Below, piece after piece: positions 1 through 62,034 of a stretch of DNA of 62,034 nucleotides. The notes under the pieces are model-generated. The model was not told the DNA's origin, made no database searches, and worked only from the letters and a program-made list of their open reading frames with translations. A program made the position numbers and the translations under genes. The stretch's first letter is position 1. Every line of letters starts with the position of its first letter. The DNA is from Synergistaceae bacterium (lineage in GTDB: Bacteria > Synergistota > Synergistia > Synergistales > Aminobacteriaceae): contig JAISUO010000032.1 in the NCBI GenBank assembly GCA_031272035.1, positions 1-62,034 of the forward strand, in the 5' to 3' direction.

Positions 1-134
1 AGAAATTTAAAGTACCGGTCCCGCCGCCGGTCGATTTCCTTCGGCAGCGTATTGTCTTTTTTGCGTCTCTCATACTCCCGCCGAGCCTCCGGGCTCAGGC
101 TCTCGAAGGAGAGATCCCCGTTGAGTCGTTCCAT
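1..134 (-). CDS. Hypothetical protein, 5' part only (cut by window edge)
   Basis: Only the first 44 codons are in the window; the gene runs off the left edge. The visible N-terminus begins MERLNGDLSF and continues with a charged stretch (SPEARREYERRKK). There is no signal peptide or membrane segment. A purine-rich AGGGAAGGA lies about 12 bases before the ATG. The frame stays open upstream to about 221, so a GTG start at 170 is also possible. The LSPEARREYE wording is vaguely like the tail of Rpn/PDDEXK nucleases, but that is too weak to name it. Confidence 0.45.
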   Translation of the reverse strand, partial: MERLNGDLSFESLSPEARREYERRKKDNTLPKEIDRRRDRYFKF

Positions 135-278
135 GTCAGTGCAGGATCCTTCCCTTTCTTGATGTTTCACCGAAAAGGATAGGCCGTCAGTGAGGGATCT
201 GTCAAGGCGCGAAAGACTTTACTTTCAACTCCAATACTCCAATACGCCAGGGTCAAAAAGGTATCTAAAAGTTATATA

Positions 279-294
279 GGTACTTTAAAGTACC
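279..294. promoter_or_regulatory. Perfect 16-bp palindrome GGTACTTTAAAGTACC
   Basis: The sequence reads identically on both strands. A related half (TTTAAAGTACC) occurs at positions 6-16 of the window, inside the partial gene. The palindrome lies in the gap between the partial gene and the Synergist-CTERM gene, next to the terminator. It could be a regulator-binding site; no regulator can be named. Confidence 0.3.
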
Positions 295-299
295 TTCTA

Positions 300-335
300 A
301 TAAAAGCCCCGGGAGCGAAGCCGCCCTCGGGGCTT
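300..335 (-). terminator. Rho-independent terminator of the Synergist-CTERM gene
   Basis: AAGCCCCG at 304-311 pairs with CGGGGCTT at 328-335. On the minus strand the hairpin is followed by TTTTATT. It lies about 60 bases past the stop at 396, in the right orientation for that gene. Confidence 0.75.
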
Positions 336-395
336 GGATGGCGCAGACCGCTGTCCTTCCATTTATCGTCTGATAATTAAATTCTCTTACTTAAA

Positions 396-2000
396 TTATC
401 CGCGGCGTTTTCCGAACAGGAACAGGCCGGCCAGGCTCAGGGGAACAAATCCCAGTCCGGCGTCGCACCCGCCGCCGCCGCCTTTTGGCGACGAAGGATC
501 GGAGACGGAGCCACCGCTGATGCTCACTGAGAAGGAGGCCAGGTCCGACCAGGCCGTCGCGCCGCGAATCGTTTCATAGACGCTGGAGTATTCCCAGTCG
601 TAGGACACCTGCCAGACGTACTCGCCGCCGTCCGTCAGCACCCCCACGCGAACCGTGTGGCTGTTGGTCGGGCCGTCCTGCTCCACGTCGTAAATGGGGA
701 CAACCAGGTCCGACTTTCTGAATATCCGCCACCGGCTCCTGATGGCGCGGTAGTCCGCGGGCCCGTCGAAGATCACGGCGATCAAAATCACGTTGTTCGG
801 GTCTCGGAACGTGTGGTTGGTGATGGAGGAGTCACAGGCGGGCTTCTGCGGCGTCACGCCCGAAGGCGGCGTGTAGCGGGCGAAGCGGGAGAAGTTGGAG
901 CGCCACTGAGACTCTGATGTTCCGAGGGACGCGGAGTAAATGTATCGGTGCTTCATCACGTACAGGTTTTTCTGCGCGTCCATCGTAAAACCGCGATAAT
1001 GAATCGCGCTGTTTCCGCCGGTTCCGCCCGTCCAGAAGAAGTCGTCCAGAGGTGCCGTGGAGCCGTTCAGGGTCGTCCACTGGGTCAGAGAGTAAGACTC
1101 AGCTTTTCTGGAGACGGGGTCGTACCCCGTCAGGCTCAGGTGCGTTCCGCTGGCCGGGTTGGCGTCGCTGTATTCCTGAATGATTCTGGCGTAACGCCCC
1201 AGGTACAATTCCTTGAACCCTCCCGAGCTCCATCCGGGGATCTCCACCGCGGGGTCGTAAGCGTCCAGCGGCCCGGACGCCTCCGAGATTTTCTTTGTGA
1301 AGAACCACTGGTTGACAGCGTTCCTTCCTCTGGTTCCGGTGTATGTTTTTCTCGCTCTCACCCATACCCTGCCCGTCGTCGCCTCGAACTGCACGTGATA
1401 AGTGGTCAGGTCGGTGTTGGCGTTGTAGTTGGTCTCCCACTCCGAAGGCAGGGTGCAGGTCCAGGTCTTGCTCGGTTCAACGCCTCCGTCGTAGGAGAAG
1501 AGGCCGATGGTGAGGTTCAGCCCGGTCCGCGGCGACATCAGCAGGAACTCGTTCGGGTCCTCCGCGAGAACGACGGTGTCGAACAGGAACGTGCTTCCGT
1601 CGAAGGCGAACTCCTTGTATTCCGCGCTCGTCGCCCCCTGCCGGAGCGGCAGGCGGTAGAGCCCCGCTTTGTCCAACAGCTTGTAGTACAGGTAGCTGCA
1701 ATCCCGATCCGAGGTCACGCCCCAGCTCGCCACGGCCCCCGCTATGGTGATGAAGGGCGTGGAATCGTTGCCGGGCGAGTAGTTTCGGTAGAGGTAGCTC
1801 GTCGTTTGCGCCGGGTCGCGCTTCATGACGTACCAGTTTCCCCGCCAGTCGAACTCGGGGCCGGACAGGTAGCATCCCGTGCCGGAGTTCTCCATCAGGA
1901 ACTGCTGAGTGTAGCCGGTGGCTGCCATGCTCACCCCGCCCGTCAGCGCGAGACTCAGAAGCACCGTCACTGAAATCAGAAACAATTTTCCCTTTTTCAT
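396..2000 (-). CDS. Secreted protein with Synergist-CTERM sorting signal
   Basis: This is a 534-residue exported protein. A signal peptide covers about residues 1-27 (MKKGKLFLISV, hydrophobic core, cleavage near SMA-A). The C-terminus has five glycines, Cys512, D-A-G, a hydrophobic segment and a KRRG tail. That is the Synergist-CTERM layout, a sorting and anchoring signal known only from Synergistota. The central 470 residues are rich in Trp, Tyr and Ser-Thr, with no motif I recognise; a beta-rich or propeller-like surface domain is a guess. An AAAGGA sits nine bases before the ATG. The gene stands alone, with its own terminator. The proposed fate is removal of the tail and attachment at the cell surface. 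Confidence 0.85.
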   Translation of the reverse strand: MKKGKLFLISVTVLLSLALTGGVSMAATGYTQQFLMENSGTGCYLSGPEFDWRGNWYVMKRDPAQTTSYLYRNYSPGNDSTPFITIAGAVASWGVTSDRDCSYLYYKLLDKAGLYRLPLRQGATSAEYKEFAFDGSTFLFDTVVLAEDPNEFLLMSPRTGLNLTIGLFSYDGGVEPSKTWTCTLPSEWETNYNANTDLTTYHVQFEATTGRVWVRARKTYTGTRGRNAVNQWFFTKKISEASGPLDAYDPAVEIPGWSSGGFKELYLGRYARIIQEYSDANPASGTHLSLTGYDPVSRKAESYSLTQWTTLNGSTAPLDDFFWTGGTGGNSAIHYRGFTMDAQKNLYVMKHRYIYSASLGTSESQWRSNFSRFARYTPPSGVTPQKPACDSSITNHTFRDPNNVILIAVIFDGPADYRAIRSRWRIFRKSDLVVPIYDVEQDGPTNSHTVRVGVLTDGGEYVWQVSYDWEYSSVYETIRGATAWSDLASFSVSISGGSVSDPSSPKGGGGGCDAGLGFVPLSLAGLFLFGKRRG

Positions 2001-2633
2001 TTCGTATGATCCTTTCCCAAAGTCACACTAAAAAAGAAATTCTTTGAGGCTCGAAGGGGCGGGCTTCCCTTTACAAATCTTCGGGCGACCGGCCCCTGGA
2101 CCTCCCTGGGAGGCAGTCCATTTACGCTCTGATTTTTGATTCCCTGAAATTCCCACAACTGCCCCACAAGCGCGTGAAACAAATTTTGCGAAAAGATTTT
2201 TCCTCATATCGCCCCTCTCCGTCACAAACGCCGGACTTCCGGCTCAATTTCAACCTGTGTGACAACTCCAGCTGCAACTGCCAATCTATTGTGTTTCCCC
2301 CTTGGCGAGAAGATTACGGCTTTTTTATGATTTATAAATGATATTTTTATGAGAGTCTGGTGAGAATTATATGGCGTTTTGGTGAAGAAACGCAAAAGGT
2401 CCGACCGCCCATATCTGAATGTAAAGTCATCAGGAATTTAATTTTAAAATTTAATTTTTACATATCATATAATTTTTATTTAATTTATAAACATTGACTT
2501 CATCTCATTTTAGAGTACCATTGATGACAGATTTATCTGCGATTACGATGAAAATCATCGAAAACTCAGGTACGATGAAGCGGCTGAGGCATTTGAAGGC
2601 GGCCCATAAATCCTGAGAGAGGAGAGATACTGA
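2001..2633. other. AT-rich intergenic region between divergent genes
   Basis: This 633-base gap holds the upstream regions of both flanking genes. A weak promoter for the + strand gene may be TTGACT (2494-2499), 16 bases, TACCAT (2516-2521). A 30-codon reading frame starts at ATG 2524 and stops at 2616, 17 bases before the next gene, but it has no good ribosome site. Nothing convincing is seen between about 2050 and 2480. Confidence 0.4.
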
Positions 2634-3590
2634 ATGGCAGTGATGAAAAGTGTATTGGAGGCTATTGGCAACACCCCTCTGGTGGACCTCGAACGGCTGA
2701 CAAAGCATTGGAAGCTGGAAGGGCGCATTCTCGCGAAGCTGGATCACCTGAACCCGTCGGGCAGCAAAAAAGATCGAATCGCCCTTGGAATGATTCGGGA
2801 GGCCGAGCGGAAGGGTCTTCTGAAACCCGGACAAACCGTTATTGAGGAGACCAGCGGCAACACGGGCAACGGGCTGGCGCTGGTCTGCTCACTTCTGGGA
2901 TACCCTTTTATCGCGGTCATGTCGAAAGGCAATTCGATCGAACGGGTGCGCATTTCCCGGGCCTTCGGGGCAAAGGTCGTCCTTGTGGACCAGGCGCCGG
3001 GCTCCAAACCGGGAGCTGTCAGCCTGCCCGACATGGAGCGGGTCATGGCGGAGACGGAGCGCCTCACCAAAGAGCTGGGAGCCTTCTGCGTGGGACAGTT
3101 CCACAACGCCGACAACGCCCTTGCTCAGGAGACCACCGGCGACGAAATGTGGGAGCAGTCGGAGGGTAAAATCGACGCCATCGCCGACTTTATCGGGACA
3201 GGGGGCGGTTTTACCGGAATCGCCACCGCCATGCGGAGACACAACCCCGCCGTCCGCTGCTACGTCGTGGAACCCGCCAACGTTCCTTACTACAGCGGCG
3301 AAAAGCCGAAGCCCGGGGCGGGACATCGCATTCAGGGCGGCGGATACGGTCGGGAAGTTCCTTTCCTGGATCGGTCGCTGGTTACCGGATGCGTCGGCGT
3401 CACCGACGACGAGGCGATGGAGGGCGCGCGCCTTCTGTCGAGCATCGAGGGAATTTTCTGCGGATTTTCCGCGGGAGCCCACGCGGCGGCGGCGAGAAAG
3501 CTGCTGGAGGGTCAGGAGAAGGGAAAAACCGTGGCCATCGTCATCTGCGACAGCGGCCTGAAGTACCTGAGCACCGACCTTTATCCCTAG
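2634..3590 (+). CDS. Cysteine synthase-family PLP enzyme (CysK/CysM-like)
   Basis: The 318-residue protein belongs to the fold-type II PLP family that includes O-acetylserine sulfhydrylase. The N-terminus carries IGNTPLV (11-17). The PLP lysine should be K46 in SGSKKDR, where most relatives read GSVKDR. The phosphate and substrate loops are TSGNTG (73-78) and GTGGGFTG (family norm GTGGTITG). The C-terminus (ICDSG) is conserved. The start ATG follows a GAGAGGAGAG ribosome site; ATG at 2643 is a second choice. It is monocistronic, with a terminator after it. The substituted loops mean another beta-replacement or a lyase activity, such as cystathionine beta-synthase-like chemistry, cannot be excluded. 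Confidence 0.85.
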   Translation: MAVMKSVLEAIGNTPLVDLERLTKHWKLEGRILAKLDHLNPSGSKKDRIALGMIREAERKGLLKPGQTVIEETSGNTGNGLALVCSLLGYPFIAVMSKGNSIERVRISRAFGAKVVLVDQAPGSKPGAVSLPDMERVMAETERLTKELGAFCVGQFHNADNALAQETTGDEMWEQSEGKIDAIADFIGTGGGFTGIATAMRRHNPAVRCYVVEPANVPYYSGEKPKPGAGHRIQGGGYGREVPFLDRSLVTGCVGVTDDEAMEGARLLSSIEGIFCGFSAGAHAAAARKLLEGQEKGKTVAIVICDSGLKYLSTDLYP

Positions 3591-3625
3591 ACTCACAGAT
3601 CCCAAAATTCACGATAAAAACGAAA

Positions 3626-3665
3626 AAAAGCCCGCCTTCCGTGAAAAGAGGCGGGCCTTTCTGTA
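3626..3665. terminator. Bidirectional terminator between convergent genes
   Basis: GCCCGCCT pairs with AGGCGGGC around a ten-base loop, with an A-run on the left and TTTCTGT on the right. It can end transcription of the + strand PLP-enzyme gene and of the minus-strand gene that stops at 3684. Confidence 0.75.
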
Positions 3666-3683
3666 TATTACTTCAAATTGGCA

Positions 3684-4904
3684 TCAGTTGCTGCTTTTCC
3701 GGATACTATAGAACTTTTCCGGAACGGTGGCCTCGGCCACGTGCAGATAGCCCTTGCCGAGGACGTAGGTATCCTGATAGACCATAAAGAAGTTCTTCAT
3801 GGTTCTCTCCGTGGCGGCGTCCACGTAGCTGCTGCCGTTCCACTTCGCGCCGGGAGAGAATTTCCCGTAGGCCTCCAGCAGTTTTTTCGTGTCGGTGATT
3901 TTGGCCTTTCCCTCCACCACCATTTTGCCGAACTCCGCAAGCCCCGCGGAGTGAGAGAATCCGATGGAGTAGGCCCAGGTCCCCATGCGTCCGCCGGCTC
4001 CCGCCGCAACCACCGTTTCCTCCACCTTTTTCAGAATCGCGGGCCAGTCTCCGGCGTAGCCCTTGAGGTCGATGCCGAAAGCGCCCGGATAGCCCATAAC
4101 CGGAGAAGGCAGGCTGGCCTCCACGAAATAGCCGCCGTACTGGGCGATTTGACGCATCAGAGGTTCCGTGTGGGCGTCGTTCGTGCAGAAAAACGCCGTC
4201 TTTTTGCCGTACTGATCGATCCAGGCCGGAACTTTTTCGAGGATGAACTGCTGGGCTCCAGCCACTCCCACGTCGCTGGTGGGGTCGGGAGCCGTCTCGA
4301 AAATAAATTTAATCCCCAGATCCTTGCAGGCTTCCTCAATGATGGCCCGGCGGCGGCCCAGAGTCTCATAACTCATGTGGCGGGGGAAGGAGATGTGGAC
4401 GAAGGTGTCCGCGCCCATTTCCTTCGCGATCAGGGCAAGAATGTAGCCCCGGGCGATGAAGTCGGCGTTGACCGTCATATCCGCCACCGGCCCGATAACG
4501 TTCGGGTCCTCGTGGGACTGGCCCGCCAGACAGAGAATGTCGGACCGCTTTTCCTTCACCCTGCGGAACGCCTCCGCCGTGCCGGGGATGCCCTGATTCA
4601 CGACGATCACCCGCATGAGCGGATCGTCCGCCAGTCCGGTGATCTGAGAAATCGTCGTCTCCATCTCCGCCATGAAGTTGTCGGGATAGGTGATGTGACG
4701 AATCATTCCCCCCTTATCCGCGTCTCCGTAAAGCCGGATCATTTCCTCCGCGCCGCGAAGATCGTCTTCGCTCTGAGAAACCGTCCCCGTCACGATGCCG
4801 ATGTGAAATGGAGCGTCCGCCGCCAGAGCCGCCGCGCCCGACAGCAGGACAAACAGAAAAATTCCAACCGTCCCCCAAAAGCGTAAAATACTTTTCTTCC
4901 CCAT
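3684..4904 (-). CDS. DUF3798 family periplasmic binding-like protein
   Basis: This is a 406-residue exported protein with a signal peptide (MGKKSILRFW, hydrophobic core, ALAADAPFH). The mature part begins HIGIVTGTVSQSEDDLRGAE and has the alternating alpha/beta look of a two-lobed periplasmic binding protein, as in the DUF3798 family common in Synergistota and some clostridia. I chose ATG 4904 because GAGGAGGAG precedes it; a longer frame to 4970 adds 22 unlikely residues. There is no Cys lipobox and no transporter permease next door, so its ligand and partner are unknown. The gene appears monocistronic. Confidence 0.8.
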   Translation of the reverse strand: MGKKSILRFWGTVGIFLFVLLSGAAALAADAPFHIGIVTGTVSQSEDDLRGAEEMIRLYGDADKGGMIRHITYPDNFMAEMETTISQITGLADDPLMRVIVVNQGIPGTAEAFRRVKEKRSDILCLAGQSHEDPNVIGPVADMTVNADFIARGYILALIAKEMGADTFVHISFPRHMSYETLGRRRAIIEEACKDLGIKFIFETAPDPTSDVGVAGAQQFILEKVPAWIDQYGKKTAFFCTNDAHTEPLMRQIAQYGGYFVEASLPSPVMGYPGAFGIDLKGYAGDWPAILKKVEETVVAAGAGGRMGTWAYSIGFSHSAGLAEFGKMVVEGKAKITDTKKLLEAYGKFSPGAKWNGSSYVDAATERTMKNFFMVYQDTYVLGKGYLHVAEATVPEKFYSIRKSSN

Positions 4905-5051
4905 ATTGCAACTCCTCCTCACTTTGAAGTATGAAAAAAGCATGAAAAAGCTGGAGCACAATAAAAACACTGCAAACAGTATAGATTATACCGTCGGAAC
5001 GGTGTCAAGCGATATATTACGCACAGGCCGAAACGCGTTAAGAATTAAGAT

Positions 5052-6392
5052 TTAAGAAGAGTTCAGGCGGGCGCGAATTTCTTCTTCGATAACGGCCCAG
5101 CTTCGTTCGGAGGCGCCTCCTACGGTCTCCAGCCAGGCGGCGCAGGCTTCTTTTGCCTTTTGCCGGGAGCCTTCTTCCAGAGAGGACAGCCAGGCCTCCG
5201 CCAACCCGTCGGCGTCGCGAATCTGCCGGGCCGCCCCCATGGCGTCCATCCGGTCGGCATCGCGAAAATCCCTCATGTCCGGACCGTGGACGGGCCGAAG
5301 GCCGAACAGCGCCGGTTCCATGAGGTTCTGCCCGCCTTTGGGGACGAGGCTGCCCCCCACGAAAGCCGCGTCCACCACCCCGTACATCTCGAACAGCACC
5401 CCTATTTTGTCCACCACAAGAATATCGCGAAACTCCGAATGCCCGGAAAGCAGACGAGCCTCTCCAAAAGCGGAGGCGAGCTGCGCCACGGACTGCCCTC
5501 TCTCGGGATGGCGGGGCGCGATGACCAGCCGGGCCCGGGGAAATTTTCGCCGCAGAATCTGAAAGGCCTTCAAAACCGCCTCCTCCTCTCCGGGATGGGT
5601 GCTGCCCGCAAGGAGCACAGGGGCGGACGCCTCCCCCCGAAGGAACGCCCATTTCGAAAGGTCCAGATTTTCCCTGCGCCGGATCATGGCGTCGATTTTG
5701 CAGTCTCCCGTGACGACAATTTTTTCCTCGGGGACCCCCAACCGCAGAAAATTTTCCCGATCCGAGTCGAAGCGCACCAGCAAACGGTTGAAACAAGAGA
5801 GGACGCCCCGCCAGAAACCCCGTGTTTTCAAGAGAGGGGCCGCGCTTTCGTCGGAAAGCCGTCCGTTGACGAGAAAAGCCGGAATGCCGCGCCGGTGAAG
5901 CTCGGAGAGCATGGTGGGCCACCGTTCCGTTTCCATGGCCACATAGGCCGCCGGGCAGAGCCGGTCCAAAGCGCGGCGGACGAAGCGCCGGGCGTCCCAG
6001 GGGCTGTAGATGAAGCGCTCCACCGCGTGAGACGTCAGTTTTTCCGCCATGACGCGCCCCGTTCGGGTCACGGTGGAGAGAACGCAGGGTCGGGAGCAGC
6101 TTTGACGGGCCGCCTCGATCAGCGAAAGGGCCGACTGCACCTCCCCCACGGAGACGGAATGCACCCACAGCGCGTTTCGGGGAACGCCGGAGTCGAAAAT
6201 CCCCATGCGCTCCTCGACGCCCGTTTTGTACTTTTTTTTCAGACGGCGCAGACCTCCCGCCGCGAAAAAGACGTCCACCGCCGTCTGGTAGAGCCCCAAG
6301 GCCAACCGGTAACTCCAGGCGTCCAGGGCCTCCCGGGTTCCGGAGTCCGTCCACCGGGCCGGAGCCGAATTTGCGGAAAATCGTTTATCCAC
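5052..6392 (-). CDS. waaA: 3-deoxy-D-manno-octulosonic acid (Kdo) transferase
   Basis: This GT-B glycosyltransferase transfers Kdo from CMP-Kdo to lipid A precursors at the inner membrane, so the organism makes lipopolysaccharide. Visible motifs are WVHSVSVGEV (acceptor-side Glu region), METERWPTML, a central linker, and GGQNLMEPALFG (family norm GGHNxxEPA, here with Gln for His) in the nucleotide lobe. An N-terminal hydrophobic stretch fits membrane anchoring. The start is uncertain. I prefer GTG 6392, which overlaps the stop of the upstream gene (translational coupling); a TTG at 6431 has no ribosome site. With the 6392 start the product is 446 residues, within the family range. Confidence 0.87.
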   Translation of the reverse strand: MDKRFSANSAPARWTDSGTREALDAWSYRLALGLYQTAVDVFFAAGGLRRLKKKYKTGVEERMGIFDSGVPRNALWVHSVSVGEVQSALSLIEAARQSCSRPCVLSTVTRTGRVMAEKLTSHAVERFIYSPWDARRFVRRALDRLCPAAYVAMETERWPTMLSELHRRGIPAFLVNGRLSDESAAPLLKTRGFWRGVLSCFNRLLVRFDSDRENFLRLGVPEEKIVVTGDCKIDAMIRRRENLDLSKWAFLRGEASAPVLLAGSTHPGEEEAVLKAFQILRRKFPRARLVIAPRHPERGQSVAQLASAFGEARLLSGHSEFRDILVVDKIGVLFEMYGVVDAAFVGGSLVPKGGQNLMEPALFGLRPVHGPDMRDFRDADRMDAMGAARQIRDADGLAEAWLSSLEEGSRQKAKEACAAWLETVGGASERSWAVIEEEIRARLNSS

Positions 6393-7395
6393 CGTATTTG
6401 AGCGTGACCTCACAGAGCAGAGGGGTGACAAAAATGAGATTCCACGACGAACCGGCCCACTCCGCGGGCAGGAGCAGGAAAAGCAGACCGGCCGGAACCA
6501 TAATGAGCCGCGCCGCGGCGATGGAGGCGATGTCCATGAGAATGCGGATCATCCTTTTGTCGCTGCCCATGGGCTCTCCCACGACGAAAAAGCGGACCGC
6601 CACCGGAACCACGAGGGAACAGGCAAAGAGGTAGAGCATCGAAACGATGGAGGTGATCAGGGACCAGATCGCGGAAGGAGGCGGGGGAGGTGGAGCCGTG
6701 GCGGCCATGCCGGCGGGCATACTCCCTCCCATTGCGTTCATCACCCCCGAAAAATTGTTCACGAGTCCGGAGACGCCGCCCCAGGCGTTCCCCATCAGGA
6801 TCCGCATAAGAAAATCGAAAAGCGTAAAGGAAATGAACATCCAGACGTAGGAGCGCAGCAGCGGGTCCTCGATCCCCAGCGTAAAATAGGAAGAGGAGGA
6901 GCCGGAAGAAGGCATGTAGGCCTCTCGGAGCTGGCTGATGTCCATTTTCAGCAGGTCTTCGTCGGAAAAGGCCACGGGAACCTCCTCCACGAGGCCCTCC
7001 AGTTCGGGGCCGGCTTTCGGAGGCGGGGTCCAGGAGGACCTTACGGGAGCCGCGGTGAACGACCCTCCGCCGTCGTGGGCGCCGAAAGGCCGGGGAGCGG
7101 CGGGACGGGGCGGAGACGGGGGAACGGGTCCGGAGGCCGCAGGCCGCGCCGGCGCCGCGGGAGCGGAAGAAGCCGGAGGAGCTGAAAAGGCGCGGATGGG
7201 GGCAAAGGTGGCCATGATGGCGTCGTTGTAGGCCTGATCCAGTTTTTTCTGCATGGCAACGGCATTTTCCCGCTCCGGAGTTCCCTCTTCGAACCGCCCG
7301 GGGTCGTATTCACGTTTTTTGTTCCTGTAGGCTTCCTCTATTTCATCTCCGGCGGCTGCCGGATGAACTCCCAACAGAACATGACATTCTGCCAT
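6385..7395 (-). CDS. Membrane protein with degenerate J-domain
   Basis: The 336-residue protein has three parts. Residues 1-60 look like a DnaJ J-domain (HVLLGVHPAAAGDEIEEAYRNKKREYDP), but the HPD tripeptide needed to stimulate DnaK is missing (YDPGRF instead). Residues 65-130 form a Pro/Ala-rich linker. The C-terminal half has about four hydrophobic segments plus a Pro/Ala/Met-rich insert. The gene precedes waaA and overlaps its start, so the two are probably co-transcribed. A role in envelope biogenesis is only inferred from that. The J-like domain may be a scaffold rather than a co-chaperone. Confidence 0.65.
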   Translation of the reverse strand: MAECHVLLGVHPAAAGDEIEEAYRNKKREYDPGRFEEGTPERENAVAMQKKLDQAYNDAIMATFAPIRAFSAPPASSAPAAPARPAASGPVPPSPPRPAAPRPFGAHDGGGSFTAAPVRSSWTPPPKAGPELEGLVEEVPVAFSDEDLLKMDISQLREAYMPSSGSSSSYFTLGIEDPLLRSYVWMFISFTLFDFLMRILMGNAWGGVSGLVNNFSGVMNAMGGSMPAGMAATAPPPPPPSAIWSLITSIVSMLYLFACSLVVPVAVRFFVVGEPMGSDKRMIRILMDIASIAAARLIMVPAGLLFLLLPAEWAGSSWNLIFVTPLLCEVTLKYGG

Positions 7396-7508
7396 CGATC
7401 AGGACTCCCTCCGAAACGGACTTGCGCGCCACAGTTCCACGCGCAACAAGGATACCATACCACAGGTACGCGTCTCTCGGTAACATTGATTCCATGGAAA
7501 AGCGACCC

Positions 7509-7517
7509 TGATATAAT
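7509..7517 (+). promoter_or_regulatory. Extended -10 promoter for the redoxin gene
   Basis: TGATATAAT matches the extended -10 pattern (TGn-TATAAT). It lies about 50 bases before the start codon at 7568. No good -35 box is visible at 17 bases; TTGATT at 7486-7491 would be 20 bases away. Confidence 0.5.
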
Positions 7518-7567
7518 ACTTCCAAAATCAAAACAAAAATCAAATCAAAAACAAAGGAGCGGCTGTT

Positions 7568-8146
7568 ATGGCAAAACTGAACCCCGGCGACAGGTTTCCG
7601 GATTTCACGTTTCAGACGGCAAAGGGCGAAACCCTGAAGGTCTCGGAGGTCCTTCGGCGTAAACAAAAGACGGTATTCTGGGTGCTGCGTTATATCGGCT
7701 GCACCACCTGCCGCTACGACATTCAGGTGATTTCGGAAAAATACCCCGAATTTTTGAGCCGGAACGCCCAAGTCCTCGTGGTTCTCCAGAGCCCGCGGGA
7801 AACGGTTCTGGAAGAGATGGCCAAAGCGGAGGCGGCGGGACACGGCTTTGCCCCGGGCCTCGACATCATCTGCGACCCCGATTTCGCCATCTACAGCCGT
7901 TTTTCCATCGAGGCGGCTCCCGACAAGGAAAGACTCCTCCCCTCCAGCCCCGACGAGGTTGCGAAGCTGAACGCCAAAAGGGAAAAGGTGAAAGCCGCCG
8001 GAATCGTCCACGGCAAATACGAAGGCGAGGAGCTGCAGCTTCCGGCGCTGTTCATCGTCGGACAGGACGGCGTCGTCGTCGAGGCCCGCTACGCGAAAAA
8101 CCTCATCGACATGCCCACTCCCGACGAGCTGCTGGCGCGTTTATAA
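7568..8146 (+). CDS. Redoxin / AhpC-TSA family thioredoxin-fold protein
   Basis: This 192-residue cytoplasmic protein has the thioredoxin fold of the AhpC/TSA-Redoxin family: LNPGDRFPDFTF at the N-terminus, FWVLRYIGCTTCRYD with Cys45 and Cys48 forming a CxxC pair, and a C-terminal PALFIVGQDG strand with the cis-Pro position. It probably reduces peroxides or disulfides using thioredoxin. The CxxC places it nearer to PRX-like2 and bacterioferritin-comigratory relatives than to classical two-Cys peroxiredoxins. An AAAGGAG ribosome site precedes the ATG. It is monocistronic. No in-frame TGA is present, so this copy is not a selenoprotein. Confidence 0.8.
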   Translation: MAKLNPGDRFPDFTFQTAKGETLKVSEVLRRKQKTVFWVLRYIGCTTCRYDIQVISEKYPEFLSRNAQVLVVLQSPRETVLEEMAKAEAAGHGFAPGLDIICDPDFAIYSRFSIEAAPDKERLLPSSPDEVAKLNAKREKVKAAGIVHGKYEGEELQLPALFIVGQDGVVVEARYAKNLIDMPTPDELLARL

Positions 8147-8173
8147 CCGGACGCCCCCGCGCCCATTACGCCC

Positions 8174-9187
8174 TTACAGCATCGCGACGATTTTCAGCCT
8201 GTCCGAGGGGTCCACGCTGAGGCTGTGAATGGCCTCCGGCAGCCTGTCGAAGGGGATGACCTCCGTGACGATGGATTTTGCGTCCACCCTGCCCGACGAG
8301 ATCAAATCTATCGCCTCCGGGAACTCCCCCGCGCTGTTTCTCGATCCGTACACCGTCAGCTCACGGTGGGTGATGAGGCTCGTGTCCAGCTCGACGGCGC
8401 TTTTTGGCCAGCCCACCAGGACCACCCGCCCGGTGTAGGCCGCCATGTGCACCACCTGACTGACGGCCGGTCCCGCGCCGGAGGCCTCGATCACCACGTC
8501 CGCCATAACGCCGTCCGTCAGCTTCGCGACCGCCTGAAGCGGGTCCTCGCCGCCGCTGTTCACCACATCGGAGATTCCCAGCTGACGGGCCTTCTCCAGC
8601 CGCTTATCCAGCACGTCCAGCAGAATGGGGCGCGCACCGTAGATTTTCGCCCCCAGCGCGGCCAGCACGCCGATGGTCCCCGCGCCGTAGATGACCACGT
8701 TGTCGCCCCGACCCACCTGAGCCCGATGCAGCACGTGCAGGGAGATGGTGAGAGGCTCGGCCAGGGGGATGTGCTCCCAGGGGAGATTGTCGGGAATCCG
8801 GTGCAGAAGGCGCGTCGGGTGCGTCACGTACTCCCGCATGGCCCCGTCCGTCTGAACGCCCAGAACCTTCAGCTTCGCGCAGCAGTTGGTTCGGCCCTTT
8901 TTGCAGGAAATGCACTCTCCGCAGTAAAGATAGGGGTCGAGAATGACCCGCTCCCCCACGGCGGGAGTGCCCGGAGCGCCGTCCGTCTCCACAACCTCCC
9001 CCGCCGCCTCGTGCCCTGGAATCAGGGGCAGCTTGATGAGCCTGTTGATCCCTTTGTACGAATTGACGTCGGACCCGCATATCCCCAGCGCCCTCAGTTT
9101 GATCAGCGCCTCGCCGGGTTTCCGTTTGGGTTCGGGCTCCTGTCCGATGAAAATTTTGCCCGTTTCTTCCAGCACGACTTTTTTCAT
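8174..9187 (-). CDS. Zinc-dependent alcohol/polyol dehydrogenase (MDR family)
   Basis: The 337-residue enzyme is of the sorbitol/threonine dehydrogenase type. Seen: GICGSD with the catalytic-zinc Cys near residue 37, GHEAAGE, the structural-zinc set CGECISCKKGRTNCC (about 89-103), and a Rossmann motif VIYGAGTIGVLAA. It should oxidise a secondary alcohol of a sugar alcohol or acid with NAD(P)+. It faces away from the 9328-12203 gene run, which encodes a second, related dehydrogenase. The shared divergent control region suggests one pathway. The exact substrate is not readable from sequence. Confidence 0.82.
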   Translation of the reverse strand: MKKVVLEETGKIFIGQEPEPKRKPGEALIKLRALGICGSDVNSYKGINRLIKLPLIPGHEAAGEVVETDGAPGTPAVGERVILDPYLYCGECISCKKGRTNCCAKLKVLGVQTDGAMREYVTHPTRLLHRIPDNLPWEHIPLAEPLTISLHVLHRAQVGRGDNVVIYGAGTIGVLAALGAKIYGARPILLDVLDKRLEKARQLGISDVVNSGGEDPLQAVAKLTDGVMADVVIEASGAGPAVSQVVHMAAYTGRVVLVGWPKSAVELDTSLITHRELTVYGSRNSAGEFPEAIDLISSGRVDAKSIVTEVIPFDRLPEAIHSLSVDPSDRLKIVAML

Positions 9188-9230
9188 TTCGATTTACACT
9201 CCCATTGGCATGAACGTTATTATTGTTTTC

Positions 9231-9240
9231 CGCTATAGCG
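9231..9240. promoter_or_regulatory. Palindrome CGCTATAGCG in divergent control region
   Basis: This perfect ten-base palindrome lies directly before the -35 box of the rightward promoter and about 45 bases before the leftward gene. That is where an operator controlling both directions would be expected. No regulator gene is in the neighbourhood. Confidence 0.4.
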
Positions 9241-9268
9241 TTGAATTTTTCTTTATATATAATATAAC
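9241..9268 (+). promoter_or_regulatory. Promoter of the sugar/polyol oxidation operon
   Basis: TTGAAT (9241-9246) and TATAAC (9263-9268) are 16 bases apart, about 60 bases before the first start codon at 9328. The spacer is almost pure A/T. Confidence 0.55.
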
Positions 9269-9327
9269 AAACTCCTTTTTAAAAATAATATTTTTGAGAA
9301 TCAACATGGAGACAGGAGGTCGAAACA

Positions 9328-10275
9328 ATGCTGTTCAACGACATAAAACTCGTTGCGGTGGCCGGAAGCGGGCAGATGGGGGCGGACACGGCCACTCTTT
9401 GTATCGGAAACGGATTTCGGACCCTCATGCTGACCCACAGCGAAGAGGGGCGCGTCAGGGGTCTGAACAGCGTCAGGAACAATTTTGCGGAGCTCAAAGG
9501 GCAGGGGCTGCTGAACGACCGGCAGATCGAAACCGCGCTGTCGCGCCTGAGAGTGGAGGTCGGCATGGACAAAGGCGCCGACGCCGAGTTCATCTTCGAG
9601 GCGGTTGTGGAGCGTCCCGAGGTCAAAATCGACGTCTACCGGCAGCTGGAGGCCGTCTGCCGGCCCGACGCCATATTCGCCTCCATAACTTCCGGCATTT
9701 CCCCCGACATTCTGGCGGAGGGGATCGCCCGCAAAGACCGCCTTATCGTGACCCACTCCTGGAACCCCGCCCATCTGATTCCTCTGGTGGAGGTCGTCCG
9801 CAGCCGCCACACCAGCGACGAGACCACCCAAACCGCCGTGGACCTCCTGAAGGCCATGAAGCGCGAGGTGGTGGTGCTGAAGAAAAACATTCCGGGCTTC
9901 ATCGGCAATCGCCTCATGCACGCCATGTTTCGGGAAGCCCTGTATCTGGTGGAAAACGGCTACTGCGACCCGGAGGACGTGGATCGCACCGTCTACTACA
10001 GCTTCGGTCAGAGGTACTCCTCCGTCGGGCTTCTGGAGTACTTCGACTCGGTGGGGCTGGACCTGGATTACAACGTCGAGAGCTACCTTTTCGAGACGCT
10101 GTGCGACGCGAAAGCTCCCCAAAAATACCTGGTGGAGCGTTATCAGCGGGGAGACCTGGGCCCCAAAACCGGCAGGGGCGTTTTCGACTGGACCAAAAAG
10201 GACCTGGGGGACTTTCGTACGCGTAAAAATCGGCCCTTTTTCAAAATGTTCAACTGGAATATCGATGTGGAATAA
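9328..10275 (+). CDS. 3-hydroxyacyl-CoA dehydrogenase family oxidoreductase
   Basis: The 315-residue NAD-dependent enzyme has an N-terminal Rossmann motif (VAVAGSGQMG), the SITSGIS segment equivalent to the family's STSSLS, and the catalytic-His region THSWNPAHLIPLVEVV. The C-terminal helical domain follows (IPGFIGNRLMHAMFREAL). The single-copy architecture and sugar-enzyme neighbours suggest the lambda-crystallin/L-gulonate 3-dehydrogenase side of the family rather than beta-oxidation. No acyl-CoA genes are nearby. An AGGAGGT ribosome site stands before the ATG. It is first in a three-gene run with an isomerase and a zinc dehydrogenase. Confidence 0.8.
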   Translation: MLFNDIKLVAVAGSGQMGADTATLCIGNGFRTLMLTHSEEGRVRGLNSVRNNFAELKGQGLLNDRQIETALSRLRVEVGMDKGADAEFIFEAVVERPEVKIDVYRQLEAVCRPDAIFASITSGISPDILAEGIARKDRLIVTHSWNPAHLIPLVEVVRSRHTSDETTQTAVDLLKAMKREVVVLKKNIPGFIGNRLMHAMFREALYLVENGYCDPEDVDRTVYYSFGQRYSSVGLLEYFDSVGLDLDYNVESYLFETLCDAKAPQKYLVERYQRGDLGPKTGRGVFDWTKKDLGDFRTRKNRPFFKMFNWNIDVE

Positions 10276-10312
10276 TAATAACAATAAAAACAGCCTGCGG
10301 AGGTGAATCGAA

Positions 10313-11134
10313 TTGAAGATCAGTTGTTTGCCGGTCTCGCTTTTCGGTGAAATATGCGGCGGGAAAATGGACATTCCGGAGTGGGCCCGGGAGGCGAAGC
10401 GCCTGGGGTTCGACGGATTCGACATCAGCGTCATGTTCCTCAAAAACCGCACCCCCGCGTATCTCGTGGCGCTGAAAAAGGAGCTGGCGGAGATCGGGCT
10501 GCCTCCCGTCATGATGACGGACTACCCCGACTTCACCCATCCCAACCCCCTGCAGCGCGAACGGGAACTGGCGTACCTGACGTCGGACGTCGCCCTCTGC
10601 TCGGAGCTGGGCGTCAAATACCTGAGAATTTTGGCCGGTCAGGCTCACCCCGGCATGGGAATCGAGGAGGGCGTCGACCTGGTGGCGGACTATTTCCACA
10701 AAATCGACCCCTGGGGCAAAAAATTCGGCGTGGAGCTCGTGTACGAGGATCACGCAAAACCGGGAGCCTGGGACTATATCGACTTCAGCTACCCTCCCGA
10801 CATTTTCCTGCAAATTTTCCGGCGCATTCAGGACACCGGCATACGGGTCAACTTCGACACGGGGAACATCGTGGCCTGGGGCATGGACCCGATGGAAATC
10901 CTGCCCGAAATCGTGGATAAAATCTCGACGATTCACGTCACCGACATGGCGGAGAAGGGCCGTTTCAGCCCCGTGGGCATCGGCGACGGCGTGGTGCCGA
11001 ACCGTGAAATCTTCTCCTTTTTGAAGAAACACGGCTTCAACGGCTGGCTGTGCATCGAGGAGGCCAGCGGACGGGGACTGGAAGGGGTTCGCCTGGCTCA
11101 CGACTTCGTCCGCAGTGCCTGGGACGCCGCCTGA
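10313..11134 (+). CDS. Sugar phosphate isomerase/epimerase-like TIM-barrel protein
   Basis: The 273-residue protein belongs to the xylose isomerase-like / AP endonuclease family 2 superfamily. Metal-site segments characteristic of the barrel are visible: VELVYEDH, VNFDTGNIV, TIHVTDMA and a late CIEEASGRG. Such enzymes interconvert or dehydrate keto-sugars or inosose compounds using a divalent metal. The start is TTG at 10313, directly after GGAGGTGAATCGAA. It sits between two dehydrogenases. Together they suggest oxidation of a polyol or sugar acid, isomerisation and a second oxidation. Confidence 0.75.
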   Translation: MKISCLPVSLFGEICGGKMDIPEWAREAKRLGFDGFDISVMFLKNRTPAYLVALKKELAEIGLPPVMMTDYPDFTHPNPLQRERELAYLTSDVALCSELGVKYLRILAGQAHPGMGIEEGVDLVADYFHKIDPWGKKFGVELVYEDHAKPGAWDYIDFSYPPDIFLQIFRRIQDTGIRVNFDTGNIVAWGMDPMEILPEIVDKISTIHVTDMAEKGRFSPVGIGDGVVPNREIFSFLKKHGFNGWLCIEEASGRGLEGVRLAHDFVRSAWDAA

Positions 11135-11171
11135 AAACCACCATAAATTCAATTCGAATGGAGTGTGAAGG

Positions 11172-12203
11172 ATGAAAGCTCTGGTTCTGACGGAATACTA
11201 CAAACTCGAATACAAAGAAGTTCCAACGCCGCGCCCCGGTCCGGGAGAGGTGCTGCTGCGGGTCAAAGCCTGCGCCATCTGCGGCAGTGACGTGCACGGG
11301 TACGACGGGCAGAGCGGCCGGCGCATTCCTCCGGTCGTCATGGGGCACGAAGCCTCCGGCGTCATTGAGGAGACGGGGCCGGAGGTGAAGGCATGGCGCA
11401 AAGGCGACCGCGTCACCTTCGACTCCACAGTCTACTGCGGCTCCTGCCATTACTGCAGAAAAGGACAGATCAACCTCTGCGAAAATCGCATGGTGCTGGG
11501 GGTCTCCTGCGGAGACTACCGCAGAGACGGGGCGATGGCGGAGTACGTGGTTCTGCCGGAGCGCATCCTGTATCGCCTGCCGGACGGGGTGAGCTTCGAA
11601 CAGGCCGCCATGGTGGAGCCCCTGTCCATTGCGGTTCACGCCACCGCCGTCTCTCCGCTGAAGCTGGGGGACAGGGCGGTGGTGCTGGGCGCGGGGACCA
11701 TCGGCCTGATGCTGACGCAAACTCTGGCGACGGCGGGAGCTTCGCAGATCATCGTCTGCGATCTCGACCCCGGGAAGCTGGAGCTGGCCCGAAAGCTGGG
11801 GGCGACCCACACTCTCACCAGCGACTCCGGCACGGCGGGGGCCATTCAGGACATCACCGGCGCGCAGGGGGCCGACATCGCCTTCGAGGCCGTGGGCATT
11901 CCCGCCACATTCTCTCTGGCGGTGAACTGCGTCCATCGGGGAGGCGCGGTGGTCATGGTGGGCAACGTCACCAAAGAGGTGTCCCTGCCGCTGCAAAAGT
12001 GCGTTACGGAACAGATCGGCCTTTACGGGACCTGCTCCTCCTCCGGGGAGTACGACATCTGTCTCGGCCTGATCGGCGGCGGTCGTCTGCGGGTGGACGA
12101 ACTGATCAGCAAAACCGCTCCCCTGGAAGAAGGCGGAAAATGGTTCGACCGGCTTCACGCGGCGGAGCCGGGGCTGATCAAGGTCGTACTGCAGCCCGAT
12201 TGA
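11172..12203 (+). CDS. Zinc-dependent alcohol/polyol dehydrogenase (MDR family)
   Basis: The 343-residue enzyme resembles sorbitol, threonine or galactitol-type dehydrogenases. Visible features are AICGSDVHGYDG with the catalytic Cys, GHEASGV, four structural-zinc cysteines in CGSCHYCRKGQINLC, and the cofactor motif VLGAGTIGLML followed by an acidic VCDLDP. The acidic residue favours NAD+ over NADP+. It is the last gene of the 9328-12203 run and a paralogue of the divergent gene at 8174. The spacing of 37 bases to the previous gene supports co-transcription. No hairpin terminator is obvious after it. Confidence 0.82.
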   Translation: MKALVLTEYYKLEYKEVPTPRPGPGEVLLRVKACAICGSDVHGYDGQSGRRIPPVVMGHEASGVIEETGPEVKAWRKGDRVTFDSTVYCGSCHYCRKGQINLCENRMVLGVSCGDYRRDGAMAEYVVLPERILYRLPDGVSFEQAAMVEPLSIAVHATAVSPLKLGDRAVVLGAGTIGLMLTQTLATAGASQIIVCDLDPGKLELARKLGATHTLTSDSGTAGAIQDITGAQGADIAFEAVGIPATFSLAVNCVHRGGAVVMVGNVTKEVSLPLQKCVTEQIGLYGTCSSSGEYDICLGLIGGGRLRVDELISKTAPLEEGGKWFDRLHAAEPGLIKVVLQPD

Positions 12204-12268
12204 AGTCAGGGGGGACAAGCGGCGTTCGAACAGGACAGGGATCTCCGACGGTCGGGGGAAGAGGTTCG

Positions 12269-12366
12269 TGGCGGAGGTGTGTGGGGATCGAACCCACCAG
12301 AGACAGCGCAAACCGCCTCTCACCGGGTTTGAAGCCCGGGCCCGTCACCAGACGAATCTCACCTCC
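12269..12366 (-). tRNA. selC: tRNA-Sec (anticodon TCA)
   Basis: Read on the minus strand, the gene begins GGAGGTGAG and ends CACCTCCGCCA. It has the oversized layout of selenocysteine tRNA: 98 bases with encoded CCA, a long variable arm, and the anticodon loop CTTCAAA with TCA. The T-arm is GTGGG-TTCGATC-CCCAC. The D-region wording (TCTGGTGACGGG) matches known bacterial selC genes. It shows the cell inserts selenocysteine at UGA codons. No selA, selB or selD lies in this window. Discriminator base is G at 12272. Confidence 0.93.
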
Positions 12367-12490
12367 ACTAAAGATGGCATTTTAGACGATCCCGCCGGAA
12401 AAGTCCATAAGCGCGGGGGCAATACCCCGTCGCGCTGTTGACGACGGAGGAGGGCGACCCCCGCAAAAAACGTCATGCAGGAGCATCAAA

Positions 12491-12519
12491 TTGACGAGAG
12501 CCGGCGGATATAATAAAAT
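12491..12519 (+). promoter_or_regulatory. Promoter of the ferredoxin gene
   Basis: TTGACG (12491-12496) and TAAAAT (12514-12519) are exactly 17 bases apart. They lie about 60 bases before the ferredoxin start codon. The promoter may also read through into the CAU tRNA at 12790. Confidence 0.6.
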
Positions 12520-12575
12520 AAGGCGCTTGTGTGGAGCACTGATGAAGGAGCCCGATGTGGAGGTGAAAGGGTGTT

Positions 12576-12767
12576 ATGAAAATTTCTATAGACCAGCAGC
12601 GGTGCATCGGGTGCGGTGTTTGCAGTCAGGTTTGTCCGGAAATTTTCCGTCTGGACGAAGCGGCGGGGCTGGCGGTGCTTCTGTCGTCCGAAAAAGACGC
12701 CCCCGGTCTTGCGGAAGCGGAAAGCAGCTGTCCGGTGAGTTGTATTCGCGTAGAAGAAAAGGTATAA
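12576..12767 (+). CDS. Small ferredoxin with one [4Fe-4S] cluster
   Basis: The 63-residue electron carrier has CIGCGVCSQVCP near the N-terminus and a fourth remote cysteine in SSCPVSCI. This is the single-cluster ferredoxin pattern seen in Thermotoga and clostridia-like anaerobes. The protein is acidic, as expected. GGAGGTGAAAGGG precedes the ATG. It is a cytoplasmic low-potential carrier; no oxidoreductase partner lies beside it. A tRNA gene starts 22 bases after its stop, so both may share a transcript. Confidence 0.9.
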   Translation: MKISIDQQRCIGCGVCSQVCPEIFRLDEAAGLAVLLSSEKDAPGLAEAESSCPVSCIRVEEKV

Positions 12768-12789
12768 TGTCCCCTGTTTTTGCAAAATC

Positions 12790-12866
12790 GGGCCCATAGC
12801 TCAAGTGGTTAGAGCCACCGGCTCATAACCGGAAGGTTCCTGGTTCAAGTCCAGGTGGGCCCACCA
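12790..12866 (+). tRNA. tRNA with CAT anticodon, probably tRNA-Ile2 (lysidine type)
   Basis: The 77-base cloverleaf runs GGGCCCATAGCTCA to TGGGCCCACCA, with CCA encoded. Anticodon loop is CTCATAA. It has no initiator features. The C4-G69 and C5-G68 pairs in the acceptor and the CGGCTCATAACCG arm resemble tRNA-Ile2, whose C34 is changed to lysidine by TilS. Elongator tRNA-Met shares the anticodon and is the alternative. Confidence 0.85.
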
Positions 12867-12898
12867 GTACAATTGACAGCATGTTGCCATAAATAATA

Positions 12899-12930
12899 AA
12901 ACTCCGGTCCCGTCCGGAGTTTTTGCTTTT
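12899..12930 (+). terminator. Rho-independent terminator after the CAU tRNA
   Basis: ACTCCGG and CCGGAGT pair around a six-base loop and are followed by TTTTGCTTTT. The hairpin closes the ferredoxin-tRNA transcription unit. Confidence 0.8.
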
Positions 12931-12967
12931 TCAGCCGCATGTATCAGCTCGCAGCCTTAAGGCCGCC

Positions 12968-13240
12968 CTATAAACTGTAAATATCCGCGTGTGAGCCCGT
13001 CCGTGAAAGATACACAGACTCGTCGTCAATAGCGTAGATTAATATCCAATCCGTTTCTATGTGACAACTGCGGAATCCGATGAATCTTCCCCTGAGAGGA
13101 TGATCTTTTAAACCGGGCGGCAAACAACCCTCCATCGCGAGAGAAAAAATCACAATATCCAATTTGCCTATGTCTTTCCCCCGCTTTTGCATCAAATCGT
13201 ATTCATGTTTAAATTTTTTCGCCAGTTTAACGGTTCTCAT
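12968..13240 (-). CDS. YafQ/RelE-family mRNA interferase toxin
   Basis: The 90-residue protein is a RelE-superfamily ribosome-dependent mRNA endonuclease of the YafQ branch. The catalytic set is all present in the right order: His in KDHPL, His in SCHIETDW with the following Asp-Trp, and the C-terminal His in RTGSHADIY. Its antitoxin gene lies three bases upstream (13244-13402), the usual order. It is the first of three toxin-antitoxin modules within 3.4 kb. On free expression it should stop growth by cutting mRNA on the ribosome. Confidence 0.88.
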   Translation of the reverse strand: MRTVKLAKKFKHEYDLMQKRGKDIGKLDIVIFSLAMEGCLPPGLKDHPLRGRFIGFRSCHIETDWILIYAIDDESVYLSRTGSHADIYSL

Positions 13241-13243
13241 ATT

Positions 13244-13402
13244 TCAGCTTTTCAGGTATTTGAAGAGATCGTCAAGAGAAGTAAAAGTCACCCCACCCCC
13301 TTCGTTCAATTCACGACATGCTTTTAACGTTTCCTGGTTGGGAGTCTCTTCTTCTATGTCCGTCGTTGCGTTGTTGGCATTTTTAATTTTTGTTATTTCC
13401 AT
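13244..13402 (-). CDS. Antitoxin of the YafQ-type toxin, unusually short
   Basis: The 52-residue protein ends NQETLKACRELNEGGG followed by FTSLDDLFKYLKS. That matches the toxin-neutralising tail of RelB/DinJ antitoxins (NxETLxA...SxxDLFKxL). The ribbon-helix-helix DNA-binding half normally found before it is absent. I chose ATG 13402 because GGAGGCGACAGAA precedes it; a longer frame to 13438 adds 12 basic residues without an RHH pattern. It neighbours the toxin with three bases between. Either it is a genuine neutralisation-only antitoxin or a shortened one. Confidence 0.75.
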   Translation of the reverse strand: MEITKIKNANNATTDIEEETPNQETLKACRELNEGGGVTFTSLDDLFKYLKS

Positions 13403-13535
13403 TTTCTGTCGCCTCCATTCTTTTCTTCTGGATGACAATATCAGAAAGAAAATCGCTTCTGAGAGGAATATCCTGCTCTAATGTCGCCGGCTCCGATACT
13501 GGCCTGGCTTCGCGAGCTGTCTCCAGAACAAGAAA

Positions 13536-13614
13536 CCTCGCCCGGTACGTCAGGCGAGGCACGGGGCTCCCCTGACGCTACGCTCTCCGAAACTACGCCT
13601 CCCGTAACGGAGAG
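13536..13614. repeat. Two GC-rich hairpins in the gap between TA modules
   Basis: CCTCGCC (13536-13542) pairs with GGCGAGG (13553-13559), and CTCTCCG (13583-13589) pairs with CGGAGAG (13608-13614). They lie in the 257-base gap between the YafQ module and HicAB. The second is flanked by CTCCC and GGGAG segments that can extend it. They may be an intergenic repeat family or terminators for the minus-strand HicAB genes, although there is no T-run. Confidence 0.45.
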
Positions 13615-13659
13615 GGAGCGGAACGAGGTTAACAAAAGCATACCACATTTGTCGAAAAT

Positions 13660-14004
13660 TTAACTGCTCAGTTTATAGAGCGCATACTGATTCAGCGAAA
13701 CTCCTTCCCGTTCCGCTTCGAGGGCAAGTTTCGCGTGAAGCGTTTTAGGAAGTCTCAGGACAAATTTACCGCTGAATTTCTTTTCATCGGCGGGGACAGG
13801 AACAGAAAAACCGGCTTCCAGCCTCATTTCAATCCAGAGTTCCATCGCTTCGCGAATTCTGGAGGCAGCTTCCTCCGCAGTGGCTCCGTGACTCATGCAT
13901 CCGTCCAATTCTTTGACTGTGGCGAAATAATATTCGCCGCTTTCGTCGTTCATGTGCCTGATAATCACGCTATAGGGCAGTTTCATATACTCCGATATAT
14001 CCAT
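13660..14004 (-). CDS. hicB: HicB antitoxin
   Basis: The 114-residue protein has the two-part HicB layout. The N-terminal domain is a partial RNase H fold (YSVIIRHMND, YYFATVKELDGCMSHGATAEEA) that caps the HicA toxin. The C-terminal part (KFVLRLPKTLHAKLALEAEREGVS) is a ribbon-helix-helix DNA-binding domain, so it should repress its own promoter. It lies 15 bases downstream of hicA, the common hicA-hicB order. Confidence 0.9.
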   Translation of the reverse strand: MDISEYMKLPYSVIIRHMNDESGEYYFATVKELDGCMSHGATAEEAASRIREAMELWIEMRLEAGFSVPVPADEKKFSGKFVLRLPKTLHAKLALEAEREGVSLNQYALYKLSS

Positions 14005-14019
14005 CGTTTTATCCTCTCC

Positions 14020-14247
14020 CTATTTTTCGCCAATCAGCGTCAAAATATCTTCAATATACGCTTTTGGAACGGGGGATCCATATACCAACGTGATAAAATT
14101 GCCCGCAGCGTTGGCATAACCCCGATGTGAACCTTTCTGACGTTTAAAGACATAACCATTCTTTTCAAGAACTTTTTCAGCTTCGCTGAAGCGAATGCCG
14201 TTAGGCTGAGTTTTCATTTTTTGGATAATCTTTTTAATATCTGGCAT
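14020..14247 (-). CDS. hicA: HicA mRNA interferase toxin
   Basis: The 75-residue double-stranded-RNA-binding-like toxin has the key histidine in RQKGSHRGY and the typical start IRFSEAEKVLEKNGYVFKR. HicA toxins cleave mRNA independently of the ribosome and are blocked by HicB, encoded just downstream. The proposed ATG 14247 follows GAAGGGGAGCG; the open frame extends upstream to 14379 through sequence that belongs to another element. A TATAAT on the minus strand lies about 20 bases before the start codon. Confidence 0.88.
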   Translation of the reverse strand: MPDIKKIIQKMKTQPNGIRFSEAEKVLEKNGYVFKRQKGSHRGYANAAGNFITLVYGSPVPKAYIEDILTLIGEK

Positions 14248-14315
14248 TTCGCTCCCCTTCGTGATTATTATAATACTAAATTCAGTACCATATAAAAAGA
14301 GGGATCTGTCTGGGG

Positions 14316-14513
14316 CATCCCCCCGAAAGGGGGTGATAGCGTGGAAGAAAAAATAAAACCAGCAATAGCTGTCCTTCAACTATTGCCAGCCATCGCCGAA
14401 CTGATCCGGCTCATCAAAGCGCTCTAACCTTCGCCTGGGTGTAAGTCCTGGTGAGGGTGGAGACCCCTCATCGGGCAGCCTGTAACCACCCGTATGACCT
14501 CTCCCATACGGGT
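14316..14513 (+). ncRNA. Candidate structured RNA element with four hairpins
   Basis: Four stems occur in 200 bases: CCCCC-GAAA-GGGGG (14320-14333), GCAATAG/CTATTGC (14362-14368/14380-14386), TGAGGG/CCCTCA (14452-14457/14465-14470) and ACCCGTATG/CATACGGGT (14488-14496/14505-14513). The first ties up a ribosome-binding site for a small reading frame at 14341. The last is terminator-shaped but lacks a T-run. It resembles no RNA family I know. It could be a regulated mRNA for a toxic peptide, a mobile-element remnant or a non-coding RNA. Confidence 0.4.
14341..14427 (+). CDS. Possible 28-residue amphipathic peptide
   Basis: The frame starts at GTG after AAAGGGGGTGATAGC and encodes a peptide with a short charged start (MEEKIKP) and a hydrophobic or amphipathic rest (AIAVLQLLPAIAELIRLIKAL). 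It ends in TAA. The ribosome site is the 3' arm of a five-pair GAAA-loop hairpin, so translation may be gated. Size, composition and placement between toxin-antitoxin modules are like type I toxins or holin-like toxins, but I recognise no family. The frame could be chance within a structured RNA. Confidence 0.4.
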   Translation: MEEKIKPAIAVLQLLPAIAELIRLIKAL

Positions 14514-14587
14514 ATTATACCATCCAGATCTTGCGACGTGACGTCCCGAAATTTTCTGAGGAATGACATAAAACTCGGCGTCTGACT

Positions 14588-15298
14588 TTATCGTCTGTTT
14601 TTTGGCCAAAAGATGATGCCTGTAAAAGCGACAGCCGGCAAGGCGACAAAAGCGAAGCAGAAAAGCGCGATATACGGTTTGCCTCTGATGAGATTCATCG
14701 CTGTGAGCGCGGCGGAAACAAGCAGCCAGGTGGTTGAGAAGATTTTCAGAAACGATCTGAAGACCGGCATTTCGCCCAGGGGCCAGAGGTACTCCCGCAC
14801 ATAAATGTCAAATCTCCGCCACTGGCTGGCGAACGGCAATAAGCGGAAATCGGATTCGGGCGCGACAATTCGGGCGATGACGAGGCTCGCGATGATCAGG
14901 ACGAAAATTGCCGTCGTAATGACCGCGGGCGTCCAAAAGTCCGGATAGCCGCTGCGATAAGACAACCAGAACAGCAGAACGTGACCGCCGCAGATGAAAA
15001 GCCCAAACGTGGCGGCGCAGCCGAGCGCGCCCGGTACGTTGCTCCAGGGGTTGCAATCCTCGGGAACCGGCGTTCTGTCGCCAATCACCCCGTCCGTGCG
15101 CATGAAAACCGCACACCAAAAACACGCGACCGCAACGGCTGAAGTTATGAACGCCATAAGAAAAGGAAAAAGCATATAACGGCTGATAAAAAAGAAATAC
15201 CAGCTATACAAGGACGCGACAAGAAACAGTTCTCCGTTGCCCACGAAAGCAGCCTGACGCGCTTTTCTCGTATTGTTCCAGTACCAGTAATCGCTCAT
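14588..15298 (-). CDS. Multi-pass membrane protein of unknown function
   Basis: The 236-residue protein has about six hydrophobic segments (near residues 25-45, 47-66, 90-112, 122-146, 185-206 and 210-232), with a cytoplasm- or exterior-facing loop around the QWRRFDIYVREYLWPLGEMP segment. It has no signal peptide and no family motif I recognise. It stands alone between HicA and TacAT and may belong to the same accessory island. Its base composition is a little more AT-rich than the flanking core genes. Confidence 0.7.
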   Translation of the reverse strand: MSDYWYWNNTRKARQAAFVGNGELFLVASLYSWYFFFISRYMLFPFLMAFITSAVAVACFWCAVFMRTDGVIGDRTPVPEDCNPWSNVPGALGCAATFGLFICGGHVLLFWLSYRSGYPDFWTPAVITTAIFVLIIASLVIARIVAPESDFRLLPFASQWRRFDIYVREYLWPLGEMPVFRSFLKIFSTTWLLVSAALTAMNLIRGKPYIALFCFAFVALPAVAFTGIIFWPKNRR

Positions 15299-15483
15299 CG
15301 CGTGTCACTCCAAACATTGAAGTTTGAGCTGCCGGAAAGTCAGGGAGACGTTTGATGAAAATTGTAGTTAAATATTAAGCAAAAATCTACGGCAAAATAC
15401 ACGAGCCGCGGAACGCGCAGGTGGGACGCCTTCTTGACTTGTATCGCTGCTGTCACTACAATTATTCAAAGGAGGTGACTGTC

Positions 15484-15807
15484 ATGCCGAAAGCGGCGAA
15501 AACAGCTTTGAATGTGAAACAACAGACGGGTACAGCCGGAACCAGGGTTTTTTTCCAGGGGCGCGTCCCCCTTGAGGTCAAACGTCGCTGGCAGACGGCC
15601 GCCAGTCTGCGCGGACAGTCCCTGACGGATTTTTTAATCGTGGCCGCCAATAACGCCGCTGACAATGTGTTCGAGACCGAAGAACATATCTCTCTTTCTT
15701 TGCGCGGACAGCAGGAACTCGTCGAAATGCTGTCGCGCCCGCCACGCCCAAACGAACGGCTTCACAAGGCCGTTCAGGAAGAATTGGCCGCCATGCGAAA
15801 GTATTGA
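15484..15807 (+). CDS. TacA-type antitoxin (DUF1778)
   Basis: The 107-residue protein contains a ribbon-helix-helix region (RVFFQGRVPLEVKRRWQTAA, then LRGQSLTDFLIVAANNAA) and a C-terminal toxin-binding tail (LSLRGQQELVEMLSRPP, PNERLHKAVQE). This is the DUF1778/TacA pattern. ATG 15484 follows AAAGGAGGTGACTGTC. The stop is four bases before the acetyltransferase toxin. It should bind the operator and neutralise the toxin. Confidence 0.88.
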   Translation: MPKAAKTALNVKQQTGTAGTRVFFQGRVPLEVKRRWQTAASLRGQSLTDFLIVAANNAADNVFETEEHISLSLRGQQELVEMLSRPPRPNERLHKAVQEELAAMRKY

Positions 15808-15810
15808 ACA

Positions 15811-16326
15811 GTGCTGAAAATCATTCCATTCGATAAAACGTGCATCAGGAAAGGCTTCAACTGCGGAAAGGCGGAACTTGACGAATACCTTTTAAAATAC
15901 GCGGGGCAGGATATACGCCGCAACCTCGCCGCGCTGTTTGTGGCCGCAGACGACGAGGACAGGCGCATTGCAGGTTACTATACATTATCTAACGCCGGCA
16001 TCGTCGCCTCAATTCTCCCTTCGGCCTTTCAAAAAGAGCTGGGAAAATACGGCGATGTTCCCGCTATACGACTGGGACGGCTCGCGGTCGACAGGCGCTT
16101 TCAAAAGCGCGGACTGGGCGAACGGCTGCTCGCCAACGCCGTTATCAGGAGCGTGTCAAACTCCTCCGCCTGGGCAGTAATGGTCGTGGACGCGAAAGAT
16201 GCCGCCGCCGCGGCGTTTTATCGCAAGTTTGGGTTTACTTCTCTGAAAGACGACATGTTGCATTTGTTCGCGCCCAGAACGGATTTATACCATTGTCTGA
16301 CGGCAGGCGCGCGGGCGGGACGTTGA
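15811..16326 (+). CDS. TacT-type GNAT acetyltransferase toxin
   Basis: The 171-residue protein is a GNAT enzyme of the kind that acetylates aminoacyl-tRNA to block translation. Visible parts are the N-terminal FDKTCIRKGFNCGKAELDEYLL (typical of TacT/AtaT toxins), the acetyl-CoA loop RLAVDRRFQKRGLGERLL, and the active-site-side Tyr in AAAFYRKFGF. It starts with GTG at 15811, directly after the antitoxin stop, so the pair is translationally coupled. Target tRNA cannot be predicted from sequence. Confidence 0.87.
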   Translation: MLKIIPFDKTCIRKGFNCGKAELDEYLLKYAGQDIRRNLAALFVAADDEDRRIAGYYTLSNAGIVASILPSAFQKELGKYGDVPAIRLGRLAVDRRFQKRGLGERLLANAVIRSVSNSSAWAVMVVDAKDAAAAAFYRKFGFTSLKDDMLHLFAPRTDLYHCLTAGARAGR

Positions 16327-16493
16327 CAATCTCGGGGCTTATTGCTAGTATTTCAGCAGTTTCATGGATTTCTTAATATAGAATCCGCTAAAAATTCGGA
16401 ATGAACCACAATGAGCGGGAATATCGCGGAAAATAACTCCGCGACTGTGGCGTTTACCGTCGGGGGCGATATTCGGCCGGAGGAGGATTCGTC

Positions 16494-17669
<1,176 letters not shown>

Positions 17670-17726
17670 AGCCGTCGGCCTTTTTGTCTCTGCGGACAGT
17701 CCGCAGAAAACTGAACAGGAAAAGAG

Positions 17727-18665
17727 ATGAGAGTCGTGAAATTGATCATTGTGGGATTGGGAGGCGTTGGAGGAATTGTCGGAGGACGTCTGGCGGCCGG
17801 GCTTTCTCAAACAAAGGAGCACGAGGTCGTTTTCTGGTGCAGAGGGAAAACGCTGGAAAGCGTTCGGGAGTCGGGAATCCAGCTGCTGGGCGGGGACGGC
17901 TGCCTCACCGTACGTCCCGCTCTGGCCACCTGCGACGCCCGGGAGGCGGGAAAGGCCGACTGCATCCTCTTCGCCACGAAAGGCTATCACCTGGAGGACG
18001 CCGCCCGGGACGCCGTTCCGCTCACCACCGAAAAAACCGTCGTGATTCCCCTTCTCAACGGAGTCAGCGCCGTGTCCACTCTGGAAAAACACCTCCCCGG
18101 CGACGTCCTGGGCGGGTGCATCTACATCTCCGCTCACGTGGAAAGGCCGGGGGTGGTGCGTCAGGTCGGTTCGGTCCAGAAAATTCTGTTCGGCAAAAAG
18201 GGCCTGAGCCTGGAGGAAAATCGCAGGCGCTACGGTTCCCTTGAGGGAATTTTGAAAAAAAGCGGCATCGACGTCGTCCTGACGGAACGAATCGACACGG
18301 AAATGTGGTCGAAGTTCATTTTTCTGTCCCCCTTCGCCGGCGTCACCACCCTTTTTGGACGGACCGTGGACGGAGTTTTGACCGACCCGGAAAGTTTCGA
18401 GACCGTCGGCCGCATGATTCGGGAGATCGAAAACGTGGCGCGGGCCAAAGGGACGGACCTGCCGCCCGACATCGCCGACCTCACTCTGGAAAAGGCCCGG
18501 GCCTTCGCCGCCGGGACAAAAACCTCCATGCAGGTGGATCAGGAACAGGGACGCCCCACCGAACTGGAAACCCTGATCGGGACGATCTGCGAGGAAGGCA
18601 GAGCTCTGGGAGTCCCCGTTCCCACCTACGAGACCGTTTACAGGAGCCTGAAAAACACGGCCTGA
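17727..18665 (+). CDS. 2-dehydropantoate 2-reductase family protein
   Basis: The 312-residue NADP-dependent reductase is of the PanE/ApbA family. It has IIVGLGGVGGIVGGRLA (nucleotide-binding), VIPLLNGV around residue 110, and the catalytic-Lys region TEMWSKFIFLSPF. The C-terminal helical domain includes KTSMQVDQEQGRPTELE. PanE makes pantoate for coenzyme A. Many paralogues act on other 2-keto acids, and no other pantothenate genes are adjacent, so the family call is safer than the specific one. A terminator closes the unit. Confidence 0.82.
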   Translation: MRVVKLIIVGLGGVGGIVGGRLAAGLSQTKEHEVVFWCRGKTLESVRESGIQLLGGDGCLTVRPALATCDAREAGKADCILFATKGYHLEDAARDAVPLTTEKTVVIPLLNGVSAVSTLEKHLPGDVLGGCIYISAHVERPGVVRQVGSVQKILFGKKGLSLEENRRRYGSLEGILKKSGIDVVLTERIDTEMWSKFIFLSPFAGVTTLFGRTVDGVLTDPESFETVGRMIREIENVARAKGTDLPPDIADLTLEKARAFAAGTKTSMQVDQEQGRPTELETLIGTICEEGRALGVPVPTYETVYRSLKNTA

Positions 18666-18681
18666 TATTTTTCAAAAGAAC

Positions 18682-18738
18682 AGGGCCCGCCGCCGGGACA
18701 GAACCTCCGCGGCCTGCGGGCCCTTCGTATCTTTTTTT
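18682..18738 (+). terminator. Rho-independent terminator of the reductase gene
   Basis: AGGGCCCGC (18682-18690) pairs with GCGGGCCCT (18716-18724) and a run of seven T follows at 18732-18738. Confidence 0.75.
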
Positions 18739-18755
18739 CGTATCTTCCGCCGATC

Positions 18756-20069
18756 TTACCGGAACGCCGACCGAAATTCCTCCCAGGACATGGCTTTCCA
18801 GGGAACGGCGGGTTTGCCGGGAACGCCCAGAGCCGCGGCGGGGCAGAAGCCCACGCATCGCTGACAGGACTGGCAGAGCGACGCATCCAGGGCGGGCAGC
18901 CCTGAAGGGCCGTTCATGGTGATGGCCTTTTCCGGACAAATCTCCGCGCAGCGGCCGCAGCGGGTGCATTTTTTTTCGTCCACCGCCAGGGGGAACAGCC
19001 TGAAAAAGAAGTTCCAGGGTTTCCTCGTCTGCCCCCATCGGTACAGCAGCGCGGAAAGCAGAGGAATGCCGCCGCCCCATCGCGTTCTGCCCTGCAAAAG
19101 GTCGTAGGCGAAAAATCGCGCTCCCAGAAGGGCCTTTTCGATTCTGGCGGCGTTTCTCTCCAGGGGCAGCGTTTTGTTGTTGTAGGTCCCCGGCATGACA
19201 AAAAACTCCGCGGCGACCGTTTTATAACCCTTTTTCTTCAGCACGTCCCGAAGAGGGCCCTGCATCCCTCCCGAAGCGCCTCCGCAGGTTCCCAGCATAA
19301 AAATCTCGCGTCCCTCGCCCGCCGGCAGGGCGTGGATGAAACGCCACACCACGGGATAGGTGGAAAAGCAGGCCACGGGAAAGGCCAGCCCTATCGCCAC
19401 GTCCTCCGGAAAGTTCGCGGGAGGGGGGCTCTCCATGTCGCGCAGCCGGACCGAAGCGCCCTCCTGCCGCAGAACCTCGGCCACGGCCTGGGACAGGAGA
19501 AGCGTATTCCCCGTTCCCGAAAAAACGAACAGATCGATGGAGCTGCTGTGGAGCTTCATGGGGGGATCGCTTCTCTGCCCTCCCAGAGCCAGCCGGCAGG
19601 GCGTGGACAACACGCCTCCGACCATTCTGGCGGGGCCGCTGCGGGTGAAGCCGGTTCGCTCGTAAAAATCCAGCGATCCCGCCGCCGCCTCCACCGTCAT
19701 GTACTTCACCTTCGGGGCCGCCGCGACGCATCGGGAGGCCGCCCGGGCAATCAGGCGGGACCCTATTCCCCGGTTGGCGAAAGCGGGACGAATGTACAGC
19801 ATGGCGATGTGGTCCAGCCCCTTCACCTCGATCACGCCCGCCAGAACATCCGAGACATACGCCAGTTCGTGAGTATAGCCCATCTTTGCCCGACCCGCCA
19901 GAGCCGAGGGCGCAATATACCGCTCCAGCGCCGTTCGGGCCGCCGGTTCCATCTCTCCATCGTCGATTCGAGCCACCTCTCGAACGAGGTCGCTCACTTC
20001 CTTTTCCTGACCGGGATTCATCTCCCGAAATTCCATTTTCAGGTTTTCTGTCACTTCCGTCACTTCCAT
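18756..20069 (-). CDS. GNAT-flavodoxin-ferredoxin fusion protein (EFR1-like)
   Basis: The 437-residue protein joins three modules. Residues about 12-165 form a GNAT acetyltransferase domain (HIAMLYIRPAFANRGIGSRL, then FYERTGFTRSG). Residues about 175-330 are flavodoxin-like (DLFVFSGTGNTLLLSQ, LGTCGGASGGM) and should bind FMN. Two ferredoxin motifs follow, CTRCGRCAEICP and CQSCQRCVGFCP, for two [4Fe-4S] clusters. The flavodoxin-ferredoxin part is the EFR1 layout seen in anaerobes; the GNAT extension is unusual. No membrane segment is clear. The next gene upstream is ribokinase, 62 bases away. The function is unknown; redox-linked acetylation is only a speculation. Confidence 0.8.
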   Translation of the reverse strand: MEVTEVTENLKMEFREMNPGQEKEVSDLVREVARIDDGEMEPAARTALERYIAPSALAGRAKMGYTHELAYVSDVLAGVIEVKGLDHIAMLYIRPAFANRGIGSRLIARAASRCVAAAPKVKYMTVEAAAGSLDFYERTGFTRSGPARMVGGVLSTPCRLALGGQRSDPPMKLHSSSIDLFVFSGTGNTLLLSQAVAEVLRQEGASVRLRDMESPPPANFPEDVAIGLAFPVACFSTYPVVWRFIHALPAGEGREIFMLGTCGGASGGMQGPLRDVLKKKGYKTVAAEFFVMPGTYNNKTLPLERNAARIEKALLGARFFAYDLLQGRTRWGGGIPLLSALLYRWGQTRKPWNFFFRLFPLAVDEKKCTRCGRCAEICPEKAITMNGPSGLPALDASLCQSCQRCVGFCPAAALGVPGKPAVPWKAMSWEEFRSAFR

Positions 20070-20131
20070 TCCCCTTATCCTGATGATTTCCTGCCGATTA
20101 TTGTATGCAGTAATTAAATTACCCTTTCAGT

Positions 20132-21061
20132 TCAGCCATTCCGGCTATTCTGGAGAAGCGCCTGCACCTCGTGCCGCCAGGGCATCGAAGGGTGCGCGCC
20201 GAACCGGGTGCAGGCCAGAGCGCCGGCCGCCGAGGCGTAAAGGATCGCCTCCCGAAGCGGCAGCCCCTCCGCCAGAGTCACGGTGAAGGCCGCGCAAAAG
20301 GCGTCTCCCGCTCCGGTGGAGTCCAGAGCTTCCACCTGGAAGGGAGCGTAGTCAAAGAAATCCTTCTTCGAGACCGCCAGGCCTCCGCGAGCTCCCCGGG
20401 TGACCAGCACGCAAAGGGGCCCCCGCTCCACAAGCTGCCGGGCGGCGGTCACCAGCTCTTCCTCCGTTTCCAGCCGATCCTCCTTCACGTAGAAAGCCAG
20501 CTCATTCTCGTTGAGAACCACCGTATCCACCAAAGCCCACAAAGCCGGAGGAATTTCCCGGGCCGGGGCGGGCGTCAGAATTGTTCGACAGCCCGATTTT
20601 CGCGCCAGGTGCAGTCCGGCCTCCACGGCTCCCAGGGGAATTTCGAGCTGAAACATGACAGCGTCGGCCTTTTTGAAAGCGTCGGCCGCCTCCGTAATCA
20701 GGGAGGACTCCACGCAGGCGTTCGCCCCGGGGGCCAGCACAATCGCGTTGTCGCCGCTCTCCGTCACCGTAACGATGGCCACGCCGGTCCCCACGCCCGA
20801 AACCACCCGGAGATGCCGGCAGTCCACCTTCGATTCCGTCAGGACCTCCTTCAGACGCAGGCCGAAGTCGTCGTTACCCACGCAGCCGATCATGCAGACT
20901 TCCGCTCCCAGCCGCGCGCAGGCCAGGGCCTGGTTCGCCCCCTTTCCTCCTCCTGTCATTCCAAAAGAGCCCCCCACCAGCGTTTCCCCCAAATGAGGCT
21001 GGCGGGGAGCCCGGATGACCAGGTCCATATTCAGGGAACCAACAACAGCGATAACCGACAC
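20132..21061 (-). CDS. rbsK: Ribokinase (PfkB family)
   Basis: The 309-residue sugar kinase phosphorylates D-ribose at O5. The N-terminus VVGSLNMDLVIR and GMTGGGKGANQA match ribokinase signature 1; DSTGAGDAFCAAF near residue 240-252 is PfkB signature 2, with the catalytic Asp. The N-E-N-E motif (VVLNENELAF) is present. The length matches E. coli RbsK. No rbs transporter genes are near, so ribose probably comes from nucleoside breakdown. A close PfkB sugar or nucleoside kinase is the alternative. Confidence 0.87.
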   Translation of the reverse strand: MSVIAVVGSLNMDLVIRAPRQPHLGETLVGGSFGMTGGGKGANQALACARLGAEVCMIGCVGNDDFGLRLKEVLTESKVDCRHLRVVSGVGTGVAIVTVTESGDNAIVLAPGANACVESSLITEAADAFKKADAVMFQLEIPLGAVEAGLHLARKSGCRTILTPAPAREIPPALWALVDTVVLNENELAFYVKEDRLETEEELVTAARQLVERGPLCVLVTRGARGGLAVSKKDFFDYAPFQVEALDSTGAGDAFCAAFTVTLAEGLPLREAILYASAAGALACTRFGAHPSMPWRHEVQALLQNSRNG

Positions 21062-21188
21062 TTTCAGGCCTCCTCGAAGAATCAGGCAAAATCGCGAATA
21101 TATATCGTGTTATGATACCATGTTATATAGAATATAATATCAGGAGTACAGGCAAACAGGCCACAAAATACTTCCGAGGTGAATGAAA

Positions 21189-22283
21189 ATGTCTTTCAAT
21201 CTTCCCGATTATCCCATGCCGGACTTCGATGCCCCCCGTTTCAAAAACGCTCCCGGGGTTCGAACCCTTCCCGTTCAGAAGGAGGGAATCGCCCCAGAAA
21301 ATTATCACGCGATGTCCATTTTCCCCGAGTTTTTCAAAATCGGCAACCGCTGGATTCTCCCGGAGGGAAGCCGTATGGACTGCGTTCCCGTTCTTCGCGG
21401 CGGCGGAGACGAGGCTCAAATCGACATCGTGGAGTTTCGACGCCTCCGACCGGGGGACGCCGTGATCATCGGCCGCACCGAGGACGGCAGCGAGGGAATT
21501 TACGTGGACTCCTGCGCCTTTGTCGACCGGGAATCCGGGGACGCCTTCGAGTTTCGCTCCGGCCGGTCCAGAGAAACTTCCTATTCCCGGGACTACGACG
21601 ATCTGTACGAACTGCTCCGCTGGGAGCGCCTCCACGGGTACATCGTCTGGGTTCTGGGTCCCGCCGTGTCCTTTGACTACGATTCACGGCTCTCCATGAC
21701 GCGCCTCATCGAGGAGGGTTACGTCCACGCCCTTCTGGCCGGCAACGCCCTGGCCACTCACGACCTGGAGGGCGCTCTTTTGCAAACGGCTCTGGGACAG
21801 GACATCTACACCCAGGAAAACCGCCCCAACGGCCACTACAATCACCTGGATCTGCTCAATGCCGCCCGGAGCTGCGGCTCCATCGAAAACCTGATTCGGG
21901 AGAAAAATCTCTCGGACGGCATCGTCCACGCCGCGCTGAAAAAAGGCGTTCCCACGGTGTTCGCCGGGTCTATCCGGGACGATGGGCCTCTGCCCGAGGT
22001 GCTTGGAAACGTCTACGAGGCTCAGGACGCCATGAGGGTCCACGCCCGCAAAGCCACCACCGTCATCGCTCTGGCCACCCAGCTGCATACCATCGCCGTG
22101 GGCAACATGACCTCTTCTTACATTCTGAGGGAGGGACGGGTTCGACCGGTTTATTTTTATTCCGTGGACATTTCGGAGTTCGCCGTGAACAAACTGCGGG
22201 ATCGGGGCACTCTCTCCGCCATTCCCATCGTCACCAACATTCAGGACTTTCTGGTCCACCTGAAAAATAACCTGACGGAATGA
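21189..22283 (+). CDS. Archaeal-type ornithine cyclodeaminase-like (TIGR00300, LOR/SDH domain) protein
   Basis: The 364-residue protein resembles the TIGR00300/LOR-SDH family, which includes the archaeal ornithine cyclodeaminase MJ1480 and the C-terminal half of cyanobacterial AgrE/ArgZ. Matching stretches are GNALATHDLEGALLQTALG, GHYNHLDLLNAARSCGSIE and FAGSIRDDGPLPEVLGN. Members release ammonia from ornithine to give proline using bound NAD. I prefer ATG 21189 because GAGGTGAATGAAA puts the ribosome site eight bases away; ATG 21183 is too close. A TATAAT at 21133-21138 may be its -10 box. The usual N-terminal ACT-like part looks short, so the substrate is not certain. Confidence 0.7.
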   Translation: MSFNLPDYPMPDFDAPRFKNAPGVRTLPVQKEGIAPENYHAMSIFPEFFKIGNRWILPEGSRMDCVPVLRGGGDEAQIDIVEFRRLRPGDAVIIGRTEDGSEGIYVDSCAFVDRESGDAFEFRSGRSRETSYSRDYDDLYELLRWERLHGYIVWVLGPAVSFDYDSRLSMTRLIEEGYVHALLAGNALATHDLEGALLQTALGQDIYTQENRPNGHYNHLDLLNAARSCGSIENLIREKNLSDGIVHAALKKGVPTVFAGSIRDDGPLPEVLGNVYEAQDAMRVHARKATTVIALATQLHTIAVGNMTSSYILREGRVRPVYFYSVDISEFAVNKLRDRGTLSAIPIVTNIQDFLVHLKNNLTE

Positions 22284-22315
22284 GTATCTCCATGAAATAG
22301 CAAGGCCATAAAATA

Positions 22316-22353
22316 ACAGGGGAGTCCTTTTGGAAAGCTCCCCTGTGGTTTTT
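22316..22353 (+). terminator. Rho-independent terminator
   Basis: ACAGGGGAG (22316-22324) and CTCCCCTGT (22338-22346) pair and are followed by GGTTTTTAT. It lies between convergent genes and mainly serves the + strand gene. Confidence 0.8.
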
Positions 22354-22406
22354 ATCGTTTGTGTTTTTCGTTTGCGCTCTGCTGAGGCTTTTCTGTCGAG
22401 GTTTAA

Positions 22407-22907
22407 CTAACGGGAATAATAGAAATACTGGCGGGTCGGCTGCTCCGCGGAGGAATAGGGCTCGGCGGGACGCGGTTGCTGCGGGGCGGGGACGGTGTTG
22501 GAGGTCGTCGTCGTGGTCACCGTGGTGGCCGTCGCTGTCGCTGTGGCCGTCGTGGTCACCGGAGCGGGCTTGGGCGCGGCTCCAGCGTAATAGCGAACTC
22601 CGTCGTCCAGAACGTAAACGCGCTGAGGAACCTGTACGGCTTTGGGCAGATGAACGTATACGGGCGCCGACACGTACACCGGCGCGGGAAGATAGACCCT
22701 TTCCACCGGCTGCTGCTGGTGACTGACGCTTCCATACGCGCTGACGTAAGCACTGTAGCCATCTGACTGCGCAGGAACGCTCCGGTGATAATAAAATTCG
22801 GTATAGTGGTCGTTGCCACTGCCTTCCCCTCCAAATGTATCTGCCGCGGCAACACCCGCAAAACTCAGGATCAACCCCACCGCACAGATCAGCGCGACTT
22901 TCTTCAT
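22407..22907 (-). CDS. Small secreted low-complexity protein
   Basis: The 166-residue protein has a clear signal peptide (MKKVALICAVGLILSFAGVAAA). The mature part is rich in Tyr, Val and Pro (VYLPAPVYVSAPVYVHLPK) and has a Thr/Ala repeat tract of about twenty residues before a Pro/Gln tail ending YFYYSR. It has no enzyme motif. The make-up suggests an extracellular or envelope structural protein. AAGGAGGAAT precedes the ATG. Confidence 0.72.
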   Translation of the reverse strand: MKKVALICAVGLILSFAGVAAADTFGGEGSGNDHYTEFYYHRSVPAQSDGYSAYVSAYGSVSHQQQPVERVYLPAPVYVSAPVYVHLPKAVQVPQRVYVLDDGVRYYAGAAPKPAPVTTTATATATATTVTTTTTSNTVPAPQQPRPAEPYSSAEQPTRQYFYYSR

Positions 22908-23123
22908 CCAAACATTCCTCCTTAAATGAGTCCTTTAATTTTTATTACGTATTGATAATTTTTACATATTGAGTAATTTTTCTAAAAGTAAATGATTGTT
23001 ACAGATTATAGGTAAAAAGGCCTGTTACGTCAACAGGGCTCATAAAAAACCTGACGAAATAAGGCTGAGAAAGGCGGAAGACCGCTTCGTATCCCTCAGG
23101 TCCGCCGCCTCCTCTTCTTCGAG

Positions 23124-24431
23124 CTATTTTGTGATTTCCTCCCGCGCCTCACGGGCTTTCGCCACGATTTCGTCCCGGTCCAGAGTGAGCCAGGCGCCGT
23201 CCAGGAACGCCCATTTGCCGTTGATCATGGTGCCCCGAACGTCGGCGGAGGTTCCGGCGTAGACCACGAAAGCGCCAAGGTTCTCCTCGTTGACCCCCAC
23301 ATAGTGCGGGCGGTCCAGATCGACCATGACCAGATCCGCCGTCCAGCCTTCCCGAATCAGCCCCGTGTTGACGAAGCCGAAGGCCCGTGCTCCCTCGAAG
23401 GTGGCCATGCGCAGCACATCCCGGGCCAGAACGCTTACGGGGTCCCGCGTCACGCCCCGGTGCAGCAGAACGGCGTTCCGCATTTCGTCCCACATGTCCA
23501 GCCGGTTGTTGCTGGAAGCGCCGTCCGTCCCCAGAGCGAGCCCCACGTTTTTGTCCAGCCACCGCTCCAGCGGCATCACTCCGCTGGCGAGTTTCATGTT
23601 GCTGTTGGGGTTGTGGACGATGGTGATTTTCGACAAATCCAGAGCCTCCGCCCAGGCCGGGTCCATCCAGACGCCGTGGGCCAGTACCGTCCCCACCGTA
23701 TCCAGCAGACCGGTTTCCCGCAGGTAATCCTCGGGGGTCAGCTTCAGCTCGTTCCGGAGGTACTCCAGCTCCCACTTGATCTCCAGAAAGTGGTGGTGAA
23801 TCCCAATTCCCCGCTCCTTCGCCTGAGCCACGATGGTCTTCATGTCCTTCAGGGGAACGGTGTAGAGAGCGTGAGGTCCCAGCTGCACCGTCAGCAGGCC
23901 CTCCCGTCCATGCCAGGTTTCGAAAAGACGCAGACCGTCCCTGACGCTTTTGTCGATTTTCCGCTCTCCGTCGGCCCCGGCGGGTCCGTCCGTGATTCCC
24001 CGGCAGAGGGCGCAGCGCATCCCCGCCTCCAGCGCCGCCTGAGCCACCTCGTCCATCTCGAAATACATATCCGCGAAACAGGTGGTCCCCATGCTCACCA
24101 TTTCCAGAATGGCCAGCTGCGTTCCCCGGCGGATGTGTTCGGCGGTCATTTTTTCTTCCACCGGCCAGATTTTTTTCTGCAGCCACTCCATCAGCGGCAC
24201 TTCTTCCCCCAGCCCCCGCAGGAGAGTCATGGCCGCGTGGGTGTGGGCGTTGACGAACCCCGGCAGAACGGCCGTTTTTCCATATCCCTCCACCACCCGA
24301 TCGGCTGAGGGGGGAGTTGTGGAAAGGCTCATCAGAGACTGAATGCGCCCCTTGGACACGAGAATATGTCCCCGTTCCGCCTTTTCCCTCTCTCCGTCCA
24401 GTATCAGCACATCTTTGAACAGCGTGGTCAT
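23124..24431 (-). CDS. mtaD: 5'-methylthioadenosine/S-adenosylhomocysteine deaminase
   Basis: The 435-residue amidohydrolase converts methylthioadenosine or S-adenosylhomocysteine to the inosine analogues. The metal site is visible: NAHTHAAM (His63, His65), GIGIHHHFLEIKWE, VLAHGVW and LGTDGASSNN with its Asp. IVHNPNSNMKLASG is the signature segment of the MtaD branch. It follows ahcY by 33 bases and mtnA is upstream, giving a coherent recycling operon for S-adenosylmethionine by-products. The substrate preference between the two nucleosides cannot be read from sequence. Confidence 0.88.
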   Translation of the reverse strand: MTTLFKDVLILDGEREKAERGHILVSKGRIQSLMSLSTTPPSADRVVEGYGKTAVLPGFVNAHTHAAMTLLRGLGEEVPLMEWLQKKIWPVEEKMTAEHIRRGTQLAILEMVSMGTTCFADMYFEMDEVAQAALEAGMRCALCRGITDGPAGADGERKIDKSVRDGLRLFETWHGREGLLTVQLGPHALYTVPLKDMKTIVAQAKERGIGIHHHFLEIKWELEYLRNELKLTPEDYLRETGLLDTVGTVLAHGVWMDPAWAEALDLSKITIVHNPNSNMKLASGVMPLERWLDKNVGLALGTDGASSNNRLDMWDEMRNAVLLHRGVTRDPVSVLARDVLRMATFEGARAFGFVNTGLIREGWTADLVMVDLDRPHYVGVNEENLGAFVVYAGTSADVRGTMINGKWAFLDGAWLTLDRDEIVAKAREAREEITK

Positions 24432-24464
24432 ATCTCGAAAAACTCCTTTCGATCCAGGGCCCTC

Positions 24465-25709
24465 TCACTCCTGCCAGCTTTGCATGTATTCCTTCTGGGC
24501 AGGGGTCGGCGTGTCGATGGCGATTCCCAGCGCCGCCAGTTTGGACTCCATTACGGCCCGATCCGTTTCAGCCGGGACGGGATGGACGCCGGGGGCCATT
24601 TTGTGGGTGTAGACGTAAAGGGCGGCTTCCAGCTGCAGAGAAAAACTCAGGTCCATGATTTCGATGGGGTGCCCGTCGGCACAGGCCAGGTTGGTGAGAC
24701 GCCCCTCTCCCAGCAAATTCAGGCGCCGCCCGTCCTTCATGACATAGGTATCGATGTTGTCCCGCAGCTGTTCCACGTGGTCGGCCTGGGCGAGAAGATC
24801 CGTCTTGCAGATCTCCACGTCGAAGTGTCCCGCGTTGCCCAAAATGACCCCGTTTTTCATCAGCGGGAAATGCCGCCCGTCGATGACGCTGATATTGCCC
24901 GTCAAAGTCAGGAAAATATCTCCCACCTTCGCGGCCTCCTCCATGGGCATGACGTCGAACCCGTCCATAAGCGCCTCGCAGGCCTTGTGAGGGTCGATCT
25001 CCGTCACCACGACGCGGGCTCCCAGGCCCGCCGCCCGTTTGGCCACGCCCTTTCCGCACCAGCCGTACCCCGCCACGACGACGATGCGGCCCGCCACCAC
25101 CATGTTGGTGGTGCGCATCACTCCGTCCCATACGGACTGGCCCGTGCCGTAGCGGTTGTCGAACAGGTACTTGCTGAGGGCGTCGTTGACCGAGATCACG
25201 GGCAGCTTCAAAACCCCCTCGGCCTGCATGGCCTTCAGACGCTTGACTCCGGAAGTGGTTTCCTCCGAGGCCCCCCGAATGTTGGGAAGCAGGTCCTGAC
25301 GCTCCTTATGGAGCATGGCCACCACGTCGGCCCCGTCGTCCACCACCACGTCGGGCCGGAAGTCCAGCACGTTCCGCACATAGCCGAAATACTCCTCCGT
25401 GGACATGCCCCGGCGGCTGAAAACGTTGACTCCCCCCTCCGCCAGCGCGGCGCAGACGTCGTCCTGAGTGGACAGCGGATTGCTCCCGCAGGCGGCGACG
25501 GTGGCTCCAAGGCGTTTCAGAGTGAGCAGAAGACAGGCCGTCTTCGCCTCAAGGTGCAGACAGGCCGCCAGAGTAGCCCCTTTGAAGGGCTGCTCCGCGC
25601 CGTATTTCTTCTCAAGAAACCGAAGCGACGGCATATACTGCCATGCCCATTCTATTTTTTTCGCCCCGTGAGGCGCCAGTCCCATGTCCGCAACCCTGTA
25701 TTTTTCCAC
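24465..25709 (-). CDS. ahcY: Adenosylhomocysteinase
   Basis: The 414-residue NAD-dependent enzyme splits S-adenosylhomocysteine into adenosine and homocysteine. Seen: HLEAKTACLLLTLKRLGA, SNPLSTQDDV, GTGQSVWDGVMR, and the NAD loop VAGYGWCGKGVAKRAAGLGA. The shorter C-terminus without the Lys...Tyr tail fits the Thermotoga/archaeal-type enzyme. GTG 25709 is preferred because GGAGGGATTTGCG precedes it; the open frame to 25769 would overlap mtnA. It is the middle gene of the mtnA-ahcY-mtaD unit. Confidence 0.93.
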   Translation of the reverse strand: MEKYRVADMGLAPHGAKKIEWAWQYMPSLRFLEKKYGAEQPFKGATLAACLHLEAKTACLLLTLKRLGATVAACGSNPLSTQDDVCAALAEGGVNVFSRRGMSTEEYFGYVRNVLDFRPDVVVDDGADVVAMLHKERQDLLPNIRGASEETTSGVKRLKAMQAEGVLKLPVISVNDALSKYLFDNRYGTGQSVWDGVMRTTNMVVAGRIVVVAGYGWCGKGVAKRAAGLGARVVVTEIDPHKACEALMDGFDVMPMEEAAKVGDIFLTLTGNISVIDGRHFPLMKNGVILGNAGHFDVEICKTDLLAQADHVEQLRDNIDTYVMKDGRRLNLLGEGRLTNLACADGHPIEIMDLSFSLQLEAALYVYTHKMAPGVHPVPAETDRAVMESKLAALGIAIDTPTPAQKEYMQSWQE

Positions 25710-25740
25710 CGCAAATCCCTCCAGACACAAAATATCAGGC

Positions 25741-26730
25741 TCAAAAACGACAGGGTGGCCTGAAAACACCCTCTTCCGTTATTATAGCGGTTATCAGCTC
25801 CGCGGGGGTCACGTCGAAAGCCGGATTCCAGATTTTGACGGATTCGGGAATGGAACTCCCGTCGAAGAGGCGGCGCACTTCCCCGTCGGAGCGAATTTCT
25901 ATGGGAATGTGCTCTCCCGACGGCAGCGCGGGGTCCAGAGTGCTTCGAGGAGCGGCCACGTAGAAGGGAACTCCGTGATGACGGGCGGCGACGGCCAGCA
26001 TGTAGGTCCCCGTCTTGTTCGCCGTATCTCCGTTGGCCGCGATGCGATCCGCTCCCACAATAACGGCGTCGACGCTTTGGTTTTTCATCAGGGCCGCCGC
26101 CATGCCGTCGCAGATCACCGTCACGTCGAAGCCGTCCCGATCCAGCTCCCAGGCCGTCAGCCGGGAACCCTGCAAAAGCGGGCGGGTTTCGTCGGCGTAG
26201 ACTTTTATCGTCTTTCCGGCCTCCCGGGCCGAGCGCAAAATCCCCAACGCCGTCCCATGTCCCCCCGTCGCCACGGCTCCGGCGTTGCAGTGGGTCAGAA
26301 CCACCGCCTTATCCGGCAGCAGAGCCGCTCCATACGCTCCCAGCCTGCGGTTGTTCTCCAGGTCCTCGCCGTGGATCCTTCGGGCCTCCTCCAGAAGAAC
26401 CCGCTCCAGCGCGTCGTCCGGCGCGGATTCGAGACACTTCTTCATTCGGTTCAAAGCGGAGAAGAGGTTCACCGCCGTGGGGCGGGTGCGGGCAAGTCGT
26501 TCCAGAGCGAGGGAAGCGGCCTTCCGTCCGGAGCGGGCCCCCAGGAGGACCCCGTAGGCCGCGGCGATTCCGATGGCCGGAGCGCCTCTCACGGTCATAT
26601 TTTCGATGGCCTGAGCCACGTCCTCCGGCTCACGGCACACAACGCTCCTCTCGGCTCCCGGCAGAGCCCGTTGGTCCAGCAGTTCCAGCACTCCGTTTTT
26701 TTCACGCCAGCTCACGCTCTCCGGCAGCAC
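25741..26730 (-). CDS. mtnA: S-methyl-5-thioribose-1-phosphate isomerase
   Basis: The 329-residue eIF2B-related isomerase of methionine salvage turns methylthioribose-1-phosphate into methylthioribulose-1-phosphate. Seen: NMTVRGAPAIGIAAAYG, the catalytic Cys in THCNAGAVATGGHGTALG, and GADRIAANGDTANKTGTY with the catalytic Asp. None of the later salvage genes (mtnB, mtnC, mtnD) lies next to it. The same fold can isomerise ribose-1,5-bisphosphate or 5-deoxyribose-1-phosphate, but the neighbourhood supports the methylthio role. Confidence 0.9.
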   Translation of the reverse strand: MLPESVSWREKNGVLELLDQRALPGAERSVVCREPEDVAQAIENMTVRGAPAIGIAAAYGVLLGARSGRKAASLALERLARTRPTAVNLFSALNRMKKCLESAPDDALERVLLEEARRIHGEDLENNRRLGAYGAALLPDKAVVLTHCNAGAVATGGHGTALGILRSAREAGKTIKVYADETRPLLQGSRLTAWELDRDGFDVTVICDGMAAALMKNQSVDAVIVGADRIAANGDTANKTGTYMLAVAARHHGVPFYVAAPRSTLDPALPSGEHIPIEIRSDGEVRRLFDGSSIPESVKIWNPAFDVTPAELITAIITEEGVFRPPCRF

Positions 26731-26769
26731 GTTTTCGCCCCCATTGTCGATTCAGATTTATTCAGATTT

Positions 26770-27978
26770 TTAATCCAAAATTTCGTCCACCAAAGCCTTC
26801 GCCGTTCCGTCAGGAAAACGGATTTCCAGCCGGTCTCCCTCCGTCAGCTCGCGAACCGACCGAATGCGTCGCCCGTCCTTTTCGCAGATCACAAAGCCCC
26901 GGGTCAGCACCGCCAGGGGGGAAAGCGCGTCCAGCCCCGCCGCCCTCTCCGCCAGAGCCCTGCGACCTTCCGCCAGAGAAAGGGCCATGGCCGAGGCGAG
27001 AGCCTTTTCTCTCACGTCAAGAGCCGCGGCGCAGTCCTGAAAGATACGCGCTATTCGACGGGTCAGAAGGTTTTCCAGGTGCTCCAGCCGCGTTTTCTCC
27101 GCGTTTATACGCCTTTTCAGGTCCAGAGCCAGACGATCCCTCAGCCCGAGAAGTCCCGCGTCCAGCTCTCTGCCGTTGGGAAAAACCAGCTCCGCGGCGG
27201 CGGAGGGCGTGGAGGCCCTCAGATCCGCGGCCATGTCGCAGAGGGTCGTGTCCACGTCGTGCCCCACACCGCAGACCACCGGAACGGGACAGGAGCGGAC
27301 GGCCCGAACCACCCCCTCGTCGTCGAAGGGCGTCAGATCCTCCCGACTGCCCCCGCCCCGAACCAGCAGCACGCAGTCCAGCCCGGGAATACCGGCGATT
27401 CTGGAAAAGGCGCGCTGGATTTCGAAGGGCGCGTCCACGCCCTGAACCTGAGCGGGAACCACCACCAGAGCGCAGGCCGGGTAACGGCGGCCCGCCACGC
27501 GAATCACGTCCCAGGCTGCCGCTCCCGTTCCGGAGGTGATCAGAGCGACCTTCCGGGGATAGGGAGGCAGGGAACGCTTAAGGGCCGGAGAGAAAAGCCC
27601 CTCCTTCTCCAGGCGCTCCCGAAGCTCTCTGCGGGCCCGGTCGATGGCGCCGGCCCCCAGTGGAACCAGACGACGGGCATAAAGCTGATAGACACCTCTC
27701 TGAGGATAAATCCCGACGCTGCCCTCCACAAGGACGCTGTCCCCGTTTTCCGGCCATTTGGGCACGAATCCGGCGTACTGCTTAAAAATAGCACAAGCGA
27801 CCCTGCTTTCTTCACCCAGCAGGGTGAAATAACAGTGGCCGCTCGTATGTTTTTTGAACTCTGCAATTTCACCGCTGACCACAAGGGACTTCAGCGCGGC
27901 GTCTGAGGTGAAAAGTCCCTGAAGATAAGCCGTCAGCTCGTCAACGGTCAGTTGAGATCTCGGTATTCGAAGCTGCAT
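26770..27978 (-). CDS. xseA: Exodeoxyribonuclease VII large subunit
   Basis: The 402-residue protein has an N-terminal OB fold (LTVDELTAYLQGLF, VSGEIAEFKKHTSGHCYFTL) and a central nuclease domain (VALITSGTGAAAWDV, LLVRGGGSREDLTPF, VCGVGHDVDTTLCDMAADLRASTP). A long coiled coil follows. It degrades single-stranded DNA with the small subunit XseB. No xseB is seen after it, where it often lies. Its start overlaps the end of nusB by 38 bases. Confidence 0.92.
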   Translation of the reverse strand: MQLRIPRSQLTVDELTAYLQGLFTSDAALKSLVVSGEIAEFKKHTSGHCYFTLLGEESRVACAIFKQYAGFVPKWPENGDSVLVEGSVGIYPQRGVYQLYARRLVPLGAGAIDRARRELRERLEKEGLFSPALKRSLPPYPRKVALITSGTGAAAWDVIRVAGRRYPACALVVVPAQVQGVDAPFEIQRAFSRIAGIPGLDCVLLVRGGGSREDLTPFDDEGVVRAVRSCPVPVVCGVGHDVDTTLCDMAADLRASTPSAAAELVFPNGRELDAGLLGLRDRLALDLKRRINAEKTRLEHLENLLTRRIARIFQDCAAALDVREKALASAMALSLAEGRRALAERAAGLDALSPLAVLTRGFVICEKDGRRIRSVRELTEGDRLEIRFPDGTAKALVDEILD

Positions 27979-28441
27979 TTTCCACGTTTCCGTTCGTTTC
28001 CTGTCCCTCCATGAAGCGAATCACCCTCGCCAGGACGCCGTTGACAAATTTGGACGACTCATCGGTTCCAAAAAGCTGCGCCAGCTCCACCGCCTCGGAA
28101 ATGGCCACCGCCAGGGGAACCCGTTTCTTCAGGAACCCCTCGAAAACCGCCAGGCGGATCACAGCCCTGTCCACGGCCAACATACGCTCAGGACGCCATC
28201 CCAGAACGACCTGACGGATCATGTTGTCGATTTCCAGACGTCTGCCCCAGGTTCCCTCCACGAGAAAGCGCAGGTACTGACAAACCTCGGCGGACTCTTC
28301 CGGAGCGAAACCCTCTTCGGACAGAAAAACATCCTCGCATTCTTTCGGATCGCAGCCGGGGCGGGTATCCAGAGAGTATAAAAGCTGCACTGCCAGCTCT
28401 CTGGAACGGTGGCGGCTCAGCGCGACAGACGATTTCGTCAA
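27941..28441 (-). CDS. nusB: Transcription antitermination factor NusB
   Basis: The 166-residue helical RNA-binding protein works with NusE (S10) in rRNA antitermination. Seen: SRHRSRELAVQLLYSLD at the N-terminus and the C-terminal signature ISEAVELAQLFGTDESSKFVNGVLARV. A tail of about 20 residues (QETNGNVENAAS) is not conserved and overlaps xseA. The start appears to be TTG at 28441, with AAGGTAGG as ribosome site, which overlaps the stop of the gene upstream. Confidence 0.9.
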   Translation of the reverse strand: MTKSSVALSRHRSRELAVQLLYSLDTRPGCDPKECEDVFLSEEGFAPEESAEVCQYLRFLVEGTWGRRLEIDNMIRQVVLGWRPERMLAVDRAVIRLAVFEGFLKKRVPLAVAISEAVELAQLFGTDESSKFVNGVLARVIRFMEGQETNGNVENAASNTEISTDR

Positions 28442-28448
28442 AAAAGGC

Positions 28449-28928
28449 CTACCTTCGAACGAGGGGCGGGAAGAACCCCAGCCTTTTTCTTATTGCGAAC
28501 GAAATCAGCAGTCTGGAGACGAACCAGGCCGCCGTCCCCCAGAACAGAGTCCAGAAAAGCCCCTTCAGCCCCGCGACCACCGTCAGCGTCACCACAACGG
28601 CGACAAGCATCCAGAACCAGGGATTCCGGTAGAGCGAGGAGAGAAGCTCCACCCACTCGGTTTCCGGAACGCCCCTGTCCACCCAGATAACGTTGACGCG
28701 AAAACCCAGCGGCGCTACGATGGACGAAATTCTTTCCTCGATCAGGGCCCCCTTCGAAACGGAATCCTCCGAGGAAAGCACAAGCGTGACCGCCGCGCTT
28801 TCTCCCTCCGCAAGCGACAGGCTCCGGCACCTGGATTTTTCGGACAGTATGCGATCGATAAAACCGGAAAGCCCGTCACAGGAGACTCTTATGCTGCCGT
28901 GAGGAGTTCTTTTCCACAGAAAATACAT
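28449..28928 (-). CDS. AmaP-like membrane protein next to Asp23
   Basis: The 159-residue protein has a soluble N-terminal domain of about 90 residues and two adjacent hydrophobic segments (WFWMLVAVVVTLTVVAGL and LFWTLFWGTAAWFVSRLL). In Gram-positives, AmaP anchors Asp23 to the membrane, and the N-terminal part here has a similar alternating pattern. The gene lies one gene away from asp23, so the same role is proposed. Sequence similarity to AmaP is weak by eye. Confidence 0.6.
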   Translation of the reverse strand: MYFLWKRTPHGSIRVSCDGLSGFIDRILSEKSRCRSLSLAEGESAAVTLVLSSEDSVSKGALIEERISSIVAPLGFRVNVIWVDRGVPETEWVELLSSLYRNPWFWMLVAVVVTLTVVAGLKGLFWTLFWGTAAWFVSRLLISFAIRKRLGFFPPLVRR

Positions 28929-29048
28929 GATTCATCACTCCCAGGGATTATACCCCGCCCCGACCCGAGGGTTCCCGAAAACGCCCGAAACCCGCGCAAA
29001 TCCTGAGGGGGGAATTATACAGAACACGCCGCTGAACGCGAATCGATT

Positions 29049-29540
29049 TCAATTTTCCTTATCATCCTCAGGGGCGGGCGCGGGAGCGGGAGCGACAACA
29101 TCGGTCTCTGCAGCTTCTCCGTCATCGTCTTTTCCGGGGACAACCGGGGGCTCGTCCAGATAAATGCCCTGCACGTTTATATTCACCGCCGTAACGGTAT
29201 ATCCCGTATAACGCTCCAGATTGGCCTTGATCTTTTCCTGCACGTCCCAGGCCAGGTCGGGAATGCGCTGACCGTATCTGACGAGAATGTAAGCGTCCAC
29301 CGTCATGGCCGGAATTTTGCCTTCCTCCACGGTGACGCGGATCCCGTCGCCGCTCTTGCGGCCAATACCGAATTTTGAGGCAATACCCATATTGGCCGCC
29401 TGTATGTTGGGAATGCCCGCAATCGTCTTCTTCGCCAGCTCTACGATGACATCCTCGGAGATATGGATGTTCCCCTCGAACTGTCCCTTGAACTGCGCGG
29501 CATCAGCGGCCGCATTTTTACCCTCGACGTTCTGATCCAT
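29049..29540 (-). CDS. Asp23/Gls24 family envelope stress protein
   Basis: The 163-residue protein matches the Asp23 fold: IHISEDVIVELAKKTIAGIPNI, then VTVEEGKIPAMTVDAYILVRYGQRIPDLAWDVQEKIKANLERYTGYTV in pieces. A 30-residue acidic Pro/Ala tail (PAPAPAPEDDKEN) follows. Family members are abundant membrane-associated proteins tied to cell-envelope homeostasis. Neighbours are the AmaP-like gene and a zinc-ribbon gene. Confidence 0.87.
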   Translation of the reverse strand: MDQNVEGKNAAADAAQFKGQFEGNIHISEDVIVELAKKTIAGIPNIQAANMGIASKFGIGRKSGDGIRVTVEEGKIPAMTVDAYILVRYGQRIPDLAWDVQEKIKANLERYTGYTVTAVNINVQGIYLDEPPVVPGKDDDGEAAETDVVAPAPAPAPEDDKEN

Positions 29541-29638
29541 TTTTTCTCCTCCCTGGTTTCTGTCAAAACTATATATTTCCGGAAATTGCTTTCGACTTCA
29601 TCGACACCGCAGCACCGCAAAATAAAATATATAAATTA

Positions 29639-30067
29639 TTACAGCGAGCGGTTGAATTCTTCTCCGCAACTGGGACAGATCAGTTTTTCGTTCTCCTTGT
29701 CCTCTTCGTACCGATAATAAAAGGAATAGGCGCAGGCCGGGCAGGTCATGGAGATGTAGCTTTCCGTCACTTCTTCCAGCCCTTCTCCGTCCTCGTCTCC
29801 GCTTCCGTCCTCTTCCATATCTTCTTCGGAGTCCATTCCCATGGCTTCTTCCAGTTCATAAACGGCATCGTGCAGTTCATCCAGTTCGTCCACAAGACCT
29901 TCGTAGTGCTCCCTCTGCAGGTCAATCCGCTTCCCCTGCTCGGCGATTTCCACCGCGAGGGCGTCGAGAGCCTCCGCCACGGCGAAGCAGATCTTTTGCA
30001 CCTTTTCATCCCCAGGCATGGAATCAAGAAGCCCCCTGAGGTACGCTATCCTTTCCCTGGAGTTCAA
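29639..30067 (-). CDS. CD1247-like protein with acidic linker and zinc ribbon
   Basis: The 142-residue protein has an N-terminal helical domain (RIAYLRGLLDSMPG, then a coiled coil of Glu/Leu/Asp heptads to about residue 80), a very acidic linker (DSEEDMEEDGSGDEDGEG), and a C-terminal zinc ribbon with CPAC and CPSC. This is the layout of the CD1247 N-terminal-domain family. Function is unknown. It sits 15 bases after efp, so the two may be co-transcribed. Confidence 0.78.
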   Translation of the reverse strand: MNSRERIAYLRGLLDSMPGDEKVQKICFAVAEALDALAVEIAEQGKRIDLQREHYEGLVDELDELHDAVYELEEAMGMDSEEDMEEDGSGDEDGEGLEEVTESYISMTCPACAYSFYYRYEEDKENEKLICPSCGEEFNRSL

Positions 30068-30081
30068 AATGTGCTCACCTC

Positions 30082-30654
30082 CTATTTTTTTGCCCTTTCC
30101 AGATACAACCCCGAACGGGTGTCGACTACGATGACCTCACCCGGCTCCACAAAAACGGGAACCGTAACCGTTATCCCCGTTTCGAGAACGGCCGGCTTGC
30201 CGCCTCCCGACACGGTGTCGCCCTTGAAGCTGGGAGGAGTTTCCACGACTTTCAGCTCGACGCTCTTGGGAAGTTCGATCCCCATGATTTTGCCCTCGAA
30301 AAACTCGATTTTGATCTCCATATCATCCACCAGATACTTCACGGCGCTGCCCAGGGCCGCGGGAGTGATGGTGAGCTGGTCATAGGTGGCGAGGTCCATG
30401 AAGACGTAGTCGTCGCCATCCTTGTAGCTGAACTGAGCCGGCTTTTCCTCGTAGATGATGCGTTCGAACTTTTCACCCGGTTTGAAGGAATTTTCCACAG
30501 CGGACCCCGTTTCCACGTTGCGCAGTTTCGTTCGGACGACGGCCCCACCACGCCCCATTTTGTGATGATCAAATTCCTCGATTTCCCATATGGCGTCCTG
30601 CCATCTGAATTTCAATCCTACGTAGAAGTCGGTGGTGTCCACTACCTGAGCCAT
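30082..30654 (-). CDS. efp: Translation elongation factor P
   Basis: The 190-residue three-domain protein helps ribosomes through polyproline stretches. KOW-like domain 1 carries the tip loop HHKMGRGGAVVRTKL; the tip residue is Arg35, where E. coli has the modified lysine of PGKGQ. Thermus EF-P also has arginine there. Domains 2 and 3 are standard, ending PGEVIVVDTRSGLYLERAKK. It is first in a minus-strand run with the zinc-ribbon and Asp23 genes. Confidence 0.94.
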   Translation of the reverse strand: MAQVVDTTDFYVGLKFRWQDAIWEIEEFDHHKMGRGGAVVRTKLRNVETGSAVENSFKPGEKFERIIYEEKPAQFSYKDGDDYVFMDLATYDQLTITPAALGSAVKYLVDDMEIKIEFFEGKIMGIELPKSVELKVVETPPSFKGDTVSGGGKPAVLETGITVTVPVFVEPGEVIVVDTRSGLYLERAKK

Positions 30655-30777
30655 TCCGTAATTCCTCCATTTTTGCCCATAAAAAGAGCGAGAAGTCTGG
30701 CTGTATTATACCGTACTTCCCGCCCATTCATAAAAAGATGCGTAATTTATCCGACCAGGGTTACCGGATGGAGAAGG

Positions 30778-32508
30778 CTACTGGATGGAAAGGACCCTCT
30801 CCTGATCGATGGCCACGTCCGGCGTGTTCAGGATGTAAGGCACCACCACGATGGCGACCTGCGTCTTGCGGTGGGTGTTGTTGTGGACGGTGAAAATCTC
30901 GCCCAGAAGGGGAATCTGCCCCAAAATGGGAATCCGCATTTTGCTGCGGGTCTTGTTGTCGTTGAAGAGGCCGCCCACCACGAAGGGCTCTCCGTCTCGA
31001 ACCCGCACGTTGGTTTCCACGCTGCGGTTGGCGGTGATGGGCATGGTCTCGCCCAGACTTCCGCTGACCTGGTCCACGATGTCGCCGGTCTGGATGGTGA
31101 GCTTGATCGTCACGATGCCGTCGCGGCCCAGGGTGGGGGTGAGGGTCATCTGAGGACCGACCCTCTGAATGCTCCAGCTTGGGTTGCCCGCGTCGTCCCG
31201 TCCGGAAATGTAGGGATAGTCCTGAGTCAGGCTGATGTTGGCCTCCTGCCCGTCGATGACGATGACGGAGGGATTGGCCAGCGCCCGGCCCCAGCCCTTG
31301 GTCTCCACCGCCCGGAAGGCCACGTCGAACTCCCGCCAGACGCCCTGCATGGGGGTGAGAAGCCCCGTTCCGGGCTGAATGGTGGACGTGGGAGTTCCCC
31401 GCCCCAGCCGGTTGTCGTCCGCGAAGCCGCCCGTGGCCTGCCCGCCGGCGTAGTTGAACCACCAGTGATCGTATACGGCGTTCAGAGCCGACTCCACTTC
31501 AAGGGTGGCGTTGTCCGTAAATTCAAGAATGCGGGCGTGAAGCATGATCTGCTTGCCCGGATGGTCCAGTTTCTGCAGCACAAGAGCCACTTCCTCCAGC
31601 TTGGAGGGGTAGGAGGTGACGTAGAGGGTGCGCAGACGGGGATCCACCACAACCCGATCCGCCGTGACCTTCGTCAGGTTCACCACAAGGGCCGACAGAG
31701 CCGCGGGATCGGCGTAGGCCACGTGATAGGCCCGGGTCTCCTCCTTGCCCGCCACCTTCGAAAGTCCGTCGGTGGTCCCAACGATGATGGTGTCCTTGCC
31801 CGCCAGCTCGTAGGCGATGTCGTAGGTTCTCATGAGATAGCCGAAGGCCTCGCTGAGGGGGGTGTTTTTGAGGGTCATGGTCACCAGGGCGGGAGGAAGG
31901 GAGGGATCGATAATGATATTTTTCTTCAGGTGAGCGCCCAGCATCCGGAAGACGTCCTTCAGCTCCGCGTCTCTCAGGTCGAGAGTGATGGGCGTGGTGA
32001 CGGCGAAGGGTCCCGTGGGAACTCTCAGAGTCTGAGGCTGCCGGGTGGCCACGGGCTCCTCAATGAGCTTCTGCTGCTGGTCCATGGTGGTCAGACGAAG
32101 AGTGTAGGCGTCGGAGGGGGCGATGCCCCGGGTGGACTGCAGCTGAAGCGGCTTTTCCGTGCGTATGGCGACGATCACGTCGCGGCCCCTTTGCTCGGCG
32201 CTGATTCTCGTAACCATCGGCACGGGGTTGATGGTTCTGTCTCCTTCGTCCCAGCGGGCTTCTCGCAATATGACGAGGGTATCGCTGCCGCTGTTGACGA
32301 TCTCCGGCGGAGGCAGACGCTTACCCGATATATTGATCACAAGGTCGGCATCCCCGATCTGATAGAGTTGAAACGCGGACAAGGACGGCAGCCCGATCAG
32401 GTTGTCTCCATACCTTCCCTCGCCGGCCGCGTCGGCTGTGCAGGCTGCGCAAGCCACAACCAGCGTCAACAACGTCAGGAACACCTTTCTGCAGGTCGAT
32501 ATGCTCAT
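30778..32508 (-). CDS. pilQ: Type IV pilus secretin PilQ
   Basis: The 576-residue outer-membrane pore for pilus fibres has a signal peptide (MSISTCRKVFLTLLTLVVACAACTADAA), a beta-rich N-terminal domain, two secretin N domains (DVFRMLGAHLKKNIIIDPSLP region and the SKLEEVALVLQKLDHPGKQI region), and the C-terminal secretin domain with VPILGQIPLLGEIF-like IPILGQIPLLGEIF. It is last in the pilM-N-O-P-Q order. A cysteine at 20-23 may give lipidation, but the signal peptide also fits ordinary cleavage. Confidence 0.9.
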   Translation of the reverse strand: MSISTCRKVFLTLLTLVVACAACTADAAGEGRYGDNLIGLPSLSAFQLYQIGDADLVINISGKRLPPPEIVNSGSDTLVILREARWDEGDRTINPVPMVTRISAEQRGRDVIVAIRTEKPLQLQSTRGIAPSDAYTLRLTTMDQQQKLIEEPVATRQPQTLRVPTGPFAVTTPITLDLRDAELKDVFRMLGAHLKKNIIIDPSLPPALVTMTLKNTPLSEAFGYLMRTYDIAYELAGKDTIIVGTTDGLSKVAGKEETRAYHVAYADPAALSALVVNLTKVTADRVVVDPRLRTLYVTSYPSKLEEVALVLQKLDHPGKQIMLHARILEFTDNATLEVESALNAVYDHWWFNYAGGQATGGFADDNRLGRGTPTSTIQPGTGLLTPMQGVWREFDVAFRAVETKGWGRALANPSVIVIDGQEANISLTQDYPYISGRDDAGNPSWSIQRVGPQMTLTPTLGRDGIVTIKLTIQTGDIVDQVSGSLGETMPITANRSVETNVRVRDGEPFVVGGLFNDNKTRSKMRIPILGQIPLLGEIFTVHNNTHRKTQVAIVVVPYILNTPDVAIDQERVLSIQ

Positions 32509-32542
32509 TTAAATTACCCCATCTCCCGTTATCAAAATTTTG

Positions 32543-33166
32543 TCAAAAGTTGGGTCTAATATCGAAATTATGGTCAGCCCAGCGCAAAACGACCTTATCG
32601 GGTGCGATCTGCACCACGCGCCCCTTTTTCTGCATGAAAGTATCCCCCGCTCTGACCATCAGACCATTGCCGATTCCTACGATATCCATAACCGCCACGC
32701 GCTGCTTCCCCATCGTCATGATCGCCCGAACCACGATCTCCGGAGGCATTTCCACAACAACCGGAGGCGGAACGAGCGTCACTACATCAGCCACGGGCGG
32801 ACGAGGTCCCTCCGAAGGGAACATCGTCGGATCCGCGAAGGCGTAACGTCCGCCGTCCTCCATGCTGTCCACCATCGTGGCGCTGTTGGTGCGCATCTGG
32901 GAGGTGGACTGCACTTCCGCAACCATGGCGTTTAATCTTTTTTCATCCGCCTGCACCGTGTTGGCGGTGGTTTCCGGATAGTACACCTTTTCTTCGAGCA
33001 GAGTCTGAGCTTTTACGAAATTGTACCCAGCCCAGGCCGTACCTCCGATAAAAAGCAGAAAAAACAGGAGCCGAATCGTACGAACAGAGCCTCCCTCACT
33101 GCTGGATCCCGTCAGGTTTCCCCATGCTGCGCCGATTGCTTCGCCCCAACTCATCCGTTCTTCCAT
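32543..33166 (-). CDS. PilP-position inner membrane protein
   Basis: The 207-residue protein has a short cytoplasmic N-terminus, one membrane segment (IRLLFFLLFIGGTAWAGYNFV), a coiled region and a C-terminal beta domain (VVRAIMTMGKQRVAVMDIVG, then QKKGRVVQIAPDKVVLRW). That last domain looks like the PilP/GspC homology region that docks on the secretin. Position between pilO and pilQ supports the role, though the sequence is distant from proteobacterial PilP and has no lipobox. AGGAGGTGAGTCGG precedes the ATG. Confidence 0.72.
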   Translation of the reverse strand: MEERMSWGEAIGAAWGNLTGSSSEGGSVRTIRLLFFLLFIGGTAWAGYNFVKAQTLLEEKVYYPETTANTVQADEKRLNAMVAEVQSTSQMRTNSATMVDSMEDGGRYAFADPTMFPSEGPRPPVADVVTLVPPPVVVEMPPEIVVRAIMTMGKQRVAVMDIVGIGNGLMVRAGDTFMQKKGRVVQIAPDKVVLRWADHNFDIRPNF

Positions 33167-33172
33167 TCCGAC

Positions 33173-33700
33173 TCACCTCCTGCCTGGCGTCTTGGCGACG
33201 ATGGCTTCGACCAAAACATCCGCCTGTATTTCTCCCCGCGTTTCGGGTGTCTTGGATGCCGTCACCGTCAGGTTCGCCACGCGCACCGTGATGGGAAGGT
33301 TCCTCCAGTCGGACAGCACCCGCATGAACGAGTAGTAGTCCCCCTTCAGCGTCAGAGAGATGGAACTCCGGCCCTCTTTGGTCTCTCCCTGCTGACGGGT
33401 GGAGAGGATGTTGATCTCGTTCTTCTGCACGGCCTGCTGCACTTCCGCGTAAAAACCCATATCCTCCGATGCCACGTTGATCTTGTAATTTTTCAAATTG
33501 TCGAATGCTTTTGTAAACACTCTTTTTTGATCCATGAGCACCTGGGTGTCCTGCTCCAGATTGACCCTGCGCTGCTCCAGATCGTCGTACTCGGCCTGCA
33601 GAGTTTCGAGCTGTCCGTTCAGGACGTAGATCCCTCCCATCAGGCCCACACAGAACAGAAAAAAGAGAAAACCCAGTATCGTAACCTTGTTGTCGTTCAC
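33173..33700 (-). CDS. pilO: PilO-like type IV pilus assembly protein
   Basis: The 175-residue bitopic protein has an N-terminal membrane segment (VTILGFLFFLFCVGLMGGIYVL), a coiled coil (LEQRRVNLEQDTQVLMDQ) and a ferredoxin-like C-terminal domain (SISLTLKGDYYSFMRVLSDW, then VANLTVTAS). This is the PilO plan. It pairs with PilN in the inner-membrane alignment complex that links PilM to the secretin. Confidence 0.83.
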   Translation of the reverse strand: MNDNKVTILGFLFFLFCVGLMGGIYVLNGQLETLQAEYDDLEQRRVNLEQDTQVLMDQKRVFTKAFDNLKNYKINVASEDMGFYAEVQQAVQKNEINILSTRQQGETKEGRSSISLTLKGDYYSFMRVLSDWRNLPITVRVANLTVTASKTPETRGEIQADVLVEAIVAKTPGRR

Positions 33701-33713
33701 GGTTTTCCCTCCC

Positions 33714-34316
33714 CTACTTTCCCGAAGCCGCCCGAATTTGGCCCATGGAGCGCAAATCCAGATTCAGCGTAAAAGTGACCCTGCCGGTTTTTTCGTCCAG
33801 CGTGGAGTTTCCCAGAACCACCCCGGAAAACACTCCGCTCTGACTGAGCCCCGTGGTGAGCTGGACGATCTGCGCGTCTTCCACGGACGTCGCTTCCAGT
33901 ACGGCTTTACCCGGCGCGCCCGCCGCCGCGGGAGGAGACAGCCGAAGGGAGGTGGCGGCCATGCCGGAAATGGAGGCCATGCTGTTTTCCACCGCGTTCA
34001 GAACCTCCAGCGTGGGGAGGTCGTCCTGCATGATCTTCAGCGTATCCGCGAAAACCTTTTCCTCCGCCTTCAGACGGTTGATTTCCGCCTCCAGAGCCCG
34101 CTTTTTGGAGTCCATTTCCTCGACCTGGTATTGCTTTTCCTCTATGGCTCCGCCGAGGCGGATTCTTTCAAGGGTCATTTTAACCAGGTAAAAACCGCTG
34201 GATGCAAGAAAAATTAGCAACAGCAAAAACGCCAGAAGACGCATGGGATTGAAGGAGCTTTTCTTCTTCTGGCTGGCCACGAGACTCGCCGGCCTGAGAT
34301 CAAACTGTATTCTCAT
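33714..34316 (-). CDS. pilN: PilN-like type IV pilus assembly protein
   Basis: The 200-residue protein has an N-terminal cytoplasmic stretch (MRIQFDLRPASLVASQKKK, equivalent to the INLLP motif that binds PilM), one membrane segment (LLAFLLLLIFLASSGFYLV), a coiled coil and a C-terminal ferredoxin-like domain. Its ATG overlaps the stop of pilM by four bases. The INLLP-like wording is poor, which is common outside proteobacteria. Confidence 0.83.
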   Translation of the reverse strand: MRIQFDLRPASLVASQKKKSSFNPMRLLAFLLLLIFLASSGFYLVKMTLERIRLGGAIEEKQYQVEEMDSKKRALEAEINRLKAEEKVFADTLKIMQDDLPTLEVLNAVENSMASISGMAATSLRLSPPAAAGAPGKAVLEATSVEDAQIVQLTTGLSQSGVFSGVVLGNSTLDEKTGRVTFTLNLDLRSMGQIRAASGK

Positions 34317-35260
34317 AGCAGATTCCTCACCGCCAGTCCAAAGGCCACCTCAAAGCCGCTGATGTTTCCAGCCGGCGAGGAGGTATGCCATAAACTCCAA
34401 ACGTCAAGAGGCGTTACACTCACTGAAGCGCCCGTTTCCAGCAGCATGGCCAGGCGGGAATCTCTTCCCACGATTCCGCCCAGGATGAGGTGGTTCGGCT
34501 CCAGCCCCCTGTACTGATTTCCCGCAAAAATAATGGTGTTTTGTACGTCCCGGAGAATCGGCATGATTCCCTCGTCGGACTCCCGGGCCTCCCGTGAAGT
34601 GAGATCCACCGCCGTGGATCGAAAAAGAATTCCGTTATCCTTATAACCCAGCATAATCTGAGTGCTTTCGGGCTCCACGAACACGACAAAATAGCTGTCC
34701 GAACGGGGATCCGGACCTATGGCCGCCCTGAAAAAGGCCACGTTCATGGGTTCCACCGCGGCCAGCGTTATCCCCGCGCGAGAGGCGATTTTGGCGATGT
34801 CGGTGATGATCCTCTGCCGGCAGGTCGCCACCAGAATTGTCGATTTTTCCATGGCATCGGGACTGGGGACTTCGACTTCAGCCACATCCGCCGCCGCCTC
34901 CAGATAAGGATAAGGAAAATATTTATCGAATTCGAACTGCAGAGCTTCTTTTACATCCTCAGTACTCATTCTGGGATATTCCACCAGACGAAGAATGACG
35001 TCTCTTGAGGGAATCCCCAGGACAACGGGGCAGCTGAAGGAGCCGACGGCTGACCGGAGATTTTCCAGCGCCGCGCCCACCGCGTCCAATCCCACCAGAG
35101 AATCCTTGACAACAGCCCCCTGCGCCACAGGAACGATTTCCTGTTTGACCACACGCAAAGCGCCTCTCCCGCCGCTCAGTTCAAGATAACGCACAGAATC
35201 CCCATGGAGCGCTATCCCCGCATAACTTCCACCTTTAGAGGCGCTTTTCTTTGCGAACAT
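34313..35260 (-). CDS. pilM: Type IV pilus assembly protein PilM
   Basis: The 315-residue actin-like ATPase is the cytoplasmic member of the PilMNOP complex. Seen: AGIALHGDSVRYLELSG, VVLGIPSRDVILRLVEYP, EALQFEFDKYFPYP, and a phosphate loop region LILGGIVGRDSRLAMLLE. It leads the pilMNO-P-Q operon; the promoter below lies about 70 bases upstream. No pilB, pilT or pilC is in the window. Confidence 0.9.
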   Translation of the reverse strand: MFAKKSASKGGSYAGIALHGDSVRYLELSGGRGALRVVKQEIVPVAQGAVVKDSLVGLDAVGAALENLRSAVGSFSCPVVLGIPSRDVILRLVEYPRMSTEDVKEALQFEFDKYFPYPYLEAAADVAEVEVPSPDAMEKSTILVATCRQRIITDIAKIASRAGITLAAVEPMNVAFFRAAIGPDPRSDSYFVVFVEPESTQIMLGYKDNGILFRSTAVDLTSREARESDEGIMPILRDVQNTIIFAGNQYRGLEPNHLILGGIVGRDSRLAMLLETGASVSVTPLDVWSLWHTSSPAGNISGFEVAFGLAVRNLL

Positions 35261-35330
35261 GGAAAATCTGCAGCCCCCCCTCCATCAATATGCCTCGCCG
35301 AAACTCCCGCATTTCGAATTAAATTGATTT

Positions 35331-35358
35331 ATTTTAACACACTTGCCGTACAACACAA
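35331..35358 (-). promoter_or_regulatory. Promoter of the pilM operon
   Basis: On the minus strand, TTGTGT (35358-35353) and TAAAAT (35336-35331) stand 16 bases apart, about 70 bases before the pilM start codon. Confidence 0.55.
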
Positions 35359-35394
35359 ACATTTAACGCATTTTTCCGCAGGCCAAACAAAAAA

Positions 35395-35455
35395 TTTCCG
35401 TTCCTCACCTGGTTCCATAGGAGGAACTTTTCGGGTTACGGAAAAATCCATCTGC
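35395..35455 (-). other. Structured element in the pilM upstream region
   Basis: The gap 35261-35605 is AT-rich. On the minus strand it holds TTTCCGT, a bulge, GTTCCTC, a 14-base loop, GAGGAAC and CGGAAA, followed by TTTTTTG. That is a long imperfect hairpin with a T-run, so a terminator for the pilin-like genes upstream is likely. A regulatory leader is possible. A TTGACA also occurs about 60 bases before it, without a good -10 partner. Confidence 0.45.
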
Positions 35456-35605
35456 TGGACTTCTAAACTATAAACGATTTCATTTACTTTTGTTTTAATC
35501 TGTCAACTCTGCACTGCCTGGATAATTATTACATAATTCCTATTTTGTAGCAATATCTTTAACGCAAAAATAATGTAAAAATAATCAAAAATACTCTGTA
35601 TATTT

Positions 35606-36160
35606 TTATCGGCGAATCTCCCGCCAAATAAAAGGGCGTTCCTCCAATACATAATCGGTTGTTTCGTTTGTCGAGGGAATGGGAAGAACTTTGAAAACGC
35701 TCTCGCTTATGAAGGGAACCTCCCCTTTTCGAGCGACGACGGCCCGTATCAGGTATCCGCCCGTACAGGGCGGCGGCAGGGCAGGAGAACTTTCCAGTTT
35801 TTCCCAGGGGTAATCCAAATCGTAAACGGTTACCGACTGAAAATTCGAGTCTCCCGAGGCAAAAACCCGCAGAAAATTCAAATCCGACAGAGGGCCGTCG
35901 AAAGAGGCTCTCGGACGGCGATGCTCTTTCAGCTCCCGGTTCAGCCACCGCAGAGAATCGTTCGTCATCGACAGGAAGGCCGAACGGGTGCGGGTGCGCT
36001 CCAGAGCCCCTTTCGCCACCTCCAGGGAACGTCCGGTGAGAAAAAGAAAAAGCCCCAGCAAAAGCGTCGCCGCAAACAGGAGGGCGACCACCGGAAAAAG
36101 TACGAAAGCTTTTTTCTTCTCATAAAATTTCCGCTTCATTATTTTTATGATCCCGTTCAC
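35606..36160 (-). CDS. PilX-like pilus accessory protein
   Basis: The 184-residue protein has one N-terminal membrane segment preceded by a basic stretch (KRKFYEKKKAFVLFPVVALLFAATLLLGLFLFL), then a soluble domain that reads like a pilin-associated PilX protein. No prepilin cleavage glycine with Phe/Met is clear. It starts with GTG at 36160, overlapping the stop of the upstream gene, which supports coupling. It is last of the three pilin-like genes. Confidence 0.62.
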   Translation of the reverse strand: MNGIIKIMKRKFYEKKKAFVLFPVVALLFAATLLLGLFLFLTGRSLEVAKGALERTRTRSAFLSMTNDSLRWLNRELKEHRRPRASFDGPLSDLNFLRVFASGDSNFQSVTVYDLDYPWEKLESSPALPPPCTGGYLIRAVVARKGEVPFISESVFKVLPIPSTNETTDYVLEERPFIWREIRR

Positions 36161-37110
36161 AGGTTTCTCACCACCCAGGAGGCCCGCGAAACCACCGTGT
36201 CATGACCTTCAAAATCCTCCCGCCAGGGCGCTTCAGGGGGCCATTCCGGCGGGCGGGAGGCGGTCCCGAAGGCGGCGCTTCCCCCCGTGCTCAGGACCCA
36301 TGCCTCAAGAAGGCGCTTCGACGGCGTCCACTCGAACCACATCTCCAGTATTCCGTCCAGGAGAGGCTGCCCCGCTTCCCAGCGCCGCCTCAGCGTCTCC
36401 CCGTACAGCGTGCTGTGCCGGACCTGAAAACGCTCGCCCCGCAGAAAATGCATCTCATCCCAGGGCAGCAGGGGCGCCTTCGCGGAGACTGCCGCCTGAA
36501 GAACCACGGTATTTCCGAACCGGCCGCTCAGATAAAGCGGAAGTTTCATAAACGGAAAGACGACCCAGGACCAGAGGTCGTCCCTCGTACCGGGCCGAAG
36601 TCCGTCGGCGGCCCCCGTCATCGCCTCCGCCGGAAAAAGCTCCAGAGAGCAGGAGACCCCCGCCTCCATCGCGAGAGGCCGTCCCTCCCGAAGTTTTGCC
36701 TGCAGCCTCGAGGGAACCGCGTAAAGCAGCACCAGCCCCCTTCCCCGACGCACGTTTTCTTTTTCCGGGACGGGATTCCACAGGGTGGGGTATCCCTCCC
36801 AGACCTGCACCGGCCCCTGAGACCAGAAGGCCGGAGGCGGAGCGGAGGACTGTCCGGCCCCGAAGGCCTGCCTCAGCTCCTGAGTGCTCCCTCCCGGAAG
36901 GCCCAGTCCGGCGTGGGTCACCCGGGGTTCCAGAAGGGACAGGGCGTTTTGTCCTCTTTCCCAGGCCAGGGTGCGGTTCGAAAGACGCGTGGTCAGAAGC
37001 AGAATATGCCGTCCTCCCTGCAGAAGCGCCGCCCCCAGCGCCGCGGTAATCAGGGCCGCGCACAGCGTTTCCGTCAAAGAGAAGGCCCCCCGGCCTTTTT
37101 CAGTAAACAC
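36157..37110 (-). CDS. PilW-like minor pilin with prepilin leader
   Basis: The 317-residue protein has the class III type IV prepilin signature GRG-AFSLTETL near residues 7-16, with Glu at mature position 5 and a hydrophobic helix (CAALITAALGAALL). The remaining domain is large, as in PilW-type initiator pilins. It overlaps the neighbours on both sides, so the three genes form one unit with dinG upstream. A general secretion pseudopilin is the alternative. Confidence 0.7.
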   Translation of the reverse strand: MFTEKGRGAFSLTETLCAALITAALGAALLQGGRHILLLTTRLSNRTLAWERGQNALSLLEPRVTHAGLGLPGGSTQELRQAFGAGQSSAPPPAFWSQGPVQVWEGYPTLWNPVPEKENVRRGRGLVLLYAVPSRLQAKLREGRPLAMEAGVSCSLELFPAEAMTGAADGLRPGTRDDLWSWVVFPFMKLPLYLSGRFGNTVVLQAAVSAKAPLLPWDEMHFLRGERFQVRHSTLYGETLRRRWEAGQPLLDGILEMWFEWTPSKRLLEAWVLSTGGSAAFGTASRPPEWPPEAPWREDFEGHDTVVSRASWVVRNL

Positions 37111-37453
37111 GGCTTTCCACCAGAGGGCCGGCCCACTTCAGCCCGTCCGAAACGTACAGCGTCACGGCGACGGCTCCATTGTCCCCGACACGGGCCTCCC
37201 ACTGAAAATGGAGCTTCCCGGAGGGACCCCGCCGGGGCATCGCCTCCAGGGAGGACAGGGTCACGGGACGCTCCAGCCGGTTGAACCACCAGTCCACCCC
37301 GAAAGCCCTGTCCGCGTACCCGTTGATCCGCAGCCCCAGGAGAAAAAGCATCCCCAGCGCCTCCAGACAGACCGGAAGCGCGAATCCCAGGATACAAAGG
37401 GACGTCAGCACCTCCACCAGGCTGCCTCCCGTGAATTTCCCGCGCATCTCCAT
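37100..37453 (-). CDS. PilV-like minor pilin
   Basis: The protein has a prepilin-type N-terminus: a basic start (MEMRGKFTGG), a short S-L-V-E-V motif with Glu at mature position 5 (GG-SLVEVLTSLCILGFALPV) and a hydrophobic helix. The rest is a short globular domain of about 90 residues. I prefer ATG 37453 or 37447, with GGGGAGTG as ribosome site; the frame is open to 37498. It lies between dinG and the PilW-like gene. Confidence 0.67.
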   Translation of the reverse strand: MEMRGKFTGGSLVEVLTSLCILGFALPVCLEALGMLFLLGLRINGYADRAFGVDWWFNRLERPVTLSSLEAMPRRGPSGKLHFQWEARVGDNGAVAVTLYVSDGLKWAGPLVESRVY

Positions 37454-37494
37454 CACTCCCCGAACATCAAAGCTCTTTCGGAGAGTAATTTTAA

Positions 37495-39444
37495 TCACTC
37501 TCTCACGGATAAACGTCGGTATTTACATGCAGGTAAACTTTCCGGAATTTTCCACTCCCTGCGGTCCAGCACCCGCCCGTCCAGCAAAACAACCCGCCCG
37601 TGGTCCGTGCCGCTGCGGATCAGGCGTCCCACCGCCTGCCTCAGAAACATTTTGGCGTTGGGCAAAGTGACCTTCACGAAGGCTTTCTGGCCCTCAAGCG
37701 CGTTTCTGGCCTGCACCAGAGGGTCGAGGGGATGGGGAAAGGGAATTCGATCAATGATGACCTGAGTCAGGCCGTCTCCGGGAATATCCACCCCTTCCCG
37801 AAAGGAAACGCTGCCGATCAGCACGGAGGTCTCGTCCTCCCGAAACCGGCTCAGCAGCTCTCTCTGAGGAAGCTCGCCCTGCACCAGCACCTCGTATTTC
37901 CGCTCCTGCTTCCTCATCCGGGCCCCCGCCGCCCGAAGCAGGCGCATGGAGGAGAGCAGAACCAGCGAACGCCCGCCGTTTTCGTCGCAGAGCCGCTCCA
38001 CGATCCGGCAGATTCTCCCGTCGTAGCCCTCGGAGGCCACGGCAATCCCCACGTCCACCACCAGAAATTCCATCTGGTTTTCGACGTCGAAGGGGGACTC
38101 CGCCACCAGGGTTCTGTCGGGCTCCACCCCCGTTTCCCGGGACCAGAAGGTGAAGTCCCCGGCGATGGAGAGAGTGGCGGAAATCATGACGCTTTTTTCC
38201 GGAGCTTCCGCCGCGAGGGCCTTCTGAACGATGTCCGAGCAGATAACGGGCGCGCTCATCAGGGCGTTCGCCCCCCGCCAGTAGTCCCAGGAGGGATAAT
38301 GCTCCACCTCCAGGCACCAGAGCGCGGCGGACCGAAATTCCCGCAGCTCGTCCGCCCATTTGACCAGGGCCGCGGCCTCCCCCAGGGCGGAGCCGTTTTC
38401 GAAGCCCCCGGCCATGAAGTGGTCCTCAATCCCTCGAATCTGCGACAGGAGGGCGTCCACCTTCGAGAGAAGCTCTTCTCCTTTGTGATAAACCTCTTCG
38501 CTGCGCTTCACGATCCCCTCCCCCTGACGACAGTGGAGCTCCAGCAGGGCGAACAGGGAATCCAGCGCTCCGCGGCACTCTTCCGCCCGCTCCCGGAAGG
38601 CCGCGCCGTCCATCCCCCGGGAAACGAACAGGGGGTCGAAGGCGGCGAGGGTCCGGGGACGCAGAAGCTGGGCGCCGTTCTCCGCGCTGAACTCCACCGT
38701 GGAGGCGTTGCGGACGGCGTCGGGCATTCGATGGGCCTCGTCGCAGATCAGCCAGTCGAAGGGCACGGGAAAGGAGCCCCGCCCGCCGAGAACGTGAGAA
38801 AAAAAGAGGTGGTAATTGGCCACCACCACGTCCCAGTCCTGAGCGTGGCGCAGCGTTCGGGTCACGAAACAGCGTTCGCGAAAGGGACAGACCATTGCCA
38901 GGCAGGATCGGGCCGTGGCGGAGATTTGCCCCCAGAGGGGATGCGACGGCGTCAGGGACAGCTCGGCCATGTCCCCCGAGTCCGTCTCCTCCACCCAGCG
39001 ATGAAAGTCCGGACCGGAGCCGCCCTTCTCCGAGGGAAGCCACAGATCTCCGTCCGACAGCGCCGCCGCTTTTCTGAGGCAGACGTAATTGTTTCTTCCT
39101 TTTAAGATTCCGTAGGAAAACGGCCATCCCAGAATGGAAACCAGGGCGGGAAGGTCCTTCTCGATCAGCTGCTCCTGCAGGGCGATACTGGCCGTGAGAA
39201 AAAGAATGCGCTTTCCTTCCTCTTCCGCCCTCAAAATGGCGGGAATCAGCACGGCGAAGGTCTTCCCCACGCCGGGAGGAGCTTCCGCCGCCATGACCCT
39301 CTCAAGGGGAGCCTGAAGAAACTCGTCCACGGCCAGGGTGAACTTCATCTGCTGAGGCCTGTGCTCATATCCCCTGAGACGGGAGGCCAGAATGCCGGAA
39401 GGAGTGAAAAATTCCGTCAGCGGTCTTTTCGTGGTACGCTTCAC
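37495..39444 (-). CDS. dinG: DinG/XPD-type ATP-dependent DNA helicase
   Basis: The 649-residue superfamily 2 helicase has Walker A APPGVGKT (55-62), Walker B DEAH near 235, and motif VI near the end (LRQAVGRLIRSGTDHG). Cysteines in NNYVCLRKAA and CLAMVCPFRERC are placed like the four that hold the [4Fe-4S] cluster of XPD-family helicases. It probably unwinds damaged or R-loop DNA. It is the first gene of the run into the pilin-like genes, an unusual pairing. Confidence 0.88.
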   Translation of the reverse strand: MKRTTKRPLTEFFTPSGILASRLRGYEHRPQQMKFTLAVDEFLQAPLERVMAAEAPPGVGKTFAVLIPAILRAEEEGKRILFLTASIALQEQLIEKDLPALVSILGWPFSYGILKGRNNYVCLRKAAALSDGDLWLPSEKGGSGPDFHRWVEETDSGDMAELSLTPSHPLWGQISATARSCLAMVCPFRERCFVTRTLRHAQDWDVVVANYHLFFSHVLGGRGSFPVPFDWLICDEAHRMPDAVRNASTVEFSAENGAQLLRPRTLAAFDPLFVSRGMDGAAFRERAEECRGALDSLFALLELHCRQGEGIVKRSEEVYHKGEELLSKVDALLSQIRGIEDHFMAGGFENGSALGEAAALVKWADELREFRSAALWCLEVEHYPSWDYWRGANALMSAPVICSDIVQKALAAEAPEKSVMISATLSIAGDFTFWSRETGVEPDRTLVAESPFDVENQMEFLVVDVGIAVASEGYDGRICRIVERLCDENGGRSLVLLSSMRLLRAAGARMRKQERKYEVLVQGELPQRELLSRFREDETSVLIGSVSFREGVDIPGDGLTQVIIDRIPFPHPLDPLVQARNALEGQKAFVKVTLPNAKMFLRQAVGRLIRSGTDHGRVVLLDGRVLDRREWKIPESLPACKYRRLSVRE

Positions 39445-39542
39445 CTCGATGCGAAGAGGATACCCGCCGGAGCTCCGGAGAGATCCCGAAAAATGTCGAC
39501 TGCATTATATTATAATGAAAGCAAATGAAAAGGAGATGAAGG

Positions 39543-39603
39543 CATGTAAGATGAAAGCATGTAAAGGTGAAAACATGTAAAGATGGAGGCATGTAAAGAT
39601 ATG
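39543..39603. repeat. Four tandem CATGTAAAGATGAAAG-like units
   Basis: Units start at 39543, 39558, 39574 and 39590 with 15 to 16 bases between starts. The shared core is CATGTAA-(A)G(A/G)TG. They lie in the 312-base gap between dinG and rpsT, just upstream of the rpsT promoter. Each unit contains CATG, and repeated spacing near one-and-a-half helical turns could bind a regulator, or it may be slipped-strand repetition. Confidence 0.6.
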
Positions 39604-39633
39604 CGAAAATTTATTTATTTTTCGCGAATTGCC

Positions 39634-39662
39634 TTGCTACCCGTGAGGGCCAATGTTACAAT
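39634..39662 (+). promoter_or_regulatory. Promoter of rpsT
   Basis: TTGCTA (39634-39639) and TACAAT (39657-39662) are exactly 17 bases apart, with the start codon 95 bases downstream. The rest of the gap 39445-39756 holds the tandem repeats and a likely dinG promoter region near TATAAT on the minus strand at about 39510. Confidence 0.65.
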
Positions 39663-39756
39663 GCCTTTTGTCTCTACGGCGGAAAAGAGACGGACGGAAA
39701 AATGTATTCGAATGTCTTTTTACCATATATAGCAGAAGCAGGGAGGTGATTTACCA

Positions 39757-40026
39757 ATGCCCAACAAAAAATCGGCGGAAAGACGGGTTCGAGTCGCCGA
39801 ACGCAATCGCATCTACAACCGCTACTGGACCACGCGCTGCAAAAACGCGGTGAAGAAGGTGCTGGAGGCGGTAGAGGCCAAAGACAGTCCCGTGGCGGCC
39901 AAACACTTCGATGAGGCCCAGAGCGTCATCGACAAAGCTGTGGTGAAGGGAGTCATGCACCGCAATACGGCCGCAAGACGCAAAAAAATGATGGCCAGGC
40001 GTCTTAAAACTCTTGTGGAAGCCTGA
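39757..40026 (+). CDS. rpsT: 30S ribosomal protein S20
   Basis: The 89-residue basic, helical protein binds 16S rRNA early in assembly. The family start PNKKSAERRVRVAERNRIYNR and the C-terminal MHRNTAARRKKMMARRLKTL are present. GGGAGGTGATTTACC precedes the ATG. It is usually a lone gene, as here. Confidence 0.95.
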   Translation: MPNKKSAERRVRVAERNRIYNRYWTTRCKNAVKKVLEAVEAKDSPVAAKHFDEAQSVIDKAVVKGVMHRNTAARRKKMMARRLKTLVEA

Positions 40027-40053
40027 GTTCCCCGCCCCGGGAAGAAAATAGCG

Positions 40054-40131
40054 ACGGAGATCTGTCTCGAAAGAGCGAAGGTCTCCGTTACGTTATCGTA
40101 ACTTGATTTTGTGTCAGTGGATGGAGATAAT
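40054..40131 (+). promoter_or_regulatory. rpsT 3' hairpin and V-ATPase operon promoter
   Basis: ACGGAGA (40054-40060) and TCTCCGT (40082-40088) form a hairpin after rpsT, with no strong T-run. Next come TTGATT (40103-40108) and GATAAT (40126-40131), exactly 17 bases apart, about 40 bases before the first V-ATPase gene. Confidence 0.55.
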
Positions 40132-40171
40132 GAGGCTGTGTTTCGAAACGCCCTGAGAGGGGGTGAATGGG

Positions 40172-40498
40172 TTGGCAACAAATCTTATTGACGAAATTAA
40201 GACTGTGGAAGAAAAAGCTGCAAAGAGCGTACAGGAAGCGGGAGTCGAAGCTGCCGGAAAACTGAACCAGGCGGCCACCGACGCTGAAAACGCCGTCCGG
40301 GAGGCCCGGCAGTCGGCAATCCGGCAGTTCCGGGAAAAAATTCAGCAGGCGGAGCGCACCGCTGAGGCAAAGGCGAAAAGCATCGTAACCGAACGGGAAA
40401 CAGGGGCTAAGACGTTTTACGCGAAACACAGGGACAAAGTCGCAGGAGTTGCGGCGTGGATAACGGAAGAGGTGATGAGCAGATATGGGCGTGGCTGA
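40172..40498 (+). CDS. V-type ATPase subunit G/H (peripheral stalk)
   Basis: The 108-residue protein is almost entirely one long coiled coil (NLIDEIKTVEEKAAKSVQEAG, AENAVREARQSAIRQF, AERTAEAKAKSIV). It is the partner of subunit E in the peripheral stalk that connects V1 to Vo. The start is most likely TTG 40172, six to eight bases after GAGGGGGTGA; the upstream GTG at 40163 is inside that ribosome site. It is the first of nine V-ATPase genes. Subunit G is the least conserved, so identity rests on position and coiled-coil shape. Confidence 0.82.
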   Translation: MATNLIDEIKTVEEKAAKSVQEAGVEAAGKLNQAATDAENAVREARQSAIRQFREKIQQAERTAEAKAKSIVTERETGAKTFYAKHRDKVAGVAAWITEEVMSRYGRG

Positions 40499-42494
40499 GC
40501 TCAGAAAAGCAGAACTTTACTATCACAAATCCGTTCAGGAAGACATTGCGGCGGCTCTTCAGCGCAGCGGGGTCTGTCAGATCATCGAAGACGCGGAAAC
40601 GGCGTCGGGACCTGGCGCGGAGATGGCAAATATCGCCGAGAAACTGCGGCAGTGCGAAGAGCATGAAACTCACATTCGATACCTGTTTCACACGCTGGGG
40701 GGATATTACAAAGATCCCGTCTCGTCGGTGGACCGGATGCTGGGAGAGAAACCTCTTCTCTCTCTGGCGGAGCTGACGAAAACAGCGCAAAAGACGGATT
40801 TGAAAGGGCTCGCCTCGTCCGTCAAAAAAGCGGAAACAGCCCTGAACGAGCTGCGAATCGAGGTCTCGCAGCTGGAAGCGGACACCGGCGTGCTCTCCAA
40901 AATAGGAGATTTTCCCTATACGCTGGATGTTATTGGAGAAGGGACCCGAACGCTGAAGGGTGTTTTGGGCACGCTGCCGGCGGAGCGGGTGGCGGAGCTC
41001 AAAAAGGAACTGACGCCCTGCAGCGCCGAGACGGAGCTTTTCGTCTCAGCCCGGGATTCGAAGGCAAAGGAAATCCAGGCCGTACTTCTGTACGCCCGTA
41101 CACATGAACAGCAGGCTCTGGACTGCTGTCTGCGCAGCGGCATGTCCTTCATCGATCTGCCGTCTTACCTGTCGGGAACCGTTGCGGAAGAATCCGCCAA
41201 AATCGCGGCGCGTCTGGCGAACTGCAAAAACCGCGAGGCGGAAATTCAGGAGAATCTGCAGCGCATGGCGGACGAATGGATGCCGGTGATTCAGAAGCTC
41301 TCCGATTACGAGCGTATTTTGCACGATCGCTATCACGCTCTTTCCACCAGCGCCGCGACGGACACCACGGTGCGGACGTGTTTCTGGATTCCCGCGGACG
41401 CTCTGCCCGCTCTTCAGAAGCAGGTGGAGGCCATCAGTCCCAACACGGCGTTTGCCGTCTCCGCCCCGGAGAAGGACGACCATCCTCCGGTGCTGCTGCG
41501 CAACAACGCCTTTATAAGACCCGCCGAAGTACTGACCTATCTGTATTCGCCTCCTCCTTACGGGGAGATGGAACCCACGCCTTTTCTGGCGCCGTTCTTT
41601 TACATCTTTTTCGGAATGTGTCTGGGAGACGCCGGCTACGCGCTGGTGATCGGGGCCGTCCTTTGGATGCTCTTCAAAAAATACCGCAGAATGCCGGCGA
41701 ACGTCGGGGAGTTTTGCAAACTCTTCGCCATCTGCAGCGTCACGACCTTCATTTATGGCGCGGTTACGGGAAGCTTCTTCGGGGACTTCATCGACGCCTT
41801 CTTCTTCATGGCGCCTCTGCGTCCTCTGAAACAGGCTCTGTTCGTCATCGATCCTCTGGCGAACCCCATGGCCATTCTGGGGCTTTCCCTTCTGCTGGGA
41901 GTTATCCATCTCATGTTCGGTCTTGCCATCGCGGCTTACGATGAATTCCGCAAAGGGAACCCCGTGGATGCCGTCGGCGGCAAGGTGTCCTGGATTCTTT
42001 TCGTGGTGGGGCTCATCTTTTTTGGAACAGGAGCCGCGGGCGCCGCTCCCGAACTGATTCGCCTGACGGGCCTTGTCATGGCGGGCGCGGGGGCCATCAT
42101 CATCTTCCTGTACGCGGGCAGGGGAACGAAGAACATTCTGCTTCGGGTGGGCTCCGGACTGTACGCCCTTTACGGCGGAACGTCCTACCTGGGCGACATC
42201 CTCAGTTACAGCCGCCTTCTGGCGCTGGGCCTGGGGTCGGCGGTCATCGCCTCGATCATCAACCTCCTCAGCGGAATGGCCGCGGAAATTCCCTACGTGG
42301 GCTGGCTGATCGCCATCGTCATCGTCGCGGGAGGCCATCTTTTCAGCCTGGCGGTGAACGTGCTGGGCGCTTTCGTACACTCCATGCGTCTGCAGTACGT
42401 GGAGTTCTTCAGCAAATTTTATGCGGGCGGCGGCGTCGCTTTCAGGCCGCTGATGTTTTCGACGCAGTATATACAGGTGACTGACTCGAAATAA
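40485..42494 (+). CDS. ntpI: V-type ATP synthase/ATPase subunit I (a)
   Basis: The 669-residue subunit has a cytoplasmic N-terminal half (to about residue 330) and a membrane half with roughly seven helices starting at PTPFLAPFFYIFFGMCLGD. The conserved arginine needed for ion release should be in SYSRLLALGLGSAVI. It forms the ion half-channels beside the K-ring. It overlaps the G subunit gene by 14 bases. Confidence 0.93.
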   Translation: MGVAELRKAELYYHKSVQEDIAAALQRSGVCQIIEDAETASGPGAEMANIAEKLRQCEEHETHIRYLFHTLGGYYKDPVSSVDRMLGEKPLLSLAELTKTAQKTDLKGLASSVKKAETALNELRIEVSQLEADTGVLSKIGDFPYTLDVIGEGTRTLKGVLGTLPAERVAELKKELTPCSAETELFVSARDSKAKEIQAVLLYARTHEQQALDCCLRSGMSFIDLPSYLSGTVAEESAKIAARLANCKNREAEIQENLQRMADEWMPVIQKLSDYERILHDRYHALSTSAATDTTVRTCFWIPADALPALQKQVEAISPNTAFAVSAPEKDDHPPVLLRNNAFIRPAEVLTYLYSPPPYGEMEPTPFLAPFFYIFFGMCLGDAGYALVIGAVLWMLFKKYRRMPANVGEFCKLFAICSVTTFIYGAVTGSFFGDFIDAFFFMAPLRPLKQALFVIDPLANPMAILGLSLLLGVIHLMFGLAIAAYDEFRKGNPVDAVGGKVSWILFVVGLIFFGTGAAGAAPELIRLTGLVMAGAGAIIIFLYAGRGTKNILLRVGSGLYALYGGTSYLGDILSYSRLLALGLGSAVIASIINLLSGMAAEIPYVGWLIAIVIVAGGHLFSLAVNVLGAFVHSMRLQYVEFFSKFYAGGGVAFRPLMFSTQYIQVTDSK

Positions 42495-42504
42495 CGGGTC
42501 TTAA

Positions 42505-43002
<498 letters not shown>

Positions 43003-43017
43003 GGCAGGTGAGGTTTC

Positions 43018-43590
43018 ATGTCACTGGCCGATATCAAAGCGAAGATAAACGCGGAAGCGCAGGCCCGGATCAGGGCCATTCAGAGCGACAACGACGCTCA
43101 GGTGTCGGCGGTCGCACAAAAAGCGGACAACGAAATACGGGAACTTCAGACCTCGTATAAGAACCGCTTCGCGAAAGAAGAGCCGGAGATCCTCAAACGC
43201 CGCCAGATCGTGGCGGAGCTCGACGCCAACAAGGTGGATCTGGGCGTGAAGCAGCGCCTGATCGGCGAGTCCTTCGAGGCGGCTTTGCGCCAGCTTTCGG
43301 AGCTGCCGAAGGATAAATACCTCTCCTTCGTTCAAAAGCTGCTGGAACAGATCTCCGGCGAGGGCGCGCTTTTCATCGGCAAAAACGAGAAGCACATCGA
43401 CGCCGGATGGCTTGAAGCGTACAACGGATCTCACAAAACGGGGTTTTCTCTGGCGAGCGAGCGCCTTCCCATCACGGGAGGATTCGTTCTGAAGCAGGGG
43501 AATATCGACACCAATTGTTCATGGGATATGCTGGTGAGGGATATCCGTCCGGACCTGGAAGCCGACGTCGTCAAACGGCTGTTCTCCTGA
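43018..43590 (+). CDS. ntpE: V-type ATPase subunit E
   Basis: The 190-residue peripheral-stalk protein has a long N-terminal helix (LADIKAKINAEAQARIRAI, ending near residue 90) and a compact C-terminal domain (VQKLLEQISGEGALFIGKN). It pairs with subunit G. It starts 15 bases after the K gene. Confidence 0.9.
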   Translation: MSLADIKAKINAEAQARIRAIQSDNDAQVSAVAQKADNEIRELQTSYKNRFAKEEPEILKRRQIVAELDANKVDLGVKQRLIGESFEAALRQLSELPKDKYLSFVQKLLEQISGEGALFIGKNEKHIDAGWLEAYNGSHKTGFSLASERLPITGGFVLKQGNIDTNCSWDMLVRDIRPDLEADVVKRLFS

Positions 43591-43603
43591 GGAGGTGTCG
43601 ACC

Positions 43604-44602
43604 GTGAGCTACATGTACACGGTGGCGCGGCTCCGGGGGATGGAGAACCGTTTTTTGGAACCCTCGTTTTTTCTGAGACTCCTCGACAGCGTCACCACGG
43701 AGGACGCCCTCCGTACACTGGGGGAAACTCCTTATTCTCAGTGGTTTTCGGGCGGAAACGAGGTTAATTTCGACCGAATCATCGACGAGGAGCTGTGGCA
43801 CCTTTTCGACGAACTGAGGCAGTTCGTCCCGGACAGGGAACTGCTCGACCTTTACAGAATGCCCTACGATTTCAACAACGTAAAGGTCATCCTGAAAAGT
43901 CTTTTTCTGGCCAGAGAGAGCGGAGAGCGGCGTTACGACCTCCTTTCTCATCTCGGCTCGATGGATACGGAAAAAATGGTTCTCGCGATCGAGGGGGAGG
44001 AGTACGGCCTGCTGCCCTGGGGGCTGAACGACGTTGTTCCCCGCTGCTGGACGCTGTGGGATCAGACGAAAAGCACCCGTCAGGTGGAGCTTCTTCTGGA
44101 CGAGCACCTGTTCGCCTCCATGCGGAAGCTGGCCGAAAAACTGAAGATGCCCGCCGTCGTTCGGTGGGTGCGGCACAAAACGGACGCGGAAAACCTGAAA
44201 AACGCCGTTCGTCTGCAGCGCCTCGGTTTCGACGCCGCGGCGGCCCTTCCCTTTTTCCATCGAGGGGGGACCCTTCGGCCGGACGAAGTGGCGAAGCTTC
44301 TGGGGGAACCGCTGGAATCCTGGGGAAAATCCATTTCCCACGCCGGCATCAGCGCGACCCTTGATACGCTTCAGGATCATTCGGACGTGCAGGTCAGCCT
44401 TTCCGAGTTCACGAAGGCCCTCGACAATTATTTGATCCGGGTGCTGGAAAAGGCAAAATACATTTCGGACGCGCCGGAAAACGTCCTTCTCTATCTTCTG
44501 CAGAAGGATATGGAGGTTCGCAATCTCAGGACCGTCCTGGTTTGCGTCGCAAATGGACTGAATCGCGAGTTTGCAAGGAGGTTGCTGGGTCATGGCCGAT
44601 AG
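43604..44602 (+). CDS. ntpC: V-type ATPase subunit C (d)
   Basis: The 332-residue all-helical subunit bridges the central stalk and the K-ring. The N-terminal YTVARLRGMENRFLEPSFF and the central NNVKVILKS are typical. GTG 43604 is preferred, eight bases after GAGGAGG; the GTG at 43595 lies inside that ribosome site. The stop at 44602 overlaps the start of the F gene by 11 bases. Confidence 0.9.
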   Translation: MSYMYTVARLRGMENRFLEPSFFLRLLDSVTTEDALRTLGETPYSQWFSGGNEVNFDRIIDEELWHLFDELRQFVPDRELLDLYRMPYDFNNVKVILKSLFLARESGERRYDLLSHLGSMDTEKMVLAIEGEEYGLLPWGLNDVVPRCWTLWDQTKSTRQVELLLDEHLFASMRKLAEKLKMPAVVRWVRHKTDAENLKNAVRLQRLGFDAAAALPFFHRGGTLRPDEVAKLLGEPLESWGKSISHAGISATLDTLQDHSDVQVSLSEFTKALDNYLIRVLEKAKYISDAPENVLLYLLQKDMEVRNLRTVLVCVANGLNREFARRLLGHGR

Positions 44603-44930
44603 CGTTTCTCTGCCGATGGCGGCTATCGGCGATTACGAGATGGTTTTGCCGTTTCAGGCCGCAGGAGTGAAGCCGGTGGTTTTGAACGCGTCGAACCGCG
44701 GCGACTTCGAGCATATCCTCGAGAAACTGGCGAGGGAAAATTATGGCGTCGTCTTCATCCAGGAGGACCTGTTCATCGATTTCACCGCAAAAATCGAGGA
44801 AATCAACGACGCTTATCCGACGAGCGTTCTGCCCCTTCCCGGCCTTATGGGAAGCACAGGCGCCGGCCTGGCATCGATTCGCAACAGCGTCGAAAAAGCC
44901 GTAGGCATGGATATTTTTGCGGAAAGATAG
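44592..44930 (+). CDS. ntpF: V-type ATPase subunit F
   Basis: The 112-residue central-stalk protein has the Rossmann-like fold: SVSLPMAAIGDYEMVLPFQAAGV, a loop at YGVVFIQEDL, and LPLPGLMGSTG with the conserved P-G pattern. ATG 44592 follows AAGGAGG. The 132-base gap to the A subunit gene holds no other gene. Confidence 0.9.
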   Translation: MADSVSLPMAAIGDYEMVLPFQAAGVKPVVLNASNRGDFEHILEKLARENYGVVFIQEDLFIDFTAKIEEINDAYPTSVLPLPGLMGSTGAGLASIRNSVEKAVGMDIFAER

Positions 44931-45062
44931 CGCGGTGGATACGATAAGGAAACCGGGTCCGCTTTCTGAGGGCAGACGCCCGATTGCCGGAGGCGGGATC
45001 CCGATCCAAAATTGCAGAACAGTAAAAAAAGGGGCTCACAGGCCCTTGCGGAGGCGATAAAC

Positions 45063-46856
45063 GTGCCCAACGAAAAAATGATCAAAGGAGTTATCGAACG
45101 AATATCCGGCCCCCTGGTCGTGGCCAAGGGGATGTCCGGCGCAAGTATGTACGACGTGGTACAGATCGGAGAAATCGGGCTGGTGGGCGAGATCGTCGAG
45201 CTGAAAGGAGACCTGGCTTCCATCCAGGCCTACGAGGAAACATCGGGACTCAAGCCGGGAGAGCCGGTTGTCGGTCTCGGCGAACCCCTTTCCGTCGAAC
45301 TCGGCCCCGGCATCATCGAGCAGTTTTACGACGGGATTCAGCGTCCCCTGGAGCTCATCGAAAAGGCCGCGAAAAGCCATTTCATCTCCAGAGGCATCAG
45401 CGTTCCGGCCATTAACCGCACGAAGAAGTGGAAATTTGAACCTCGGGTCAAAGTGGGAGATGTGGTGGAAGAAGGCGACGTTCTCGGCATCGTGCAGGAG
45501 ACCGTGGTCGTGGAACACCGCATCCTGGTTCCCGTTGGAGTGAGGGGAACCGTCCGGGAAATCCGGGGCGGCGAGCACACCGTTGAAGAGGACATCGCCA
45601 TTCTCGACAGGGACGGCGTCTCTGTGGGCGTGAAGATGCTCCAGCGGTGGCCGGTGCGTCGTCCTCGTCCCGTGGCGAAGCGCCTTCCTCCCAACGTTCC
45701 CATGTCCACGGGACAGCGCATCGTGGACGCCTTCTTCCCCATCGCGCTGGGAGGGACGGCCTGCGTGCCCGGCCCCTTCGGCTCGGGGAAGACGGTCATT
45801 CAGCACCAGTTCGCCAAATGGGCCCAGGCCCAGATCGTGGTCTACGTGGGCTGCGGCGAGCGCGGAAACGAAATGACCGACGTGCTTCTGGAGTTTCCGG
45901 AGCTGGAAGACCCCCAGTCCGGGCAGCCTCTGATGAAGCGAACCACCCTGATCGCCAACACCTCCAACATGCCCGTGGCCGCCCGGGAGGCTTCCGTTTA
46001 CACCGCCATCACCCTGGCCGAGTATTACCGTGACATGGGCTATTCCGTGGCCCTCATGGCCGACTCCACCAGCCGGTGGGCGGAGGCTCTGCGCGAAATG
46101 TCCGGACGACTGGAGGAAATGCCGGGCGAAGAGGGATACCCCGCTTATCTGGGAACCCGTCTGGCCTCCTTCTACGAGCGGGCCGGACGCTGCATCGTCA
46201 AGGGCAAAGACGGACGGGAGGGCTCCATCAGCGTCATCGGGGCGGTTTCCCCTCCCGGCGGAGACCTTTCCGAGCCCGTAACCCAGAACACCCTCCGCGT
46301 GACGAAGGTCTTCTGGGGGCTGGACGCGAACCTGGCCTACCAGCGCCACTTCCCCGCCATCAACTGGCTTTCCAGCTACTCCCTCTACACCGCGACTCTG
46401 GACGAGTATTGGAACGACCGCTTCGACAACGAGTGGAGTCCTCTGCGCATCGAGGCCATGAGCCTTCTGGAGGAAGAAGACCAGCTTCGTGAGGTGGTGC
46501 GTCTGGTGGGTATCGACGCCCTTTCGAAAGAGGAGCGGATGGTTCTGGAGACGGCGAAATCCCTCCGCGAGGACTTCCTGCACCAGAACGCCTTCCACGA
46601 GGTGGATACCTACGCTTCGATGGATAAACAGTTCCGGATGCTTCGAACCATCGTCCGATTCCACCATCTGGGTATGGATGCCCTCAAAAAGGGCGCTCCC
46701 ATGAACGAGCTCTTCAATCTTCCCGTCCGGGAGCAAATCGCCAGGATGCGCTATCTGGAGGAAAAGGAGATCGACAAAATCGACACTCTGGGAGATACAA
46801 TGAAGGAACAGATCAACGGGCTTGTCCCGGCAGGTGGTGAAGCAAATGTTGCCTAA
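45063..46856 (+). CDS. ntpA: V-type ATPase catalytic subunit A
   Basis: The 597-residue catalytic subunit has Walker A GPFGSGKT (237-244), a bulge domain ([17 protein letters not shown]) typical of V-type A subunits, and the catalytic Glu in [10 protein letters not shown]. The start is GTG 45063 (GGAGGCGATAAAC before it); the frame is open to 45012. The reaction is ATP hydrolysis or synthesis coupled to ion flow through K. The gene lies between F and B. Confidence 0.96.
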
Positions 46857-48267
46857 GGAATACAGAACCGTTTCCGGCCTTTCCGGACCTCTGATGATGG
46901 TCGAAAACACGACGGACGTGCGGTTTGACGAGCTGGTGGAGATCGAGCTTCTCAACGGCGAAAAACGCCGGGGGCGCGTGCTCGAAATCGAATCCAACCG
47001 GGCGCTGGTTCAGGTTTTCGAGGGAACCAGCGGCATCGACATCTCCAATACGAAAGTTCACTTCCTGGGCAGAGTTCTGACGCTGCCCGTGGCGCGGACC
47101 ATGCTGGGGCGCGTTTTCAACGGGCGCGGCGAGCCCATCGACGGCGGCGCCGAGCTGATTCCGGAGCAGCGCCTCGACATCAACGGAATGCCGATGAACC
47201 CCTTCTCCCGGGACTTCCCCTCCGAGTTCATTCAGACCGGTATTTCCACCATCGACGGACTGAACCCGATGGTTCGCGGACAAAAGCTGCCGATCTTCTC
47301 GGCCAGTGGACTTCCCCACAACCGGATGGCCGCTCAGATCGCCCGTCAGGCCACCGTCATCAGCGGGCACGAGAACTTCGCGGTGGTCTTCGCGGCAATG
47401 GGAATCACGTTTGAAGAGGCCTCCTTCTTCATGGAGGATTTCCGCAAAACGGGCGCCCTGCAGCGAACCGTGCTCTACGTCAACCTGGCGGACGACCCGG
47501 CGATCGAGCGTATCACCACGCCCCGCATCGCCCTGACCGCGGCGGAGTATCTGGCCTTTGAATGCGATATGCACGTGGTGGTCATCCTCACGGACCTCAC
47601 GAACTACTGCGAGGCCCTGCGCGAAATTTCGGCCGCCCGCAAGGAGGTCCCCGGACGCCGCGGTTATCCCGGCTACCTCTACACCGACCTTGCGACGATG
47701 TACGAGCGGGCCGGACGCCTCAAGGGGAAGAAGGGTTCGATCACCCAGATTCCCATTCTGACCATGCCGGAAGACGACAAAACCCACCCCATCCCCGACC
47801 TCACCGGTTACATCACGGAGGGTCAGATCATTCTGAGCCGCGCCCTGCACCGCAGAGGCATCTACCCGCCGGTGGACGTGCTGCCCTCCCTTTCCCGTCT
47901 GAAGGACAAGGGTATCGGCAAGGAGAAAACCCGGGAGGACCACGCGGACCTGATGAACCAGCTCTTTGCCGCTTACGCCAGGGGCAAGGAGGCCAAGGAA
48001 CTGGCGGTCATCCTCGGCGAAGGCGCTCTGTCCGAGGAAGACAAGGCTTTTGCGAAGTTCTCGGACATTTTCGAGGACCGTTATATCCGACAGGGTGAGT
48101 ACGAGAATCGCACGGTCGAGGAAACGCTGGAATTGGGCTGGGAGCTTCTGACCATGATTCCGACGAAGGAACTGAAGCGTATCCGCGACGCGTATATCGA
48201 AAAGTACCTGAAGCCAAGACTCGAAAAGCTCGGAGCAAAGGCGGATTCCACAGGCGCCAGGAACTGA
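46846..48267 (+). CDS. ntpB: V-type ATPase regulatory subunit B
   Basis: The 473-residue non-catalytic partner alternates with A in the V1 hexamer. Seen: [23 protein letters not shown], a P-loop-position segment without the Walker lysine, and [23 protein letters not shown] 46846 overlaps the stop of the A gene by 11 bases and follows AGGTGGTGAAG. A TTG at 46822 is in frame but unneeded. Confidence 0.95.
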
Positions 48268-48283
48268 GAGGGGGCAGCCGGAG

Positions 48284-48904
48284 ATGGCACGCATCAACGT
48301 CAACCCCAACCGAATGGAGCTTTCGAAGCTGAAAAAACGCCTCGTGGTGGCTAAACGGGGGCATAAGCTTCTGAAAGACAAACAGGACGCCCTGATCAAA
48401 GCCTTTCTGGAGCGCGCTCGCGAAGGGAAAGTTCTGCGCGAGCAGGTGGAGGCCGAGCTGAAGGAGTGTTACGGTTCCTTCGTGCTTTCCAGAGCGCAAA
48501 TGACTCCGGAAATTCTGGAGCAGGCTCTGATGATTCCCGGGGCGAAGTGCAGCCTTGCCGTGAAATGGAAAAACGTCATGAGCGTTATGGTTCCGGAGTA
48601 CGACGTCAGCCAGGAGGGCTCCGCGGTGAACTATGGTTTTGCCTCCGTCCCTCTTCTTCTGGACGTGGCGCTGGAGCAGTTCGGAAAGCTGATTTTGCGT
48701 CTTCTCGATCTGGCGGCCAAAGAAAAGGCCATTCGCCTCATGGCGGGTGAGATCGAGCGGACCCGGCGGCGGGTCAACGCCCTGGAGTACGTCATGATCC
48801 CGAGTCTGACGGAAACCATCCGCTACATCACTATGAAGCTCGACGAACAGGACCGTTCGACCCTGAGTCGCCTGATGAAGATCAAGGAAATCGTTCGAAA
48901 GTGA
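48284..48904 (+). CDS. ntpD: V-type ATPase subunit D (central rotor shaft)
   Basis: The 206-residue protein is a long helical hairpin: NVNPNRMELSKLKKRLVVAKRGHKLLKDKQDAL in the first helix and IERTRRRVNALEYVMIPSL in the second. It turns inside the A3B3 head. It is the last gene of the operon, with a strong terminator after it. Confidence 0.94.
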   Translation: MARINVNPNRMELSKLKKRLVVAKRGHKLLKDKQDALIKAFLERAREGKVLREQVEAELKECYGSFVLSRAQMTPEILEQALMIPGAKCSLAVKWKNVMSVMVPEYDVSQEGSAVNYGFASVPLLLDVALEQFGKLILRLLDLAAKEKAIRLMAGEIERTRRRVNALEYVMIPSLTETIRYITMKLDEQDRSTLSRLMKIKEIVRK

Positions 48905-48913
48905 TCGATTCAT

Positions 48914-48953
48914 AAAAATCCCCCTCTCGTTCACAGCCGGGAGGGGGATTTTT
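48914..48953. terminator. Bidirectional terminator after the V-ATPase operon
   Basis: AATCCCCCTC (48917-48926) pairs with GAGGGGGATT (48941-48950), with A-run on the left and TTTTT on the right. It lies between the converging D gene and cheR. Confidence 0.85.
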
Positions 48954-49002
48954 CCGTCTTTCGTCCATTCTTCGGTGGGGTCGGTCGGGTCGGCGGGGTT
49001 CG

Positions 49003-49803
49003 TCAGCTGCGGGTGTAGAGAAAGGGACCTGCCGTGTCGAAGCCGATCTTTTTGTACTCAAAAATCTGCTCGGTGGAGCCCACGAGGAAATAACCCCCCG
49101 GCGCCAGAGCGTTGTAAAACTTTTTGTACAGAGCCGCCTTGGTTTCCGCGGTGAAGTAGATAACCACATTGCGGCACAGAATGACGTCGAAACCGCTTCC
49201 AAAGGCGTCGTCGATCATGTTGAACCGCTTAAAGGTCACACGTCGCCTGATGTCCGGAGTGACCTGGTACGTCTCCCCCCTGTCGGAGGTGGTGAAATAT
49301 TTTGTGAGATACTCGGAAGGGACGTTCAAAAGCTGGCGTTTCAGGTACACGCCCTTTTGCGCGATGGCAAGCGCGCCCTGATCGATGTCGCAGGCCAGAA
49401 CCGAAGGGCCCTCGATGCCGGAAACGGCGGCAAGAATAGCCAGAGAATAGGGCTCCTCTCCCGTGGCGCAGCCCGCGCTCCAAAGTTTCAGGTGACGATG
49501 TCCCCGCTTTCTCACCAGATCCGGAATCAACTGGTCTCGCAGCTTCCACCATTGCTTATCGTTACGAAAAAATTCCGACACGTTGATCGTCAGATGGTCC
49601 AAAAACTCGCGAAGCTTCTGATTGTCGTCATGAATCATGCTGAAGTACTCATCGTAGTTTTTAACGTTCCATCGTTCCATCAACATATGAACCCTGCGAT
49701 GAATCTGATTCTTATAAGAGTTCAGGTCAAGGCCTATAATCTTTTTCAGTTTTTGCTTAAAAACCTCGTAATCCGGAGAATTATAGAGATTGGATTCCTC
49801 CAT
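49003..49803 (-). CDS. cheR: CheR-type chemotaxis methyltransferase
   Basis: The enzyme methylates glutamates of chemoreceptors with S-adenosylmethionine. The N-terminal helical domain covers about residues 1-75; motif HLTINVSEFFRN is the receptor-recognition region; LWSAGCATGEEPYSLAI is the cofactor loop; and DVILCRNVVIYF follows. I prefer ATG 49803; the frame opens at TTG 49830 and another ATG at 49812 is directly on the ribosome site. No other chemotaxis genes are adjacent. Confidence 0.87.
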   Translation of the reverse strand: MEESNLYNSPDYEVFKQKLKKIIGLDLNSYKNQIHRRVHMLMERWNVKNYDEYFSMIHDDNQKLREFLDHLTINVSEFFRNDKQWWKLRDQLIPDLVRKRGHRHLKLWSAGCATGEEPYSLAILAAVSGIEGPSVLACDIDQGALAIAQKGVYLKRQLLNVPSEYLTKYFTTSDRGETYQVTPDIRRRVTFKRFNMIDDAFGSGFDVILCRNVVIYFTAETKAALYKKFYNALAPGGYFLVGSTEQIFEYKKIGFDTAGPFLYTRS

Positions 49804-49880
49804 CGCGGTCATCACCTCCCGGGATCTCAAAAAGCGAATTTTTGTCGCGCGCCGTGTTTTTCGGTCTTATGTATGATGCG

Positions 49881-50438
49881 TCACTCTTCCATAATCTCTT
49901 TTTCCTTTACTTTGGCGGTTTCTTCTATTTTTTTGATGAAGTCATCCGTAATGTCCTGCACTTCTTTGGAGTATTTCTTCAGTTCATCCTCGGTGATTTT
50001 GGAGTCTTTTTCCATCTTTTTCAAACTTTCCACGGCATCCCGCCGGTGGTTGCGCATGACGACCCGGGTCTCCTCCGCCTTTTTGGCCGTCAGCTTCGTC
50101 AGCTCCACCCGGCGCTCCCTCGTCAGCTCCGGCAGGGTCAGCCGTATGGCTTCTCCGTCGTTTTGGGGCGTGATCCCGAGGTTCGAGGCAAGAATGGCTT
50201 TTTCCACGGCCTTCAGGCTGCTGCGGTCGAATGGAGCAATTAAAATTTTGCGGTTCTCCGGAATCGTGATGTTCGCCATCTGCTTCAGAGGCGTCTGAGT
50301 CCCGTAGTAGTCGGCTTTGATGTCGCTCACCAGCCCCGGATGCGCGCGCCCCGTGCGTATGGCCAGATATTCGCCCTTCAAAAACTCCAGAGCTCTGTCC
50401 ATCTTTTCCCGCAGGCGTTTCACCTCAGTTTTCGGCAT
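49881..50438 (-). CDS. frr: Ribosome recycling factor
   Basis: The 185-residue L-shaped protein splits post-termination ribosomes with EF-G. The conserved IRTGRAHPGLVSDIKADYYGTQTPLKQMANITI segment is present in order, as is LPELTRERRVELTKL. It lies 128 bases after pyrH; in many bacteria it is followed by uppS, but here cheR follows. Confidence 0.95.
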   Translation of the reverse strand: MPKTEVKRLREKMDRALEFLKGEYLAIRTGRAHPGLVSDIKADYYGTQTPLKQMANITIPENRKILIAPFDRSSLKAVEKAILASNLGITPQNDGEAIRLTLPELTRERRVELTKLTAKKAEETRVVMRNHRRDAVESLKKMEKDSKITEDELKKYSKEVQDITDDFIKKIEETAKVKEKEIMEE

Positions 50439-50566
50439 TGTACAGGCCCTCCCGTTTTTTTTGCATAAATTTTTGTTCGTCTTTTTTTAATACACGTTTT
50501 TCAGTACACACGATTACGCAATCCGCTGTTGGTTCTGAAATTACCTGATTTTCATGAGCGTCGTTT

Positions 50567-51295
50567 TCATCCTGCATCGTTTTCATCGTGGACGACGGTT
50601 CCGATCCGGTCTCCCCGAACCAGCAGCGAGACCAGGTTGCCCTGTTTCAGTATATTCATGACGAGAATGGGGATTTTGTTTTCCATGCAGAGAGAAAAAG
50701 CCGAGGCGTCCATAACCTTGAAATTGCTGACCAGCGCTTCCCTGTAGGTGATGTCGGAGAGCAGACGGGCCGAGGGGTTCTCGCAGGGGTCCGCGTCATA
50801 AATGCCATCCACCTTTGTCCCCTTGACCATGCAGTCGACGTTCATCTCCGCCGCCCGCAGCGCGGCCGTGGTGTCCGTGGAAAAGTAGGGAGATCCCGTG
50901 CCGGCGGCGAAGATCACCACGCGCTCCTTTTCCATGTGCCGCAGAGCCCGTCTGCGAATGTAGGGTTCGGCCACAGCCCGCATTTCGATGGCGGTCTGAA
51001 CCCGGGTGGGAAGTCCCAGCTGCTCCAGAACATCCTGCAGGGCCAGCGCGTTGATCACCGTTGCCAGCATCCCCATGTAGTCCGCCTGAACCCGGTCGAT
51101 GCCCGTTTTTTCCATGTCCCTGCCCCGCAGCATATTTCCTCCCCCCACAACCATGGAAAGGGCGACTCCCGCGTTGTGCACGGCCGCAATTTCCTCGCCA
51201 ATGCGACGCATCATCTCGAAATCGAGGCCGAAGTGTTTATCGCCGGCCAGAACTTCACCGGACAGCTTGAGCAGTACCCGCTTATATCGAGGCAT
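50567..51295 (-). CDS. pyrH: UMP kinase
   Basis: The 242-residue amino-acid-kinase-fold enzyme phosphorylates UMP. Seen: RVLLKLSGEVLAGD, VVGGGNMLRG, VIFAAGTGSPYFSTDTTAALRAAEM, and VMDASAFSLC. I chose ATG 51295, eight bases after GGAGGTG. The 250-base gap to tsf has a likely terminator-like hairpin, so pyrH may have its own promoter. Confidence 0.94.
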   Translation of the reverse strand: MPRYKRVLLKLSGEVLAGDKHFGLDFEMMRRIGEEIAAVHNAGVALSMVVGGGNMLRGRDMEKTGIDRVQADYMGMLATVINALALQDVLEQLGLPTRVQTAIEMRAVAEPYIRRRALRHMEKERVVIFAAGTGSPYFSTDTTAALRAAEMNVDCMVKGTKVDGIYDADPCENPSARLLSDITYREALVSNFKVMDASAFSLCMENKIPILVMNILKQGNLVSLLVRGDRIGTVVHDENDAG

Positions 51296-51413
51296 TGCAA
51301 AACACCTCCGAGATTTCGGGCGAAAGCGTCTTTTTTCCATTTTTTCTCTCTTGTTTCTCTCCGCCTCTTCGGGGTCTCCCCCAACCTCTCCCGGAAACGA
51401 CGTCCTTCGCTCA

Positions 51414-51451
51414 TAAAATACTCCGACGCGGAAGAGCGCCCACGCCGGAGT
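51414..51451 (-). terminator. Terminator-like hairpin between tsf and pyrH
   Basis: On the minus strand ACTCCG...CG and CG...CGGAGT pair, followed by ATTTTATG. It lies past the tsf stop (51546) and before pyrH, so it may end or attenuate the rpsB-tsf transcript. Confidence 0.5.
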
Positions 51452-51545
51452 TCAAAACACAATCTTCCTATATAAGGCTTATAAGGCTCTTTTATAATCT
51501 CAAAAGCTCAGAATTCATTTTTCAAGATTAGTTTTCAAGATAAGG

Positions 51546-52142
51546 CTATTCTCCGATCATGAAGCGGGCGAATCGCTTTATGACGATATTCTCTCCCAGT
51601 TTGGCGATGAGATCAACCAGTAAATCCTTGATTTTTCTGTCCGGATCCCGAATGTACGCCTGCTCCAGAAGGCAGGTGGTTTCGTAAAATTTCCGCACCT
51701 TACCCTCGATGATTTTGTCGAGGCGGTCGGCGGGCTTGCCCTCGTCGATAAGCTGCTGACGGTAGATGGCCTTTTCCCTCTCCAGATCCTCCGCCGGCAC
51801 GTCCTCCGGCTTCAGATACAGGGGATTCGCGGCAGTGATGTGCATGGCGATTTCATGTCCCAGCTCGTTGAACTCGTCGGTTTTCGCCACGAAATCCGTC
51901 TCGCTGTTGATCTCCACCAGGGCCCCCACCTTGAAATTGTTGTGGATGTAGTGAAAAACACGCCCGTCGCTGGCCGTCCTCGCGGCTTTTTTCGCCGCCT
52001 TCGCCAGTCCCTTTTCTCGCAGGTAATCTATCGCTTTTTCAACGTCTCCGCCCGTCTCGGCCAAAGCCGCCTTGCAGTCCATCATACCCGATCCGGTGCG
52101 GTCTCTCAGTTCTTTTACTGCGTTTGCGCTAATCTCAGCCAT
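51546..52142 (-). CDS. tsf: Translation elongation factor Ts
   Basis: The 198-residue guanine nucleotide exchange factor for EF-Tu has the N-terminal UBA-like start AVKELRDRTGSGMMDCKAAL, then EKAIDYLREKGLAKAAKKAAR, and EINSETDFVAKTDEF. It is of the short single-lobe type found in many bacteria (about 200 residues, against 283 in E. coli). It follows rpsB by 31 bases, the normal order. Confidence 0.95.
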   Translation of the reverse strand: MAEISANAVKELRDRTGSGMMDCKAALAETGGDVEKAIDYLREKGLAKAAKKAARTASDGRVFHYIHNNFKVGALVEINSETDFVAKTDEFNELGHEIAMHITAANPLYLKPEDVPAEDLEREKAIYRQQLIDEGKPADRLDKIIEGKVRKFYETTCLLEQAYIRDPDRKIKDLLVDLIAKLGENIVIKRFARFMIGE

Positions 52143-52173
52143 TTATAAAAGCTCCCCTCTCTCTGTTCTCGCT

Positions 52174-53001
52174 CTAGGCGTCTTCGGTGTTTTCCGGATC
52201 GTAAGCCTCGTGCAGGCGCTCTCTGACGGCAATGATGTCATCTTCACTGACGTCCACCGCAGGCGCCGCCTCTTCCGCCGGGGCTTCTTCCCTTGTCTCC
52301 GGCTCCTCGACGGCGTCCTCGCCCTGACGACCCTCGATAACCGCGTTGGCCATGAGGCCGGCAATCAGCTTGATGGCGCGGATGGCATCGTCGTTTCCAG
52401 GGATGGGATAGTCGATCACCTCAGGGTCGCAGTTGGTATCCACGATGGAAACCACCGGAATCCCCAGCCTGCGGGCCTCGGCGATGGCGTTCTCCTCCCG
52501 CCTGGGGTCGATGAGGAAAAGAGCGTCCGGCACGCCGTCCATTTTAGCGATGCCGCCCAGATATTTTTCCAGCTTGGACTGTTCCTTGCGGAGGGTTGCC
52601 ACTTCTTTCTTGGAAAAAGTTTCCCATGTGTTGTTTTCGTCGTATTTGCGGAGCTCCAGCATACGCACCACCCGTCTGCGTATGGTGGGGAAATTGGTCA
52701 TGAGACCCCCCAGCCACCTCTGGTTGATGTAGTGCTGCCCGCACCGCAGAGCCTCGTCGTGAATGGTCTCCTGCGCCTGCCGCTTGGTTCCCACAAAGAG
52801 CACGGTGCCCCCGGAGGCCGCAACCTCACGGATGAAGTCGTAGGCCTTCTCCAGACCCCTCACCGTCTTCTGCAGATCGATGATGTAAACCCCGTTGCGC
52901 TCCGTAAAAATATAGGGTTTCATCTTGGGGTTCCATCGTCGCGTCTGATGACCGAAATGAACTCCGCACTCCAGCAACTGCTTCATACTTACAACTGCCA
53001 T
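52174..53001 (-). CDS. rpsB: 30S ribosomal protein S2
   Basis: The 275-residue protein starts [26 protein letters not shown] and contains [14 protein letters not shown] and [15 protein letters not shown]. The last 40 residues are acidic and Ala/Glu-rich. It is first of rpsB-tsf. GGAGGCTGAAAAA precedes the ATG, inside a structured leader. Confidence 0.96.
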
Positions 53002-53039
53002 TTTTTCAGCCTCCTGATGGTTTTTCCTCCACGGAAGAT

Positions 53040-53080
53040 CCCCTGAAAATCCCGCCTGAAACGGGACACCCTTTCAGAGG
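53040..53080 (-). promoter_or_regulatory. Structured 5' leader of rpsB
   Basis: On the minus strand CCTCTGAAA pairs with TTTCAGGGG (arms at 53072-53080 and 53040-53048), with an inner stem CCCG/CGGG. A TATACT that may be the -10 box lies at about 53115. S2 is known to repress its own mRNA in several bacteria; whether this stem mediates that is an inference. Confidence 0.45.
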
Positions 53081-53124
53081 ACACAACACCCCCGTGTGTG
53101 TATTTAACACGCAACCCAGTATAA

Positions 53125-53160
53125 CACAAAAACTTCTCCCGGCATCGCCGGAGGAGGGGC
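53125..53160 (-). terminator. Terminator of plsY
   Basis: On the minus strand CTCCGGC, GAT and GCCGGGAG form a hairpin with one bulge, followed by AAGTTTTTG. It lies about 10 bases past the plsY stop and just before the rpsB promoter. Confidence 0.55.
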
Positions 53161-53166
53161 TCGTTT

Positions 53167-53769
53167 TTACGCGCCCACCCGATTCTCCGTCCCCCGGGCC
53201 AGACGCTCGATATTCGACCTGTGGCGATAGAAGACGAAACAGGCAAGAATCAGCGAAACGACGATGTAGGGCCAGGGAGCCTCCAGCATCCAGAAAAAGA
53301 CGGGCAGGGCCAGAAGAGAGGCCATGGAGGCCAGCGAGACGTATCGCGTCGTCCGCATGACGGCGTACCAGATCGCGCCGCTCATGAGAGCCACCGCGAA
53401 GGACTGGGGAGGCCAGAGAAAAAAGACCACGCCGTAGGTGGTCGCGACGCCTTTTCCCCCGTGGAATTTCAGCCACAGCGGGAAATTATGTCCCATAACC
53501 ACGGCAAAACCCGCCAAAGAAAGGAGCCCGGGCGCGATGGACGCGGAAGTGGCCGTAACGAGAAGGGCGAGAGCCCCCTTGAGCATGTCCATGACCGTCA
53601 CGAAAATGGCCCACTCTCTGCCGGCAACGCGCCCTACATTGGTAGCGCCGATATTTCCGGAGCCAACGGTACGAATATCCAGTCCCTTCACCAGCCTGAC
53701 CACAAGGTAGCCTGTGGGAATGGAGCCGATAAAATAGGAAACCGTCATCCACAGTATCGCGCTTCTCAC
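53167..53769 (-). CDS. plsY: Glycerol-3-phosphate acyltransferase PlsY
   Basis: The 200-residue integral membrane enzyme transfers acyl from acyl phosphate to glycerol-3-phosphate. Motifs seen are YFIGSIPTGYLVVRL (motif 1), GSGNIGATNVGR (2), and HNFPLWLKFHGGKGVATTYG (3). Five or six membrane segments fit. GTG 53769 is preferred, eight bases after GGAGG. The partner PlsX is not in the window. Confidence 0.92.
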   Translation of the reverse strand: MRSAILWMTVSYFIGSIPTGYLVVRLVKGLDIRTVGSGNIGATNVGRVAGREWAIFVTVMDMLKGALALLVTATSASIAPGLLSLAGFAVVMGHNFPLWLKFHGGKGVATTYGVVFFLWPPQSFAVALMSGAIWYAVMRTTRYVSLASMASLLALPVFFWMLEAPWPYIVVSLILACFVFYRHRSNIERLARGTENRVGA

Positions 53770-53923
53770 CTGTAACCCCTCCCTGAAATAAAAAATAAAA
53801 GGCGACAACGCTCGAATCGCCGTCCCCGGAATGAGCCTCGAACACTTTCATTTTATACCAAATTTTATCCCAAATCCTGCAGCAAATCTCGCGGCAAATC
53901 ACGGCAAAATTCCCGCCGCGCAC

Positions 53924-53947
53924 AAAAAAGGAGAGCTCTCGCTCTCC
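53924..53947 (-). terminator. Terminator of the RelA/SpoT-fold gene
   Basis: On the minus strand GGAGAGC, GAGA and GCTCTCC form a seven-pair hairpin followed by TTTTTT. It is 35 bases past the stop at 53984. Confidence 0.85.
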
Positions 53948-53983
53948 CCTCAGTTCTTTCACCCGCCCAAAGGCAAAGAAAGG

Positions 53984-55099
53984 TCATTCCGCCGTCCGCT
54001 GGGCGCTTTCCACTCCGCTGATGCGGTCGGAACCCCGCTTGATGTCCAGCTGGACGAGATCTCTGTTCTTCAAAACATCCCACTTCAGGTTCAGCACCAG
54101 AAGGAAAATCGCGGAAAACGCGTCGACCCTCCAGGAACTGCTTTCCTTTTCGAAGGCTCCGTGAATCGTCCGAAGCTGCAGCAGGCCCTTGTCTCCTTCG
54201 TCCAGCTCCGTCAGGAACCGGCGCACCTCGGAGAGGGTATCTATTCCCGCCGCCCGGAAAACCTTGTACAGATATTCGAAGCTCTCCTTCAGATAACCGG
54301 GGGACGGCACGAAGATGGGAAATCCCGCCTTCACCGCGATGGAGCTCCATTTGGTCAAAACGGCGCTTTCCTCGTTGAAAAAGGCGTAAAGCTCGTCCTC
54401 CGTGTAGGTGCGCTCCGCCGACACCGAGGTCCCCGTCCGCGGTTCAGGGGTGGGCGAGACCAGAACAGCCACGTCCTTTACCTCTTCCCACAGGGACAGA
54501 AAACCCTCGTCGGCCTCCTCCAGAAGCGCCGCCAGACGCACCAGCCTGCGCTTCAGCTTCTTCTCCGAAATGGAGTCCACGTTCATGGACACCCGAGGCG
54601 AGATCGTCGCCCAGGCCTCCTGCAGCACCGTGCGCAGCTCCAGACGGAAGGAAAGCCCTCTGTACTTGCGCCACTCCCGCAGAGAGGACCGGCTTTCGGA
54701 AAGCGTCAGAGTGTAGAGAACGGCGGGATACCCGAACCGGAAGGGATCTTCCAGCCCGCTGGAGGGAACGGAATGCTCCAGGTCCACCTCGAACTCCGAG
54801 CAGACGATTTCCTCCACCTTGCTCACGTCCTCCGGGAAGCGCAGCAGCACCCGCACCGTCACCAGGTCCGATATGGAATCCAGTCCCGAGGAGGCGTCTC
54901 CCTCATAATGGGCATTCAGGGACTTCACCAGTTCGGCGGGAGCCTTGGCCCATCCCTCGATACTGCATACTTCTATATCCTCCCGCTCTACGAGATCCTG
55001 CACCAGATTGCGGATCCGCGAAGAGTATTCTTCGTAGAGCGAAAGCTTTTCCACGTAACTGATGCCAAGCTCGTCAATACGATGTCTGTCCAATCCCAA
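53984..55099 (-). CDS. RelA/SpoT-fold protein with altered catalytic motifs
   Basis: The 371-residue protein has a RelA/SpoT nucleotidyltransferase-like domain at about residues 45-205: SISDLVTVRVLLRFPEDVSKVEEIV (normally DLxGxR), FRFGYPAVLYTL (normally GYxSxH) and FRLELRTVLQEAWATI (normally EIQIRT...HAW). The conserved Glu of ExQxR is Arg here and the His of GYxSxH is missing. So (p)ppGpp synthesis may be lost or altered. A C-terminal helical region of about 160 residues has no match I know. The likely start is TTG 55099 without a strong ribosome site. No HD hydrolase domain is present. Confidence 0.7.
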   Translation of the reverse strand: MGLDRHRIDELGISYVEKLSLYEEYSSRIRNLVQDLVEREDIEVCSIEGWAKAPAELVKSLNAHYEGDASSGLDSISDLVTVRVLLRFPEDVSKVEEIVCSEFEVDLEHSVPSSGLEDPFRFGYPAVLYTLTLSESRSSLREWRKYRGLSFRLELRTVLQEAWATISPRVSMNVDSISEKKLKRRLVRLAALLEEADEGFLSLWEEVKDVAVLVSPTPEPRTGTSVSAERTYTEDELYAFFNEESAVLTKWSSIAVKAGFPIFVPSPGYLKESFEYLYKVFRAAGIDTLSEVRRFLTELDEGDKGLLQLRTIHGAFEKESSSWRVDAFSAIFLLVLNLKWDVLKNRDLVQLDIKRGSDRISGVESAQRTAE

Positions 55100-55251
55100 T
55101 CACCGCCCGAGAATGAAAATCATATGCCCCAAAACGTCGCGAGGATATTATTATAGTGGAGTATACCTTAAGAAGCGCCGCTTGAAAAGGCTCTGCAAAC
55201 GTCAAATTGCGATTCTCGAAAGAATTTCGGCGGCGCTTCGCGGCGCGGGGG

Positions 55252-56046
55252 TCAGAAACCGATGACGGCGCCTCCATCCACGGGCAGAATGACGCCCGTC
55301 ACAAAAGATGCCGCGGGGCTGCTGAGGTAGACCGCCGCGTCTCCGATGTCACTGGGGTCGCCGAACCGGTTCATGGGCGTTCGTCCCAGAATTTTCGCCT
55401 TCCGCGGGGGATCGTCGTTGACGGCCTTATGCATCAGTTCGGAATGGATCCAGCCCGGCGCAATCGCGTTGACCCGAACCCCCTTCTCTCCGAACTCGGC
55501 GGCGAGCACCCGCACCATACCGCCTATGGCGCTTTTCGCCGCCGCGTAGCCCGCAACCTGGGTCAGGCCCATGAAGGTGGCCATGGAGGCGATGAAAAGG
55601 ACGCTGCCGTGGCCGCGCTCCACCATGCCGGGGGCAAAGGCCTTCGTCATGAGAAAGGACCCTTTGAGATGCGTGTTCAGAACCTTCTCGAAATCTTCCA
55701 GAGCCGTGTCGAGGAAAAACTGCTTGTGATGGTTGCCCGCGTTGTTCACCAGAATGGAGACGGGGCCCCACTGCTTCGTCACGCGCTCCGCGAAACTTCC
55801 GCTTTCTCCGGCGCTGGTGACGTCTCCCGTCACATAAGCAGCCGATTTGCCCAGCTCCTCCACGGCTTTTTTCAGCAGTTCCTCCCGACGGCCGGAAATG
55901 ACCACCTTAGCACCGGCCTCCGTCATGGACTTCGCGATGCCGAACCCAATGCCCGTGGCGCCTCCCGTCACAAGCGCGACCTCACCCTCCAGAGAAAAAC
56001 GACTCGCAAAACCGCCCTCGCCCGCAACACTTCCACCGTTCACCAT
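55252..56046 (-). CDS. SDR-family dehydrogenase
   Basis: The 264-residue short-chain dehydrogenase has TGGATGIGFGIAK, NNAGNH, and the catalytic YAAAKSAIGGMV with Tyr-Lys. PGWIHSELMHKAV and the C-terminal ILPVDGGAVIGF are typical of gluconate 5-dehydrogenase-like members. ATG 56046 is preferred after AAGGAGGGGCAG; the frame opens at 56103. It is in the same direction as pepT, 68 bases downstream of its stop. Confidence 0.83.
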   Translation of the reverse strand: MVNGGSVAGEGGFASRFSLEGEVALVTGGATGIGFGIAKSMTEAGAKVVISGRREELLKKAVEELGKSAAYVTGDVTSAGESGSFAERVTKQWGPVSILVNNAGNHHKQFFLDTALEDFEKVLNTHLKGSFLMTKAFAPGMVERGHGSVLFIASMATFMGLTQVAGYAAAKSAIGGMVRVLAAEFGEKGVRVNAIAPGWIHSELMHKAVNDDPPRKAKILGRTPMNRFGDPSDIGDAAVYLSSPAASFVTGVILPVDGGAVIGF

Positions 56047-56114
56047 TTCTGCCCCTCCTTTATTAAAGCTCAGAGGGACGGAGCCCGCCCCGCCCCTCTG
56101 CAATTCCTCCGAAA

Positions 56115-57362
56115 TCAGGCCGCTTTTTTCACGTACAGCTCCAGAATCTTCAGCACCAGCTCCGTGCCCTTCTCCAGAGAGGGGACGGGGATGAACTCGA
56201 AGCGTCCGTGGTAGTTGTGCCCCCCGGTGAAGAGGTTCGGGGTGATCAGGCCGCGCCAGGAGAGCGCCGCTCCGTCGGTGCCGCCCCGCATGGGGACGAT
56301 GAAGGGTTCGATACCCAGCTCACGCATGGCCGCAAGGGCCGTCTCGACGATGTGCTCGTGCCCCTTCACCTTATCGGCCATGTTCCGGTACTGGTCCCGC
56401 AGAGAGAGCGTAAACCGGTCTCCGCCGTATTTGTCCTTCATCCAGTTCACGGCCTTCTCCATGAATTGCTTCCGCGCCTCGAAGCGGGGCGTGTCGTGGT
56501 CACGGATGAGAAACTTCAGCGTCGCCGCCTCGGTGGTTCCCTGAAAGCTGAGGCAGTGATAGTATCCCTCGTAGCCCTCCGTATGCTCAGGGGTCTCCGC
56601 GGGGGGGAAGAGGGCGCAGAACTCCCGCCCCATGGTGACGGCGTTCAGCATCAGCCCCTTGGACTTGCCGGGATGTACCGCCCGACCCTTTATGGTCACG
56701 GTGGCGTTGGCGGCGTTGAAGTTCTCCCAGCAGGCCTCCCCCACCGCTCCGCCGTCCAGCGTGTAGGCAAAGTCCGCCCCGAATTTTTCGATGTCCAGCA
56801 GTTTCGCCAGGTGCCCCACTTCCTCGTCCGGGGTGAAGGCGAGCTTCACGTCCCCGTGTTCGATCTCCGGGTGCTGCAGCAGCCAGTCCACCGCGCCGAC
56901 AATCTCCGCCACTCCCGCCTTGTTGTCCGCTCCCAGCAGGGTGGTCCCGTCCGTCACGACGATGTCCTGTCCCTTATAATCTTCGAGATACGGAAAATCC
57001 CCGGGAGAAAGAACGACGTTCTCCTTTTCGCTGAGGACGATGTCGCCGCCCTGATAGTTTTTCACCACCCGGGGCTTCACGTCTTTGCCCGTCACCTCGG
57101 TGGCCGTGTCCAGGTGGGCCACGAAACCCACTGCCGGAACCTTCTTTTTCTTCGCGGCGTCCGCCACGTTGGAGGGCAGAGTCGCCGTGACGTAGGCGTG
57201 TTCCGTCACCTCCACATCCTTCAGTCCCAGAGCCTTCAGCTCTTCACCCAGCGCCTTCGCCAGGACCAGCTGTCCCGGCGAGCTGGGCACCGTCGAGGCC
57301 CCGTCCACGGACTGCGTATCATAAGTTACATACTTCAAAAAACGTTCCAGCGTCGAATACAT
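56115..57362 (-). CDS. pepT: Peptidase T (tripeptide aminopeptidase)
   Basis: The 415-residue M20B metallopeptidase releases the N-terminal residue of tripeptides. Metal and catalytic regions are VGFVAHLDTATEV, DGTTLLGADNKAGVAEI, FTPDEEVGHLA and MRGGTDGAALSW. The C-terminal PNLFTGGHNYHGRFEF is characteristic of PepT. It fits a peptide-fermenting life style. Confidence 0.93.
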   Translation of the reverse strand: MYSTLERFLKYVTYDTQSVDGASTVPSSPGQLVLAKALGEELKALGLKDVEVTEHAYVTATLPSNVADAAKKKKVPAVGFVAHLDTATEVTGKDVKPRVVKNYQGGDIVLSEKENVVLSPGDFPYLEDYKGQDIVVTDGTTLLGADNKAGVAEIVGAVDWLLQHPEIEHGDVKLAFTPDEEVGHLAKLLDIEKFGADFAYTLDGGAVGEACWENFNAANATVTIKGRAVHPGKSKGLMLNAVTMGREFCALFPPAETPEHTEGYEGYYHCLSFQGTTEAATLKFLIRDHDTPRFEARKQFMEKAVNWMKDKYGGDRFTLSLRDQYRNMADKVKGHEHIVETALAAMRELGIEPFIVPMRGGTDGAALSWRGLITPNLFTGGHNYHGRFEFIPVPSLEKGTELVLKILELYVKKAA

Positions 57363-57416
57363 CGTGAACTGTCCCCTTCCGTTTTCTGCGGTGATGATTT
57401 GTACCTGCGTCCTATT

Positions 57417-60400
57417 TTACCGCTTCTGCTCCGCCGCAGATTCAGGATTATAACCCTTTTTATCGTCGGCCTCATCGTCCATGTCAAAACCACCTTCGAG
57501 CAGGAACTTACGCAGAAACCCATCCAGCAGATTATTCACCTTGAACACTGAAATCGTGATGCCTTGCTGCTTCTCAAAGAAAGCACGAGCCTTTGCCTTA
57601 TCCACTGTGCCTTTCAGGGTGTCAAAGCGTCCATATTCATTGATGTTGGCCTCAGTCAGCTTCAAGTCCATCAAGCTGCGGAGTTTCATCTCATCCAAAC
57701 CGAGCGCGACGGCCATACGGTGAATCTGGTCAGCCTTTGCCCGTGCCTGATATTCTGTGATGTAGTCGCGCAGCGTCCTGCCTTCTTCTACCACCACATC
57801 GCCGCGCTCAATATCACGCAGGAAGATTCCCGCGTATTTCTGTTCCTCCTGGGTCAGGGTAGCAAAGGTCTTGTGCAGGTTACTCTTTACCTGCTCAACT
57901 TCTTCTCCTGTTTGCAGGGCTTTCAGATACCTGACGAAGCGCGAGTTCATGTAATCAGCATCAATCTTGCCTGTGTCAATTTCGGTTAGATGACCATCTA
58001 TGTCATAGGGGACTTCCTCGCCTCCGCCGCCATCGCCGCCTCCGCCAAACAGCTCCTTGTAACGCAGCGCAAGCACGAGGTAGTCGTTTTCATCAAAGGC
58101 AGTCACAATAATGGTTTTCCTCGCGCCTGGCTTGTCCTGAAAAACATACTCCCGCTTGTCCCAAACGAAACCCTGAATCTTTGCGGCTTCGAGAACATCA
58201 TTGAAGTCACGGAACAGCGAGGCGAACTTGCCGCAGGCCGTCCTGTCATCCGGATTCTTCGTGAAGTCCGGCGCTCCTGCGTCGGCAAACACTTTACGGA
58301 TGAGGTCGTACAGCTCATTCATAGCTTTGAGGTTCTCCTGAAGACGCTGTACGAAAAGACCGATGGGCTTATCGCCGGAATAAAGCTTCACGGCTTCCTC
58401 AATGTTCTTCTCCATCGTGTGCGGTTTGCGGTAATAGCGGATTGTGCCGAATGGTTTCTCGTGCCCGAATAAGCGATTTGTGCGAGAGAAGGCCTGGATG
58501 ATGTTCTGGTATTCGAGCAGCTTGTCCATGTAGAGCGTGTTAATCCATTTGGAATCGAAGCCCGTGAGCATCTGGTCTACGACGATGAGCAGGTCGAGCT
58601 GCTTTTCCGGCTCTGTCTCAATGCGTTTGTACGGTTCCTTATGGGCAAGGCGCGCAGCGATGTCCTTCTTAAACCTGGCATGGGCGCCAAGTTCGAATGT
58701 CTGGTTGTAACGAGCGTTGTAGTCGGTGATGATTTCAACCAGTCCAGCCTCTTTGGACGCTGTCGCTGCGCCTTCGCCGTTGTCGATGTTCGGGTCAAAG
58801 AGAGCTGTGATTTTCAGAGCCGGATTCTTCTCTTTGATGAGTCGATAGTAGGCAATCGCCTCCGGGATGCTGCTCGTTGCAAACAGCGCGTGAAATTTTC
58901 CGGCATGGGAGAGGGTCATCCAGTTATTCAGGATATCGGCCGCCACCTGTTCCCTGTGCTCGTCGCGCCTGTATTGGTTCTTGGGCAGGAAGTCCTCAAC
59001 GCCCCTGACATACCTGCCCGCGCCATCGATCTTTCCCGCCATATCCGCCGTGTTTATCCAGTAGTAATAGATTTGGCTCTTTTGCGGGTCGGCAATGGCC
59101 TCGGCCTCGTCCGCCGCCTTAGCTTCATCAAGCGCAACGACCCTGCGCACGTCCTTGTCCTTGTAAGTCAACACTTTGTAGGGATCGAAGCCAAGCACGT
59201 TCCTGTCACGGATACCGTCAGCGATGGAGTAGCGGTGCAGTTCGTTCCCAAAGACATCTGCGGTTGTGCTGCCTTTGATTTTGTTCTCCATGTGGACAGG
59301 CGTTCCAGTGAAACCGAAGAAGATTGCATCTGAGAAGGTGTTCTTCACGTCAAGCAGCATCTCTCCGAAGGTGGAGCGGTGGCATTCGTCTACAATGAAG
59401 ACGATGCGCTTGGCGGTCATCTTCCTGATGTCAGCGGCATTCATGCTGCTTGCCTCCTTGATGTTGCTCATCTTCTGGATGGAAGTCACGATGAGCGTGT
59501 CGGCGGGGTCGTTCGATTTCAGCCTGGCAATAAGGGCGTGGGTGTTTTCCGTGGCCTGCACGTCGTCGTTGTCCTCGGCAAAACCCCTGTACTCTTTGAG
59601 TGACTGTGTACCAAGCTCGATGCGGTCAATCAGGAAGACAACCTTGTCCGCGTCTTTTGAATTGGCGATAAGCTGCGCACTTTTGAAGCTGGTCATAGTT
59701 TTTCCGGAGCCGGTGGTGTGCCAGACATACCCGCCGCGCTGGTTCCCTTCTCCCCATTTGGTCTTGGCCACGCGGTCGGAGATTGCGCTTGCTGCATAGT
59801 ATTGATAGCTGCGCATGACTTTCAGGACGCCGTCCGTGTCGTCCGGTACGGTGTAAAAGCCGATGAGCTGGTGTGCCATTGGTATTGAAAGCAGCTTCTC
59901 GGCGATTTCCTTCCAGTCGTTGACGGGTTCGTTATTGGAGTTCGCCCAATGGAAGTAGAAATCCGGATTGAATACACCGTCCTCGCCGGGGTTGGCGAAG
60001 TAAAGCGTTTCCGCTGGTTCTATCGCCACGAATATCTGCACCAGCGAGAACAGGCCGCTGAAAATCCCCTCACGGGAGTACTTCTCAATCTGGTTGGCGG
60101 CCTGTGTAACGGATACACCGCTCTTTTTCAGCTCTATGTGAATGACGGGCATACCGTTGATGAGCAGCATCAGGTCGCCTCGGCGGTCGTTGAGGATGCC
60201 GCGCGTGGGGAATTTGGGCTGCTGCGCTATCTGGTAACGGCTCTGGCCGGCGGCAATCTCCTGGCGGTCGTAGATTTTCAGGCTGATTTCCTTGCCGAGA
60301 TGCGCTGCGTCGTTCGGGTTGTCGCGCTTGACAGAGACCGTCTTTCCGTTGATGAATCCATTCAGTTTGAGTGGTGTTTTGAGTACGTTTATCTGTTCGA

Positions 60401-60605
60401 TAATCTGCTGCATCTCGCCGCTGGTGAGGGGGCAGTTGTTCAGGCGGTCGATGTCGCGATTGTTGTCATAAAGGATGTTCGCCCAGTTCTGGATAAGCTC
60501 AGCCTCGGTGGGGTTCCTGATGACCTCCTCCCAACCGTAGGTTGACAGCACTTTGATGAGGGCTTCTTCGAACTCGGATTCTTTGTTGAACACCATGTTA
60601 CTCAT
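57417..60605 (-). CDS. hsdR: Type I restriction enzyme R subunit (HsdR)
   Basis: The 1062-residue motor-nuclease has an N-terminal PD-(D/E)xK site (D144, E158-L-K160 in MPVIHIELKK), Walker A HTTGSGKT (296-303), DECH (406-409) and QAFSRTNR as motif VI. A helical C-terminal region that binds the methylase follows. ATG 60605 follows AGAAGGACAACG. Codon and base use look more AT-rich than in neighbours, which suggests horizontal gain. HsdM and HsdS are not found upstream or downstream, so the unit is incomplete here. Confidence 0.9.
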   Translation of the reverse strand: MSNMVFNKESEFEEALIKVLSTYGWEEVIRNPTEAELIQNWANILYDNNRDIDRLNNCPLTSGEMQQIIEQINVLKTPLKLNGFINGKTVSVKRDNPNDAAHLGKEISLKIYDRQEIAAGQSRYQIAQQPKFPTRGILNDRRGDLMLLINGMPVIHIELKKSGVSVTQAANQIEKYSREGIFSGLFSLVQIFVAIEPAETLYFANPGEDGVFNPDFYFHWANSNNEPVNDWKEIAEKLLSIPMAHQLIGFYTVPDDTDGVLKVMRSYQYYAASAISDRVAKTKWGEGNQRGGYVWHTTGSGKTMTSFKSAQLIANSKDADKVVFLIDRIELGTQSLKEYRGFAEDNDDVQATENTHALIARLKSNDPADTLIVTSIQKMSNIKEASSMNAADIRKMTAKRIVFIVDECHRSTFGEMLLDVKNTFSDAIFFGFTGTPVHMENKIKGSTTADVFGNELHRYSIADGIRDRNVLGFDPYKVLTYKDKDVRRVVALDEAKAADEAEAIADPQKSQIYYYWINTADMAGKIDGAGRYVRGVEDFLPKNQYRRDEHREQVAADILNNWMTLSHAGKFHALFATSSIPEAIAYYRLIKEKNPALKITALFDPNIDNGEGAATASKEAGLVEIITDYNARYNQTFELGAHARFKKDIAARLAHKEPYKRIETEPEKQLDLLIVVDQMLTGFDSKWINTLYMDKLLEYQNIIQAFSRTNRLFGHEKPFGTIRYYRKPHTMEKNIEEAVKLYSGDKPIGLFVQRLQENLKAMNELYDLIRKVFADAGAPDFTKNPDDRTACGKFASLFRDFNDVLEAAKIQGFVWDKREYVFQDKPGARKTIIVTAFDENDYLVLALRYKELFGGGGDGGGGEEVPYDIDGHLTEIDTGKIDADYMNSRFVRYLKALQTGEEVEQVKSNLHKTFATLTQEEQKYAGIFLRDIERGDVVVEEGRTLRDYITEYQARAKADQIHRMAVALGLDEMKLRSLMDLKLTEANINEYGRFDTLKGTVDKAKARAFFEKQQGITISVFKVNNLLDGFLRKFLLEGGFDMDDEADDKKGYNPESAAEQKR

Positions 60606-60790
60606 CGTCGTTGTCCTTCTCTTCTGCAAAGATGTTCCCAAGCGTCAGTTTTTTGGCGCGAAGTCACGTTATTCATCTTCGTCGCCTTTTGGCTCATAGA
60701 AATATTCAATATTATGGGCGCGAAGAAGAGAAAGGGAACGTGTCCATGCTCGCCGGCTGTGGAGAACGCCGACACACCTGATCCGGAAGC
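60602..60790 (-). pseudogene. Short coding remnants upstream of hsdR
   Basis: Two open stretches end just before hsdR. One reads RRAWTRSLSLLRAHNIEYFYE and stops at 60669. The other reads LRAKKLTLGNIFAEEKDND and stops at 60601, four bases into hsdR. Both begin with CTTCGCGCC, a nine-base direct repeat. The second stop overlaps hsdR as in an operon. They may be tails of lost hsdM/hsdS-type genes, but no family can be named. Confidence 0.35.
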
Positions 60791-60820
60791 GGACAAAATA
60801 TCCGCCTCCGGACTTTTATT
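60782..60820 (+). terminator. Terminator-like hairpin between hsdR locus and ilvE
   Basis: TCCGGAAGCGGA (60782-60793) pairs with TCCGCCTCCGGA (60801-60812), one mismatch, followed by CTTTTATTTA on the + strand. Both neighbours are on the minus strand, so the T-run is on the wrong side for ilvE. Confidence 0.45.
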
Positions 60821-60834
60821 TATATTGCCGTCTG

Positions 60835-61908
60835 CTATTTCACTTCATAAACCCAGCCGAATTTATCCGGCAGGACGCAGGTTTGGATGCCCGTCAGTTC
60901 ATCGTAGATTTTTTGCGTCGTCGCGCCGATCTTTCCGTCGTTGAAGCGCATGACGACGTCGCCCCATTTCAGTTCGCCTATAGGAGAGATGACCGCTGCC
61001 GTTCCGGCGGCGAAAGCCTCTTGAGCGCGTCCGGCTTTATATGCGTCATACAGCTCCTGAATCGATATCCTGCGCTCGGAAGCGGGCTTTCCCCAGCTTT
61101 TGACCAATTCGATGACGGATTTTCGGGTAATGCCGGGCAGGATGCTGCCGTTCAGTTCAGGCGTCACGACCTCGCCGTCGATGACAAAAAAGATGTTCAT
61201 TCCTCCGACTTCCTCAATGTACTTACGCTCGACGCCGTCAAGCCATAAAACCTGCGAGTATCCGGCCGCTTCAGCTTCCTCCTGGGATTTGATGGACGCC
61301 GCGTAATTGCCGGCGCACTTGGCGAACCCCGTGCCGCCCCGCACCGCGCGAACGTATTTGTCTTCGACGTATATTTTGACAGGCGCGAGTCCCCCGGAGA
61401 AATACGACCCCACAGGAGAAAGAATCGTCGCAAACACGAAGGTTTTGGAGGGATGCACCCCCAGGAACGGCTCGTCTGCGTAGATGAACGGACGTATGTA
61501 CAATGACGTGCCGGGGTCGGATGGGATCCAGGCGCTTTCGATCCGGACAAGTTTGCTTATCGCCGACAGGAACTCCTTTTCATCTATTTTCGCGATGCAC
61601 ATGCGGTCGCAGCTGTTGTTCATGCGCGCCATATTTTGGTCGGGACGGAACATCACCACGCGCCCGTCTTTTGTCTTGTACGCTTTCAGCCCTTCGAAAA
61701 TCAACTGCCCGTAGTGCAGGCAGCACGCCGACGGTTCAAGCGTGATCGGGCCGTAGGGCACGATCCGGGCGTCATACCAGCCGCGGCTTTTGTCGTAATT
61801 GATCAAAAGCATATGATCCGTGAACACAGTTCCAAAATGGACTTTTGACAGTTCCTGACCGGTCAGAGGCTTCCTGGGGCTTGACGTCTTTTCCACACGT
61901 ATTTCCAT
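60835..61908 (-). CDS. ilvE: Branched-chain amino acid aminotransferase
   Basis: The 357-residue fold-type IV PLP enzyme interconverts Leu, Ile, Val and their keto acids. Visible: FEGLKAYKTKDGRVVMFRPDQNM, GTGFAKCAGNYAASI with the PLP Lys-type segment nearby (QVLWLDG, EVGGMNIFFV), and LPGITRKSVIEL. The N-terminal VHFGTVFTDHMLLINYD is characteristic of the type II bacterial/eukaryotic form. GGAATGAATAAAA precedes the ATG. The gene is probably alone. Confidence 0.93.
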   Translation of the reverse strand: MEIRVEKTSSPRKPLTGQELSKVHFGTVFTDHMLLINYDKSRGWYDARIVPYGPITLEPSACCLHYGQLIFEGLKAYKTKDGRVVMFRPDQNMARMNNSCDRMCIAKIDEKEFLSAISKLVRIESAWIPSDPGTSLYIRPFIYADEPFLGVHPSKTFVFATILSPVGSYFSGGLAPVKIYVEDKYVRAVRGGTGFAKCAGNYAASIKSQEEAEAAGYSQVLWLDGVERKYIEEVGGMNIFFVIDGEVVTPELNGSILPGITRKSVIELVKSWGKPASERRISIQELYDAYKAGRAQEAFAAGTAAVISPIGELKWGDVVMRFNDGKIGATTQKIYDELTGIQTCVLPDKFGWVYEVK

Positions 61909-61946
61909 TTTTATTCATTCCTTTTATGGTCATGTAATTTCATATA

Positions 61947-61966
61947 TTCTACATCTTTTTGTAGAA
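61947..61966. promoter_or_regulatory. Inverted repeat upstream of ilvE
   Basis: TTCTACA (61947-61953) and TGTAGAA (61960-61966) form a seven-base-arm inverted repeat with six bases between. It lies about 40 bases before the ilvE start codon, inside the expected promoter. It may be an operator or a small hairpin in the leader. The remaining end of the window, 61967-62034, shows nothing else. Confidence 0.4.
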
Positions 61967-62034
61967 ATTTTGGTTGTCGGCGGTCGTGAAATCAGCACTC
62001 CTCTAAACCTCGCGAGAAAGACTCGTTTGCATAG

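Follow-up and report, generated by a model that had tools for sequence, protein, structure and literature searches.

The window analysed here, a stretch of 62,034 nucleotides from a Synergistaceae bacterium, contains a compact structured element flanked by several small loci of known type. On one side lie a selenocysteine tRNA gene (12269-12366, minus strand) and two type II toxin-antitoxin-like loci, one encoding YafQ with a weak RelB-like partner (12968-13438) and the other HicAB (13660-14250), and on the other side follows a TacA-like protein together with a GNAT acetyltransferase (TacAT, 15466-16323), again a type II toxin-antitoxin-like locus. A first-pass annotation had noted four hairpins at 14316-14513, and five have now been located by coordinates; including both promoters, the unit is somewhat larger and consists of the following features:

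About 14269-14522: entire unit including both promoters
14269-14274, plus strand: candidate sense -10 box TATAAT, read from the sequence; its spacing to the 5' end differs from that in other copies
14298-14302, plus strand: AGAGG, leftover of the 5'-end half of a 5'-3' interaction, as judged by comparison with relatives (mostly GGAGAGG)
14306-14310, plus strand: CTGTC, 5' side of the closing stem, with its partner GGCAG at 14474-14478 (covariation helix 1)
14319-14337, plus strand: hairpin CCCCC-GAAA-GGGGG over the Shine-Dalgarno (SD) sequence GGGGGTGAT, with all five pairs compensated in a 72-copy alignment
14341-14427, plus strand: open reading frame (ORF) with GTG start and 28 codons for a 28-aa peptide, MEEKIKPAIAVLQLLPAIAELIRLIKAL
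14360-14389, no strand assigned: hairpin P4 within the ORF, backed by covariation; together with the preceding A-rich codons it may act as terminator on the minus strand
14391-14357, minus strand: terminator-like site of the predicted antisense RNA
14395-14410, plus strand: hairpin P5 within the ORF, GCCGAACTGATCCGGC (GCCGAAC..CCGGC), read from the sequence and kept in most copies
14437-14478, plus strand: 3' UTR stems P7 (GGGTGTAAGTCC) and P8 (TGGTGAGG..CCTCATCGG) with the 3' side of the closing stem, all with strong covariation
14489-14512, plus strand: terminal hairpin P9 with arms CCCGTATG..CATACGGG, at the position of the sense terminator
14497-14504, plus strand: P9 loop ACCUCUCC, in relatives the partner of the mRNA 5' end
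14513-14522, minus strand: antisense extended -10 box, reading TGGTATAATA on that strand; a perfect 8/8 match here and sharply placed in relatives
14345-14507, minus strand: predicted antisense (antitoxin) RNA of about 160 nt, from promoter and terminator prediction

This block is one copy of a dispersed and previously undescribed gene family in Synergistota. An initial BLAST search found it repeated across the Synergistota family to which the window belongs, with up to eight matches per genome, some of them in tandem. Using a covariance model of the 180-nt core, which was built from an alignment of 20 copies, we obtained matches in 47 of 83 family genomes (E <= 0.001) and in 49 of 188 genomes of the phylum (E <= 1e-5), nearly all of the latter within the same family. 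In total, 162 copies were recovered from about 120 loci. The copy number per genome ranges from 0 to 14, and head-to-tail arrays are common, with up to six copies in G117:C99; the host genome of the window has one full copy. Named matches comprise Fretibacterium fastidiosum (NC_021038), one Fretibacterium MAG, Synergistaceae MAGs and Synergistales records, several of the matched records being derived from animal samples. Pattern scans outside the phylum revealed that the SD motif by itself is frequent before unrelated clostridial genes; the covariance model, among the matches listed, confirms with confidence only those from Synergistota. The listed matches of a peptide-based search fall at or close to elements.

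The impression of the first-pass annotation that no family matches was borne out by every collection consulted. In Rfam, searched at the gathering score and up to E 5, only subthreshold, chance-level matches to the element appeared, and neither Pfam, NCBIfam, PHROGs nor PADLOC contains a family matching the peptide. A PDB sequence search with the peptide returned nothing significant, its weak matches being designed helical proteins, and phage and plasmid collections gave no real match to the element. These sequence searches of Pfam, NCBIfam, PHROGs, PADLOC and PDB indicate no homology of the peptide to known toxins. Besides the family itself, some separate loci deserve mention. A weak relative in another family of the order (L360, 4035-4225) has a direct end pairing of 13 bp, ATGCGCGGCTCCG/CGGAGCCGCGCAT, and encodes a very basic peptide of 28 aa. 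Two viral contigs (L207 at 5060-5275 and L230 near 1887-1998) follow a comparable plan, although in sequence they have no clear relation to the element: TATAAC, a 5' end with AGGAGC, a long closing stem GGCGGTTGGTCA/TGACCAACCGCC, an SD hairpin, a 23-aa peptide MEYLTIFAVILVLLVCLFKKNAK, GCTCCT and then TATTATACCC. These viral elements are a candidate second type I toxin-like family.

The RNA structure is supported by covariation. In the alignment of 20 sequences, made without reference to the structure, pairing holds in 94.9% of cells over 37 core pairs, and 16 of these pairs display double changes; none of 500 shuffles matched the observed covariation, which was also destroyed when partners were shifted by one to three columns. 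In 72 copies, double changes are found in 36 of 37 pairs, including all five of the SD hairpin, in an alignment that leans to the model. The stems are conserved with compensatory changes among the 162 copies. Folding energies point in the same direction, as the window block lies below its shuffles (z -2.6) and a full-length relative more so (z -4.0). The predicted burial of the SD, however, exceeds that of shuffles only to a modest extent (mean unpaired 0.154 vs 0.231), which counts against a strong block of translation. Since this predicted accessibility is so little lower, we place no weight on energy alone.

The reading frame is conserved as well. Requiring an SD at a distance of 4-10 nt, an ATG or GTG start and 18-48 codons, we found an intact frame in 120 of the 162 copies, encoding 117 distinct peptides with the consensus MERIIKLVKALTELIRALAELIRLFKA; the remaining ones include truncated and frameshifted copies as well as some interrupted by a contig end. 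Almost every intact copy combines an SD spacing of 5-8 nt with a GTG or ATG start, and nearly all peptides align gapless over 21 residues, IKLVKALTELIRALAELIRLF. Differences at codon positions 1, 2 and 3 amount to 0.39, 0.21 and 0.55, and near pairs give a pN/pS of 0.40 and all pairs one of 0.50, in comparison to 0.80 and 1.80 in the shifted frames. N-terminal length variation also occurs in whole codons, and these patterns together indicate that the frame is translated, or has been. Some peptides (L287, L319) contain an extra heptad. As both the stems and the codon-selected frame are kept, the outcome is the opposite of what the first-pass annotation had named as evidence against itself, namely homologues that keep neither, and its proposal of an unknown type I toxin mRNA gains support.

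The typical peptide has 27 residues and is predicted to form a hydrophobic, membrane-type helix. Charges alternate in the order + + - + - + at core positions 2, 5, 9, 12, 16 and 19, a 3/4 spacing that places them on one helix face, and the Eisenberg helical moment is 0.57, compared with 0.24 after shuffling of the residues. The element therefore contains a gene under selection for a small hydrophobic peptide (<60 aa), as looked for in type I toxin-antitoxin systems. The amphipathic helix and a net charge of mostly +1 to +5 would also suit a dual-function RNA encoding a non-toxic small protein or a secreted, leaderless bacteriocin-like antimicrobial. However, no transporter or immunity gene recurs beside the copies (judged by eye), and both the intricate fold of the mRNA and the signals for an opposing RNA described below better fit the silencing of a product harmful to its own cell; we regard such a function as unlikely. 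In some array copies (L329, 4595-4817; L330, 3736-3948 and 4411-4617), the same RNA scaffold carries an unrelated peptide of the MKDFLDGMIKLLQIISISATALEIILRIVRWWLAH type.

A further conserved property links the two ends of the RNA. Most full copies start near GGAGAGG and finish in a hairpin with the loop ACCUCUCC or a variant of it, and the 5' end and the terminal loop covary: besides GGAGAGG/CCUCUCC, more than ten other pairings occur, among them the compensated variants GGACAGG/CCUGUCC, GGGUAGG/CCUAUCC, GGCGAGG/CCUCGCC, GGGAAGC/GCUUCCC, GAAGAGG/CCUCUUC and GGCAAGG/CCUUGCC. For 67 noncanonical loops, the pairing score was 6.14, compared with 4.97 +/- 0.14 when loops were permuted among copies. 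Loop codes can differ even within one array (L303). The window copy itself has kept the core, the frame and the perfect antisense -10 box, but has lost most of the GGAGAGG end and lacks the 5' hairpin P1 that most relatives carry. In its peptide, moreover, residues 7 and 16 are prolines; most relatives carry Leu at the first of these positions and Arg or Leu at the second. Due to the missing P1 and the two prolines in the helix, this copy may be partly degenerate and weakened or inactive.

Two opposed promoter signals bound the element. On the sense strand, 52 of 143 copies carry the extended -10 sequence TGNTANAAT within a single 20-nt bin that lies 41-60 nt upstream of the core. For the antisense promoter, the perfect sequence TGNTATAAT occurs on its strand 53 times in 143 copies at 20-60 nt beyond the core, compared with no occurrence on the sense strand there; overall, the antisense -10 box is perfect in 61 of 150 copies, so that more than half of the sites are imperfect. 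A -35 box showed no enrichment over shuffles for either promoter. Both predicted transcripts have a matching terminator-like site: the terminal hairpin with a U-run on the sense strand (70 of 118 copies vs 6 shuffled) and, on the antisense strand, the ORF hairpin P4 with the complement of the initial, A-rich codons behind it (65 of 118 vs 6 shuffled). The predicted antisense RNA has a length of 168 nt (IQR 163-173) and would leave the SD uncovered, which, like the imperfect -10 sites, counts against a role as antitoxin. P4 is nearly devoid of G-U pairs (20 of 573 paired cells vs 256 of 1600 in the other helices; sums from the 72-copy alignment), a pattern to be expected of a hairpin that has to form on the antisense strand too. 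Isoleucine is encoded by ATA in 154 of 183 cases before P4, in comparison to 76 of 290 elsewhere in the ORF or after P4. The scarcity of G-U pairs and the ATA bias are two independent signs that support a constraint from the antisense strand.

The genomic surroundings bear on several other readings. The toxin-antitoxin neighbours to which the first-pass annotation pointed are real on both sides (YafQ/RelB-like, HicAB and TacA/GNAT), but the link appears to be incidental, because most relatives checked adjoin ordinary chromosomal genes (named by eye). In several species (L304, L306, L310, L322, L349), arrays adjoin a PTS transporter gene, and in L304 and L349 a flagellin gene lies on the other side; the copy number beside the PTS gene varies, with four in L304 and two in L306. 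A short ORF with an SD and alternative hairpins is also reminiscent of an attenuator, in which the ORF would specify a leader peptide controlling the downstream gene. Yet a terminator-like site closes the unit, and the amino acids of the peptide are conserved beyond the codons alone. Among 27 loci, the downstream gene shares the strand of the element in 14 and has the opposite orientation in 13, and no gene family recurs at this position; this absence of any strand or gene preference refutes the leader reading in part and leaves it extremely improbable.

Another reading concerns mobility, which the first-pass annotation had offered as an alternative in the form of a mobile-element RNA. Between unlinked paralogues within a genome, the sense and antisense -10 boxes delimit the similar stretch, with unrelated flanks in most pairs, so that mobility and a type I toxin mRNA are not mutually exclusive. 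In the strict form of this alternative, the element would be a self-spreading, MITE-like cassette with an RNA and a peptide that act in its propagation instead of having a toxin-antitoxin function. Besides the exact promoter-to-promoter likeness, the copy number of 0-14, the tandem arrays and the many copies located at contig ends would fit. On the other hand, no terminal inverted or direct repeats were reported in the window, no target duplications are obvious by eye where the similarity of paralogues ends, and no transposase gene was noticed among the listed neighbours. In addition, the position of the array beside the same PTS transporter and flagellin genes in several species points to vertical keeping, and the translation signals are conserved and the codons selected. 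We therefore judge a purely self-serving repeat to be quite unlikely.

In our opinion, the element probably represents a new type I toxin-antitoxin-like gene family with a control in the style of hok and aapA, predicted transcripts and a putative toxic product. The conserved stems and frame, the covariation between the two RNA ends, the pair of opposed promoters and a terminator on each strand were all shown computationally, and the unit of two RNAs and one peptide has the anatomy of a type I system outside all families tested, from which we infer its function. According to this model, the sense promoter with its extended -10 box would give rise to an mRNA of about 240 nt that starts at AGGAGAGG and stops at the terminal hairpin. 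With the SD enclosed in a hairpin and the 5' end paired to the 3' terminal loop, this mRNA would be stable and silent. The opposing promoter at the far end would produce an antisense RNA of about 168 nt terminating inside the ORF at P4, which could pair with the ORF and the 3' UTR and lead to removal of the mRNA, by analogy via RNase III. Exhaustion of the antisense RNA or trimming at the 3' end would open the mRNA and allow synthesis of the 27-residue helix, which may insert into the inner membrane and dissipate the proton-motive force, as proposed here in analogy to TisB.

A more far-reaching idea is that the scaffold serves as a silencing cassette of general use, which can be copied with its two convergent promoters as boundaries, can carry different membrane peptides and avoids cross-reaction within arrays by a copy-specific code of 5' end and 3' loop. 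The MKDFLDGMIKLLQIISISATALEIILRIVRWWLAH-type peptides in L329 and L330, the loop codes in L303 and the promoter-to-promoter similarity hint at this possibility, which we consider tentative and on balance rather doubtful. Irrespective of this, the 162 copies and 117 peptides are a natural data set on the mutual constraints of 5'-3' pairing, SD hairpins and overlapping antisense terminators, and the 5'-end/loop code directly predicts specificity between paralogues in arrays. The presence in the oral species Fretibacterium fastidiosum, which carries full copies, makes the family testable. The papers searched contained no description of a type I toxin-antitoxin family from Synergistota, and the family presented here is named in none of the libraries consulted.

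Among known systems, bsrG/SR4 and txpA/RatA of Bacillus have a convergent antisense RNA over the 3' part of the toxin mRNA and an SD within a hairpin. The element shares the SD hairpin and has a predicted convergent antisense RNA that would likewise overlap the 3' part, but its match to the Rfam BsrG model reaches no more than 13.5 bits, below the cut-off of 55 (E 0.58), and its peptide is without a Pfam match. Searched up to E 1, Pfam, in which a TisB model is expected, gave no family for the peptide. In TisB, charges alternate along a narrow strip, and the peptide is believed to assemble into antiparallel dimers and small pores (PMC8309996). A short hydrophobic helix with such a strip and a structured 5' UTR (PMC8309996) are common to tisB/IstR-1 and the element, which is a likeness of design and not homology; a difference is that IstR-1 acts at a 5' standby site. 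The hok mRNA adopts an inert fold, and Sok binds the mok initiation region (PMC8309996). Similar to hok/Sok, whose mRNA is inert until 3' processing, the element combines pairing of the 5' and 3' ends, a small membrane peptide and a predicted antisense RNA; however, its peptide has 27 instead of about 50 aa, its antisense RNA is predicted to overlap the 3' half, unlike Sok, and no hok or Sok RNA model in Rfam matched at the gathering score or up to E 5. In the aapA mRNAs of Helicobacter pylori, a long-distance 5'-3' interaction is described as well (PMC6733600). For aapA/IsoA, a comparison at the level of databases gave no matching family in Rfam, Pfam or NCBIfam, and in the element it is the loop of the terminal hairpin with which the 5' end pairs. 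Nevertheless, both are multi-copy chromosomal families with a small toxin, putative in the case of the element, SD-masking hairpins and a long-distance 5'-3' interaction (PMC6733600), and the element, for which we do not claim homology, would work alike.
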